Source: Xiphophorus maculatus
Taxonomy: Eukaryota > Chordata > Actinopteri > Cyprinodontiformes > Poeciliidae
Direction: 5' to 3'
DNA length: 64,000 nt
Assembly (NCBI RefSeq): GCF_002775205.1
Contig: NC_036460.1
Location: forward strand, 21,718,751-21,782,750
Shown here: positions 1 to 64,000 of the stretch, in pieces
Numbering within the stretch: position 1 is the first letter of the stretch
Layout of the letters: every line of letters begins with the position of its first letter
The notes under the pieces: generated by a model
What the model saw: the letters and a program-made list of their open reading frames with translations, nothing else
Databases searched by the model: none
Told to the model about the DNA's origin: nothing
Position numbers and translations under genes: made by a program

Positions 1-1577
1 TGAGGTAGAATACACTGAACATTTTACCTCATTTAGAGCAGTTTATGTTGAGTAATCTTTCATAAGGCTCACTGATGTTTCTCAAAACAACAAACAGAAA
101 AGTTTACATTTTGTCGATGATATCTAAAATTGTAGCCGGAATATTAAAATCAGTCCAGCAAGCCTGGAACAACAGAGAAATTCAGGAATTAAGATGTTAT
201 CTAGAAAGTCAGCCAGCAAATGACTTTTTTATGTTTTCATTTCTATAAAAGGTTGCCCACTACCAGTTGTTATTCTTATCTGATCTTATTTGTGGAGTTT
301 TTCATAAAAATATTAGTAGAAACACATTTTCCTTTTCAAAATTAGCACTCCTGTTAAATCGTCCAATTTCTTTTTTCCTCACACAAATAATATTCATTAA
401 CTAGCCTCTGTTTGTCTCTGAATGACCCACACCTCCTCAGAGTAAAAAGTTATTTTCAAAATATACTTAGCATGAAGTCTACTCAAGCCCTTCTAAACTT
501 TGCCTTTTCTCTTGTTGCTATTCCCTGGATCTCCAACTGAGCACATGGACCAAGTTTCTTCAGTTATTCATACGTTTATCATTTTCAATAAAAACACCGT
601 TGTTATTCACGTCAATACATTTGTTCATCTACTATTCTTGCATTAGAATAAGCAAAACAAATAAATATTACAGACATTTGGAGATCTGCTTATCTTATTT
701 TTTAAATTCTGGTCAGGTTCAAACTTATTTATTGATTTGACAACATGCTTCCTATGCTTTGTTCCTTTTTTATCCTCTGCAGTTTGGAAAGATTTTGAAT
801 CACAGATGATCATGCAGCAAACAAGGAGCTGCACATTTCATATTGAAGAGTTGTACTTGTTTTTATTTTTGTACAAGCCCTTTTAAATAGTAAATTAAAT
901 CTGTAACACAGAGCATTGCGGACTCATTTAAATGTGTTCTGAAGAAGAAAGAAGCAAAAGAGTGGCTAAAAGCATCCATTGAATTTTCTCTAATTTGCAC
1001 AAATTGCACCTTTCAAAACCATTCAAAGCCTTAAAACACAGCCTTACGGTTGCTAATTGTGTTGCAAAAAGATAGTTCTGAAGGCTGTTCTTCATTTTTT
1101 ATACATTTATTGAAGTATTTAAAATAATCAATATATCTGTTACCTTTCAAAAACATTCATGTTCTACAAACTCTTCAACCAGCTGGTTACCAGCTCACCT
1201 CAAAGCATTTCTTTTGGATTATTTTTCATAGTCCAGCACAATGTTATGCACATTTGCAAAGTGGTAGGAAAGTAATAAAGGGTTTTCACTTTTTTTTTTA
1301 CATTTTACAAAATATGGCATGCAAATGTATTAAACCCTAGATTAAACCCCTGAATTTTTTCCAGTCCAGTGCAAACAACACCCCAAGACTTGGGATGTTA
1401 TTTGATAGTGTTAGAGCACTGAGCATTGTCAAGAAATACGGCACAGCACAACTGCATCTCTGTAGACAACCCAACATTTATTTGCGTATTTCATAAATCC
1501 GGTCTTTATGTAAACGAGTCAATAAAAATTACATACTATAGCAAACCCTGTGTACTGTGTGCCATAAGGTGTCATGG

Positions 1578-1747
1578 CTCATCTTATGGCCATGTCATAA
1601 GATGAGTCACCTCAATGCTCACCTTATGACATTGAGACATTGACAGAAGCAGGAATGTGACTCCAAGGTCTGAAACTGGCAGTTTTTATGATCAGCATCG
1701 CTAAATGTGTTCATGGTGTTCATGGTGAAGAAAACACCATGAACACA
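1578..1747. repeat. Two perfect hairpins
   Basis: CTCATCTTATG (1578-1588) pairs with 1596-1606. The 15-base TGTGTTCATGGTGTT (1706-1720) pairs with 1733-1747. Intergenic, no coding context. Confidence 0.75.
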
Positions 1748-2139
1748 AAAACAGGGTGAATGTTTTACTTCAACAGGGACAGGATATGGTCTGAAGACTG
1801 GCGTAGGATCCAGAAAAAAAATTACATCTGGGAGGTACAGAAAAACAATGAATTAGTGTGAGCAAGGAAACATAAACAGATTCAGGCTAGATAAGCGTTC
1901 TGGTCAGACACCAGCAGACTGTGGCTTGATTCTACACAGAAAGGATTAACATCAGGTAACAAGTGATCATCCAGCTGAGCTTCTTAAAACCCCAACAGGT
2001 GATTAGATAATCACAGTCAGGTGTAGCAGCTGCAGCAGGTTAACCACGTCTTGCAGCACAGATCCTCTGTTCAGAGGTCTCACCAGCACTCAAAAACACA
2101 AACCAGGAACCCGACAGAGTTACAGTGATTGATCTAGAA

Positions 2140-2240
2140 CAAGGGTCTCCAACCAAAGTCCCAGAGAGATACTGATCTTCAAGTTTTGGATGCATCCTAC
2201 TCCAACACATCTGAATCAAAGTAATAGCACTTATAATAAT
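2140..2240. mobile_element. Possible hAT-like element end, diverged
   Basis: The segment CAAGGGTCTCCAACCAAAGT followed by CAAGTTTTGGATGCATCC and CCAACACATCTGAATCAAAG has the order of motifs found at the ends of fish hAT-like miniature elements. The partner end was not found. Confidence 0.4.
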
Positions 2241-4134
2241 AGCACCAGTCCTTTGCCAAACTTGACGGCACGTTGAAGAAGTAATTCAATAATTTCATTG
2301 GAGAACCAGGAAGTTCTACAAAGCTCTGCACCGTTTTGTGTTGGTCTGTCTGATGAAATCCAAATAAAATCCTGTATTTTTGGATGTTTTCTGCTGGTAA
2401 CATAAAACCTGGAAACGTCCAACTAGCATTAATCCTCGTTCAAGGCCACGTATTTTTAGTACAGAGCTTTGGACAAAACCAATGTCATTCATTTACTTGA
2501 AAGGGTTGGCAAGATCATTTCCTGCCTGAAACACAAAAAAGCGTAAGCTCAATTCTCTAACAAACCTGATCTGTGGGTGGAAGATGATGCTATGCAACAA
2601 ACTGTCTATAGAGTATTGAAATAGTGCATAGTAAAAGAGTGTTGAAGAGTTTCTGTTCTGTGTTAGATAGCAGCGTGATCCGCCATTAATCATCTTACGA
2701 CTGCATGACAACACCAAGGAGAGGAAGCTGAAAGAATAATAAGAATGCACAAGGGAACAGAAGGCCAATAGTTCAATAGTTACGGAGCAGTTTTTCTTCT
2801 TTAAGTAAGTCACTTATTCAAAGTCTTTATGTGACTAGAAAGTAATTAACAACACAATTCATTGAGCTAACAAAAAACTTTAGGTCTGAATGGCTCAGTG
2901 AAAATTGCAGAGCCATCATCGGCCCTGTGGGGACGGAGAGAGACTGGCCCTGCTGTTTGCTCTCTGTTATAGAGAAGAGTGATAGATCACCAAAATATTT
3001 CCCATGTCATGAAATCCTCCCCCAGGAACCAGAAGGGATCACTCAGTCAATTATAGTAGCCATGACAGGAGACTTCTACCTCGATACTTGCTTGGAGCCA
3101 CGGAGGCTGCACACCTGGACCAAAAGCATCAGCTGCATCAGTCACAACTGCAGCTGCTCAACAGTGCTGAGCTTTATGATGTGTGTTACGAGAGGGGCCT
3201 TGCGAGAGTCTCTCTTCTGAGATGCTAAACAACCAGATTACATCCTTTCCATCACAATGAGTGGTGTGACTATCAGAGAGCCACTCTGCATCATCTGGAT
3301 CTTCATGCCTGTGCATGATGACTTAAGTGAGATGCAAGGGATATATTTAAGCTGTGGGTAGCAAACACAAACTCCAATGCTACCTTGTAGGTAACACTAT
3401 GTTGTTTTTATGTTACCAAGATGTTGCTGAAAAATCAGCCGCAACTATTTATGTGACCCTATAGAATCTAGATGGCATATTGATACATAATCAAAACTCA
3501 CTGTGTATTTAGCAATTTAGTTGTAAAAACATAAATTTGTTCTTATGAAGATAAGTGCCAGGCAATCATTTAAAGCAATACAAGTCACCGATGCCAAACA
3601 GGTCTGTAAGCACACAAATGTAACCACTACTAAATTTAATTAGCAATAAATTCAGTAGGAAAGTTACTTTTGTTCTAGGGTCACACAGGAGGATGATAAG
3701 CATACAAGTTTTAACAACTCAAGTTTATTTTTCTTTCCCCACAAAAAAATAATAATCCAGGTAACACTAATTACCTTAATAAAATTAAGGTATAAAACTT
3801 AAATTGTCTACCCTTATATACAAATATCAAATTAATATATAGAAAATTGAGGGTAGATTTTTTTAAACAGTAGCTTTAAAGCTTATTGCAACAAAATAAA
3901 TTACATATTCCAGTTAGTCCTTCAGTATAACAGTTCAGTCAGTCAGTTCAGTCAATGTGCACATAAGTTGTCCGTTATGAAAATGTTCATGAACAAATAG
4001 TTTGTGGAATAAAAAAAAAGATTTTTGGCCCCCCTTTTTGTTCAATAAGCTTATCTGTTGTCCACGCAAAACATCCAGCAGCACCAGAACCTCCAGTCCC
4101 TCCGTCTTTCCAGGCTTCAGTCCGAGTCACAAAG

Positions 4135-4179
4135 ATGGCGGCGGATCCCTCCTGGTTCTGGAACCACTGGCTCGTTCAG
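4135..4179 (+). other. Orphan first-exon-like segment
   Basis: ATG in a good initiation context (AAAGATGGCGG) encodes MAADPSWFWNHWLVQ and runs straight into a donor-like CAG/GTATCG. The surroundings are GC-richer than the flanks. I found no second exon. It could be the first exon of an unrecognised plus-strand gene, a fossil captured by a repeat, or chance. Confidence 0.25.
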
Positions 4180-5267
4180 GTATCGGTCGTCCAAAAAAAA
4201 AAAAAACCCCAACCTGCATGCAGAGCGTTAACCGATCATGCAGGTATACGGAAATCATAGAAATCTTTCAATTACTTCTCAGTGAAAATCAAATTAGCGT
4301 TTAAAATAAACCAAAAACGCTCAGTAATAAAGAAATTACTTAATAAACTAATAATACTTAAAAACTTAATAAATTAATAATAAACTTCACCATAAACAGT
4401 CTCATTTCACAGAGCTATGCTGCTTACAGAGAGACACTTTAAACTCCGGTTGGTTTTTTTTCCAGTTCGAAAAAAACACTGAGCAACGTTAGCTCCCGCT
4501 AGGTAGCCATTCTGCGTAAGTAAGCAGCTGAAAATAAAACAGACTCACCGGAGAAATCTCAGAACAGAATGTACATTATCCAGTTCAAAATAAACAGATT
4601 TCTTTCATATCACAGCAGCACTTATGCTTAGTAACTTCTCTACTTCTGCTGAAATGTGCATAGTCTGCATAGTCTGCCATTTCTTTTTTCTTCTTCCCTC
4701 TTCTTCTCGTACCGACACAGGAGAAATGTGGGTCTAGTGCCCTCTACAGGACATTCTAAGAACTAACAAACAAACACATTAAACATACAGACAGATCAGC
4801 ATAGTTTATGGGGGTTACACAAAGAAGAGCTATAAGGTTATTTGTTGGATTTAGTAAACATTACGCAACTTCTGTCAGATTCTGACATGGACTGCAAATC
4901 TTTTGTTACATATTCTGATGGACTTTTTGAAAATCCTGTCAGACAGATGTAGTGTTCCAGCTGCAAGGGATTCAGCCTTATAGGTTTGAGCCATAAGTTG
5001 AATTTGGCAATGATGGGCACTTATGCTGATGTTAACGATCATTTTCAGAACTTTCAGAAATATTTTTAAGTCACAATTCAACTTTTTTTATCTGATTCAT
5101 TTCCATATCTGTTTGTTGCTGATGAACCATTTTTTTGCGAGCCTCACCCTATCTGGTTCTGTGACATTCCAGCTCAGTAGTTCGTTGTATGACTGTGCAC
5201 AAGTGAATCAGAATCTATGTTTGCTAACCTCACCCCTCATGGCATAATTAATATTGTACCATGGGTC

Positions 5268-5378
5268 ATGTTGGGCCTCCCTTCTGAAGCTGATACCCCC
5301 GCGACCCGACCCCGGATAAGCGGAAGAAAATGGATGGATGGATGGATGGATGGATGGATGGATGGATGGATGGATGGG
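5268..5378 (+). mobile_element. 3' tail fragment of the same LINE family with (ATGG)n
   Basis: The segment includes the 3' end seen in the LINE at 33-34 kb (GCGACCCGACCCCGGATAAG then CGGAAGAAAATGG) and continues into about 11-12 ATGG units. Only the last hundred bases of the element remain, on the plus strand. Confidence 0.8.
5330..5377 (+). repeat. (ATGG)n tail microsatellite
   Basis: Uninterrupted tetranucleotide run forming the tail of the LINE fragment just upstream. It is likely length-polymorphic. Confidence 0.9.
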
Positions 5379-8170
5379 TCATGTTCAATGGTTAGACAAA
5401 AAGAAATCTTTTGGTAACTTCTTCCCACTGTTGTTAGCAGGAACAGGTGGAAGCATGGTGGTGCTAATTTGTCCAACTGGATCCATCATCATGCTTTCTT
5501 CTTTCCATTTTTGGCAGTCATTGCACACGACGCAGCAATATGCAAATCCTGGCAAAGTATGTTGTTGGACCTTGAAAGTCAAACGAGCCTGTTCAGGTTG
5601 TTCTGGGCGTCTTTAAAAAGTGCTACCACAAATTCCTGCTGCCAAATTATCTTGAAGCATATGCAGTGTTTTCGCACGACTCATGAGCTTTGCTGTAGCC
5701 ATAGAGAATATCAACAAACACTTTGGGAGGCTAAATGTGAATAAAACCATTGATGGCAGAACAAGTAGTCAGACTTTGAGTTCAAACATGCACAAAACAT
5801 CATTATGCAAACTAAAACCTTCTGAGATGTCTTGGATCTCATTAATGCAGTAATGCATTCTGAATACAGACGTTTGTGTGTTGAAGAGGTCAATTTTTAT
5901 GCAGTTAAATAAGAATTTATAAAGACTCAAAAAATAAAGCAAAAACTTACTGCAGCAAAAGTTTAACTTTGTAGCTTAGTGATTTTGTTCAGGGTTTTTG
6001 ATGCATTTTCATGATACAAACAGTACAAATCCAGGGACATCAAACTCATTTTCATTTCAGATCATTAATGTCTTCAAATGGCTGGTTGTGGCACCAAACC
6101 ACTTTTTGACAAACTGTTAAAATGTCCACATGTTCAATTTGTAATTCTTAAAATGTAAAAAATGTTTGCATCTTTTCACATTGATGTAAATTGGTCCTAT
6201 AAAAATGAAAATTGATTTGATTTGACCGATAAAATAACACTTAAGCACAACTTAAAGTTAACAATTGTGACCTAAAACAACTATTTGGGTCTAAACTATT
6301 TAGGTGACCAGATAAGTAGTTATGGGGGACTGGATTTTTTTTCTCCTAGACCTTGAGTTGTTATCAAAAACAACCCACAATGAGGAATAAAAAGAGGTTC
6401 AGTGGTTTACCCAAGGATTATTTGAGGGCAAACTAGAACCAAAGCAGCAAATTCTGACTGTAAAGCAATCATTATAACTCCAGAAACACAGCTCTGGTAA
6501 AATTATCATTCTAAATATAATAAGTAAAGTCAAAATTATTTAATTAAGAGAGAATATAACAGGAGACACCATGACCATTAAATTTAAAGGCCACTGCTTT
6601 GCACTCCCTGTCTTTGTTTTGCTTTGTTTGTTTGTGGTAACAACAACTTACATGACATTATCTTCTTCCTGCTTGTCTCCCTATTAGGAAATAAAATTAG
6701 TTTAGGTGCCTGAAAACCCAATTACTGGTTGAGATAGAACCTATCCGATGTGTCGTTGCATGTCTGTGTAAAAAGGTTGAGGCAAAACCATTGATTTAAG
6801 TGGCTCTGATTGGACAAAGGTGGGAAAGTCAGTGTATTGTTTATTTCCTGAAACTGATCCAACAGCTTTGGTATGAGGAAAAAGAAAAGATGGGTTTCAA
6901 AAGATTGGTCTAACAAAATATGTTGTTAGATCAATCGCACAGTGACACAGCAGTGCATTTCACAGAAACGTGTCATCAAATAACAAAAAAAAAAACCCAG
7001 ATAAAAACTGGTTTGGTTCCAATCTTAAGGTGACATAGCTCAGCAGTAGGATGGGAACAGTAAGTCATACTTACACCCTCATGCCCCACACAGAAACAAC
7101 GACACACAACTCTCCTAAAACAACTAAAATAGGTAATTAATATACAACTAAAGTTATTAAGCTGTATGCATTATGAAGAACTTTTAGTACCATAAATAGA
7201 TTTAAAAGATGTCTTGACAGTGACATTTATTTATACAGCTTGCATCGGCATGTCTGCTCATACATTATCTGATCTGGAGGATTAAGACCCAACACTTTCT
7301 TCTAGGTCTTCTCAATATTTATTAAAGTCGGATACATATGTACTCTAGGGTAGTACAATATAAGTTGAATAAAATTTATATATAAAAGCCACAAATTTGC
7401 TGCATCCCAATTAGGTGATATTTCAAAACAGATGTAATATGTAGTAAACAGAGTAAAATCAAATTAATTTATTTGCTATTGGTACCCAAATGCAAGTTTT
7501 TAATCAAAACATATCTCTGGAATGAATTTAATGTTTTTATTTTTGTATATCAGTATCTGCATAGGGTACCCACTATCTGGGTATTACGAAAACACAGACA
7601 ACAACAATATATGCTTTGGTATTTGTAATTTAATTACAATTGATATGATTACCAGGACTTTTCCCATTGTATTTGGCCACAACAGACAACACTGAATTTT
7701 AATTACAACAGCAAATTAAACAAAGATTGTTAATCTAATGTATAGATTTCTGAATGCTGGACTGTTGGATTCGTTTTTCTCTGGTTCCCTGCCTGATTTG
7801 ATAAGTGTTGTTATGTTCAGCAGCATTTAAATCCTGGTGGTCCAGTGTTGTCCAGAAAACAAGGTATGTCATAACAACCATTACTGAGAACTTTGGTACA
7901 AAACCTGTTCTGATTAGCAGAGAGGGCATGCACTTCAATTTGGATGGAGCAACCAGGGTCACCACCATGCAAGACCCTACATTGAAATGAGTACTAAATG
8001 TTTTTTTTTTTTCCCCAAAAGCACAAGCTGCCCCAACACAAGATGCCACTATAAACAATGAGTCACATCACCATTATCCAAAATGGCCACTAACTCGTTT
8101 ATTACATGATACTCTTTTTGATGGTCTTGACAAAATGTAGTGACAGCAGCATATACAAATTAAAAATTTT

Positions 8171-8286
8171 GGCTACAATTTACATTATTTAGCTACAAAA
8201 GAGGCTGTTGTAGCTTCTTTTGGCTACAAAAGCCAAAGAGGCTACAAAAAAGCCTCTTTTAGCTACAAAAAGGGCTTTTGTAGCAA
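8171..8286. repeat. GCTACAAAA inverted-repeat cluster
   Basis: The word GGCTACAAAA or AGCTACAAAA occurs five times in about 100 bases with its complement TTTTGTAGC or AGCCTCTTTT between, forming several alternative stems, for example GCTACAAAA with TTTTGTAGC at the right end. Intergenic. Confidence 0.75.
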
Positions 8287-8344
8287 AATAATCTGGGGTG
8301 GGCAGGATCTGTAATTGGTACATGATTAATCACATTTAAGATAT

Positions 8345-8675
8345 CAAATGGGGCTGCACAGTGGTGCAGTTGGTAGCACTGTTGCATTGCAGCAAGAAGG
8401 TCCTGGGTTCGATTCCCGCCCCACGGTCTTTCAGCATGGAGTTTGCATGTTCTCCCTGAGCATGCGGGGGTTCTCTCCGGGTACTCCAGTTTCCTCCCAC
8501 AGTCCAAAAACATGGCTGTTAGGTAAATCGGTCTCTCTAAATTCTCCCTATGTTTGAGTGTGGTTGTTTGTCCTGTCTGTCTCTGTGTTGCCCTGCAACA
8601 CTCGCCCGGACGGTTACCTAGAGATAAGCACCAGCACTCCTCCTAAGGGTGTACATAAAATGGATGGATGGATGA
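8345..8675 (+). mobile_element. tRNA-headed SINE-like element with ATGG tail
   Basis: The head GGGCTGCACAGTGGTGCAGT and the B-box-like GGTTCGATTCC resemble a tRNA-derived pol III promoter. The body matches the copy at 49.76-50.10 kb in reverse orientation (GGAGTTTGCATGTTCTCCCT and so on), but this copy has lost an internal piece near its 3' end. It ends in AAAATGGATGGATGG, the same tail as the LINE family. No clear target-site duplication was found. Confidence 0.8.
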
Positions 8676-10135
8676 AGACATCTCCACCCGTCTCTGTCAT
8701 GTCCTTGGGCAATACACTCCACCCACCATATCTGCTGGTGTTGGTCAGAAGGGCCAATGGTGCAATTCAGTGACCTTTTTTCTGTCCAGGGCAGCTATGG
8801 CTACTATCCATTAGCTTGTCATCATTACCGTGTGAATGGAAATTACCTACTGTAAAGTGTCTTTGCATGTCCTAATAAAGCACTATATAAGTTTGATGTA
8901 ATTTCATTAAGACGGAAAAATTAAAACAAATGTTCTGCTGGATTCTGAAACTATGTGGCTTCTCTATTGATCAAGGTTATGGGAAATGTTTTATAATGTT
9001 GCATTTAATGTGATAACCAACACTTTGGTTTGAGACAAATGTCTTGTTTATAACACAAATGTATTAAGAGATTACAAATGGGGCAAGGAAACAATATTCA
9101 ATTACTTTCCTACCATAACAGTATAAAGAGGCTTAATGATTTCATGTTGTTTTGTTTTTTGTTCTTTTAGTCACAATCATTCAAAACTGCATGAAAGAGT
9201 AATCAACCAACCTGAAAGAACCTAAATTACATGGAGGTCAATCACAGCAAAGAGGAGGGAAAGATTATTTTCTTCTGAAATGTCATGCTTAACACATCAC
9301 TGTTACTTGGCAGCGCAGGATAAAAAAAATCTGATCCCATTTTATGTCTATTAATAGTCATGTGGTTAGTTTGAACTCTTAGTTCTCCATCCGGACATTT
9401 GAATCTTGCAGTTGCAGGATAAGCCCTGTGAAAGAATAGTGTAGGTCATTGATGCTCCCGAATACAGGCATTTCATTTCATTTTAATAAGATGTCAGTCT
9501 GGTAACTGAACATGGCGCAAGCTGTGTAGCACTCCCATTGCTATGTTGGAATTGCCTTATAATTATCTTATCCTATCATTAGCCACACAGTGGATTGTTT
9601 TTTATGAAAAATACTTTACAATACAATTTTTATTTAGCCAGATTTTTGAATGAAAATTTTGTCTACATGAAATGAGGGTGTGTAGAAGTTCTTACAGCCA
9701 CTCTCCTTTTGTTAGTTTTTTTTTCTCCCAATGACAAGAATAATGCACCTTGAATCCCATATTTAAACTCTCTGTCATGTTTCACTGTACCGTTGATGTC
9801 AGATTTAACAAGTGTGAAAGCAATTCTCTTAAATTTACACACGTGCTTTGGGAATAGTGACAGTACCATTTTAGACAGTGCTGGTTTTTTTAGCTCGTCA
9901 TTCGCACCGAGGTAACAGGATTGTTTGACAAATGTAATAAAAATAGGTTTCTCGTGTAACCAAAACAACATTTGTATATGAAATACATCTATGCTGGATG
10001 TTTGTGATATGGCTGACCACTCAGGTCACCACACCATGGTGAGGCGCCTTCTGATGCTCAGCAAACAAAATAAACACAAAAAAACGCTCCCCCACAGCAT
10101 GTGGTGTTGTTCACAGGCTTCATTATGGCCTCATG

Positions 10136-10141
10136 TTTATT
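10136..10141 (-). other. Candidate polyadenylation signal of ankk1
   Basis: AATAAA on the minus strand about 365 bases downstream of the ankk1 stop. No nearer canonical hexamer was noticed. Confidence 0.25.
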
Positions 10142-10505
10142 GGTTATATAAATATGATCTGCTGGATAGCCAACTAGTTTTACCATGCGCTTAAAAAGAA
10201 AAAACAGAGTACTTTGTGAAAAGCCAATCATGAGACCAGACCTATTTAGTTGCCTGAGCAAAATCTAAGTCAGCCTCAATATATATTTACATATTTGTAC
10301 TTGGATGTTGGACAAACAAAATGTTAAAAGTCTTTAAATGTCCACTTCTAATCCACTTTGTAAAAATATTCTTGCCATAACAAAAACGACAAAACTTAAC
10401 AAAAACCTTCAACATCCTGGTTTAAAATGTCACACCAAAGTCCCAATGACCTGGTCAACAATACTGCACTGTGGTCAATTTTCAAAAAACATTTTTTGCT
10501 GTAAT

Positions 10506-13279
10506 TTACACTTCACATTCATTTTTCAGTAGCTCCACAATTTCCCATTTTTCACACCTCTGGGCTACATTCAGAGCTGTGGATCCAGAAGAGTCCATCA
10601 GCGTCTTGTCTGCTCCATTTAGCAGCAGACCTTTAACAATGGGCACGCAGCCATGTTGGCAAGCCATGTGTAAAGGTGTTGCCTTTCCTGAGTTTAATGC
10701 ATTGACATCTGCCTGATGGGATATTAAGTGGAGGACACATGGAAAGCCAAGACTGGCACAGGCGAGGTGCAGGGGTGTCCATCCGTCACTTTCCTCTTTG
10801 ACGTTTGGGTCAGCTTTTGCTGCCAGAAGCTTCACCACTACCTCCGATTCACTCTGGTTGCAGGCCAGGTGCAGTGGAGTCCATCCTTTCTGGCCTTTTG
10901 CATTCACTGAACCGCCCTTATTCTCCAGAAGGACCACCACAGCCTCATGTCCTCTTAGGGCTGCCAGGTGCATGGGAGTCCACTCTTGATCGGTCTTGCA
11001 GTTCGGGTTGGCCCCGTTGGAAAGCAACTGTCTGCAAATGCCTGCATGACCCTTCAGAGCAGCCAGATGAAGTGGTGTGTATCTCTTGATGTCTGAAATG
11101 TCAGTTTTGACCTCCTTAGTCAACAAGAGTCTGACTACACGATTATGGCCTTGCTCGGCTGCCAGATGGAGAGCGGTGGAGAAAGAGTAGTCCATAGCGT
11201 TCGGATCCACACCACGACCAATGAGAAGTTTGGCGATGTTGACATGCCCGTAGGAACATGCAATGTGGAGCGGTGTTCTACCTTCCTCCTCCACCTGATT
11301 TACAATGGCGTCCTCTGACATCCGCGAAAGCAGCAGGCGTACAACTGTCTCATGGCCGTTCTGGCACGCCAGGTGGAGAGGCATCCAACCGGCTTTGTCT
11401 CGCACGTCGGCCGCAGCTCCTTTTTCCAGTAGGAGACGGATGGTTCTGTCATCACCATTCTGTGCTGCAAAATGCAGTGGCGTCCACTGGTCTTTGTCTC
11501 CTTGCATTGTAGATGCTCCATGGTCCAGCAGCAAACAGATGATGTCATAAAACCTGTGAAAAAAAGATATAATTTGACACAATTTTCTTCTGCTTAATAT
11601 CACTCTTAATAGAATAGAAAAAAATTGCCACACCAAGGCAATTGTATTTAACCAATCATGTGTTGAAGGTCAACATTTATCTTAATATCACCCTTCTCAA
11701 AAAGAATATGACAAAGTCAGTAGGACAAAAACAGTTCCTACAAAACAAAACATTAAACAAGCAGGATTAGGGATGTAGAATTTGCAGCTGGATAATTTAC
11801 AGTTAAGATTAAAATTATTCATATCCCTGGCAGGTTAAAATCTAAATTGATATACAGTCATCCAAGAATTTTATTTTGGATGAAATAGAAAATGAGACCA
11901 ACATCTTTCAGAGATAATAAAATAATGTATGCAGTTTTGACAAATAAATTTAAATGGCATGTTGAAAATTACTGGTACTTTTTTACAATGGATATCTTTA
12001 TATCATTACAGGACTCAAACCTTTCTTTCTAAGCTTTTTCAGCATTATGCACCCACACACAATGGGCTGCCCTTAGGGCCCAAAGTTTTTGATGTTTTGC
12101 AGGAGCGACAATGGACTGAATATAATATGAAACTGCTAGTGTTTTATAAAAATATAAGCTCAAAAAGGTCTATTTTACATAATATCCCTCCTTTAAGAGG
12201 TGCCTTGGTTGGTTCATCTGCAAAATTATATTAAGAAGAATCACATTGTGTACACATATACATGTAACTGTTTGTATGGGCACAAATGCTCAAAAAAGTA
12301 CCAGTTCGGGTCAGAAAATGCAATGCGTTAACAGTCATGCCTTAGTTTTATACCTTATTGTGACTAAAATGAGATTAAAATAGTGTGGTAGTCATTTCCT
12401 GCCCTAAATACACTTATATCTCTGACAGATTGCACTTGATCCACAGTGTGCCATAATTGGTCTGTGTTCTAAATAGGACCTCCACTGACACACGTCATTA
12501 TCAATTTTAATTTTCTACACAGCACGCACTGAGAGAATCTTCTCTGTGAGCATGCCTTTGTGAAAGCACGAACAGATAAGCTGGCCAGAGTTTTATCTCC
12601 TGAATGCTTGACCCAGCTGGTTGTGTTTATCTAAACCATTAACTCACAGGAGATTTTTCACATATTTCTGTCTTCTTAAACTGGCACTTAGAAAAGTATT
12701 CGTATCCCTGTAAAGGACCTCCCACCCTGTTGAATGATCATTTTCGACCTCAACAATCCCTCCTTTCACATCTTTTAAAAGTGAAAATCAGTTTGTGTCC
12801 GACATTTCCCTTTTTGTTTCTTTTGGTCATTTTGTTTAAGTAAGAATCTCTTCTACTGCTCATATCTGAATAAGAGCGGCATTATTCTTCTCTCCGAGCT
12901 CCAAAGAGAACAAAATGTGTATCACATAAAAAGTTCATCAGTGTTCTTCACAAAATGTTAATATATTCAAGCTCCAACATCAACAACTCTGCCTTGCTCC
13001 ACTCAAAGAACACTTTGTGCCCAGATTTTCATACAGACCTTTGCAAAACAGCGATGATAAGGGGAGTGTAACCTCTGGCAGTTGTACAGTTCACTTCAGC
13101 ACCCAGACTCAGGACATGCTTGACACTTTCTGCATCACCGCTGGCTACCGTGAAGTGAAGGAGGCTCTTTTGGCCCGAAAACTGCATGTACACGTCATCT
13201 CCTTTCACAGACTGCCTGAAACTACTAAAGTCCTTTTTGGCCAGCATAGAGAGAATGCTGTTCTCACCGTGTTGGTCAT
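10506..13279 (-). other. ankk1: ankk1 ankyrin-repeat exons 8-9 (12 repeats)
   Basis: Repeats start at about residue 361 with KSLLHFTVASGD and run to the C-terminus (LKNECEV). Ten of the twelve show a near-consensus TPLHLA-type motif (TPLHFAAQNG, MPLHLACQNGH, TPLHIACSYGH, TALHLAAEQGH and so on). Repeats 1-2 are in exon 8; the intron interrupts repeat 2, and repeats 3-12 are in one 1,048-nt exon with TAA at 10506-10508. The repeat array is intact, consistent with a conserved binding role even if the kinase is inactive. Confidence 0.93.
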
Positions 13280-16200
13280 CTGTAGAAGGAAAACAAAGGA
13301 CAGAAATGCTGATCACTCCATAGTAAAATTAAATTGTGAGGGTTTTTTATTTATTTTTATTAAAGACAACTTTTCTGTTGTTGTTACATAACTGCAGGCT
13401 TTGAAATGTTACAGCACAGGTTTCAAACTCAAGTCCTCAAGGGTCATTGTCCTGCAGTTTTTAGATGTGCCACAGGTACAAAACACTGGAATGAAATGGC
13501 TTAATTACCTCCTCCTTGTGTAGATCTTCTTCTTCTTCTTCTTCTTCTTGTTTTTTTTTTTATGGCGGTTGGCAAACAACTTTTAGGTGCATTACCGCCA
13601 CCTTCTAGACTGGAGTATGGATCAGATGTAAAGTCACTATAATCTTCCCATAATACCTGTTCTCCTTAGAAAATTAAAAATACTATTAAAAACTACGTCC
13701 CCCGATGATCTTTGAAGCAAACTTCTAATATCTAATTTATTTTTATTCCTATTTAAATTTCTAATTAACTCCTCCCTTTCTCGAACATACTTACTACATT
13801 CTAAAAAAAAATGTTGTATTGTTTCTAATTTCCCACAATAACTACAGAAACCTGTATCATGTTTCCTTGTGTAGATCAGTTCTCCAGAGCCTTGTTAATG
13901 ACCTAATTATTCTGTTCAGGAGTGGTGCAGCAGAGGCACATCTAAAAGTTGCAGGACACCGGCCCTCGAGGACTGGAGTTTAACACCCTTGTGCTACCGG
14001 CAGGGATCTCAAACTCCAGTCCTCGAGGGCCGCAGTCCTGCAACTTTTAGATGTGCCTCTGCTGCACCACACCTGAACAGAATAATTAGGTCATTACGGC
14101 TCTGGAAAACTGATTTACACAAGGAGGAGGTCATTAAGCCATTTCATCCCAGTATTTTGTACCTGTGGCACATCTAAAAACTGCAGGACAGCGGCCCTTG
14201 AGGCCTGGAGTTTGAGACCCCTGTGCTACAGGGTTTGTCTTTCTGGTGAAAGGGGAGCTTAAGGTCAGTCACATTAAGGTGTGAAATGTTTGCATTTTGA
14301 TTTTGAGACCATGTGTGTTCATATATACTTGTTTAACTTAGTCATACAGAAACAAGTGAAAGAGAATAACTCCTTTAATCAATACTACTGAAATATTTTA
14401 CACATTTTACTAACAAATGATGATGATGATACTTCCAGTCACTTTCTTGACTCTAGCAATATTTTTAAAGAACAGCAAATGTTTAGCTCATTTTTAAGTT
14501 CAAACCTTTATGCATACGTGTTTCTATGTCAGAGTAACTAAACTAATTTGTAACATGGACAATGTGAAGTGACCTATATAAATCTGAAAAGTGTGGGATT
14601 CATTTATATCCAGCCTCCTTTACCTTGATACTCTTAAAATAAACTTTTTGACTTTCTGGAAATAAAAATGATCCTTTAGCTCTAGAAACCACCCCCTTGG
14701 AAAAAGGTGTCAGTGGCAGCATCATGCTTTCTTCAGCAGGACCAGAAAAGCAGCTTGTGACACCACATTTTGCAATTTTTTAAATTAGCCAACTCAGTTC
14801 CTCTTGACTGGAGTACATTATAACTACATGGTTTATTATGTAAAAATCTTACCCTTACTGTGCATTACTTTTAGTTTTTTATTCTGTTCTCTATATGTTA
14901 TATTTTGTCTTTGAGTGACTATTTGTTGTTATTGCCTGCCACCTTGCTGCTGTTGCACAGAGATTTCCCCACTGCAGGATATTTCTATTCTATTCCTTTT
15001 TATTTCAGAATATAGATGCTTTTGCTAGCTAAAACTCTAGCATTTTAACTTTCTGAATAAAATACTCTACAGGTCAGAGAAATGCAGGTATAATACCACA
15101 TTTGAAGAGTTAGTAAACAGCCAAAATCCAGTTGTGTCCCAGCTGTGTATGTGAATCCACCGGGACTTACCTGAAAGTGTTTCAGACATCTCAGGTAAGC
15201 TGACCTAAAGGGGAAAAGACAAATGTAAAAAAAATACCACAGATTATTGTAAATTTGAGGTTATGTTTATCTCATTACAAAGCCAACTAGTGGGTGGTTA
15301 TAGTTTTAAAAAGCTTAACAGAGCCTGTACCTTTTTAAGGCATTCAGTTATTCACACTGGTAAATAACTGAATAACCTAGAAACCAAGGGGTGGTTTCTA
15401 GAGCTTAAGTATACACAAAGTCACTGTCTACATATACAGTGACTTTGTATATTAAATTTTGCTATATTTTTCTAACAACCTACACTGCATTTAAAACAAC
15501 ATGCAGCTTCATAGGCCAATTCTGTATTAAACAAGTTATACAACTAGATTCTCACAGCTGTGATCAGAGGACAGAAAACATTACTGACAGCCATAGGTCA
15601 AGCAGGCATACAAACGAAAAAAAAAAGCTGAAATGAGAAAAGAGGAGAAATCACAAATAAAGCCCAGAACAGGTAATTAATAGCAACTGAGAAGTTTGAG
15701 GTGAGCACAAAGCAACGCTAACAGAGAAAAATACAAAAGAATACATTAGATGCAAAGCTCAGTGAGTGCATCAGAGTGAACTAACTTTGTGTACTGGCGA
15801 GAACATCCAGGGATACTTTGATTCCTCCTCAGTTTTGCCTTTCCTTTGACCAGTTATTGTTCCTGGGATCTTCAGGACTTCGTTCAGAGTCTCTGTTTTC
15901 CTCACAGTGTCTGCAAACAAAAAGCAGGAAACCACTAAGACTATATTAAAGACAAAAATCATGTTGAACAAAAAAAATTACTGTTGACAGCACAAAGGTG
16001 TTGACTAAATTGTAGCTCCAAAACCCAGTGGGATTGTCTAAAATTTGCTGTGGTATGGAATGTTCATGCATGGCTTAGCACTAAATTCAGTCACAGATGT
16101 GGTAATACAAGCTGTGAAATGGGGGATAATTACAAATTGGCAGATGAGGTTTTTATAAATAAACATGACACTGATTTGTATTCACCAAAACAATTCCTGC

Positions 16201-19200
16201 ATGTACTCCCATGTACTTGTAAAAACCTTGTGGGAATGATTAAATCTAATTTTACCGGTGTAGTTTTCAGTCACACTCATGAGAGGATTCTCGAAAAACC
16301 TATTCTTCTCTCGGGTTTTCATATTGAGACGAAGGGAAAGCACATACAGTTTTGATAAATGTACAAACTTGCAAGACCAGCACAAGAAAGGTGTCACCTT
16401 CTTATTTGTTGAAGCTTCACTGGCATAAATTGGATAAATGAATGTAAAACACAAGATCCTAAAACTTATTTTTTAAAATTTTTTTTTAATTATATTTGAT
16501 GTTGGAACCTGCGAATAGGGGCCTCATCTGGGGATTCTTGTCCCAGCACTGTTGCATGATGCAGATCAACTCGTCACACTCCTCGGGCCTCTTCTCAGGA
16601 ATCATCTCCAAACAGGGCCTCTTCCCTTTTGATACCTGCAGCAGCACTTTGGTCACACTGCACCCTGCGACGACAAGATATGTCTGTCAGTTCAATTCAC
16701 TTTATCTATTATACACAAAAGTACTTCTCAGAATATTTTACATCAATTGAAACCAAATGGACCAAGACACATGAAACGGCTGCAGAAAAGTTCAAAAGCT
16801 TTTCATCTTCAGCAGTTAAATGTGTACTTCCTCATTGGACTAACTAAAGAAACTTAGTACAACTTTTGTCTATTATCTTTGAATATTTTTTGTGCTGTAA
16901 TTAAACTATTTAGGTCCTTGAATTTCATAGCTTATAATTTTATAAATGGTGTTGATTTCTGTCATGTTTGTCATTAACCAATAACTTTTCTTCTGCTGCA
17001 TGTGATATATGAATATTAATTTTGCATGAGTTTCCCCTAGACCTGTACACCTAAACTCAAATGTAGTAAAATGAAGTGATTTTCTCTCTGTACAAGTCTT
17101 TTGGGGTATGTCTCTGTTGTTTTTGCACATCTAAAGACTCACAGTTTTGCACATACTTCTTTGCAACGGAGCTTAAGCTTAGTCAGATTGGTCGGAGAGC
17201 ACATTTGAACCTCCGTTTTCAATTCCTTCCACAGATTATACATTGGACTTAGGTTTTGAACTGTAACACAAGGATTCACTTTAATCTGAAATATCTGATT
17301 GTAGCTCTAGCTGTATGTTTAAATTGTTGTCATGCTGAAAGGTGAACTTTTACTACAGTCTCTAATCCTGTTCAGGTTAATGTGCAGTAACTTTCTCTAA
17401 TCCTCAGCATCGTTTTTGGAGTGCATGAAGAGCCGCTATTGTCTCACTGGAGAAGTGAAATTTTTACAGCTTCCCCAGAGTAAACAAAAGCCTGTTGTCT
17501 GCTTCTCTTAAGTCGTGCTCTTCTTGCCCAAAATGTTAGTGTCACTAGATGCTTTGGGAATGTCATAGTAAGGGGGTTAAATACAAATGCACAACTTTTA
17601 GATTCTTATCTGTAAAAGCATCAAAAAGGAGAGATCATGTTTAAATTGTCTTGTGTTGGTGTTAGTTGACAAATAATAAATAAAACTGGCTTTCTATGAA
17701 TACATGGCATAGGACCGACTTAATTTCTAATGCAGCAGTAAGATCTTTGAAGCCTCAGAGAATTTTAGTTTAAGAAACACGTTTTGACCTTGTTAAATGT
17801 TACATGACTCTTTGCTAAAGTAAGAGTAATAAATCTGTTTGATGTGATTCATTTCAAATAATTAATTCCTACCTGTGTAGGGTTTCTGCTGTGTCAGTAT
17901 CTCCCAAATTACTATCCCAAAGCTGCGGATCAAAGCAGGAAAAGGATTTTCAATAATAAATGTATGATTTTACATTATGTGCATTCAGGAAACTTTGTGA
18001 CTTATGCTCTTTCACACAAAGGGCACTGAGAACTTTCCTTGTTCTTCTTTCAGACATCCAATAAAATATTGAGAGAAAAAAAGGGGCAAGAGAGAGTGAG
18101 TCAGATGGGAGCAAAATGTTCAATGTCGCTTTGGCTGGAAAACATCAGAAACATCCAGAATACAGAAGAGAAGAAGGTTATACTGTGTGAATTTTGGATT
18201 GTGCACTGAATCAAACAAAAAAATGCAGAGATTCTGATTGTGCACACTGAAGGCAGCCCCTAGCAGGTCACCTGTAAACATCAAAAGCAGTTCCTGGTGA
18301 GTCGGAGCATTCGGTGAAGACCTCAGGAGGAATGTAGTTTATGTTGCCTCTTGCTGTCAGGCGCTCCATGAACGTCGCCTTGCACATGCCATCCTCCCAG
18401 TGGACGAGACCAAAATCTGAAACCTTAGGCAAGAAGAGTTGAAGTAACTCATCATCATACATCGCTAATGAATATTATCTGGAAAGGTGCTTCACTGACC
18501 TTAACATGAAGATGATCGTCCAGTAGGATATTGGAAGTCTTGAGGTTAAGATGAAGCAGAGGAGGTTTTGTGCTGTGAAGGAAATTCATGGCCATAGAAA
18601 TCTCATGGATCATCTGGAACTTCTTTTGCCACATGAAGTTGTGACTGGCTAGGAGATTGTTTAGGGATCCATTACTCATGTACTCCATGACAACAGCTGT
18701 AGCGTCGCTGCACACGCCGTAGATGGACAAAATGTATTTAAACTTTAGCTTGGCTATGTTGGACAATACATCTTTTGTTTTCCTGTGAAGTAAAATAATA
18801 GAAATAAGAAAACAATGAGGAAATATTTGTAGTTTTGACTTTATAAAGAATATTAAAATATATAGAGAGTGGTCCAAAAGTCCACATCCCTTTAAGAAAC
18901 AAAACTTCTTTTTAAATTTAATTCATTGATTTTAATTCAATTTGCTCTGTTCTTTGCCTCAGTTTGGGCTCTGGGACGTAGCTCAAACTGAGATGTTAAA
19001 CTTTGAAAAGTTTAACATCTACCAGACTCATCCACTCCAAAACCAGTGTGTGTTTGGGAATATCATAAGCTGGAGGATTGTGGAACACCAAAGTAATTGA
19101 AATCAAATGTATGCACCCAGTTCCTTTTTTTAAAATCCTTGTTGTCCATATTGTGTGACCATTCCACCTGAATAAAATAATTGTTCAATATAAAAAAACC

Positions 19201-19412
19201 TTCCAGAGAGTTTAATGTACTTCATACCTGTAAAAGTTGTTGGCAGACAAGGTTTCATCAAAGGTTTTCAGAGCACATTTTTCCCGCCAGAGCTTGACTT
19301 TGACTTGGTACACATGACCAAATCTACCTTCGGCCACCTTAATCCATTCAGCCTCAAAGTCATCCCTCTTGAAGTCCCTGAATTGTCCAGGTGATGTGTC
19401 ACAGCAATCCAT
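10506..19412 (-). CDS. ankk1: ANKK1, ankyrin repeat and (pseudo)kinase domain protein (9 coding exons)
   Basis: Coding exons in transcript order: 19412-19228, 18782-18500, 18423-18272, 17922-17873, 16664-16509, 15910-15786, 15204-15171, 13279-13039, 11553-10506. Phases agree and the total is 2,274 nt, giving 757 aa; human ANKK1 is 765 aa. Architecture is an N-terminal RIP-type kinase domain (about residues 17-275), a linker (276-360) and 12 ankyrin repeats to the C-terminus. Signature stretches such as YGVC, AMNFLHS, KPPLLHL, IPPE and FAAQNGDDRT match the human protein as I recall it. ANKK1 belongs to the RIPK4 family and its cellular role is poorly known. The catalytic-loop Asp is replaced by Asn. 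The exon 5 donor is unusual (CGCAG/GTTCCA), but the resulting frame is right. It lies downstream of ttc12 on the same strand, as in other vertebrates, with the ZP/mucin gene between. Confidence 0.95.
13417..13990. mobile_element. hAT-like miniature element, split by a nested LINE fragment
   Basis: It begins CAGGTTTCAAACTCAAGTCC and ends GGAGTTTAACACCCTTG, typical of a fish hAT-like non-autonomous family. With the nested insertion removed it is about 220 bases and is the reverse complement of the neighbouring copy at 14001-14223. It lies in the ankk1 intron between exons 7 and 8. Confidence 0.75.
13527..13863 (-). mobile_element. LINE 3' fragment with (AAG)n tail nested in the hAT-like element
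   Basis: A 14-base direct repeat (TCCTTGTGTAGATC at 13513-13526 and 13864-13877) exactly brackets this segment. It has a CTT run at its left end, so the element lies on the minus strand with an AAG tail. The rest is AT-rich and shows no ORF. The flanking duplication makes the insertion clear; the family is unknown. Confidence 0.75.
14001..14223. mobile_element. hAT-like miniature element, inverted partner of the preceding copy
   Basis: It runs from CAGGGATCTCAAACTCCAGT to GTTTGAGACCCCTG. The ends are imperfect inverted repeats, and similar 8-9-mers (TGCTACCGG, TGCTACAGG) flank it, consistent with the 8-base duplications of hAT elements. Confidence 0.75.
15342..15448. repeat. Three consecutive perfect hairpins in an ankk1 intron
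   Basis: Stem 1 is 15342-15352 with 15363-15373 (11 bp). Stem 2 is 15377-15386 with 15392-15401 (10 bp). Stem 3 is 15415-15427 with 15436-15448 (13 bp, 8-base loop). They are spaced a few bases apart between ankk1 exons 7 and 6. Confidence 0.8.
15786..19412 (-). other. ankk1: ankk1 kinase-domain exons 1-6, key catalytic residues altered
   Basis: The Gly-rich loop is EGRFGHVYQ (residues 29-36). The ATP-binding Lys is in CALK (K49). The alpha-C region reads KDVLSNIAKLKF, where the usual Glu is absent or displaced to Asp66. The catalytic loop reads HLNLKTSN (139-146), with Asn141 (codon AAC, 18545-18547) where active kinases and human ANKK1 have Asp; Lys143 and Asn146 remain. DFG is intact (159-161), IPPE replaces APE, and the C-lobe CWDKNPQMRP is typical. 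ATP binding may be kept, but phosphotransfer is doubtful. This is inferred from motifs only. Confidence 0.85.
18991..19020. repeat. 13-bp perfect hairpin in ankk1 intron 1
   Basis: AGATGTTAAACTT pairs with AAGTTTAACATCT across a 4-base loop TGAA. An outer imperfect stem (CAGTTTGGGCT with AGCTCAAACTG) precedes it. Confidence 0.75.
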
Positions 19413-22124
19413 GAGTACAAGGATCCTCAGGCCACCGTTAGAGTCCAGTCCTAAACTGAAACAGCTTTTATCCTACAGATCCATCTCACCCAGCCGATTT
19501 GCGGGAACTTGTTACTCATTCAGGTAAACAGGAAAATTCACAGCATACACATAGAGTTCTGCCCTTTGTGGGCGGAGCTGAAGTGCAGAGCTGGTTTGTG
19601 TTATGTTGGTCAACCAGTTTTCCAACATTCATGGTTTCTTACGGAACAACTCTGTAATCTAAGCAATGCAATCTAAACTTACAATTGCTCCACTTCAATG
19701 GTAAGGTAACATAAATTTTTAATTTAACAACAGAGTATCAATTATTCTGGCTGAAATTGTACCTACGCACATAGTGATTGAAGTCTATATTTACAGTGAC
19801 TTAACACCCTAATAAACCGTCTATCTATATCATTGTAGTTTAACAAGACATTTATTTAATCCCAAATTTATTTAATCAGTGGAAGGACTCAGTGCTGTCT
19901 TTGAAATCGGGTTGATGACCATTGGAAATAGCGAAATGTTCCCAGACAGCTGACAGTAATCCAAGCTTATTTCAGGCTCGTCTCAAAATATACTGTATAT
20001 GTTACTAAGATCTCCGCTTGTTTTCAAATCAAACTTAGAGACTTTATCCGTCTTCCTACCATAACCTACATATAACACTGGGACATGAGTGACATCTGTC
20101 TTTCTGTGTAAACTGTTCAGCAGGACTTTATTCTCCCAGCTTCCTGAACCCTGTGTTTTCCATTATCCTATAACAGCTTTGTTTGTGGACATCTTTTCGC
20201 AGATAGCTTTCTGTATTCTCTTCACGAATTGAACAATAACCTCAAAGCACAGCTGTTTTCTTTCAGATTAGAGAAACTATCAAAGCTTTCCCCAATTGGT
20301 GTGCATTCAAAGTGACTCTGTTGCTATCACACAAGGTTGGGTAAGGAGAGGAAGCTGTTGTATCGTTTGTATCATTTTTTAAAAAACATTTAATGACACA
20401 ATTATTGATTACTTTTTAATTATGCATATTGACAATGAAATGATTCTGGGTACTTATTATTAAGAGTGTGTAAAATTTTTCACATTAAATGTAAAGTCTA
20501 ATTACTTAAAAGCACAGTTGGGCAATTTGCTTTAAGCATCTGAGACAGAAAGACAAAATGTTAGCATTTGTGCCTTAAGGACTTTTACATTTACTGCCTC
20601 AAACTGTTTGGTTGTTTTTCAATCTTAATGATTTTTTGTTTATTCTCTTAAGAAACTTGCTGTGCAACTACGCAAGGCCTAAATTCTTTTATGGTAAAAA
20701 AACAAAAAAGCAAATAAAAAAATTATTAAATTAAGCTTTTCTGAAAGCAGAGAGTAAGTGTGTTGCCCTAAAGAAAAGAGACTGCAATGAGTGACTCTCA
20801 TTTGAGCTTTTATTGCATATCATTTACCACATTATCATATGCAGCTTTGCAACAATATTAACTTTGTTCAACTTTTCCATTTTTTACACATGTAATGACA
20901 CACAAAACTCAGTGTGTTTAATTGAGATTTTATGTGTCGGGCCAACAGAAAGCCTTGAGGTAAACATGTGAAAAGTCTATTGTCTGGTTGTGTTTTGCCA
21001 TGTTGTAGGTTGGTTGATGAAGGAGGACCCAAATGCAGAGAAACAATGGCAGCTTATAGGTGAGGAATGTTTTTATGCAAAAATCCTAGGAAAACTTACA
21101 AAAAAACAGCAGCAAAATTAGTACATGAATTGCCAATGTTATAACATGAGGAACCAGCAAGAAGCGTGAGAAGGGGTTAAATACTGTGAGGGTGAATAAC
21201 AAAAGACCTGGGCTGATTAGCTAACACCTCACACCTGCATGGAGATTGCAGGTGTGAAGGGAGAGAGAGGGAGAAAGTGCACAGGGGGCGAGAGAGAGTA
21301 CACAGGTGACTAGGATGTGAATGCAACAGTAAAGCAAAACTAAAAATAGGAACCATCATTAAACTAGAATAGCTTAGAACAGACACAAGAACTGAAGTAG
21401 AATCACTAAACAAAGGACAGAAGGAAAAACAGAAATAAGACCTATCTTACCAAAATTAACTAAGGAACCCAATAATAATGGAACTTGAATGAAATATCAA
21501 AACACAAAAACAGCTCAAGATCCTCACGTTTAAGATTGTTTCCATGATTGATGGTTAATCTCACTTGCATCTCAAGTCTTTTGTATTTTTCTGCTCTGCA
21601 TGTATTAGGTCACTCTATCTTCCCATCTACTCTCACCAGATTTCTTTGACCCTACTGAAGAAATGCATGGGGATGGTGCGTTCAAGGTCATGGGGAAAGT
21701 TAGCTTAATCTCTCATTCTCATTTTCAGGTCTGCTACACATTTCCTGCATCTTCTGTATTGCTTGTGGCAACTTGCAAGTAGAGTGTCTTATGGCTTTCT
21801 TTCAACAATGGCAGTCTCATAAAGACTAGACTTATGGCGTACATGTGGTTGCTTTGTCTACAGCTTTTCCCAATTTTCAAATATAGATTTCAGTGGATTG
21901 CTAAACAATTACAGAATTACCTCTTGGCTGCTTTGCTCAGTAATGCTCTACATGTCCTGTCTGTTAATTTGGGTGGATGGTGAGTTCTGCATTATGGATG
22001 CATTATTGCATCATTATTGATGCAATAAACTTAAATGTATTTTTATTTTGCATTTTTTTGTGTGTTAGACAATTTTGGAAGTAGTGAATATAAGAAATGT
22101 TTCGCATATATTTCTATGGATGCA

Positions 22125-22573
22125 CCTTTATTCTGACAAACTTGACTGAAGTCAACTAATTAGTAAATACTGTTCCCTTGGTGATAAAGTCTTCTCAGTA
22201 TAAATACACTTATTGTATTATTGTGTTTATTGTGTAGCCTAAGAACAATAACAACCAGACAGTATCATGATGACAAAGGAAGGGGAGAAACCTAGAGGAG
22301 CCTGAAGAACGGTTCGGTCATAAAGCATCAATAATGATGATTAATTATTGATGATTTGCCATAATTGATGCATCAACTATTGATGCATCAATAATGCATT
22401 ATTGATGCAAATATTGAAGCATTATTAATGGATTATTGACACATGTTGCATCAATAAAGGTAAAGCATCAACAATTATTGATGCTTCATGACAGTACTGA
22501 GAATACTTTATTACCAAGGGAACTGTATTAGCTAACTAGTTGACTTCTAAAGTCAAGTTTGTCAGAATAAAGG
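22125..22573. mobile_element. Miniature element with ~78-base terminal inverted repeats
   Basis: The left arm starts CCTTTATTCTGACAAACTTG at 22125. The reverse complement of the right arm ending at 22573 starts with the same 20 bases, and the arms stay about 80% alike through GTTCCCTTGGT and ATAAAGT. The interior (about 290 bases) is AT-rich with many TGATGCATCA and CATTATTGATG palindromes. No coding capacity. The superfamily is not assigned. Confidence 0.75.
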
Positions 22574-24837
22574 CCGAATTGCCGAATTTTCCTAATCTAC
22601 TTTCACAATTGTCTATCACAAAAAGTGCCAAATAAAAACACATTTAAGTTTGTTGATATAATGTTCAGACAAGACTAACAGGTTTTTAACACTTTTTGAA
22701 GCGGCTTAGTGACACCGTGCATTTCATCACCCTGAATCATTCATGAAACCTGTTGTTTGACAGCAAAGCTTTAAACTGTCAGCTTTATATGAAGGGAGTG
22801 TCTTTAAAGAAAATGAGAAAACAAAGATGTTCTGTGTTACCCTTTCCTTTTATTCCCGCCTGCTGCTCCGGTTTATATCACACCACTATTCAGGTCCATT
22901 TAAAACCTGATTATGTGGAGACATCAGGTCATGTTGCAGGCGTAAAATAAAAAAACCACATAGGTACATCAAAAAATAAGCATTTCCTGAAGGCCTCTTG
23001 GCATTCATGGAGACATTTGGCCCACAGGTTTCTGTATTCCTAGCAAATCTAAATTCAATATGCCCCCTGCTGAGCATATAATGCAAATCTTTTGTCCTAT
23101 GCTCTAAATTGTGAGCAACCCACTTACACAGCGCAACACCTCATCACATCTTTTTGTCTCCTTCCAACTGTCATATGGTGGCGAGGCAAATGTGATTCAT
23201 TAGGATTTTTGTTCATGGCGTAAGACTCATAAGAGCACAGCTACATGTCAGGATTGTTTTCTAATTTCTTCCTCTTTTTAATATGCTGTGAGCTTCCTCT
23301 TTGTTTATACCTCAATTTTAAAAACACCGTTAGTTGTGATTATGAAGTCAACTTCAATACTGTCCTTTACATAAGACTTTTTCTTTTTAAAATATGCTAC
23401 TGGGAGAGAGTTTGGATCTTTGAGATTATGGCCCAGATATCGCTGTGCAATGCCAGCCACACCTAGAACCCAAAAGGTTAGAAATTAATCACTGTTTGGC
23501 TTTTGTTGATTAGAGATTAGCAACTGTACCAACAGACTGTGGAACAAATAATGGGAATCGGAAAGTGTCACCCCAGAAGAAAAAAACCCCCACAAACTTC
23601 CCATTTGAGAGTCAACTCTGGTCAAAGTAATGAACTCTTAAACACAAAACCTTTCAACTCGCCTTATGCATGCGGTAGGGGGGTGAAAGATGAATTTAAC
23701 ATTCTCTGACAGCCATAGTTTCATGCTTCACTAACGCCCACTATTATTTAGGACAGACCCATGGATTGATGTTCCAATGAAGACCAGGCAGTCGTGATCA
23801 GATTTCTGATAGGCTACCTGAGGGGAGAAGTCTGTCTTCACTGGTGGAAGCCACATCTAGCAGGGTCAGCCAATCGCATTAGCAGGCTCCACCACACTAG
23901 CTAAGCTGACTGGGTAGAGCTAAAGGCTTTTTCCATCGCCCCTCATGTCCTCTAATAGTTTAACTCGAGACTCTCCGGTCCATATGCTCAGAGCGTAGAT
24001 GTTGGCAAACATAACCAAATGAAGAGAAATGTTAAAAGGGTTATGAGTTTTGTGTTTTATGTGTATAAGTGTGTAGCGTGACTAGGACTTTAGGGCTTGT
24101 TGGCTTTTTTGTAACTCTCAACAGCATGACATATTTAAAAAAAATAAATCTTTGCTAGGAAAAACAGTAAAATGCGGTCAATGAAGCTGCTGTGTGATTT
24201 ACATTCAGTCAGAATGGAAAAATCCTAACAGCATATAGATAATCACAACTGTGTGCCTTCACATCACCCCTAATTTGTTATTACCTGATTTGATTGTTTC
24301 TTTACTGTTTTTCAACATCTTGCCATTTTTATACTTGTTCAGGTATTCTCATTGTTTGTGTTTAGATATGGTTCATTAGATTGGTATTTATTTCTATGTG
24401 CGATTCAGGTATTCTTTTCACTTCCATTCCCTTTGCTTCAGTTTGTTTTTCACCTCACCTCAGCCTACCAGTCTGCGCTCCGCCTCAGCTGTTGATCATT
24501 TCCTTATTTGTCCCTATCAGCTCCTTCCCCACCTACATCTATTTGCCTGTAGTTGCTTGTCCTGGTTCTTTAGTCATTTCCACACCCTCCTCTTTATATA
24601 AAAGTTTCCCTGGCTTGCTTTGTTCTTCACTGGTTGTTTCTGTTACAACCTGTAACTAATCTATACTCATAACTCAAACTTGCTCCTGTTTTTTGTAAGT
24701 TTTCTGTTTGTTTATATTCATTTGCAACTCCAATCTACATTTTGGTTTTACCGCAAAACCACTAAAAATGACACAAGTAGTAAATAGATCCCCCCTTTGT
24801 GAAAGCCTCAAACATTAATGAACACACAGCATCATTA

Positions 24838-25016
24838 AGACCAGGCGAGGTACACCCTGGACAGGTCAGCAGTCCATCATGGGGCAACACAATGAGTGGG
24901 AAGAGGACGGAGTACCTGGAAAGAATCCATGCATGCACATGGAGAACATGCTAATTCTATGCAGGAAAATTCCTAGTTGGGATTTGAACCTGAAAGCAAC
25001 ACTGTGCAGCCCCCAC
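24838..25016 (-). mobile_element. Diverged partial copy of the tRNA-headed SINE
   Basis: The segment shares GGCGAGGTACACCCTGGACA, GGAGAACATGC and the CTGTGCAGCCCC head (reverse orientation) with the copy at 49.8 kb, but with many substitutions and internal gaps. The tail is missing. Confidence 0.7.
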
Positions 25017-26385
25017 AATCCAATCCATTATCTGAACATAAAAAATAGTATGTTACAAGTATAAACACAAGTATACCTGAGATCTGGTCCTCCACCTGAA
25101 CTGAACAGGCTGGAGAAATGATTTGAAAAGCAGCCAAATGCTCAATTGTAACTCTGGAGAAGTGACAGAAATCCGTAATTCAGGCAGGAAAATCTTTATA
25201 CATTGTAAACCACACATTGGGTTGTTATGGAAGAGCAATATGATGAAATGCCTTGTTTAAAGAGTCATAAAATGTTGCATTTGTAGTTTCCTACAAGCCA
25301 CATAACTAGTAGAAGACACAGCAAACATGCGGAAGAAGGTTCTCTGAGTTTTGAATGTAGAATTCTTTGTCCTACATTTAAAATGCTACGTGTCGTAAAA
25401 AAACCCAATTAAAATAGCATTGTGCATAACCCTAAACCTAACATCCCTATAGTGGGATTACTCTCCTTCAGCAGGGATGGAGATGCCGGTCGCATGATCC
25501 AGAACTAGAGTGAAACGGCTTAAATCTAAGCATATTAATTTATTGGAATGACTTGATCGAGGTTCTGAGTTCCAGTGCTAATTTTGGTAGGGCTCTCTGC
25601 CCAGGGTGCCACAACTTTTGGAGTTTTGCATTTCTGTGTCTCATATCCACATGTCCATCTTATTGGCCTAAGCAGTTTAGTTCTGGTTTTGCATTTGTTT
25701 AGTTTTTTGGACTGCAAATTTGTGATTTGGTAATCTTTGAGATTTTCAAACACCCTTTGTTGTTCTTGTGATAATGAAAAATATATTATCCATCTGTCTT
25801 TCTAATCAGTATGATTAGTTCCTGATTGCTCTTTACATTAACTGTCATTTATTTATTTTTCTTTTCAGAACAGGCTTTACTTTTGCGTTTCTGCCTGGTG
25901 GGTGGTTGTGGTTAGGTGCACTAATGAAAAGCTTTTCTAGCCTTTCATTGGTGCAAGAACTGCTGAAACATAAAAATACCAAAAAATGAAAATAAACATC
26001 ACTAAAAAAAGATTATTTCAAACCATAATATTTTAAATGTTAGTTTTAAGGATTCGGATTAAGGACCTGGTTACTTGTTGCAAGTGTACACAATCAACAC
26101 AAGCCATCCACGTCACTTACTGTATTACATATTGTGACATAACATTATGTATTATGTTGCAAAGCAAACACTACTGAAGCATTGCAGTAACAGCGAAGTT
26201 GAAAGTGACATTTTCCCATAATGATTTGTCAAAGAAACTCAATAACGACTTTAAACCACAAATGCATACATCATATCAAATTATTATTTCTAAGTTATCC
26301 ATCCATCCATGTGTTATAGGCAGGCCTATTGATTTCCACCCAGTGAGAGAAGGGATCAGAGAAGCTTTTCTATTTAGGGCTGGTG

Positions 26386-26391
26386 TTTATT
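26386..26391 (-). other. Candidate polyadenylation signal of the ZP/mucin gene
   Basis: AATAAA on the minus strand about 100 bases beyond the TGA stop of the transmembrane exon. Confidence 0.35.
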
Positions 26392-26486
26392 TTCAGCAGA
26401 TGATAATAGACTTTTCATGGTTAAGTGTGAAATTTGACTGCAACAGCTGTGTCACCTGTGCGAGGAGGTGTGAATTGGATTGCACC

Positions 26487-26833
26487 TCATTGTGTATTCT
26501 GTCCTACGCCGGGCAGTGAGACCGGCCGCTTCTGCTCTGCACCTAATATGATTGACTGCCCCTCTGTCTGTTGACTAATGTAATTGTTTGCAGCTATTTT
26601 GGGGGGGGGGACTTGATCAGCATAATTGGCAGCAGTTCCTCCTTGGTCACGGTGAGATAAGTCGCCTCCCGGGCGTAGGCAGCCGCAACAGGCTTGCGAC
26701 GGAGCTGCAGAGTGGAGAAGCCAGATGGCCTGCCGATGGTAGGCTAGCCACACCAGCAGCAGCAACAAAGAGATGAGGGAGAAGCCAATCACCAGGCTGA
26801 CAAAGACCAAAACCAGATCCAGTTGTGATGGAT
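26487..26833 (-). other. Transmembrane and cytoplasmic-tail exon of the ZP/mucin gene
   Basis: The exon starts D-P-S-Q-L-D and immediately encodes a strongly hydrophobic segment (LVLVFVSLVIGFSLISLLLL), then a basic stop-transfer residue context (AYHRQ). A tail of about 80 residues follows, with a Cys cluster (CCGC) that could be palmitoylated, ending GVGQNTQ before TGA. The reading frame is intact. Confidence 0.75.
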
Positions 26834-29800
26834 CTGAAAAATCCCACAGAAAAATAAACAAAAAGTATTTCTTGGTGAGCTCATAAAGGGCCAAATACAC
26901 AGTATATATTTCGACACACAGAGCCACTTAACAATATGGCTCCATTCTTAACACTCTTGTTGACAAATGGCATAGTCATCTCTCATTTCCCGTCCTGGAG
27001 CATCTCCAGTCTATGCTGTGTTATCTCAGATTGATTGTCTTTTTTGTTGTTGTTGTTTATTGGTTTTTGGGTTTTTTGCACTCAGCTAATAATTACCTAT
27101 CTCCAGGGGGAAGGTTGAATATTTTGCTTGTTTCAACACCGGCCCAAAAGATATGCGATTTCGAAGATTGACCGTGACAGTGTCTGCACCTTCAGAAGGA
27201 AACACACTCCGCTGCTGAAGGCATTGCTGCAGAAAGAATAAAAAAACATATATAAGAGTAGGAGATATGTTAGAATAGCTGGAACCCACGAAGAAGGAAG
27301 GTTTTATTGACTGCCAATTACAGAAGAAATGCAATAACAATCTATGTAAATATTTATCAGTGTATATTTTAAAACATTTCAGTAGGGTATTTGTTGAAGC
27401 CTCTATTTGATAGACAGCATGGAAAAAAGAGTTCACCTTTCAAGGTGGTGCTTTCTTTTAATCATGTTGTGAAATTATAAATAGAAGGGTTATTTTATTA
27501 AAAAGAATCAATAGGAACACACAATTTTAAAGAAACAATGTAAAAATAAAAAAGAATATTTCTTTGTTCACACCTGCAGGTTGTTGGTTTTGCATCATTT
27601 CCCAAATAACCTTCACCTCAAGTTTGCTGATGATCAGACTTTCTGTAGAAAAGAAAGTGGTACAGTTCCAGCAACTGCAAGTTCTCATATGTTATGTCTG
27701 TGTATACCATATGTGGAAGGACCCACCTTCCACCTCTACTAGTACTGTAAAATGTGTTATTTTTGCTTTTTGAGATATTTTACAATCTTTCATGTTGTCA
27801 GACAGAAGCAGTTTAAATATTAACTTGATTCTAGCATTCTGCCTGGACTTTTGCTTAATCACAAAGAATGTAGTTAATCAAAGATTAAGCAATTATCTTT
27901 TTACGCAGTCCCAGGCTGGTGTGGATAGATATTTCACTTTAATAAACAAAAGATCAAGTTATCTTTGTTTCATAAAATTTGTTTTATGATGTGAACATAA
28001 ACCGCTGCATAAGGTAGTAAGAAACAAAAATGCACACATTTAAAACTGACTGCTAAACATGAAAAAAAAAACACGCAGGGCTCTTGGCGTGACACTGTCA
28101 ATGCAACAAATGAATTTTTTTTTTCAAAGTGACATGTATAAAAGTGCAGTGAGGATGTTTGTGTCTGAGAAATGCAAGTGATCTATTCACACAGAAAATG
28201 ACAGAAATAGAAATAGATATTGAACAAAAACTGAAATTAACAACAAGATTGAAAGAATCTTGCCAGTTTCTTGCCAGTTTCTCTCTGTATAATTTCTAAG
28301 AATGTATTGTTTATTTTACTCTGTTCATTTTAGAAATGTATCTCTGACTCGTTGTGTCTTACCTTTTTTGAGGTGAGGTAAGACTTTGGGACTTTATGAA
28401 AAGAATAAAATCTGGCATTTTTTGGCACAGCCTGAGTAGGATCACAGGCCTGAGGCCAGAATGCGAACAGAGTCTGCTTCGGGAATGACCTTTTTTTGGT
28501 TTAAATTATATACTCATTTGTACTCTTAGGATTTGTACCCTCTGCACAATACTCTGTTGTACAAGTCAAAAATCTAACTTAATTTGTTTACTTGTTTTCC
28601 ACAAATAAGTTTTTGATCTTCTTATGATTTCAGAACCAAAAATAGAAAGTCTCTAAATTTTTGCTTTATCAGGTCCATCTTCACACAGCTGTGCTCACAT
28701 ATCAGTTCTTACAGCACTACGCAGCTAAATATTCCAGTAGACGATAGGCTTATTCACATGTATAAAATTGTCCATGTTATCTCTATCAATCTGTTTCTTG
28801 TTTATTTATCTCAGGGGGACTTAAAGGAAAACAGGTTTAGGACAGAAACACACCTCTCTCTCTCTCTACTTCTCACACATAATTCTGGGGTATCCCAAAT
28901 CATTAAAAATGCACAGAGCATTTCATCTATCTACACATTTTGTGCTCCATCTTTCATTGAATGACACAAGAGGAAACTTGGCACTGCTCTACTTGAGGAA
29001 GATACTAAACCCCAGAGAGAGCAGTCCACCTTTTTTCCCTCTTGAGAAAAGGAGCTGACTAATGTTTGCTGCTTCACACTAGACTGCAACTCAGCTAACA
29101 TCATGCTTAAAGACAATAATGGAGCCAGATCATCTGCAAAAAAAGTAAAATGAGACCGTCAGGATCCCGGAACAGATTCCATCCCCTCAGAACTATCCCT
29201 TGAGACTCTGTTGATAAATAACCCACCAAGATTGGAGATAAATGGCAAAGTCCAATCCACACGGGTAAAAAACTCAGCTATGTACACGACTTTAGATAAC
29301 CAAGTGGATGGAAAAATCCCATAGAAAATTATCTTAAAGGGGGACTTTGGCTTGCGTGGATGTTCAGACATGCACATGTAGAATTATGTGTATGCAAATC
29401 TGTGTATTCAGATTTAATGCATCTGGAAATTTTGTGTGCGTTTTTAAGAATGTCTAAATGTTTAAAAGAGTGAAAGTGATTTAAACAGCTATTCAAACCA
29501 GAAAAATAAATAACTAACCATCAAATTCACACTGAGACCATAGCAGTATTCAAGACTTGGCTGTTCTGAGATCTTTAGAAGTGCTCTTTAAAAATAGACC
29601 TCTGAATGAGTCTCCAGAGTTTTTCACCCGGCTTCACATTCAGGCTGAAAGACGTGCTTGTCAGATGATTCACAGTTTTCTATTAAATCAGAGTCACTGC
29701 AACAACACTGAGTTATAGAAGTTGGTATCAAAGCATCCGCATCTTTTGCTACTGATAAAAAAAAGTGTTTCTGTTACTTTGCAAAGCTCTCTTTCATCTT

Positions 29801-31117
29801 AATGTCATGTTTTAAACTGAGTCCTTGGCTGTCAGTCAGAACGTTAACAGACTCTGCTAAACGTTTTGAAAATCAGCTTCCAGAGAATTGCTATGACAAG
29901 ATTTCTTTATACTAACTACATATTTTATTTCATTTTTGATTTACAAAAAGCAATTCAACTTTGCGTATTTTAGCACATATCAACCCACCTTTGTCTCCCC
30001 TCCTTTCTCTCTTTCTTATTTATTCCCCAAAGCCAGTTCATTCTCCATCTGTCATTCTCCACGCTTCATAGCGCCACACTTTAGCCTGTTACATTTAAAT
30101 CACTCTCAGCTCATTCTTTCATTCCCCTACATTCATTGCACTGCAGTGCTCTGTGAACCCACTGCAATCTTACCCTTTCACAGTCAGAGTGGTTCCTCAG
30201 ACAGACACTGAGATCACAGTGTAGGTACACCACTGAGTAATTAATCATTTGGAAGAGACTGATGGTAAAACTGGCACTGGTTGACAAGGTGCTGGGCAGC
30301 AGCATGATCCTCTCCTGGTCTGAGAGAGTAGCAGAAATGGATTTTATAAACTTGGTTGAGACGTTCCTCTTGAAATCAAACGAAGGCTCTGTCGTTTCCA
30401 GAAGCCAAAGCCGCACTGATTAGCAGACATGAAGGCGGCAATAGAGTGCAAAAAATGATCAATATTTAATATTGGTGAGAGGCTTAATAGAAACAAATCA
30501 TATCAGGCAAAGGTCAGCGTTAGAGTTATAATGCTTTGACATTGGTATAATCACATTTACTAAGGATACTAATAGTAATACTGGAAAATATTATTGAATC
30601 TTATACTTGAGTTGGGTTTCTTACAATCCAACTCAAGTTCTTACAATCCAAGAGTTACTCTTAACCCTTAAGAGTAACTTAAGGGTTACTCTTAAGTACT
30701 GATTAAGTGGCTTAATCAGTACTTAAGAGTAACCCTAAAATGAAAGATCAAAATTACTTTTCCAAGAGAAAATTTTGTAAACCTGTTGTTTTCTTGTTTA
30801 AACAAATATGAACCCTTTGTTTATTGGCACGTTGACACACTAGTTTGTGCATTTAAACGACAATGGGTCTGAGTCTCCAGGATAGCAATAAATTTCTATC
30901 TCTTTTTCCATGCTGGCACGAGACAACATCAAGCTGCTCATGTTTATTAAAAATATTTAGCTATTAAAATATGTTGTTGATGTTTTCTTAAGTGATTTAC
31001 CTTATGAAATATCACTTCTTTTGTAAATAAGCAAAATTTCTCGTGTTCTAATAACCAACAAAAATCAAACCACCTATGTCTAGTTCATATATATACATAC
31101 AGTATGTACTGTAAAAT

Positions 31118-31177
<60 letters not shown>

Positions 31178-34100
31178 ATTTTTGCCTAAAATGTTGCAGT
31201 TTATCTTTACTTTCAATGAGCTTTTCAGGTCACAGAAAAACCCAACACAAAATCTTTTCATTTGCCATTTTTGGCTCATTCCAGTTTACCTGAAAAAAAA
31301 GCAGCAGGTAGGGTTGTTGAAGTCCAGCTGACGTGTTGGTGACAGGCAACAGACGGTGACGCCAAGGTTTATCTGACTGTTGTTTGTCTTCAGATTGATA
31401 ATCACTCTGAGGTTCCCTCGGGTTGGCACCACATCACCAGGCTCCACACTTGTTCCCATCTTCAGCCTCATTTCTGCGGTGTAGTTTCCACTGCCACAGA
31501 TGTCATCTGAAATTTCTGTCACACCAGTAGTGGATCAATATTTCATTATTGTTCGCAATTTGTAATGGGATTTATTGTCTATTTTAAGTGATATTTATGT
31601 GAAATCTTAAAAACAATTTCATTTATTCTCACCTTTTTCATAATTATATCTTGCCATATTCCCTTTCAAACAGCAAAATTTGACTTTACAGATAAAGCAT
31701 CATGCAATCCATCACCATAGACGCCCTTATAGGACTAATGGTAATCTTGAAGTGTATGAATTTAAAATTTGTTGCTGCTGTAATCACAAAAAAGCCTTTT
31801 TGCAGAAAGAAACAACCAACTGCCTGCTGGCAGCCTTCTACATAAACCACAGACTCTGGTACTTTAACGCAAATTGCGATGTCATTAAGCTAACATGCTA
31901 ACACTAATAATATTTAGCAGTTGTTTTTTCTTCATCGTCATAATTAAACAATGACCAGAGAGACAACAACTCGTGAGAAATAAGAACAAAATGTCATAAT
32001 GTCCAATGAATCCTTATAAAAATGACTGTTTCGATTTCTGAGATGAATGGCAAGAATTATTACACTTTTATACAGTGTTAACATTTTTTGAGATGCACTA
32101 GTACATGGCAGATGCTGAAATACTTTGATGTACACAATTTCACAGCACGGTTTCTACTCTCTTATATAATGTTTGTTGTGAAGCTCCAGCAGAGTTTCCT
32201 GTGGCGTGCCAGTTATTTCAACACAGAAATTACCTGTCTTATTGACTGCATTCTTGTGTTTGCCCTTGAGAGATGTACCAGAAGATAAAAGAATAAGTGA
32301 GCAGAGAATAAATAAAAGATGGATAATGCATTGTCATTAGGATTGTGTCAGCAGGAAGTTTGTTTCAGACAAAAAAAGAGTCGCTGTTTGATAAACAAAT
32401 GAAAACAATTGATGCTGAAATCATTAAAAACTAAATGCAGAATCCATATAAGATTATCTACACCATTTTGCACCAGTATTTACTTTGTAATTCCCTTTAA
32501 ATAGATTTTATTTATTATTTGTAGTTGGTTGTATCAATTAGTCACTGTACGGTTGCGAGAGGAGTGGGAACATTTAAGGTAAATGCATTTACTTTGTCAC
32601 TTTGCATTCAGTGGTTAAAATGATTTATGATAGTAATTTATAGAATAGTCAACAGCTCAGCTCTGTTCCAAATGTTTACCAAGCACTCAGTGCAGTCTGA
32701 CCAAAATCCATTTCAAAAGTTCAAATATTTCAACCCCTCAAGGTAAACCTAGGGAGGATCCACAGAGAGCTGTTTTATTTTGTTTCATTTTTTTACTTTC
32801 ACAGAGATGCTCACAGAGGAAATGAAAACATCTGTGATGGACTTGTGTCTGTATTCAGAGATATTTGATACAATAACGGCAGAATTTTCCACCTGCTGAA
32901 TTTAGCAGCAGTTTGTTAAAATCATTGAAAAAATAAATAAAACTACAGCCAAATTTTGCATTTTTAGGTGAAGGTTCAATAAAAAAAAAAAAATTAACTA
33001 AAAATGTGTTTAATTGAGTAGTTCAATTTCCATCCATCCATCCATTTTCTTCCGCTTTATCCGGGGTCGGGTCGCGGGGGTGGCATTTTCAGAAGGGAGG
33101 CCCAGACTTCCCTCTCCCCAGCCACTTGTTCCAACTCCTCAGGGGGAATCCCAAGGCGTTCCCAGGCCAGCCGAGAGACATAGTCCCTCCCCTGTCCTGG
33201 GTCTTCCCCGGGGCCTCCTCCCGGTGGGCTTCCCCAGAACACCTCACCAGGGAGGCGTCCAGGAGGCATCCTGACCAGATGCCCGAGCCACCTCAACTGT
33301 CTCCTCTCGACGTGAAGGAGCAGCGGCTCTACTCTGAGTCCCTTCCGGACTGAGCTTCTCACCCTATCTCTAAGGGAGAGCCCAGACACCCTACGGAGAA
33401 AACCCATTTCGGCCGCTTGTATCCGCAATCTTGTTCTTTCGGTCATGATCCAAAGCTCATGACCATAGATGAGGGTGGAAACGTAGATTGACCGCGAAAT
33501 CAAGAGCTTCGCTTTTTGACTCAGCTCTCTCTTCACCACGACAGACCGGTATAGCGCCCACTTCACAGCAGATGCTGCACCAATCCGCCTGTCGATCTCC
33601 CGCTCCCTTCTTTCCTCATTCGTGAACAAGATCCCGAGATACTTGAACTCTTCCACTTGGGGCAGGACACCCCCCCGACCCAGAGAAAGCACTCTACCCT
33701 TTTCCGGCTCAAGACCACGGCCTCGGATTTGGAGGCACTGATCCTCATCCCGGCCGCTTTACACTCGGCTGCGAACCGCTCCAGCGAGAGCTGCAGATCA
33801 CGACCTGATGAAGCCAATAGGACCACATCATCCGCAAAAAGCAGAGATGCTATCCTAAGGCCACCAAAACGGATCCCCTCAACACCTTGGCTGCGCCTAG
33901 AAATTCTGTCCATGAAATTAATGAACAGAATTGGTGACAAAGGACAGCCCTGGCGGAGTCCAACTCTTATCGGAAACTAGCCCGACTTACTGCCGACAAT
34001 GCAGACCAGACTCTGACACCGGTCATCCTTTGATACAGCCCGTATCAAAGGGCCCAGTACCCCATACTCCCGGAGGACCCCCCACAGGACTCCCCAAGGG

Positions 34101-37100
34101 ACATGGTCGAACGCCTTCTCCAAGTCCACAAAACACATGTAGACCGGTTGGGCAAACTCCCATTTTCAATTTAAAAATTGTAAATATATCAACGACTTAT
34201 TTCTCTTAATCTTAGTAATTTTGGCTTACAGTTAAAGAGAATCCAGAATGTTTTTTTTTTATGCAGGAATATTGTGTTATAGCCATATCATGGGGAAGAG
34301 TGCTTGCTTGACAGTTCTCCTGACTCACTGACTCCCTCCACAAGCATGGTAAACCACAAAACAAGCCCATAGCTAATGGACCTTTGTATCCAGGCACATT
34401 CATTGAACATTTAGTAGTTGGTAAAATCATGACATGAAAAGATGAAAACGCAACACAGTTACCTCAGCCTTAAAACTATTGTGACAGAATTAATCTGGTC
34501 AGTGTGGTCCTCATTCCAAGTAAAAGTAAATGTTGCATTGGATTTGGAAAGTAAAGTCTCAGACTATGGAGAAATAATGGAGATGAAGTGATGGGACGCT
34601 ATGCCATCTGCTGACATTGGTCCACTGCTGTACAGTGCATCAAAAATACTTTTTGAGAAGCCTTTTTTTGTAAATAGAATTTTGTTCAATTTTATATTTG
34701 AGCTATGTGAGAAACATTTTTAAATGAGCAATTATTAATAATCAAAATAAAGATGAACATGTAAAATGTGTTACTGTGCACATTTTAATTCACACCTTGC
34801 TTTCAAAATTACTATAATAAGTAATTTTTTGGACAATACTGTAATTTCTACAGATGCAGCTGTAAATGAAATTCAATGAATCAGTGGGCTGCGTTAGAAT
34901 ATCTGGCATACTTATTATAAAATGCCCCTCTACCTTTCTTTAATCTGTTACCAGGTTAATAATAGAAATGATAGAAGACGTAATAACATTACCCAGAGAC
35001 ATACTGATGAGGTGATGTCCTTCTCCTTTGGTTCAGCCTTGGGAGCTCTGATTTAGTCTGCGGCTCTGACACTAACAGCCTGCTCCCAGACTCTGGGCTT
35101 GCCGTCTCGTCCTTAGCATGGGCACGCAGTGACCTACTGACATTTTGTTCTGCCAGCATCCTGGCTCTGCCTGCTCTTCTGTCTAATTGTGTTTTGGTGT
35201 TTCCTTCAACAGGCAGCGTCTTCTCAGTGGACTTTATTGTGGTTTCCACAGCAGCTGCTCCAGACTCAGACAGTGTGCCCTCTGTTGCAATAACTCCAAA
35301 GGTATTCTGAAAGCATCTTTGTGTTGTTTTCGTCACAAACCGAGTCCACTGAGGTGTTTTTTTGTTTTCCAAATGAACAGTTTCATCTGATGTACTTTTG
35401 GCCTTTTTTGACACTGTGTCATCACTGGTGTAGTCCTGTTCCCATTTACTGGTGACTGATAAATGCAACACTTTTTTGATTTTCCACTTGATTTTCCAGG
35501 TACAGAGCGATGAAAGCTCCAGTTGCGTCCGGACTTGGTTTTATTAGCATTTTGGGCCCGGAAATTATTTTTTTCTGGGAATCAAGTTTTGAAGATTTCC
35601 TTTGTAGGATCAATCACGACTGCCTCAGTAGTTTCATCAGACTTTGTACAGCCATTGCTGCCACAACTGATTTTGTTAATAAACTCTGTGGGTGAGATCT
35701 CTGCATGAGGTACAAAATCTGTCACATGTCCAAAGACTGCGTGGCTTATTGAAGTTCTTTTAGGCAACATGTGCTTCTTATGTTTTCTACCCAATCTTGT
35801 GAGTGCTCTCTATAAATATTCACAGGTAGAGGAAATGATGTAATCCCTTAAAGTGATAAATAGCTCATTTGTTCAGAAGCTGCAGGTGTTTGGACATATG
35901 ACTCTTTGGCTCTGTGGGCCATCTCTGAAAAGTCAGACTCTGCTATATTAATAACATGTGATAATGCAGTCATAGAAAGCAGGGCATGCTGGCCTTGTTC
36001 GGCAGCTCGTACAAGAATCTCCTCCTCTGGCTGCTCCTGCACACTATGTGTTTCCATTGTTTTTATTCTCGAAGCAGCGGGGGTGAGCTTGTCAAAAGTG
36101 TGAGCTATGGGAAGCTCTCTCTGAGTCAAAGGATTGGTATGAGCGTAGGGCCGAGATCTGTGCTCAGCTGCCTTCTGAGTTGACTTCTTACTGTCTGGCA
36201 GAGTCCCACTCGTGGCCAGCAGAGATTTAAAACCTCTGAACTCAGCGGGAGTCTCTGTGAGAGAGACAAAGTCAGCGGTTTTATTTGCGTTTATATGAAA
36301 TTGAGAAATAATGTGTCTTGCTTGGTCAAAAGTCTGGTGTGTTATTTTGTGAATTGCACGGTCAGTGCTTGAATTCATATTTGTAATCATGTCTGAGTTG
36401 TTACTCTCACTCTGCTGTGACAGAGACTGGCTGTCGTGCCTTATATTCGTCTTTGCCAACTCAACATCAAACAATGAGTTAGGCTCATCATCAGATTGTA
36501 TTTTAGGCCTTTCGGGAAGATTATCTGTCTGGAAAATCGTGGTGGTGCCAACTCGATCAATTGTGTCAGCATAATTTGTGTCGTGCCCAAATTTCCCATT
36601 TGTAGCCATTACAGTGTAAGGCATGGCTTTTTCTAACTCAAAGCGATGATGATGCTTTGCAGTCATAATTATATTGTTTGCTTCATCTTTGCCACCAGCA
36701 GTAGAAAGGTCATTCTGTTTAGTCTCATTCTTAGTCTGAAGGGAAGTGGAGTTGAATTCATCAGTGTCATTAGCAACATGTTTACTCCTAACAGTCGTAT
36801 GTTGATCCCCTGTGACTCCATTTGAATGTTTCACAACGGAGGTCATCATGAACATAGCATTCCCTTTCTTTTTTCTTTGACTTGTCTCACCAGTGGCCGC
36901 TAACAAGGACTCTCTGCTTTTGGATCCAGGGACAAAGTGGGCCAGCTGTGAACTAGTTAGCTTCTGCAATCTGTAGGTTACAGTCAACCTGTCACCACTT
37001 AACGTCCTCAGTTTCATCATCGGTGACATGCTTTCGGGAGAAAAACGATTGATTCCTGTTGCAGGGATCACTGACGACGTCCGTGCCTGTGGAAATCTTT

Positions 37101-40100
37101 GCTTGTTTTCCACAGCGGGAGTATGTAAAGTGTCTGGATGCGATGCCTGCTCTGACACCCTGGAGAGACATGTCTGGCCTGGAGTTATGTTAGGGCATGA
37201 GGAGGAGGAGTGACTCCTCTGAGTAGCAGACTGCCCTCGGTGAGGCTGAAATGGGCCCACAGAGATGCGGGGTTTAAATGACAAGACTGTGACTGTGGGT
37301 GTCTTTGTAGATGAATCATCATACCTCTGCTGGTGTATGGATGGCGTAGTATATTCTGCCTGCCCTTGCTCATTCGCTGTATGTAAAACTGGTTCGGCCC
37401 TCAGAACAGAATAGTTCAATTTATGCTTATGATCTGTGTTGCTCTGAATAATTGATATATTGAGAGAACTGCTCACAGTAAAGTGGGACTTGGCTCTCTG
37501 AAATCGGGTTGTGAGTGAAGGCTGTTTAGCTGTGTTAGCAGCACTCCTGCTTGGGGAAATAAGTGGCGTAAACATAGAAATAAATCCAGATATTTTTGAC
37601 ACTGCAGCAGCAGGAAATTTAACCTCAAACTCTTGAGAACTTGTTTCCTTCAGTGGTAACATAATGTCTTCTTTTGGAAGCTACTCTTCCCTTAGATCTG
37701 GTGCCTGGGATCTTACAGATGGGTGTGGCAGCTGGAAATTGCTTGTCACCTCAAAAGAAAATGACTTATTTGTTAGGTCTCTTATTTGTGAAGCATTTTC
37801 ACCCAGATGAATACCCTTGTGCTCAGAGCCGTCCAACTCTTTAATCAAACCATGATAGGAAGACAGCTTTTCAACAATGCTCTCTTTGTCTCCGTTAAGT
37901 TCTTTCCAATTTGTTGCCAGTTCAGGGGGAACATTTGTCACATCCTCCTTCCCAATATCCTTGTTAAATTTTCTGTCCTCCCCACTTCCAGCCTTTTTCC
38001 TCCAAAAATTGTCTCTGCTTTCCAGCAGTATCCAGGGTTGAATTCTGCATATTTATTTTAGTCACACCTTCTCTTTTGGCGCCTCTCTCATCGTTGACTT
38101 CACCATGTTGTGTATTTTTGTCATGTCTCAGAAGTACATGCTCTTCTCTGCTTGTCTTGGTGATGAACTCTTTCATTTCTCCACCCTCTCTGTATGTGGT
38201 TTGGTTTATCTCTGCTGCTTGTTTTTCAATTTCAGGATCATCTAATCTTAATAATTCCTACCTTTTGTTTTCCAGGATTTCATCATCTTTGAGAAACATT
38301 TTTGTAATTTCTCTGCTGTGGTTGCTGTTGGACTGAAGTGTGTCTTTGTCCTTGTTTTCAGTAACTACACTCAAAACGCTTTCCTGCTCATCTCCAAGTG
38401 TCAGATTGTGAATGTTGTGTAAGTCTATTAATTTGCTATCAGGACTGTTGCCTTCAGAATTCCTCCCCTCAGTGATTTTTGATTGGGCTTCTTTCTGTTT
38501 CTTATTGAAAGACATACTTCTTAGTCCAGTTAATGCCGACTGAGAGACGTCAAAGTCAAAGACCTTCAAGCTAACTTTTCTTGTAGCAAAAGTTGAAGTT
38601 TGTACTCTGGTCATAGCTGTCGCACTCACTGTTGTTTGGAGATTAGCAGGAGACTGTTTATGAGTGACAGTTGCAAGCCTAATTGTTAAATCCTTCGGTA
38701 ACAAAGTCAATATCGACTGTTTGGTCTGAGATGTAGGTTTAGGTTTTGTTTGGCTGTTTGATACAGAGATGAAAGTCCCATCTTTTCCTGTCAGAAAACA
38801 AGACTTGAGATTTTTGACTGTGGAAACAGTTGGCCTGCAAAGGGTGAAGGGTCTTATTGCAGCAAGAGCTTCAATCGAGTTCATTCTTGTAGGATGTGAA
38901 GCAGTGCCATGAGCGTGACCTTTTGGGAGAGTACTGTTAAAACTGCTGAGGGGAGCAATGAAAGGTGCATTGCTCACTGGCCCAGTGCTGATGTCCTGAT
39001 TTTTCAAGCTTGTTGAGAGACTGTGGGAAGCCTTTCCTTCCTCTGAGTGAAAGGCATTGGATTTGGCTGAGGCTCCCACATGGAGACATTTTTGTTAAAT
39101 ATCTCTTGATGTCCATGTGTCACTGGTTTCTCACCGGTGTAAGAAGGCTTTGATGAGGGATATTGCGCTATGGATGTTAACTTTGGACTTGCTGTGGAAA
39201 AAGTTTTGCTGGGATAGGTACGACTTGGAGGTAGTGTTGTGAATTTGTGTTTTTCTGTTGATAGTTCAGCAGCAATATGAGAGAAAAAAGAAACAGTTTT
39301 TCTCTCAGTCTTATTATGGGTAAAAGGAAGAGATGTGCGGTTGTAATTTATTGCATTTTTGAAATTGTTGCTCTCTTTGGCCTGTTTGCTTTCCCCAGTT
39401 GAAGAAGAATGGAAACTGTTTAATGAAGTCAAACTAAGAGAACCTAAAGAAATATAAGGTGAAGCAGTAGGGCTGGCTGCAAATTTCTCACTGGACATTG
39501 CTTTTCAATCTTTCAGACAGGTCAAACACAAGTCGGTCACATCATTTCCTTTCATTGAATTTTTTGTTGGATCAGCCTGGAGGATGAATTGCATTGTACT
39601 AGACAGATCCACATTTTCTCCTAGGTTTGTTATGCTCTTCTCTTGAGGTCGTAAATCATCACTGTCATTAAGCAACTCCGTCAGGTTATCAATTACATGA
39701 GGACGAGATGCAGATGGGATTGGAAGTAAAAGTCCTGGATCAGCAGATGTGGGAATAACAGAGTTGGCATTTCTGTGAATCCTGATTGCATACGGCACAG
39801 AAAACCAAGGAGGGGCTTTGACTGCCATGGCAGACAAATGGACATGTTGCTCAAAGGTATCATTCAACACCCGTGCAGCATGTGTGGAAGACGAAACACT
39901 CTTTGCATAATCAGACTTCAGAGGGACTTTTGATTCTGAATGGAAAGCTGTCGATGATTGTAGAGAGTTTTGCACATTACTGGAGAGAATATTTCCCATG
40001 CTTTGTAAAGTAGTAGCTAACGATGTGGTTGGCATCCCCTCATTAGTTGGCTTTAGTTTTGTGTCAAACACGTTTGCTTTTGGAAACTCAGCAGTCGGCT

Positions 40101-41268
40101 CCTCCTCGGTGCCTCGGTGTGTCGTCTGTGAAGGTACTGCTTCTGTGCCACGAACAATTGTGATTGTTTTCTCCAAAAGCCAATACTTTGTGACAGCAGT
40201 GCCTTTTGTTTGTTCTGGGAGGTAACTTTGGAAATCTTCTCGCTCTCCCCCAACTACTGAAAAATAACAAAACATGTCAATCAAATTTTATCCTCAAAGG
40301 ATGTTTTTTTTTTACTACTCGTAGTAGGAATAGTAGTAATAGCAGTATCAAATAAAAATGAAACCCAAATAAAAGAAAGAGCTGATGCAGGCAAAAACAT
40401 ATTATGAAATACTGTATGTTATCAAAATAGGTGAGCTATATGCAAACATGGGTAGCAGAGGGGGAATATCTTCAGTGTTGGTTTACTACATTTAATCATA
40501 CAAATTCCCAGTGGCAATCACTTGCACTTTATGCATTTTTAATCACTGAGCACATGAATTTAATGGTTCCTACAACCTCCATGCATTGGAGCTGTAAATA
40601 AAATAAAATAAAACACTGTGAAACATGAATATAATGATTTCCTTAAAATGACACATTTGTTAATATTTGACGTTACATTTTATTGGTTTACATTCAAGGG
40701 CCTTGACGACATATTAAATCATTTAAATCCTAGCGTGGCTGAAATTAATTTAATGAACTGGTGACAGATACTAGATGATGTGTGACTGATTAGCTAATTA
40801 TTAAATGTCTGGTGATTTATCTATTAATTGTAATGCTAGCAGTAGGCGGTTTTGTGATTACATTACATTTTGTTGTTACACATTACACTGTAAATTAGAT
40901 GAAAGTCAATCTCTACATTAATACATAAATGCATAAATTTTAACATTGTTGACATTTATTTCTGTTCCTGATGTTTACAAAGTTACAGTGTGATAGTTTC
41001 TTAATAACTTTATATTGCCATTTTTAGGAAGAGACAAGTGAAAATAATAAATCATAGGTCCGTTTTTAACCTAAGAACTAGATCTGCCAAATAAAACAGT
41101 CAACAACCATCAACAAACCTGCAACACCAACCAACTTACTATTTAACAAAGGCTAAAAAAATCATTTGGAAGGTCATTTTGTTCTATTTTCACCCCAAAT
41201 TAATTCCAAAAATATTACACACCTGTAAGTAGGAAAACAGCAAGTGGAAAGGAGTTAAACTTCCACAT
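26487..41268 (-). CDS. Mucin-like, ZP-domain, single-pass membrane protein gene, apparently damaged
   Basis: I do not recognise this as a named gene. Supported exons are: 41268-41223 (signal peptide), about 40256-34993 (Ser/Thr-rich), 31506-31290 and 30415-30174 (ZP-C), 27226-27097 (end of ZP) and 26833-26487 (transmembrane segment, tail, TGA stop). If intact it would encode about 2,000 residues. The order signal peptide, long O-glycosylation-type spacer, ZP module, membrane helix and short tail is that of ZP polymer-forming or cell-surface proteins. Exon 1 joins exon 2 cleanly (phase 1, giving Val), and 27226-27097 joins 26833-26487 cleanly (phase 1, giving Asp). The large exon carries several stops and frameshifts, and the 31506/30415 junction is out of phase, so the locus may be a pseudogene or contain sequence errors. 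ZP-N was not located. It sits between ttc12 and ankk1, which are adjacent in human. Confidence 0.7.
27097..27226 (-). other. Exon for the end of the ZP module and hydrophobic patch
   Basis: This 130-nt exon has clean splice sites (CTGCAG before it, ATAG/GTAATT after it). It begins QCLQQRSV, at the place where ZP proteins usually have a polybasic cleavage site; here only Gln-Gln-Arg is present. It then has NLRNRISFGPVLK, resembling the external hydrophobic patch that controls ZP polymerisation. The phase-1 end matches the next exon. Confidence 0.7.
30606..30735. repeat. Cluster of adjacent palindromes
   Basis: Three stems lie in a row. CTTGAGTTGG pairs with CCAACTCAAG. AGTTACTCTTA pairs with TAAGAGTAACT. 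A perfect 25-base stem (30683-30707 with 30711-30735) has a 3-base loop TGG. It lies in an intron of the ZP/mucin gene. No terminal duplications or known repeat motifs were seen. Confidence 0.85.
31126..31173. repeat. (TA)n microsatellite
   Basis: About 24 TA units, flanked by GTGTG on the left and CACA on the right, so the whole is palindromic. Intronic. Confidence 0.9.
32815..32895 (-). other. Weak candidate exon of the ZP/mucin gene
   Basis: An 81-nt segment lies between an acceptor (TTCAG) and a GTGAGC donor. It is open in two frames, one reading QVENSAVIVSNISEYRHKS. It has no Cys and no recognisable motif, and its frame does not chain with the ZP-C exon. Confidence 0.2.
33030..34164 (-). 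mobile_element. 5'-truncated non-LTR retrotransposon (LINE), RT C-terminal part
   Basis: On the minus strand the element reads part of a reverse transcriptase. It shows PILFINFMDRISRRSQG and the catalytic-motif context LLFADDVVLL, then VLPQVEEFKYLGILF and the familiar fish-LINE C-terminus (RRIGAASAVKWALYRS, RLAWERLGIPPEELE), ending in an (ATGG)n tail. The frame shifts once near 33.69 kb at a G run (C run on the plus strand), and the 5' end is truncated, so it is dead. The 8-base sequence TTCAATTT flanks both sides (33022-33029 and 34165-34172), a probable target-site duplication. It sits in a ZP/mucin intron. The clade is not assigned. Confidence 0.9.
34463..34563 (-). other. Candidate extra exon of the ZP/mucin gene
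   Basis: A 101-nt segment has a strong acceptor (pyrimidine-rich tract ending CCATAG) and a GTAACT donor. One frame reads SNATFTFTWNEDHTDQINSV, then TIVLRL, with alternating hydrophobic residues like a beta-strand. That frame does not follow from the phase-2 end of the preceding exon. It may be part of ZP-N or of a spacer. A second, weaker candidate lies at 32895-32815. Confidence 0.35.
34993..40256 (-). pseudogene. Giant Ser/Thr-rich mucin-like exon with stops and frameshifts
   Basis: The minus strand is almost continuously open over 5.3 kb, but in changing frames. The longest uninterrupted piece spans 37662-35848 (about 600 codons). Composition is rich in Ser, Thr, Pro, Asn and His, with almost no Cys and many NxS/T sites, as in mucin-like stalks. 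In-frame stops occur at 39505-39507 (TGA), 38258-38260 (TAG), 37681-37683 (TAG), 35848-35850 (TAA) and 35582-35584 (TGA). Frame changes are needed near 39089-39093, 37994-37998 and 35472-35477, each at a run of five or six A/T, and another near 35.81 kb. The acceptor at 40256 and the donor at 34993 (GG then GTAATG) look good. No introns of plausible size would remove the lesions. Either recent decay or assembly error would fit; the separate in-frame stops favour decay. Confidence 0.65.
41223..41268 (-). other. Signal-peptide exon of the ZP/mucin gene
   Basis: ATG at 41268 opens MWKFNSFPLAVFLLT, a short hydrophobic signal peptide with a basic residue near its start. A GT donor follows (ACAG then GTGTGT). 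The phase-1 end joins the acceptor before 40256 to give V-V-G-G-E-R-E-D in the frame of the next exon, which supports both the start codon and the splice. Confidence 0.75.
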
Positions 41269-42750
41269 TTCTGTTCTTGTCTTTTAACAGTCACTATAAA
41301 CCCAAGTGAGTAAAAGCTCTTGGTGTTTTTTTGTGCTGTGTAGCACAGGGTTTCAGCTGTTTGCAGATATATCCGCATGGACCCTGATAGTGTCGTCACT
41401 TGCAAGGTGGCTGTCCTTTGAACGTCATTATCACAAAGATCACATTTCTCTGTAGCTTTTTTTTTTTCAGTTACATGGATCTACAGCGTCAATGAATTCA
41501 GAAAATATTGATCAAAAGTAACTGATCAAGAACTATAACAAATGTTTATTAGAAAAATGATTGCAATGTGTGGCATTTGAGTGACTGATCAACGTGTCGT
41601 TAGCATGATGGTCATTCATTTGTCCACTGCAATATACTTTTTAACCATTTCCTGAGGTAAAATGTCCATACAGCTTAAGTGATTTTTAAAAGTAGACATT
41701 TTGTGACACTAGTTTGAATTTATAGTGGATTTTCCGTAATTCATATAATCAGACATTCTCCCATAAAATATTAATAAATGTCTTTTTTTTTTTATTGCAT
41801 ACAAGCACCAAATTATTTTTGCCATTAACAAGGTTCTGACATCCTTCTTGCTAGACAAATTTTAATTGGGTGGTCTGGCACTGAACTGAGTTTCCGGCAT
41901 GGTTTATAATTTTTTAAAAAGGGGTGGAGGGCCCAACCTGAAACCTTAATTTAGCTTCTTTATTGATTCTATAATCAGTTTCACAGCCCAGAGTCAAGTG
42001 AGCTCTACATCATCATCCCCCGATGGGAGTATGAAAGTATGAAAGATCCAGACAGAATTAAAGTGACTTTAGAAAAGATAAAGCCAAATAGGATTGAGCT
42101 TCAGGAAAGACCCTGATTTAAAATGTATAACCTATACTTGGCCTTGCCAGATAGCCTGCCAATTTAAATTTTCTCTACATTTTCTAAACAATTGTAATCA
42201 AACGTTCAGAATCATCTACCACAAATGCTGTTGATGGGGTAAAACAAGTGTGTAATCTGTCTACAATTAGTGAAGGAAATAAAACTGATTTCACATTTTT
42301 CAATCCAATTCTTGTTTTTAGAGTTTAATTTGAATGTAAATATAATCATTCCAAAACTTGAAAGTTTAATTTGGTGCAGCATCAAATTAATATAAAATTC
42401 AAGATTACGGTACTGTCATAGCAGACACATGACTGCAAATGCCTGACGTTGTATCCATCTTTTTATTAAGATAGAGCCTCCAAACAAACAAACGGTTATT
42501 CTGCAAAAATGCAAAATAGCATTTTTTGCTCCCTAGGTAAAGACATTACATTTATTTTAAAAAATGCAAAATATGTCTAATTAGTCAGAAATGTCATGAA
42601 ACAAAGAGCATTGCTAATGGACGTGACATTGTTAATGTAGACAGAAAGATAGATGAAGATATTCTTAATCAATTTTATGTTTAATTCTTTAGGTCACAAA
42701 TAAATACCTTTACATCAGAATCATTAATGAGAAAACATCTTCAATGCAGT
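41269..42750. other. Short intergenic region between ttc12 and the ZP/mucin gene
   Basis: About 1.5 kb with no open frame of note and no repeat I could recognise. It should hold the promoter of the ZP/mucin gene and the end of the ttc12 transcript. Confidence 0.6.
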
Positions 42751-42756
42751 TTTATT
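42751..42756 (-). other. Candidate polyadenylation signal of ttc12
   Basis: AATAAA on the minus strand, 100 bases downstream of the ttc12 stop codon. It is the nearest canonical hexamer I noticed. No transcript evidence is available. Confidence 0.45.
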
Positions 42757-42855
42757 CGAATAAGTATGAATGAGTTTTTAAAAAAATGCTTTTCTATGCT
42801 GAGCACAAGAAAACAAGAGATTTTGCTGCATATCAAAACATTTCAGATTGTATTT

Positions 42856-45800
42856 TTACTGCTCTGTATTGATGAGTTTCACACAGGAGTGTAGAATCTC
42901 AAGGCCATGAAGCTCTCGAAGTTTGTGCACATGTCTGAAAAAATGAAGAAAAAAAAGGGTTTTTTTTAAAAGAAAATATTATGACACAATGTCCAGTGTG
43001 CTGACATTCAATTTAAACACTTGTGTGACCTTCGCTACAGAGCAATCAACTCATCCTCAACAAAGTCCAAGCCTATCAGCCCCAAGGTGCATTTAGGGCC
43101 TTCAAAAAGGACACTGACGTAAGAACACTTACAACAGATTAGAGCATTTATTACAGAATGACACACAGTTGTGCTTCGTGTTGGCTGCTCTCAAATATCA
43201 AGCGATGCTCTTGTGCCATTAAAGCAAGTCTGACAGTTTGTCCCTGAGCCTTGTGATTCACAACATTTGACTAAGTGTACACAATAGGAAGAGAGACTCT
43301 TTCTCAGCTGAAATGGGACAACGGTTTGCATGCAGAGGTCAAAGGCAGGCCAATTCAGAAGCAACGTGTTAGGAGGCAGAAAGAAAAGACTTTGACCCAG
43401 TTAAAGGTTTTGCCGATTCAACAAAGAAATCCTTTTAGCCAAGATATCTATACCTGTTTATCATTTATAACAGCATGACACTGAAGTTGACTTTTTTTTC
43501 TAAAAGGGTTTGTAATAGCTTGGAACTGTAACCTGAGCGTCCCCGAAAGTTTGGAGGAATTCACTAACACACATTCATCTCCTGGAAAGAGAACCTCTCT
43601 TTTCCTGAACATATGTGAATATTCTCATGCTGTTTATACTTCCCAAATTGTCCAATTAAAATTATCCAGATTTTAATGTCTGTGTAATGGAACACAATGT
43701 TGATCCAATTGCAACATAATTCAGGTGAAATTTAATAATTCAACTCATGCAAGCATGCATAACCTTATCTGTGTGATCAGCAAACAGATCAGATAAGACC
43801 CACTGATGCAATATATAAGAGAAATAAGTTAGAAAAAAGTATGAGACTACATTGTTATGCACAGTGCCTTTTCCTTTGATTGCAAGGATGAAAACTCTTT
43901 TTGCCAGATCTGCAAACTAGAGAATTGGTTGCATTGATATTCCAAAGACAACACTACACCGTGATTTTAGCTAGACCAAGAATTTACTGCAGGCCATTGT
44001 GTGTGATGAGCTTCCAATGGGAGTTGCTGAGACATGGTTAATGTATGCAAACTGCACTTGGTCTGCATCTGATGTTTGCTACGACACTCCAGAGTGAGCT
44101 AAATAACCACGAAATGGTATCAGGTTCGTCTCCTGTGCTTGGATGGGTAATAAACAACATACCCACCGAAACATGTGTGTAATGTTTGACAGGTAAAATC
44201 CTGGAGAAGAAAAGGAACAACAGGAGAATGCAAAATTGGTTGTAGCTAGGCCAACTTGGGATGTGTCGCTATGCAGACAAGACTTCATTTACTACCAGTT
44301 CCAGCTGTTTACTTGCATTTGCAGCATCTGGCATATGATCATTATATGGTCATATATCAGAAACTTGTTCCAAGATTATCGTAAGCAACAGGATCATTAT
44401 ACTGATTAACTTGGTATGGTCGATCACTAACGGCAAGTGGTCTGGTAAAGCTGTTTATTATCAAAAAATAGTGTTTCCTCTGAAATTACCAATGCAATCA
44501 AAAGTTTAATGGTCACTAAACGAGGTTTCAATGTCGATTTCAGGTTAAGCTGTTAAAACTAAGCATAGAAAATTATAACACAGTAGACAAATAACACTAT
44601 TTTATCCGTAATAGAGGACTACAATTGGATCTGCATGTAAATATCTGGTGTTGGTTATTACTTATGTAGAAGAAAAGACAACTGCTCAGCAGACACCTTT
44701 GTGATTACACATTGTGATAACAAAACAACATTTTTTTTTTTAAGCAAAAACAGAAATTAGACTTTGTTGGTCAAACATAAAAACTGCAAATCCAAACCAA
44801 AAAGTCATTACATAAGCAATGACAAGTTTTATCTCAAAAAGACACCTGCAAGTATCAGAAAGTGATAACAGAAACAAAACAACTTTTGAGACTGTAATAG
44901 GTATCAGGATACATTTAAGCAACATTTGCATAGAAGCAGAGATGCTCTACAGCAGTCAAAACGAAGACAATTTAAACAATTCTCTCTTGCATTATAACTA
45001 ATATTAAACATTTTCAATTGTTTTTGAAAGGACAAGAAAACATTTGAGCTGCTTTTTTTGAGTAAGAGGCTGGTTACTCGCTAGGTTAAGATCACAATGA
45101 CTCCTGCTAACTGTAGATAAGACACTGACCACTCAGAAGTACTCAGCAGGAGCCCCACTTCAAATAAACAAGAAATCGTTTCAAAGCCAAGACAAAAGCC
45201 TCTGTGACATTTTGACATGGCGGGTTGTGGTTTAAGCCTAGCAGTAGACACAAGAGACATGGGGAAATAATCCAGGGAACAGAGGCAGAGGAGACTAATT
45301 ACAAAACTAATGCAGAATTTTTAATTGATCTCATTCCCCCTCTTTATTCAGTAGCCTGCTGGGATTTGGAAAGGGAGAAACAAACTGCAGCTGCCAGCCA
45401 GTTGTGCTAACCAGCAGTAATAAATTGTTGCTATTTTTTTCCTTTTTCAAAAAGCACAAGAAAACATTTCCACATTTTGAGATTAGGTGGGTTGCCATCC
45501 AAGGAAACGAAATGATTGCTTGCCTCTGTGAACATTTTAACTCAGCTGCGTTGTAGTAGTAAGCACGGTAATTAAAGATCTCCCTTTTGTCTTAAACCCG
45601 CTTTTATTTTTAAAAACGCTGATGAAATTGTTATTTGATTGACTATATTTAGTAAAACAAATAAACTAATGTACTTTAGGAATCCAGAGAAAGCCCTACT
45701 AATGTATCTTTACTCTGCATTTTAATCATTACAAGATGGGTTTTATAGAATCAAGCTGCAAGATCTAAAAATATGCACAGTTCAAACACACCTACCGTAC

Positions 45801-48800
45801 TCATTATTCATGAAAAGAGATGTGTGTTAAGTCTTGACAATTCCGAATATTAAAGAGACATGCACTCAGAAAGTAGTAATAGCTCAAAATTACAGATTAG
45901 TTTTATGTTTAGTTTCTTCAGCCAGAGCTCCATCGTCACTTTGAGACCATTCCAAACTTTAATAACATTAGCTTTCAGAATGTAAATCATATTTGGTGAT
46001 CTGTGAGGTGAGGTGAGGTGTTACCTGGGCTCAGATCGACATAGTTTGCTGAGAGCAATGGCTGCATTTTGCTGCACAGCTGTCTTCTTAGGCTCCCCCG
46101 CAGCGAGCCGCAGTAGAAGCAGCACAATATCAGTACCCAGCAGGTGGGTGGCAACTCCTTCCAGCTCAAAGCAATGGGCCAAGCACAAAGCTGCATTTCC
46201 TGAAATCACCTCATCGCTGTTGGAACGCAGCAAACGACGTAAATTGGAGAGTTCTGCGCAAAATAACAGGTGGAAACCAAATCAGGAAAACATACAATGA
46301 TGAAAGTCACAACCATTCATAAACAGATGCAGGGAAATCAGGGGAAACCTTTCCTTTTTTAGGTGAGCTAGAATGTGCTTTTTTTTCTTTTAGAATTTCT
46401 TTAAACTGGTTTCCATGTCAGAAAATTTATTGCATTTTCTCAGTACTTGGCTTCTACATTTTTGCCTTGGGTCAAATGTTTAGGGACTCTTTCAAGCTTC
46501 CTGGAACAGTTTGCTGGAATTTTTGCCCAATCATGAGAACATAACTAATTCATTTGGGAGTATTCTCAGGTAAATTTTTCGTTTGAAAGATCTAGCTAAA
46601 CCCAAGCTTCAATTTTCAGACTGATGTCTTCAAATTTTGTTTCAATATTTTCGCACATTATTCTTTTCTGTCTTCTGTCTAAGTTTTTGTTGTTGTTCTG
46701 AATGTAATACACACATTATTCACAAACAAACAATCTCCGGGTCACAGAACCTTTCTTCTTATTGAACCTTAAAATGGCTGGACATTTTTCCATGCTCTTT
46801 ACAAATTTGGAAACTTCAAGCAAATAGAAATTTTACCCAAGGGTGAATTAGACTCATGGATGTCCCCAGTTTTTTTTCTGATATCTGGTCAGATTTCTTT
46901 TGATTTTTCTTTAATGAAACACAACAAAGCAGTACGTCTGAGATGTTACGTGATGATATTACTGTTGCATTTCCAGTTATCTTCAATATGATTGAATTAA
47001 CTGATCAGATGCTTGCAACTTTCTGCTCTCCCAAATTGTTTAAAGTCATAGGAATCTTAGAGTATGTAAACTTTTGAGAATTAAAAATCTCTCTTGCTTT
47101 GTTTTTTTAATTAATAAAACTTATTGTTTGAATTCTAAAAAACCTAAAACTGGAAACTGTTTTAGATTTCCAGTTTTAATCAGACCGATATTTAATCAGT
47201 CTGATTAAATATCAGACCGATATTTAATCGGTCTGATATTTAATCGGTCTGATTAAATATCACACCAAGAAAAAAAATAGATTGTGTGCATTTTCATACA
47301 TTTCATGTAAAAATCTGATTTCAGCTCTATAACTGAACTCACACGTTAATTAACAAGTGTTTATTTCAGTTCTGACTCAGAGATCAACCCTTTAGTACTG
47401 CAGTGTTCACACTAATGAAAGAGCCTATTAATGCTAACACGTCAATCATTCCTCACTTTTATCAGACTTCACCAGCTCTTCCCTTGCCGCGTCGCTGACT
47501 GCAGTGCAGAGCGTCAATGTCTTCATGGCAAATTTGGTGGCAGTCTGACCTTTTCCCTTCATAAACAAACACACACACAAATTAATAAGCAAGCAGGATG
47601 TTTTCTATACTGACTCTAGATAAAAAGTCAGATGTCATGAACAACAAAATGAATTAAATTATTTTTCATCTTACATATATCAAACAGCTATTATATAAAT
47701 GCTAATGATGACAGTTCTTCAATATATGTTATTGTTTAGCTATTTCTCTGTAAATCGATTTAACTAGTTTTTTGTCTTTTTATTCTAATTTGACCTTCAG
47801 TGTTATATTCATATTAGGTACCACTTGAAAAAAAAAGAGTCAAAGCTGTCTGTGGGGAGATTGCATAATTTTCTGCATCTTTTGGCAATCAAATGAACAC
47901 AAATGAGAGAGAGGTAGAGTACAGGTTCTGTGTGCGCAGCTCTTTCATGAGTAGAATAAGGGAAGCGTGACTAAGCCATTTCTTTTTCACCATCTTCTTG
48001 TTTTATTTATTCAAGGTTCTTTTTCTGAACCTAGATAGTTTTTCCCATAATAGGTAGCAAAACATCACATGTAACTTTCACCCAAACTTCTTGTCTCCCG
48101 TCTCGCGACTTCTTCTTGGGAAACTACAGTAAAGGGGGCAAGAGCGCCACCTCTTGACATCCCCAAATAGAACAACTGTAATAGGCAGAATTTACATACA
48201 AGATCAATTAATATATCAGTCTAGGTTGATATCATGACAACCATTTAGTCTCAGGAAGAATTTTGGACACTTTTGATTGTCTCTCTTCTCTACTCGAGTT
48301 TTTAAGTATAAAAAGTAGCATATCAAATGTATCACTGATGCAGTCCTTGAGAGCCGTTGCATAATAACGGCTCTCAAGTACTGGACTTGTTGATCCCTGA
48401 ACTAGGCACTGTTTTCCATTCTAATGTTAAACCCCTGCTGTCTGCTAGTACATCAGTAAACAAAATGTAAGCAACATAGAAAATGATGTGAAAGTCTGAA
48501 GTGAAGTTCATTTTCTTTAAGTCAGCTGTGTCTTTGTTATACTTGTACAAACAGTATAACAGAAATCACAGATTTCTAGAATATGTGTCTAAGTGTATGT
48601 GTTAAAAATGTGTTATCTCAAGATTTGAAAGTCTTATTAAGCTATTCCAAGTAATTAAAAAAAACAAACTTAACTGTCTATACAGTTAAATACCTTCAGC
48701 AGCCAGCATATGGTGTGAATGACTTTCCTTCGAACAGCATGCTGAACAGCTTCAGAGGACTGAGGGAGGACAGTGCTCAACACACCCATGGCTCTCTGGA

Positions 48801-51800
48801 GAGTAAAGAGTGTTGATATTAGAAAAGAAACTCCTAGAAGATTAAGAAAGAGAAAGGCAAAGCAAACATAAAGGCGATAGAAAAGGGAATGGGAAATAAG
48901 ACCAACCAAGAACATAACCCCAGGTTGAAGCAGCTAACTTCAATGTATTTAATTGAGACCTGATGTAACAGGCCAAAAACAGAGCAGTGCTCTGTTCTTA
49001 GTGTGAGAACATATTTTGCAGTTTTGATATATTTTTATTTACATAGAAAATCTGAATTTACAGTGCATTAATACAGATCACTTTACTTGGATACTCCAAA
49101 ACCAAACCTGTTCCTCAAAACAAGTCACCTCAATGCAATCCAACCTCAATATTAAGAAAACTGTTTTGTAAAGATCTCAGAGGCTGTTTTATTAGTGAGC
49201 AGTCGCATGAGGACTTTGCTGTAGAAATGAAAGAAATTAATTTTGTATAATCAGAAGTACTTAATAGAAAGACATAGTCGATTAAATGTTGAAAGAAATT
49301 TAACCACAAAGACACAGTAAACTAATAAGTCTTGTCTTATTACTGGTGTCCACAAGCTTGTGATTTTTCTCTCCGCCTATTAAAAAGGTGTCAAGTAGTC
49401 ACTGTGTTGTTAAATGAGAAAATATGTAAAAGGCTTAAAGAGGGCATTTGAACGATACAGTCAACGTGTAGCATCAACTTTTATTTTGGAGCCATTTGTG
49501 TAATAAAGTGTATCATGCAAATGAACCTGTCCAATAACAATTTCTTCACTCTAAAACCCGAGTCCCTAACAAATAAAATGTCTTACATTTTTCATTTCAA
49601 ATTGATTATTTTAGTGAAAATGTAGACTTTATTCTCAGAAACAGAGGCTTAGACAAGTCAAATGGACAATCTGACTTGAACTGTTAAAATAAAGGACATT
49701 CTCAATACTGATGACTTAATAAAAATAATGTGGTGTAAAAATAAAGCCTCTAAATCCATCCATTTTCTAACACCCTTGTCCCTGGTGCCTATCTCCAGCG
49801 AATGTTCCGGGTGAGAGGCGAGGTACACCCTGGACAGGTCACCAGTCTGTCGCAGGGCAACACAGAGACAGACCACAAGGGACAAACAACCATGCACACA
49901 CACTCACGGGTAGGAAGAATTTAGAGAGACCAATTAACCTAACAGTCATGTTTTTGGACTGTGGGAGGAAGCCGGAGAACCCGGAGAGAACCCACGCATG
50001 CACAGGGAGAACATGCAAACTCTGTGCAGAAAGACCCCGGGCCGGGAATCGAACCCAGGACCTTCTTGCTGCAAGGCAACAGTGCTGCCAACTGCAGCCC
50101 TGCCTCTAAATCCTTCTACCATAATTACTTTTGGAAAAACTTTGATTTATTATACAAAAGAAAACATCTTTCTTATGAGAAACCAGAGACAGAGTTCCAG
50201 TGACGTGATAAAGTTACCTCATGTTTATCAGATTTCATGGTAATTCAACTGTAACCTGTTAAAGTAATCCTTATTCTTATGACAGTAGGAAGATATGTTA
50301 TCAGCTAGTTTTGCAGGGTTAGAGTAGTGTTAATGCTTTTTTAAAACGCTTTGAGTCGTGTTCAGATCCGTTACAGTGACACCATATTTTTTGACACTTC
50401 TTATCTCATGCATACACACACGCTTTTTAGATTCTTCTCATCAAAGCTATCTCCTTAATGTAGCAGACAGGGGGAAAACAGCTCTGCTGTGCTTTCATGA
50501 TAAACCTTCTTGGGAAATCAAAGAGAAAAGAAGGTAAATAAAGAGCTGCTCCAGCAGAGGGAGAAGAAATAATGGTGTAAAAAAAATATGTAGGACATTT
50601 TTAATTCATTCTCACTACTCTACAAGAGCTAAAGTAACACTTTTGTCAAAGGGGGAGGACATTGTCAGATAGTTAAACAGGACCACAGGAGAAAAAAAAA
50701 ATATTTGAGAAAACTTTCTATCTCTGATCCACACTAAAATTAAACCCAGCTAATCATCACAAATGAATGGGTGTCACTGGATGAATATTGCTCTGGAGTT
50801 ATATGGTGAAAAAGTGCTAAATGCAGTAATGTCAGACAACATGCCTTTAATAAAAAATAACATTCCTGTAATGAATGAACACCAAAACTGAGACACATGG
50901 GTTACCCGAATGAAGGTGAATTACAGAAGTAGGTACTTTAAAAAAATCCAAAGTCCAGTCAGAGGCTTAAATACACAAATTGTAGGAATGAATGCTATTA
51001 AATTAGGATTTTAAATATGCATTTCAGCCGTTCTTGTATATGGCCATTTACAATTTTCTAGCCACATTTTAATTATTTTTGATATTTTTTTGTCATCCAT
51101 ACAGTTTTAACATGATGGCTTTATATAAATTTGTACATTGACCCTCACTAATATTTGGTCAAACAGGTAACTTGAGAAGTTGCAAAAATGACTGCCATCG
51201 TTCTGCCTGAATATTTGATCAGTTTTGTCAGAATGGTGCTTTCCTGACACCGTCCAGACTTTTGAAGAAAGTCAACGTTAACCTGCTTTACCTGTTTCAA
51301 AAACAGTACTTACAATATGTGGCTGAGTAGATAATCTGTTTCTGTTTCAAGTTGTAACATACAGTCATTACAGTATGTGTGCTTGAGATAACTGCCCAAC
51401 TCTATCAATGTATTACTAATTTGACACACACTTTTTATTCTGATGAATAGAAATGTGTTAGGATTTTGAAGAACAACCCAGGAACCACTAACTCATCTTT
51501 AATTATAAGGTGCTTGGACACCAATGTTACTGTACAGAAATGCCATCCCTGCATCAACACTGGCTGAGAGGCACCAATCAGGAAAGAGGTGCTTCCTCTT
51601 TCCTGACTCACACCTCAAGCACAACTAAAACTTGCATCTGTTACTTGGACAAATTCACCTAACCTAATTTTTATTTTTCAAATGTATTCAAGTTATATGT
51701 TGTACTATCATGTCAATCCGAGAAAACACAATTTTGGGAAAGATGCTCATGTAATTTTTCCTTACAGTCACAATTCCTTCGTCAGCGCTTTCCAGCAAGT

Positions 51801-54800
51801 CGAGACAGCAGTCAGAGAGAGAAACAGCATGCGCCTTTAAAAGAGGACAAATTCATTTTCACACACTGCACCTTTAAATGACTGAAGTCACACATTACAC
51901 ATTTTATACACAGCACGATCTCTGACTTAAGAATCAATTTCAGTTATGTGTTAAGATACACGAATTGGACAACTGAATGTGATGCTGTAAAATGTCTTTT
52001 TAGAGGTTTATTTTCACTCAGGTGAAAGACGCAGCTAGTTTAAAGGACTAAATATTTGTTGGGTTTTGGTTAGTTGTACTCTGATTTTGAGATTTTGAGA
52101 TAGCCTGGATGTAATTAGATAAATTACAGAAGTATCTTCAACTCTTGGAAGTGGCTTCAACTTTCTAAATGATTTAGAAAGTTGATTTAGAATGTGCTGT
52201 ATGTTTAGACTACACTTGCTTCATTGGTCCAATAGCTTTTTGCACAAAAATGAAACAAAGTCCTTCATGCTCCTCAATAAGTTATAACAACATTGTTTCT
52301 CAAATAAATATCTCTCAAGTTAACTGTCTTACCTGTATAGTCAAGGATATGACTGTTGATAGGTTGATAATCAAGCCCAGCATAAGGTGAATAACGTCGT
52401 TGTATTCAGATGAACCACACTGCTTCTGCAGAGAAGCAAAGCATAGCCTAAAATAACTTTAAAAACACTCACATTAACACTTTGCTGATTTGTTAGATTC
52501 TTTAAAAGATCTAAACCTAGCACAGTGAATAGCAATTTACACTTCTCCAACCAATGTTAACAGACTGCAGCTGTGTGCTTACAATAGCAGTGAGGAAGGC
52601 TTCCCAACATTCTCGCTGATGAGCGAGGTTTTGACAAATTACTTCATCTTTTGTCAGAAAGCCGATGGCTGATATGAGTAATGTAAGGACCTGTTGATTA
52701 GATTTGCTGATACTTCCCTGTAAAAGAATTAGGTAATCCCATTTAATTTTTACTCAGATAACTATATATAAAATTAAATTTAAGACTGCAACATCTTACC
52801 AGTATTGTCTTGAGTGGAATAACAACAAAATCTGTCGACATATTTCTCAGCTTCAACCGAAATCTGCAACAAAAATAAGAACATTTCTAGCAATGATCTT
52901 TTTCTGACAATGGCTGTCTTTGTCATTGTGAAGTCTTCTCCATGACTTTGAAAGCCATCATCATGGCCATAACAGCACATTTTTCTATTGGTCTTTTATG
53001 GTATCCTAATATTTAGACAGTTTTTAATAATATATTACTCTGTTTGTAGTGAATCTGCAATAGTTAGTGACTTTCGCTGTTTGAACTGAATTACTGAACT
53101 TAGCAAGTCTAATTAATGAGATGTACCTGTAAACCTAATTCCCTAAACAACTGCCTATGTTAAAATCTTTATAAATAAGAACTCTATTGCATAAAGATCA
53201 CCATTCGAATAGAAAGTGTTCTGTTTTTCTTTTCTTTTTTTTTTCGATAAGTTTTCTCCACAACAAAAACCATCGACAAAATACCTACATTGACTCAGCT
53301 CAGGTTCTGCAATGGAGGGGACATTTCTTTGGATACACATTTTATTAAAACCCTCTCTGAGCTACAGAGAAGGAAAATTGATCCACCCATTTTACGGCGT
53401 GACAGCTCGACTTATTTCCTGCTGTGTTTGAGAGGCTGAGATGTCCTTTCATGTCTGTTTCCAGCAGATCCCAGAGAGAGAAACAAGTTGAGAATGGCTT
53501 CTGTCTTTATGTGACATTAACACTTAGATGGCACTTGTTGATTTATTAAAAATGCCACACACTGTGTTCCTTTAAGGACTGCTTCCTTCAGCGAAACAAT
53601 TTTAAAATGCAGCACAAGGATATAGTTTGTGCAGCAAAACAGCTGACTCTGCTTTTTCTAAGTATCTGAGATTGAATTGTCAGTATGAGAATTAAGCCAG
53701 AGACATCTGATGAGATGTGTAGCATTATTACCCATCTTCAGCAGCAAAGGTTTCCAGAATACAGCCTGCTGTGATCCCCTGCTGCCGCTTTGGTTCAGAG
53801 ATGCACCTCATGAGGTTTCTCACTAACCTTTAAAGAGATAAAGAGACAGGGGAGCATACCAAATAATATCTATCCGATATGCAGTTCTCCATAATTAATG
53901 TAAAGGGAATTTGCAGCTAATTTTAATGATTGTGAATTTAAATAAAAGTTCAACTAATTATTCCTCCTTCTTTGAAAATCTAATTAGATGGCAAAGTACA
54001 TACAATGAAAAACCAATAAACAACCAAGCACTGTTATTAAAGAAACAAAAGAAAACTTCTTGGAAGGGTAGGAAGTATGCAGTACAAAAGCTGGCAATGG
54101 TGAACATGTAGCCCAAGGCGAACCTTAATTTCCTTTCACAGACATCTGAACTGCCCTGCACTCCATCTTTGTTTTGTATACAACAAACACCGTGGAGAGA
54201 GGTGTCAACTGATAACAAAAACAAAAGTCTTACATGTGCAGGTCTAGGTTGTCGATGGCCAAACGTCTGCCATACAAAGTGTTTGAGTACAAACTCAGTA
54301 ATTCCAGGCATTCCTTCACAACTTCAGCATGGTCTGACATTAACAGCTGCACAACAGACTGTCTAGCAAGTGGACATTTCATCAGGATCTTCTGGTTTTC
54401 TTGAACTGTCAAGAGAAATAAAAATAAAAAAAACCTGGATGAGAAATGAGTTTGCCAAAACTGACACTTTCTGAATTCGGTTGCATAAACATGATAACGC
54501 AGCTACATCGGGTGTGCTTCACTTGGAGCAAACCAATCACATTATTTTGTCTCAGTTATCTCTCAGGCTAAACTTTTCAGTTTTGAAAACTTTAAATTGT
54601 ATGAAATATTTATAGTATAATAATTATTTAGTTCTGCAAACATAATATCATGTAAAATATCACATGGTTTACATTCAATAAACTTGAAGCAGAATCCTCT
54701 GGGAAACATAAAATAAATAGATGAAAAAAATTGCCGACTTCCACTTTCAGGGTTTGTGCATGCAGAATTGGACTTAAACAATTCTGCATGCACATGCCAT

Positions 54801-57800
54801 TTTAAAGATATAAAAGGGTAATGTTATAATGCCACTTTAACATTTTTAAATTCTGAGATGGAAAGTAAAGCCACCACAATATCCAGGAATAGGGGACAGG
54901 TCATAACTATTGAACATCTATGGATCATTACAATTCTCTGAGACCCCTCAGCTAGAAATCATTTCATTTAATCTTTATATAAAATCAGTGTGGATTTAAT
55001 CAAAAGTTATGGGTGCACATCTTTAGTTTGTAATCTTAACTTACAGTGGAAATACTGTAAAGTAGACAGAAAAAGTAAGGTTCCAGGAAAATAGTTCTGG
55101 AAACATGTGACCTCACATAGCTGAAATGTGGCTTCAATTATTCATTGGCATTGACATGCCAACATGCATATAAATAGCCAAACTGAGTACAAAACAGGAA
55201 GCACCACATAGAAACAAATAATGACTTCACTAAACACAGAAAAGCTGAGAAATCACAGCAAATTACATAATAATATTTGTATTTCCAATTTATTTAGAGC
55301 AATGGAAACTTTGGGCACCTACCATTTTCATGACAAACGATCCTCCAAAGTCTCAATACTGAAATACACAACTCTTGGCTGAGTAGATCATCTGTTTCCT
55401 GCAACAAGCAGCTGTGAAGAAGACAACTAATATTTCAAGTATTCCTTCTTATGATTAAATTAGCTAATAAAAATTACTTTCAGTCTGGGAAACTCTTACA
55501 GGAAGAGTTTTCCAAACTGGAAAACTGTTCTGGAAACATGTGACCTCAATGTGAAACACCGCCAATGAAACTTAAGTTACTGTACCAGTTTCCACTGAAT
55601 ATCTAATCATTGTGGACATTTTTAACATTATGGCAGTGACAGATCATGGTATAGCTGGAAAAATATTGAATGTGGCCTCATTTGTTATGTTTTGATTGGT
55701 TTTGACTGGTGTATCTCCCTCACATCAGCATTCTCCCTGACAAATTGAAGCTAAAATTAACCCGACATTGTTTGTATTTTTTGCGCTTTCTACCGCTTTG
55801 TACTTCCCGGACACTGTGTTCCAACGTGATTCATGACAGTGCTAATAATGACAACATGGAGAGCAGTGACAAGTTAATAATATCCTTAGTGATCTGTCAT
55901 GAGGGACTAATAATTCTTATCTTGTCCAAAACACTCCCACTTTCTAGGACAAAAACACGTGGCCTTTCCTCAGTGCAGCACTCAGCTCCATCTCCTGAGT
56001 GATCATCTTTTATTTTTCAGGCTATTACACAAACAGCTGGAAAGAGACAGAGGGGAAGGTGAATGATCTTTCTAGTTTAGGCCATCATTGTTTCTGTATG
56101 TCCCCATCGCTCTGTCCATCTGTCAAAGCTCCAATGAGAATTGAGGGTTACCTCTCCCAGTGGTCTCCTTACCACTTCAGCACGTCATTGCTGCTGATGA
56201 TACTAAAGCCATTGTTCAGTCTGAAGAGAGTCTTTCCTGTACCTGTTAGAAGAGAAGAGCAGATAGCAAAGGAAGACAGAAAACCATTCATTAGCCAGAG
56301 GTAGAGAGGCTTTACAGAAACACAACACTTTTCTCCTTGTTCGGTTTACCTTGCTCACTGGATGAGATTCAGTGGAGGAAAAGAAAAGGAGTATGTAAAT
56401 TGTGTGCAGTATACAACTAGTGTCCAAAAAGTAGAGGACAGAGCACTTCAATGGGAAAACTTGTGAGCTGCAGAAGCATTTTGATGATAGTGAGTCACAT
56501 GGTTTGATATATTAATGTCAGCAATGATTAAAAGAGAGAATTCAGATAAAAAATGGCTAGCCCCACTTACAGCAAGACCTCAAGGTTATAATAATTTAAC
56601 CAAAAAAGAGGGTCTGCTTTTGCCAGCGTTCAAGGGTTTGCTCATTAAAAAGATACAAGCGTTCCTCTTTAAAAAAAAAAGAAAAATGTGCTTTGTTCAG
56701 GAATTTAAAATGTGAAGATTCAACAAACATTACAATCAATGAGTTTGCTTTGGCCATTGGTGCTTTGGTCAATTATTGATCACGCCTCTATCATATTTAA
56801 AAACGGCTTTCTTTTAACCATTCAAGGTCACAGTTTCAAGAGCTGAATATAATTTGTTGTTTATCTTTTTATTCAGCTGACAGCCTAAAGTTATTGTTCA
56901 ACAAAAAACATAATTTATCTAAAGATGAGCAGGAATTTTAAAAATGAAACGCAGTCTGCCTGTTAATGTTTCCAGTTACCTACACACTTAAAATCAACTA
57001 AATGATATTGAAAATTAAAATATTACACCAGAACAATAAAGTGTAGCAGAATACAAAAACATTATGAAAAGTATGTTTAATACCCGCTTAAAGGTTGTGA
57101 TTGTTAAAAGTTGCATTTAATCAAATTAAGGACATATTTCAATGTTCTTCTTATTCAGTTTTTTCCTTTGTGTCTTTTTAACTGGCTGGTAAGATTTTAC
57201 ACCTCCTTTTCTGCTATTATTTTAGGCTAAAAGAAACAGCAAATGGATTGAACCATTTAAGCAGGTTAATGAGCAGAAGGTATAGGCTCAATAAGATTAG
57301 AGGGAAAACAGACTTGCACAAAGCCAGAGGAGCACTCACAGTCAGTAACTGCCTGTGACAGGCTCTCCAATCCTCCACAGTAATAGAGGGGCATCTGGCC
57401 GGGCCTAGACAGCTTCTCCAGCAGCTGGGGAACCGCTGTGGCCTTTCTCTCTCCTTCGTCAAGTTGTTTCTTTGCATCCGTCTCCTGGCTATCTTTTTCC
57501 TCTTCTAAATCTACCAGGTCCAAATATTCTACAAAGGGGGATAAAAAGACAGAGGAAAGAGAAAGTTATACATCAATTATGATGGTAGTTGCACTATTAC
57601 ATTTATACACATCTTCTCTTATTGGAGGATATAGTCATCGATTTTCAAGTTCTTTGAAACGTTTCGCATTTAACATGACAGTGAGATGAAATGTAGTCCC
57701 GGAGAAAACTTTGTATTTGCTCATCTCACTAGTTTGAAATCCACACTGGGTCAAAAGATGCATAGAAATTCAAATAAATGCATGCATCCCCAATTATAGT

Positions 57801-60800
57801 TAGTTAAATTTCTTATCAGAAATGCTAATAATTTAATTGAATTGGCTGACCTCCAGCCACAGAACCAGCCTTTAAGAATGAACCACACTTGAAACCGTGG
57901 CCATTCCAGGAGATAAGTCTTAGCTGCTTCATGCAATCCAAAGGGGCTGTTTTAGATGTGTGGGATTATTGCCTCATTGGAATTCTCATTGTGTTCAGGT
58001 TTCAACAGTTGGACCCTTAGATAAAAAGGAACTGGTTGTAATGTCTAGGACCAACAAAGGAATCAAGAAATTTGTCTCAATTTAGAAAGCTAAACATTCA
58101 ATACTGACTAAAATTTGCAGGTTTTAAAGTGGACAACCCAGTTGTACATTTCTACCTCCCCAGAAAGAAATAAAGTCTGATTAGAGATGCCAACATGAGT
58201 TAATTAAACTAAAGAAAACTGTCCAGCATGGTGGTTAGAGCACCAGGCTATGGGGCTTTTTCACTGCTATTAAGAGGGGCAGCAAAAAACCCAGAAACTG
58301 TAAATGACCTTTCAATAAACCTGATTGAAAATTTCAGAAACTTTGCCTAAAACATCAGTCATTGCCCAACTAATTTTAAAGAAAAGCCATATTCGTGCCA
58401 AAAACTTGTTGACAGCAACAAAACAACTTCCAGAGGAAACTTATTCCAAGATGTATGTTTAATTTGTCTTAGTATGTATATTTTTGATTCTGTGTAGTTT
58501 GGAAAAATCTTCTTGCCTTAAGGTTATTGATATTATTCACTTCATCCATAAAGCCATAAAGTTCTTGATATTCATACCAATGATCAATGTAAGAAACATT
58601 TCATTTAGTTGACCACTAAATATTGCTTATTCAATGTATTTGTGAGCTAGATGACTTACTAATTTTCAGGACTTAGTAAGATTATTGAATGAAAGGTGAA
58701 CAAACTTTCAAAACTAATTTCAGTTTAGAGCTATCTTCTATTTAAGCTTCTATTTTATAAAGTAGATTTTACCTATTTAATTTAAAACAATTGTTATTAC
58801 CTTTTACCACGTTTTCCTTTCCAGGTTCAATCTCCAGTATCTTTTCAAAGCAGCTTCTTGCCTGGAACAAAGGAAAATCTCATAATTAAATATATCTTGT
58901 CCTCAAGACATCTCAGCAAGACTGGCACAGGGTAAAGAGACAAAATAGTCACAATTATCTTCCAAATAGGTCATGTACATTTTTCACATTGTTAAAATTA
59001 GATATCAGCTTTTTTGGTAATGAAGGGATAAAATGATTACGACATTAGATGCCAGAGAAGATATTGACTAAATTAAAATCAGATAGAACTCAGGTTACAT
59101 ACAATGTTTTCATTCTTGGGAATTTTTATGAAAATGATTTTCTTACTTGAGGCATTCAACGACTACAACTTGGCCTTGTCACTGGTATGTCTGCATGACA
59201 TATGTCTACTTAGAGCAACTATTAAAGTGATGGGATGTGACTGGATGTAATGAGGGATAATTATGCTCACCTCATTATATTTCTTCAAACCCAGGTATGC
59301 TTTCCCCATATGTACATAAGCCTTTATGCATCTTTCATTACACTGAGGTGGCAGAGAAAATTATCATTAGAGGTTATTCATCGGAAACATATGAACAATT
59401 CATGTTTGAACACCAATAGCTCTACCATAAAATAGCAATATATCCACATTCAGATTTGACAATAAAAATAATGGATTAATGTAACATATACTTATCTGTT
59501 TATTGGAATGAAATTGTTTTTGAAAAGTAGTACAGCACAGTCTTAAAGAATCCATCAATTCAATTTAGTTTTATTCATAAAGCTCCAATTTACAACAAAT
59601 GTCATCTCAAGAAATGTACCAAAAAAAAGTCATTTCAATTCAATCACACATATATTCAAATTAATCATACTTATCAAACAGTGCATTAAGCTCAGTTTGT
59701 TATTATAAATAGCTCAAAAAGGTTTTCTGTCTAAGGAAACCCAGCAGATTCCATTGAGTCATTGACTTGCAGCATTCACTCTTCCTCGACTGAGTGCCAA
59801 TTATATGTTATTTAACATTTTCTTTTTTTGTTTAACATTATTAGTTTGCAGTTTTTGTATAAACAGGTATTAAATACCTGTGAAAAACCAAAGCATAACA
59901 TGTCTGAATTTCTTGCCATAATTATACCTTCAAGGCCCACTCGCAGTCCACGATGGCTTCTTTATATCTTTCAAGCTTGATGTAAGCCTGGAGAAATCAC
60001 AACATTGAGAAGGCGGCAAATGAAAAACCAAAACGCACAAAAACAGAGACGGTTATTGTCGTCGCAGTGTTTGGTCAGAAACAGAGCATCATTTTCAAAG
60101 TTGTTAATCTTGAGAAGCTGCTTTGTCGTTAAAACATGTACTTCCAATGAAAATGTAAAATAGCAGAAGTTGTATAAGTTTTCTAACTATTTTTGTCCTT
60201 ACTTTTGCTTCTTTTTTTTTTTTTTTATCTTATGTGGTGCCAAATTCCAGACATCAATGCCTGAGAGTCAGGGGACATCATGGACAGGTTGCCAATCCAT
60301 CAAAGATACTCAGATTCAAACCTAAGTGCAATTTGGAGATGCCAATTAACCTAATAAGACTATTTCTAGAGTATGAAAGGAAGCCAGGGGAAAAAAAATA
60401 ACTCCATGCAGAAAGCCCCCTGGTCAGAATTAGACCCCTTATCCAGCTTGCTGCAATATAACAGTATTAAGGTAACTTCATAATCCCACAGCCAGTTCTG
60501 CTAACATAGGAAAAACAACTTTGAACATGCTCAGAAGACTTCTTTGACATAATCCTCTATCTTTGTGATAGAGGATAGATAGAAGACCCAAACACTGGGT
60601 CAACAACAGTGCCCCAGTTGGTTGGATTAGAGAACGATCCTCATCTTTCTTGACATCTCCCACAGGAGAGGAAATAAGAAAAGGTTGGAAGTTGAAATTA
60701 CCCAGAACAATTATCAATGGGCTGTGTTAGCTTATATGCAGAAGATATATTTTAAGGCTTAATACTTACTTGTGCTCTGTTGGTGTAGAGTGGCTGCATG

Positions 60801-63366
60801 TCTCTAAGTACAGCCAATCCATCACTGTAACACTTCACTGCGGTTTCATAATCTTCTTGGGCATAAGCTTCATTCCCCTTATTTTTTAGAGCTGCAGTAA
60901 TTCAAGCAGAGAAACATTAATAAAGACGTTACAGTAAGCTCAAAAGAGTGACAACAAGACAACACCAGATGTAGGGAGGACAAAAACATACCAGTTGCCT
61001 CCTTCAGTTTAACCATTCTCTTTCTTCCCCTCTCTTCGGCATCTCTCGCCATAATCTTCATGAAATGTTCTTAATAGAAAGAGCAACGTAAAAGACAATT
61101 CAAATATTAGATGGTTTTGTTCAGGTTTAAAGAAAAACTTGCAACGGTGATAAATACAGCCAGCACACACATTTTGACTGAACCAAATCGAGTTATATGC
61201 TAAGGCTCTCAGTTACTTTAAGAGAGACTGAAAAGAACAGCTGGTGAACAAAGATATTCATTGTGTTTTTCACTTTAAACACATCAGGCTGTTTTAATAC
61301 TGCAAAGAAAGAGTTCAGATGTGGCGTCTTTGCCGGCTCCAGTATAGAATCTGTATTTTCTTTCTTATCATGAATTCAGAGTACAGTGGGTTCACTCCTT
61401 AAATTACATTCATTGAAGAGTTTTCCTTTGCTGAGACTAAATGCAAACTTCTAATGCAAAGTTAATTTAACAGTGTTACCTCGGTGATATATTTTTTTCT
61501 AAGCTGGTGTGGTTCTCCACAACAGCTTAGAGAAGATCTGCAATTCCATTTTTCTGAATTTGTGTTTTTGTTTCTTGGTTTATCTAGTTTCTAGTTAAAA
61601 TAACTTTTGACCCAAACTACCCAAAATAAATTTCAAAATTGGACACTGTCTCCAACTGTTGAATAATGTACAGCTTTCTTCTGTCTAATGCTCAATGTTG
61701 AATTGGTAGCTTTAACACCTTGCTCTCACGATTCCACAATTATTGACTTTATTTATCTACAATGATACCAGCTTAGAAAAATGAGAATATTGCATTCAGT
61801 GTTTTTCAAAGAAAACTTCCAGTGCTCATAATGTTTTGTTACTCACCTTGACTGCTAGTATTTGAACTCTGAAGAAAAAAAGAACAAAAAATGATTAGTA
61901 AAATTAAAATATAGTTTTACCATTATATTTTCTAAAATGAAAGATACTTGGTAGGCAGCTTAACACAACAATTGTGCATGGTATTTTGATGCTTGAGAAA
62001 CACCGAAAACAAGTAAAAATAAAGACAGAGACACTCAGTGACAAAAAATAAAACAGAAAAGGAGGGGGAGTGAAATTCTGACTTTGTGGTAGAGATATTT
62101 CTTTTTTACCGTAGAAGGCTGAATGAGTGGGCTTGTGTTGACTGTAGTCTTGTTGACTTTTGTCCTGCAAGGTTCATCCAAGGTAGTAATTAAGGTATCT
62201 GCTTTTGCTACGGCTTTTTGCTGCACTCCAATGTCAGAGGACTGGAAATCTTCCAATAACTGACCTAAAAAAGAAAACACTTTTAATCATTTACTTTTTT
62301 CAACCCTTTATATCCTACCATTATGAAGTGCATGTGCCTGAGCTTTGTTTTTACATTTTTCGATGCTGCAGAGCCATTTTTTGGAGCATTTCAATGATCA
62401 ATACATCAGTACAATCCTTATATCCAGATCTTTCACAATTTCTGTTATTAATCCAGAACAACTAAATAAAATGCTAAAAACTGCAAAAAATCACTAAAAC
62501 ATTTTATTTGTTTTATAATGTTTTAATTTTAGCTTGTAATATTTATGAAAATGAAATCATCTAATATGCTTTTTGTACCAAGAAATGTCGTACGGATTAA
62601 GATTTGCACTTACATAATAGCACAAAATCACATCAGCCAAAGATCATCCCAAGAGCTTTTACTTTTGGCACAGAAGGTCTCCATGTAAAATAGGCAAGGG
62701 GCAATTAAAAAATAATTAAGGGGCACAATGTAAAAAGAGTAAATACAAAAAAATGAGCTAGTTACATGGAAATCTAACCCATATATTTCTATTCTGCGTG
62801 AGTGCACTTTCACAATTTCAATGATTTTCTTCATACTTTATTGTTATTCTACCAAACAATAACTTTGTGGTGATAAGAAATTTAGATGAGCATAATAGCC
62901 CTTTATCTTAACATGGAGTCATGTGCTGCGACTCAGTTAACTTCAGGGTCATTACCCACCCTACTACATTTGTTTAGAAAGCTACTTACAGTTAAAATGA
63001 ATATAATGGTTATTAAAATATGAAAATGCCGATTTCAGGATGGGGGGAGAATGAGCTAGGTTTTGATTTTTTTTAGATTTAAACCTAAAAAATGATCAAT
63101 ATAAGCATACAGCTCTAAAATAGTCGAATAGTGGTTATTAAACTTAGAATGCAAGAAAGTCGAACAATTGGAAAACTCATGAAAGAACCATTACACTGGT
63201 ATATTGTTTCCACGTTTTTGTTAATATTTCCATATTTTTGTTAAAGTTACCATCGTGGTAAACGTGAACTAACAGTCCTTCATAAAAGGAGGTTTTAGGA
63301 GCTGTGCGTACCTATTTTGTCAACGTTGCTCAGAAATCTGTCCAGGTCCTCGGAATTCTCCATCAT
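42856..63366 (-). CDS. ttc12: TTC12, tetratricopeptide repeat protein 12 (21 coding exons)
   Basis: Coding exons in transcript order: 63366-63312, 62264-62110, 61868-61847, 61069-60992, 60891-60770, 59987-59928, 59342-59271, 58861-58801, 57528-57340, 56242-56173, 55411-55323, 54405-54234, 53827-53732, 52863-52800, 52717-52583, 52425-52333, 51834-51766, 48795-48694, 47544-47457, 46253-46025, 42934-42856. Every junction is AG/GT, phases agree and the sum is 2,100 nt, giving 699 aa. I recall human TTC12 as about 705 aa. The N-terminus (DLDRFLSNVDKI), the TPRs and the C-terminal armadillo-like part (GNAALCLAHC, LRELHGLEIL) match that protein as I remember it. TTC12 is a cytoplasmic factor for axonemal dynein arm assembly in motile cilia; its loss causes primary ciliary dyskinesia in humans. 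The start is the first of two tandem ATGs. Exon 19 (47544) has a weak polypyrimidine tract. No lesion is visible. Confidence 0.96.
47146..47261. repeat. Nested palindrome cluster in a ttc12 intron
   Basis: The stem 47146-47156 with 47167-47177 (11 bp) is followed by a perfect 13-bp stem with a one-base loop (47187-47199, 47201-47213). Next come CAGACCGAT with ATCGGTCTG (47213-47235) and GATATTTAATC with GATTAAATATC (47235-47261). The same GATATTTAATCGGTCTG words recur in both orientations. Confidence 0.85.
48346..48378. repeat. 13-bp perfect hairpin in ttc12 intron
   Basis: CTTGAGAGCCGTT pairs perfectly with AACGGCTCTCAAG across a 7-base loop. No T-run follows on either strand that would suggest a terminator-like role. 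Confidence 0.75.
49758..50101 (-). mobile_element. tRNA-headed SINE-like element, near full length
   Basis: Minus-strand copy of the family seen at 8.3 kb, with the B-box-like GGAATCGAACC (reverse of GGTTCGATTCC) and a CCAT-type tail at its left end. It is flanked by the direct repeat GCCTCTAAATCC (49746-49757 and 50102-50113), a 12-base target-site duplication. It lies in the intron between ttc12 exons 17 and 18. Confidence 0.88.
52158..52184. repeat. 13-bp perfect hairpin with one-base loop in ttc12 intron
   Basis: CAACTTTCTAAAT, then G, then ATTTAGAAAGTTG: a perfect palindrome around a single base. Confidence 0.75.
54755..54794. repeat. 15-bp perfect hairpin in ttc12 intron
   Basis: TGTGCATGCAGAATT pairs with AATTCTGCATGCACA across a 10-base loop. 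Confidence 0.75.
60240..60470 (-). mobile_element. Old, degenerate copy of the same SINE
   Basis: Recognisable by order only: CATGGACAGGTTGCCAATCC, then GCCAATTAACCTAATA, a GAAGCC stretch, CTCCATGCAGAAAGCCCC and CTTGCTGCAATATAACAGTA. All correspond to parts of the copy at 49.8 kb. It lies in a ttc12 intron. Confidence 0.5.
60552..60576. repeat. 10-bp perfect hairpin in ttc12 intron
   Basis: ATCCTCTATC pairs with GATAGAGGAT across a 5-base loop. It lies just right of the degenerate SINE copy. Confidence 0.65.
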
Positions 63367-64000
63367 TGTCTTGGACTTTAAACCCTGTTTTTTAATAGGC
63401 TATATTATTAAGTACTATTTTTGCATCGAAGCGGCGAACACACAACTTCAGGTTTTAGCATTGGGTTACCATAGTGACGCGGAGGCGTTTACGGTCATCC
63501 GTTACTTTAGCTCTATCTGTTGTAGCAAACAATTCGTAGTAATGGCTATGAAGATTGAGCAAGCAACATTTTATCATTATTTCTCATAAATAAAAAGATA
63601 ATATGTCAAAAAATATATTTTTATCTTCTATATCGCTGAATGTTTATATAAGACGAACATCATCGAAATCCATTTCTTGTTTTTCTTGTTCTGTACTGCC
63701 ACCTTGTGGTTAAAAGCGCATCATCCATGCAAATTATGAGAACTTGCATTTTGTTTTATTATAAACGGACATTGAGAGTTGCTATTCTATTGATATTTTC
63801 ATCTTCAGCACGCTGTTTTTTTGTTTGTTTGTTTTGTTTTGTTCTCACTGCATAATTGGATACGTTTGCAAAAAAAGTGTGAAAACTTAGGTCTGCTTCT
63901 TTTGAAAGGATATTTATTTCACAAAATTTTCAAATCCAAATTTCTATGTGACATGAATCCAACCAGATTCTAATTTTTAAAAAACATCAATTATTTCAAA
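63367..64000. other. Upstream region of ttc12
   Basis: It contains the ttc12 5' flank with the X-box-like site and a small CpG-richer patch (GACGCGGAGGCG at about 63476-63487). Beyond 63.6 kb the DNA is AT-rich without features. ncam1, expected further right, is not visible. Confidence 0.5.
63465..63478 (+). promoter_or_regulatory. RFX X-box-like site upstream of ttc12
   Basis: The sequence GTTACCATAGTGAC lies about 100 bases upstream of the ttc12 start codon. Read on the gene strand it is GTCACTATGGTAAC, two imperfect inverted half-sites separated by AT, with one half (GGTAAC) fitting the RFX consensus. RFX factors drive ciliary genes in vertebrates, which suits a dynein-assembly gene. The match is by eye; no score was computed. 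Confidence 0.5.

What the first reader, a model, noticed from the sequence alone, without database searches (positions are those of the whole stretch)
26487..41268. ZP-domain mucin-like membrane protein gene between ttc12 and ankk1
In human, TTC12 and ANKK1 are neighbours with no gene between. Here a gene on the same strand encodes a signal peptide, a very long Ser/Thr-rich stalk, ZP-C motifs (CCLSPT, VYLHC), a hydrophobic patch and a transmembrane tail. I do not recognise it as a named family. It may be a fish-lineage gene lost in mammals, or a lineage-specific insertion.
Basis: partly seen in the sequence, partly recalled or inferred. Interest (0 to 1): 0.8.

Follow-up and report, generated by a model that had tools for sequence, protein, structure and literature searches.

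The report
Dead copy of unnamed ZP-C gene
Between ttc12 and ankk1 this livebearing fish carries a broken copy of an old, still unnamed vertebrate gene for a long membrane-anchored surface protein that has only half of the usual zona pellucida domain; full-length versions are predicted in other fish, birds and crocodilians, and none turned up in mammals.

Summary
Two things were missed. (1) The gene is dead here. Against two Poecilia orthologues the long exon has 5 in-frame stops and 4 frameshifts; an expected splice acceptor is missing and two more frames break downstream. No second copy was found in the genome, and a Xiphophorus hellerii gene model shares the last frame break. (2) The family is old and not fish-specific. 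Full-length models of about 920-2,280 aa occur in teleosts, birds and crocodilians; shorter or fused models in a sturgeon and a lizard; none of 92 distinct hits was a mammal. Fused models put it next to TTC12 and next to ANKK1 in fish and birds. Databases call it 'uromodulin-like 1', 'mucin-5AC-like' and so on, but it lacks the domains of those families. It has ZP-C, no recognisable ZP-N, and no canonical furin site before the hydrophobic patch: a standalone ZP-C on a long stalk, which I found in print only for nematodes. Proposed role, inferred: a membrane tether or co-receptor with a locked ZP-C.

The parts
41223..41268 (-). exon 1: start codon and signal peptide (MWKFNSFPLAVFLLT), GT donor present
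   Evidence: same start in Poecilia mexicana P0041
34994..40256 (-). exon 2: Ser/Thr-rich stalk, frame broken
   Evidence: 1471/1727 and 1494/1728 aligned codons identical to two Poecilia orthologues; splice sites
39505..39507 (-). in-frame stop TGA
39041..39042 (-). frameshift, place approximate
38258..38260 (-). in-frame stop TAG
37996..37996 (-). frameshift, place approximate
37681..37683 (-). in-frame stop TAG
35848..35850 (-). in-frame stop TAA
35786..35787 (-). frameshift, place approximate
35582..35584 (-). in-frame stop TGA
35475..35476 (-). frameshift, place approximate
31290..31524 (-). exon 3: first half of ZP-C (DDICGSGNYTAEMRL...VCCLSPT); no AG at the expected acceptor
30174..30319 (-). 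exon 4: second half of ZP-C (SFTISLFQMINYSVVYLHCDLSVC); 5' end shorter than in homologues and out of frame with exon 3
27097..27226 (-). exon 5: last ZP-C cysteine and EHP-like strand (RISFGPVL)
26487..26833 (-). exon 6: transmembrane segment and short tail; frame break near 26660, read-through shared with X. hellerii P0018
46024..62256 (-). ttc12 (neighbour), extent of matched exons
   Evidence: tblastn with the TTC12 part of P0055
10527..19481 (-). ankk1 (neighbour), kinase and ankyrin exons; ankyrin open frame 10509-11669 without a stop

Best explanation
What it is (shown): a decayed, apparently single-copy orthologue of an old bony-vertebrate gene that sits between TTC12 and ANKK1. How the intact protein most likely works (inferred from anatomy): a type I membrane glycoprotein that holds a stalk of roughly 650-2,050 residues, probably disordered and glycosylated, above the cell. 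Next to the membrane it has a single ZP-C domain. With no recognisable ZP-N and no canonical furin site before the external hydrophobic patch (EHP), the patch would stay attached and complete the ZP-C sandwich as strand G. The domain would then stay locked on the membrane instead of polymerising, as in betaglycan and endoglin, and serve as a juxtamembrane binding module that either docks into an apical matrix of other ZP proteins or captures a ligand, while the stalk forms a glycan coat. A pair of basic residues shortly before ZP-C in many relatives may allow the stalk to be shed. In this fish the gene has no working product.
Against: No expression, binding or localisation data. ZP-N absence is not airtight: the genome-wide ZP-N search also missed a ZP-N-like exon that I read by eye in a neighbouring ZP gene on the same contig, and 15 of 46 long-stalk models have four or more Cys within 120 residues (in sea bass that cluster ends 194 residues before ZP-C). 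Model of the ZP-C piece is of middling confidence (pLDDT 69, pTM 0.54), and full-length ZP3 (3nk4, 3nk3), whose EHP is present as far as I recall, aligns only to residues 140-145. The full-length model is poor throughout (pLDDT 33), so stalk disorder is weakly supported. Three of 79 relatives have a minimal R-X-X-R before the EHP. S+T is 22-24% with no tandem repeats in the window's stalk exon, less than classical mucins. Basic pairs upstream occur in 46 of 56 parsed relatives and are absent in zebrafish, Dallia, both crocodilians and six birds. The window branch shows no excess of amino-acid change over Poecilia. Absence in mammals was tested only by protein similarity search. The LET-653 ZPc needs cleavage for full function, which cuts against a locked but functional ZP-C.
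Confidence: 0.7

Rival explanations
1. The gene is intact and the breaks are assembly or sequencing errors.
For: Exon 3 ends in a run of eight T; relatives in X. hellerii (P0018) and Gambusia (P0001) are listed as proteins, not pseudogenes.
Against: Five stops, a missing splice acceptor and six frame breaks in one gene, while of 12 ankk1 and 10 ttc12 exon matches 3 and 1 contain stops, by my reading all outside exons: near match ends, upstream of a likely start Met, or in a misplaced ankyrin alignment (not a frameshift-aware test). The C-terminal frame break recurs in another species' model.
Confidence: 0.07
2. It is uromodulin-like 1 (UMODL1), as several databases name it.
For: The name 'uromodulin-like 1' on many 192-431 aa models; best fold match is uromodulin.
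Against: UMODL1 has EMI, WAP, FNIII, EGF, SEA and ZP domains, lies on human chromosome 21 and has a zebrafish orthologue of its own (PMC8874799, passages); none of these extra domains is found here.
Confidence: 0.03
3. The intact protein is a growth-factor co-receptor like betaglycan, the ZP-C binding a TGF-beta-family ligand through its FG loop and strand G.
For: Closest solved sequence is betaglycan ZP-C; EHP retained without a canonical furin site; in betaglycan the FG loop next to the EHP binds TGF-beta (PMC3695229, abstract and passages).
Against: Ligand-binding residues were not compared; fold similarity does not show function; no N-terminal ligand-binding half was recognised, only stalk.
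Confidence: 0.2
4. The intact protein is a structural component of an apical matrix (egg coat, ear or epithelium), the ZP-C binding other ZP proteins, as the LET-653 ZPc does in the worm.
For: LET-653 localises and functions through its ZPc, and an isolated uncleaved ZPc still localises (PMC7665627, abstract and passages); a stalk plus ZP-C suits a matrix tether.
Against: No expression data; no partner known; uncleaved LET-653 ZPc rescues only partly.
Confidence: 0.3

Closest known systems
Betaglycan (TGFBR3) and endoglin
   Same: ZP-C next to the membrane with the EHP as strand G; best solved-sequence match is betaglycan ZP-C
   Different: those have a ZP-N and N-terminal orphan domains (recalled); here only a long stalk was found
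Uromodulin, GP2 and egg-coat ZP proteins
   Same: ZP-C fold and EHP-like motif
   Different: no recognisable ZP-N and no canonical furin site before the EHP, so no basis for the usual filament
Standalone ZP-C proteins of nematodes (T01D1.8, F46G11.6, CUTL-19)
   Same: ZP-C without ZP-N, signal peptides in most members, cleavage sites in few (PMC7456536, abstract and passages)
   Different: T01D1.8 and F46G11.6 members tend to have short C-terminal tails; the vertebrate proteins have a long stalk and a TM segment; common origin not tested
LET-653 (C. elegans)
   Same: glycosylated linker plus a ZPc that can act on its own (PMC7665627, abstract and passages)
   Different: LET-653 has PAN domains and a ZPn, is cleaved and has no membrane anchor
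Transmembrane mucins
   Same: S/T-rich ectodomain on a membrane anchor
   Different: no SEA domain by Pfam, lower S/T, no tandem repeats in the window's stalk exon; ZP-C takes the juxtamembrane place (mucin features recalled)
UMODL1 (olfactorin)
   Same: database name and a ZP-C
   Different: different further domains and locus (PMC8874799)

Membership tests
ZP module proteins | ZP-C domain | tested here: met
ZP module proteins | ZP-N domain upstream of ZP-C | tested here: not met
   no ZP-N by Pfam in 6 of 6 full-length relatives; 0-1 stalk Cys in P0050 and zebrafish; 0 of 19 genome ZP-N matches on the window's contig. Caveats: a ZP-N-like exon of a neighbouring gene also went undetected, and 15 of 46 models have Cys clusters
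ZP module proteins | furin-type cleavage site between ZP-C and EHP | tested here: not met
   R-X-[KR]-R in 0 of 79 parsed relatives, R-X-X-R in 3 of 79; 13 of 92 not parsed
ZP module proteins | external hydrophobic patch before the membrane segment | tested here: met
   SFGP invariant in 19 of 19 short relatives; strand 169-177 in the model
UMODL1 | EMI, WAP, FNIII, EGF and SEA domains | tested here: not met
   Pfam lists only PF00100 in 6 of 6 full-length, non-fused relatives
UMODL1 | own locus (human chromosome 21) | tested here: not met
   this locus is ttc12-ankk1; UMODL1 locus from PMC8874799
Betaglycan/endoglin co-receptors | N-terminal orphan domains | tested here: inconclusive
   no Pfam domain in the stalk, but not tested by a usable fold model
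Betaglycan/endoglin co-receptors | binding of a TGF-beta-family ligand | not testable with these tools
   needs protein
Transmembrane mucins | SEA domain or tandem PTS repeats | tested here: not met
   no SEA by Pfam; no tandem repeats in the window's stalk exon; repeats in relatives not tested
Standalone ZP-C proteins | ZP-C without ZP-N | tested here: met
   with the caveats given above
Standalone ZP-C proteins | common descent with the nematode subfamilies | not tested
   no tree was built
Unitary pseudogene | orthologous place, disabling changes, no intact copy elsewhere | tested here: met
   (the copy search used the ZP-C/TM part only)

The most novel reading that the evidence does not exclude
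TTC12-[this gene]-ANKK1 is an unrecognised, ancient vertebrate family of membrane-tethered glycoproteins built on a standalone, uncleaved ZP-C domain; it was lost in mammals and decayed again within platyfish/swordtails, so ZP-C has a ZP-N-independent role in vertebrates as in worms.
Probability: 0.58. Interest if true: 0.75.

Novelty: new variant of a known kind. Interest (0 to 1): 0.6.

Why it matters
Standalone ZP-C domains had not been found before they were reported in nematodes (PMC7456536, abstract). A vertebrate family with ZP-C on a membrane anchor and no recognisable ZP-N allows a direct test of what ZP-C does without polymerisation. The gene sits in the much-studied TTC12-ANKK1-DRD2 block; the one synteny passage I read (PMC5900934) does not mention it, and databases give it misleading names. 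Its decay in this fish gives a natural knockout beside full-length Poecilia orthologues.

Tried and rejected
Rejected exons: I first read two extra exons (about 28,455-28,367 and 27,640-27,576) and used them in the queries; the homologues join exon 4 directly to exon 5, so they are not part of the gene. Rejected: lineage-specific insertion (orthologues beside the same neighbours in birds and a lizard); intact duplicate elsewhere (ZP-C/TM part only); UMODL1.

Results against expectation: the relative-rate test gave no faster change in the window (50 against 59 unique changes versus P. reticulata with Ameca as outgroup, 52 against 63 versus P. mexicana; 40 against 60 and 42 against 69 with Kryptolebias). 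The ZP-like piece typed as a control gave no ZP-N hit, and the genome-wide ZP-N search missed the same exon; the exon-wise ZP-C search (60 matches) also did not list the window's own exons, so such searches miss short or diverged exons. The full-length fold is too poor to use. The VIA table is a second look at Foldseek's own list; families missing from it are not excluded.

In print: searches listed no paper on this gene in the held library; most subscription journals are absent from it.

Full report
Observation. The gene lies on the minus strand at 41268..26487, between ttc12 (matches 62256-46024) and ankk1 (matches 19481-10527), all on the same strand. Exons: signal peptide 41268-41223; stalk 40256-34994; ZP-C 31524-31290 and 30319-30174; last Cys plus hydrophobic patch 27226-27097; membrane segment and tail 26833-26487. 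The long exon is no chance reading: its longest open run is 610 codons against at most 219 in 500 order-1 Markov simulations, and 1471 of 1727 and 1494 of 1728 aligned codons agree with P. mexicana P0041 and P. reticulata P0040.

The copy is dead. A frameshift-aware alignment gives the same 5 stops and 4 frameshifts against both Poecilia proteins. The place where the homologues pass from stalk to ZP-C has no AG before it (Poecilia DNA not seen). The 5' end of the next exon is shorter than in relatives and out of frame. The last codons are out of frame, and X. hellerii P0018, which matches the window's exons at 93-97% and starts only in exon 4, reads through the same way. As a control, 3 of 12 ankk1 and 1 of 10 ttc12 exon matches contain stops; I read these as lying outside exons (near match ends, upstream of a likely start Met, or in a misplaced ankyrin alignment), and this was not a frameshift-aware test. 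In the 704 Mb genome 4 of 4 matches of the ZP-C/TM protein P0003 are the window's own exons. Five stops fit the 5-7 expected for 100-125 missense changes without constraint (the missense numbers are my estimate for the window branch). Against this, the window branch is not faster in amino-acid change than Poecilia: the stalk changes fast even where the frame is kept.

The family. Three protein searches gave 92 distinct hits, named by cluster representative: 51 fish, 33 birds, 2 crocodilians, 1 lizard, 5 without names, 0 mammals (counted by me from the listings; only proteins within a set length range are candidates). Fused gene models show the neighbours: TTC12 repeats followed by ZP-C in Scleropages P0055, Albula P0051, emu P0077 and Phrynosoma P0091; ZP-C followed by kinase and ankyrin repeats in Channa striata P0037 and Mergus P0087. 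So both sides are seen in fish and in birds, the TTC12 side in the lizard. From ZP-C to the end, zebrafish is 60% identical to sea bass and 63% to salmon, while the stalk is 19% and 24%.

Anatomy of relatives. In six proteins the stalk has S+T 22-24%, Pro 5-11% and 10-29 N-glycosylation motifs. ZP-N was not found: Pfam finds only ZP-C in 6 of 6 full-length relatives that are not fused (five, P0050), over the curated cut-off in 4 of 6; the ZP-N model has 19 matches in this genome and none on the window's contig; the stalk of P0050 has no Cys and that of zebrafish one, whereas ZP-N typically has four (PMC7665627, passage). Caveats: the ZP-N search also missed an exon of a neighbouring ZP gene that looks like ZP-N by eye; only 14 of 46 long-stalk models have fewer than four stalk Cys and 15 of 46 have four or more within 120 residues, though in sea bass that cluster ends 194 residues before ZP-C. 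No R-X-[KR]-R site lies between the YLHC motif and the hydrophobic patch in 79 of 79 relatives that the script could parse (13 of 92 not parsed); R-X-X-R in 3. Two adjacent basic residues within 40 residues before ZP-C occur in 46 of 56, not in zebrafish, Dallia, the two crocodilians and six birds.

Mechanism (inferred). In betaglycan and other ZP structures the patch folds back as strand G of ZP-C, and its removal or exchange is thought to control polymerisation (PMC3695229, abstract and passages). With no canonical cleavage site and no recognisable ZP-N, this protein has no evident means to polymerise; a locked ZP-C on the membrane, carrying a long glycan-rich stalk, best fits a tether or co-receptor. 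LET-653 shows that a ZPc can act by itself, although cleavage improves its function (PMC7665627, abstract and passages). I rate a matrix tether at about 0.3 and a ligand co-receptor at about 0.2, the rest open.

Known and new. Weadick 2020 (PMC7456536, abstract and passages) reported the first standalone ZP-C proteins, in nematodes; the passages that I saw of a 2022 vertebrate study mention only those (PMC9154058), and a 2026 review only cites that paper (PMC13361971, find). A DRD2 synteny study lists ANKK1 and TTC12 as neighbours without this gene (PMC5900934, one passage). UMODL1 has different domains and locus (PMC8874799, passages). Literature searches listed nothing on this gene.

Noticed in passing
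L009:5752-6018 (minus), 38.6 kb right of the window: Another ZP gene beyond ttc12: an exon that looks like ZP-N by eye (no Pfam ZP-N hit) and a ZP-C exon (PF00100). It could be an old tandem relative of the window gene; no tree was made.
   Followed up: partly
L009:2522-3394 (+): Apolipoprotein A1/A4/E-like open frame (PF01442, E=1.6e-16, below the curated cut-off) close to that ZP gene.
   Followed up: partly
window 33057-34165 (-): Fragment of a retroelement in the intron before ZP-C; RVT_1 match within 33566-33976.
   Followed up: partly
window 31126-31173: Pure TA microsatellite, 24 copies, in the intron after exon 3.
   Followed up: no
protein P0001 (Gambusia affinis): Model lacks about 18 residues inside ZP-C and starts late in the stalk, so the Gambusia gene may be damaged too; needs DNA.
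   Followed up: no
protein P0056 from about residue 674, P0059, P0091: Sauropsid stalks share alignable stretches (alligator 36%, lizard 27%) that may hold a small extra domain.
   Followed up: no
ZP-C of relatives: Nine cysteines from CGSGNY to the EHP in zebrafish, sea bass and sturgeon but ten in one bird and alligator (P0041 not parsed): an odd number could mean a disulphide-linked dimer.
   Followed up: no
percomorph stalks, e.g. P0031 residues 1802-1863: Cluster of four Cys in the stalk, also in P0032 and P0033, of unknown meaning.
   Followed up: no
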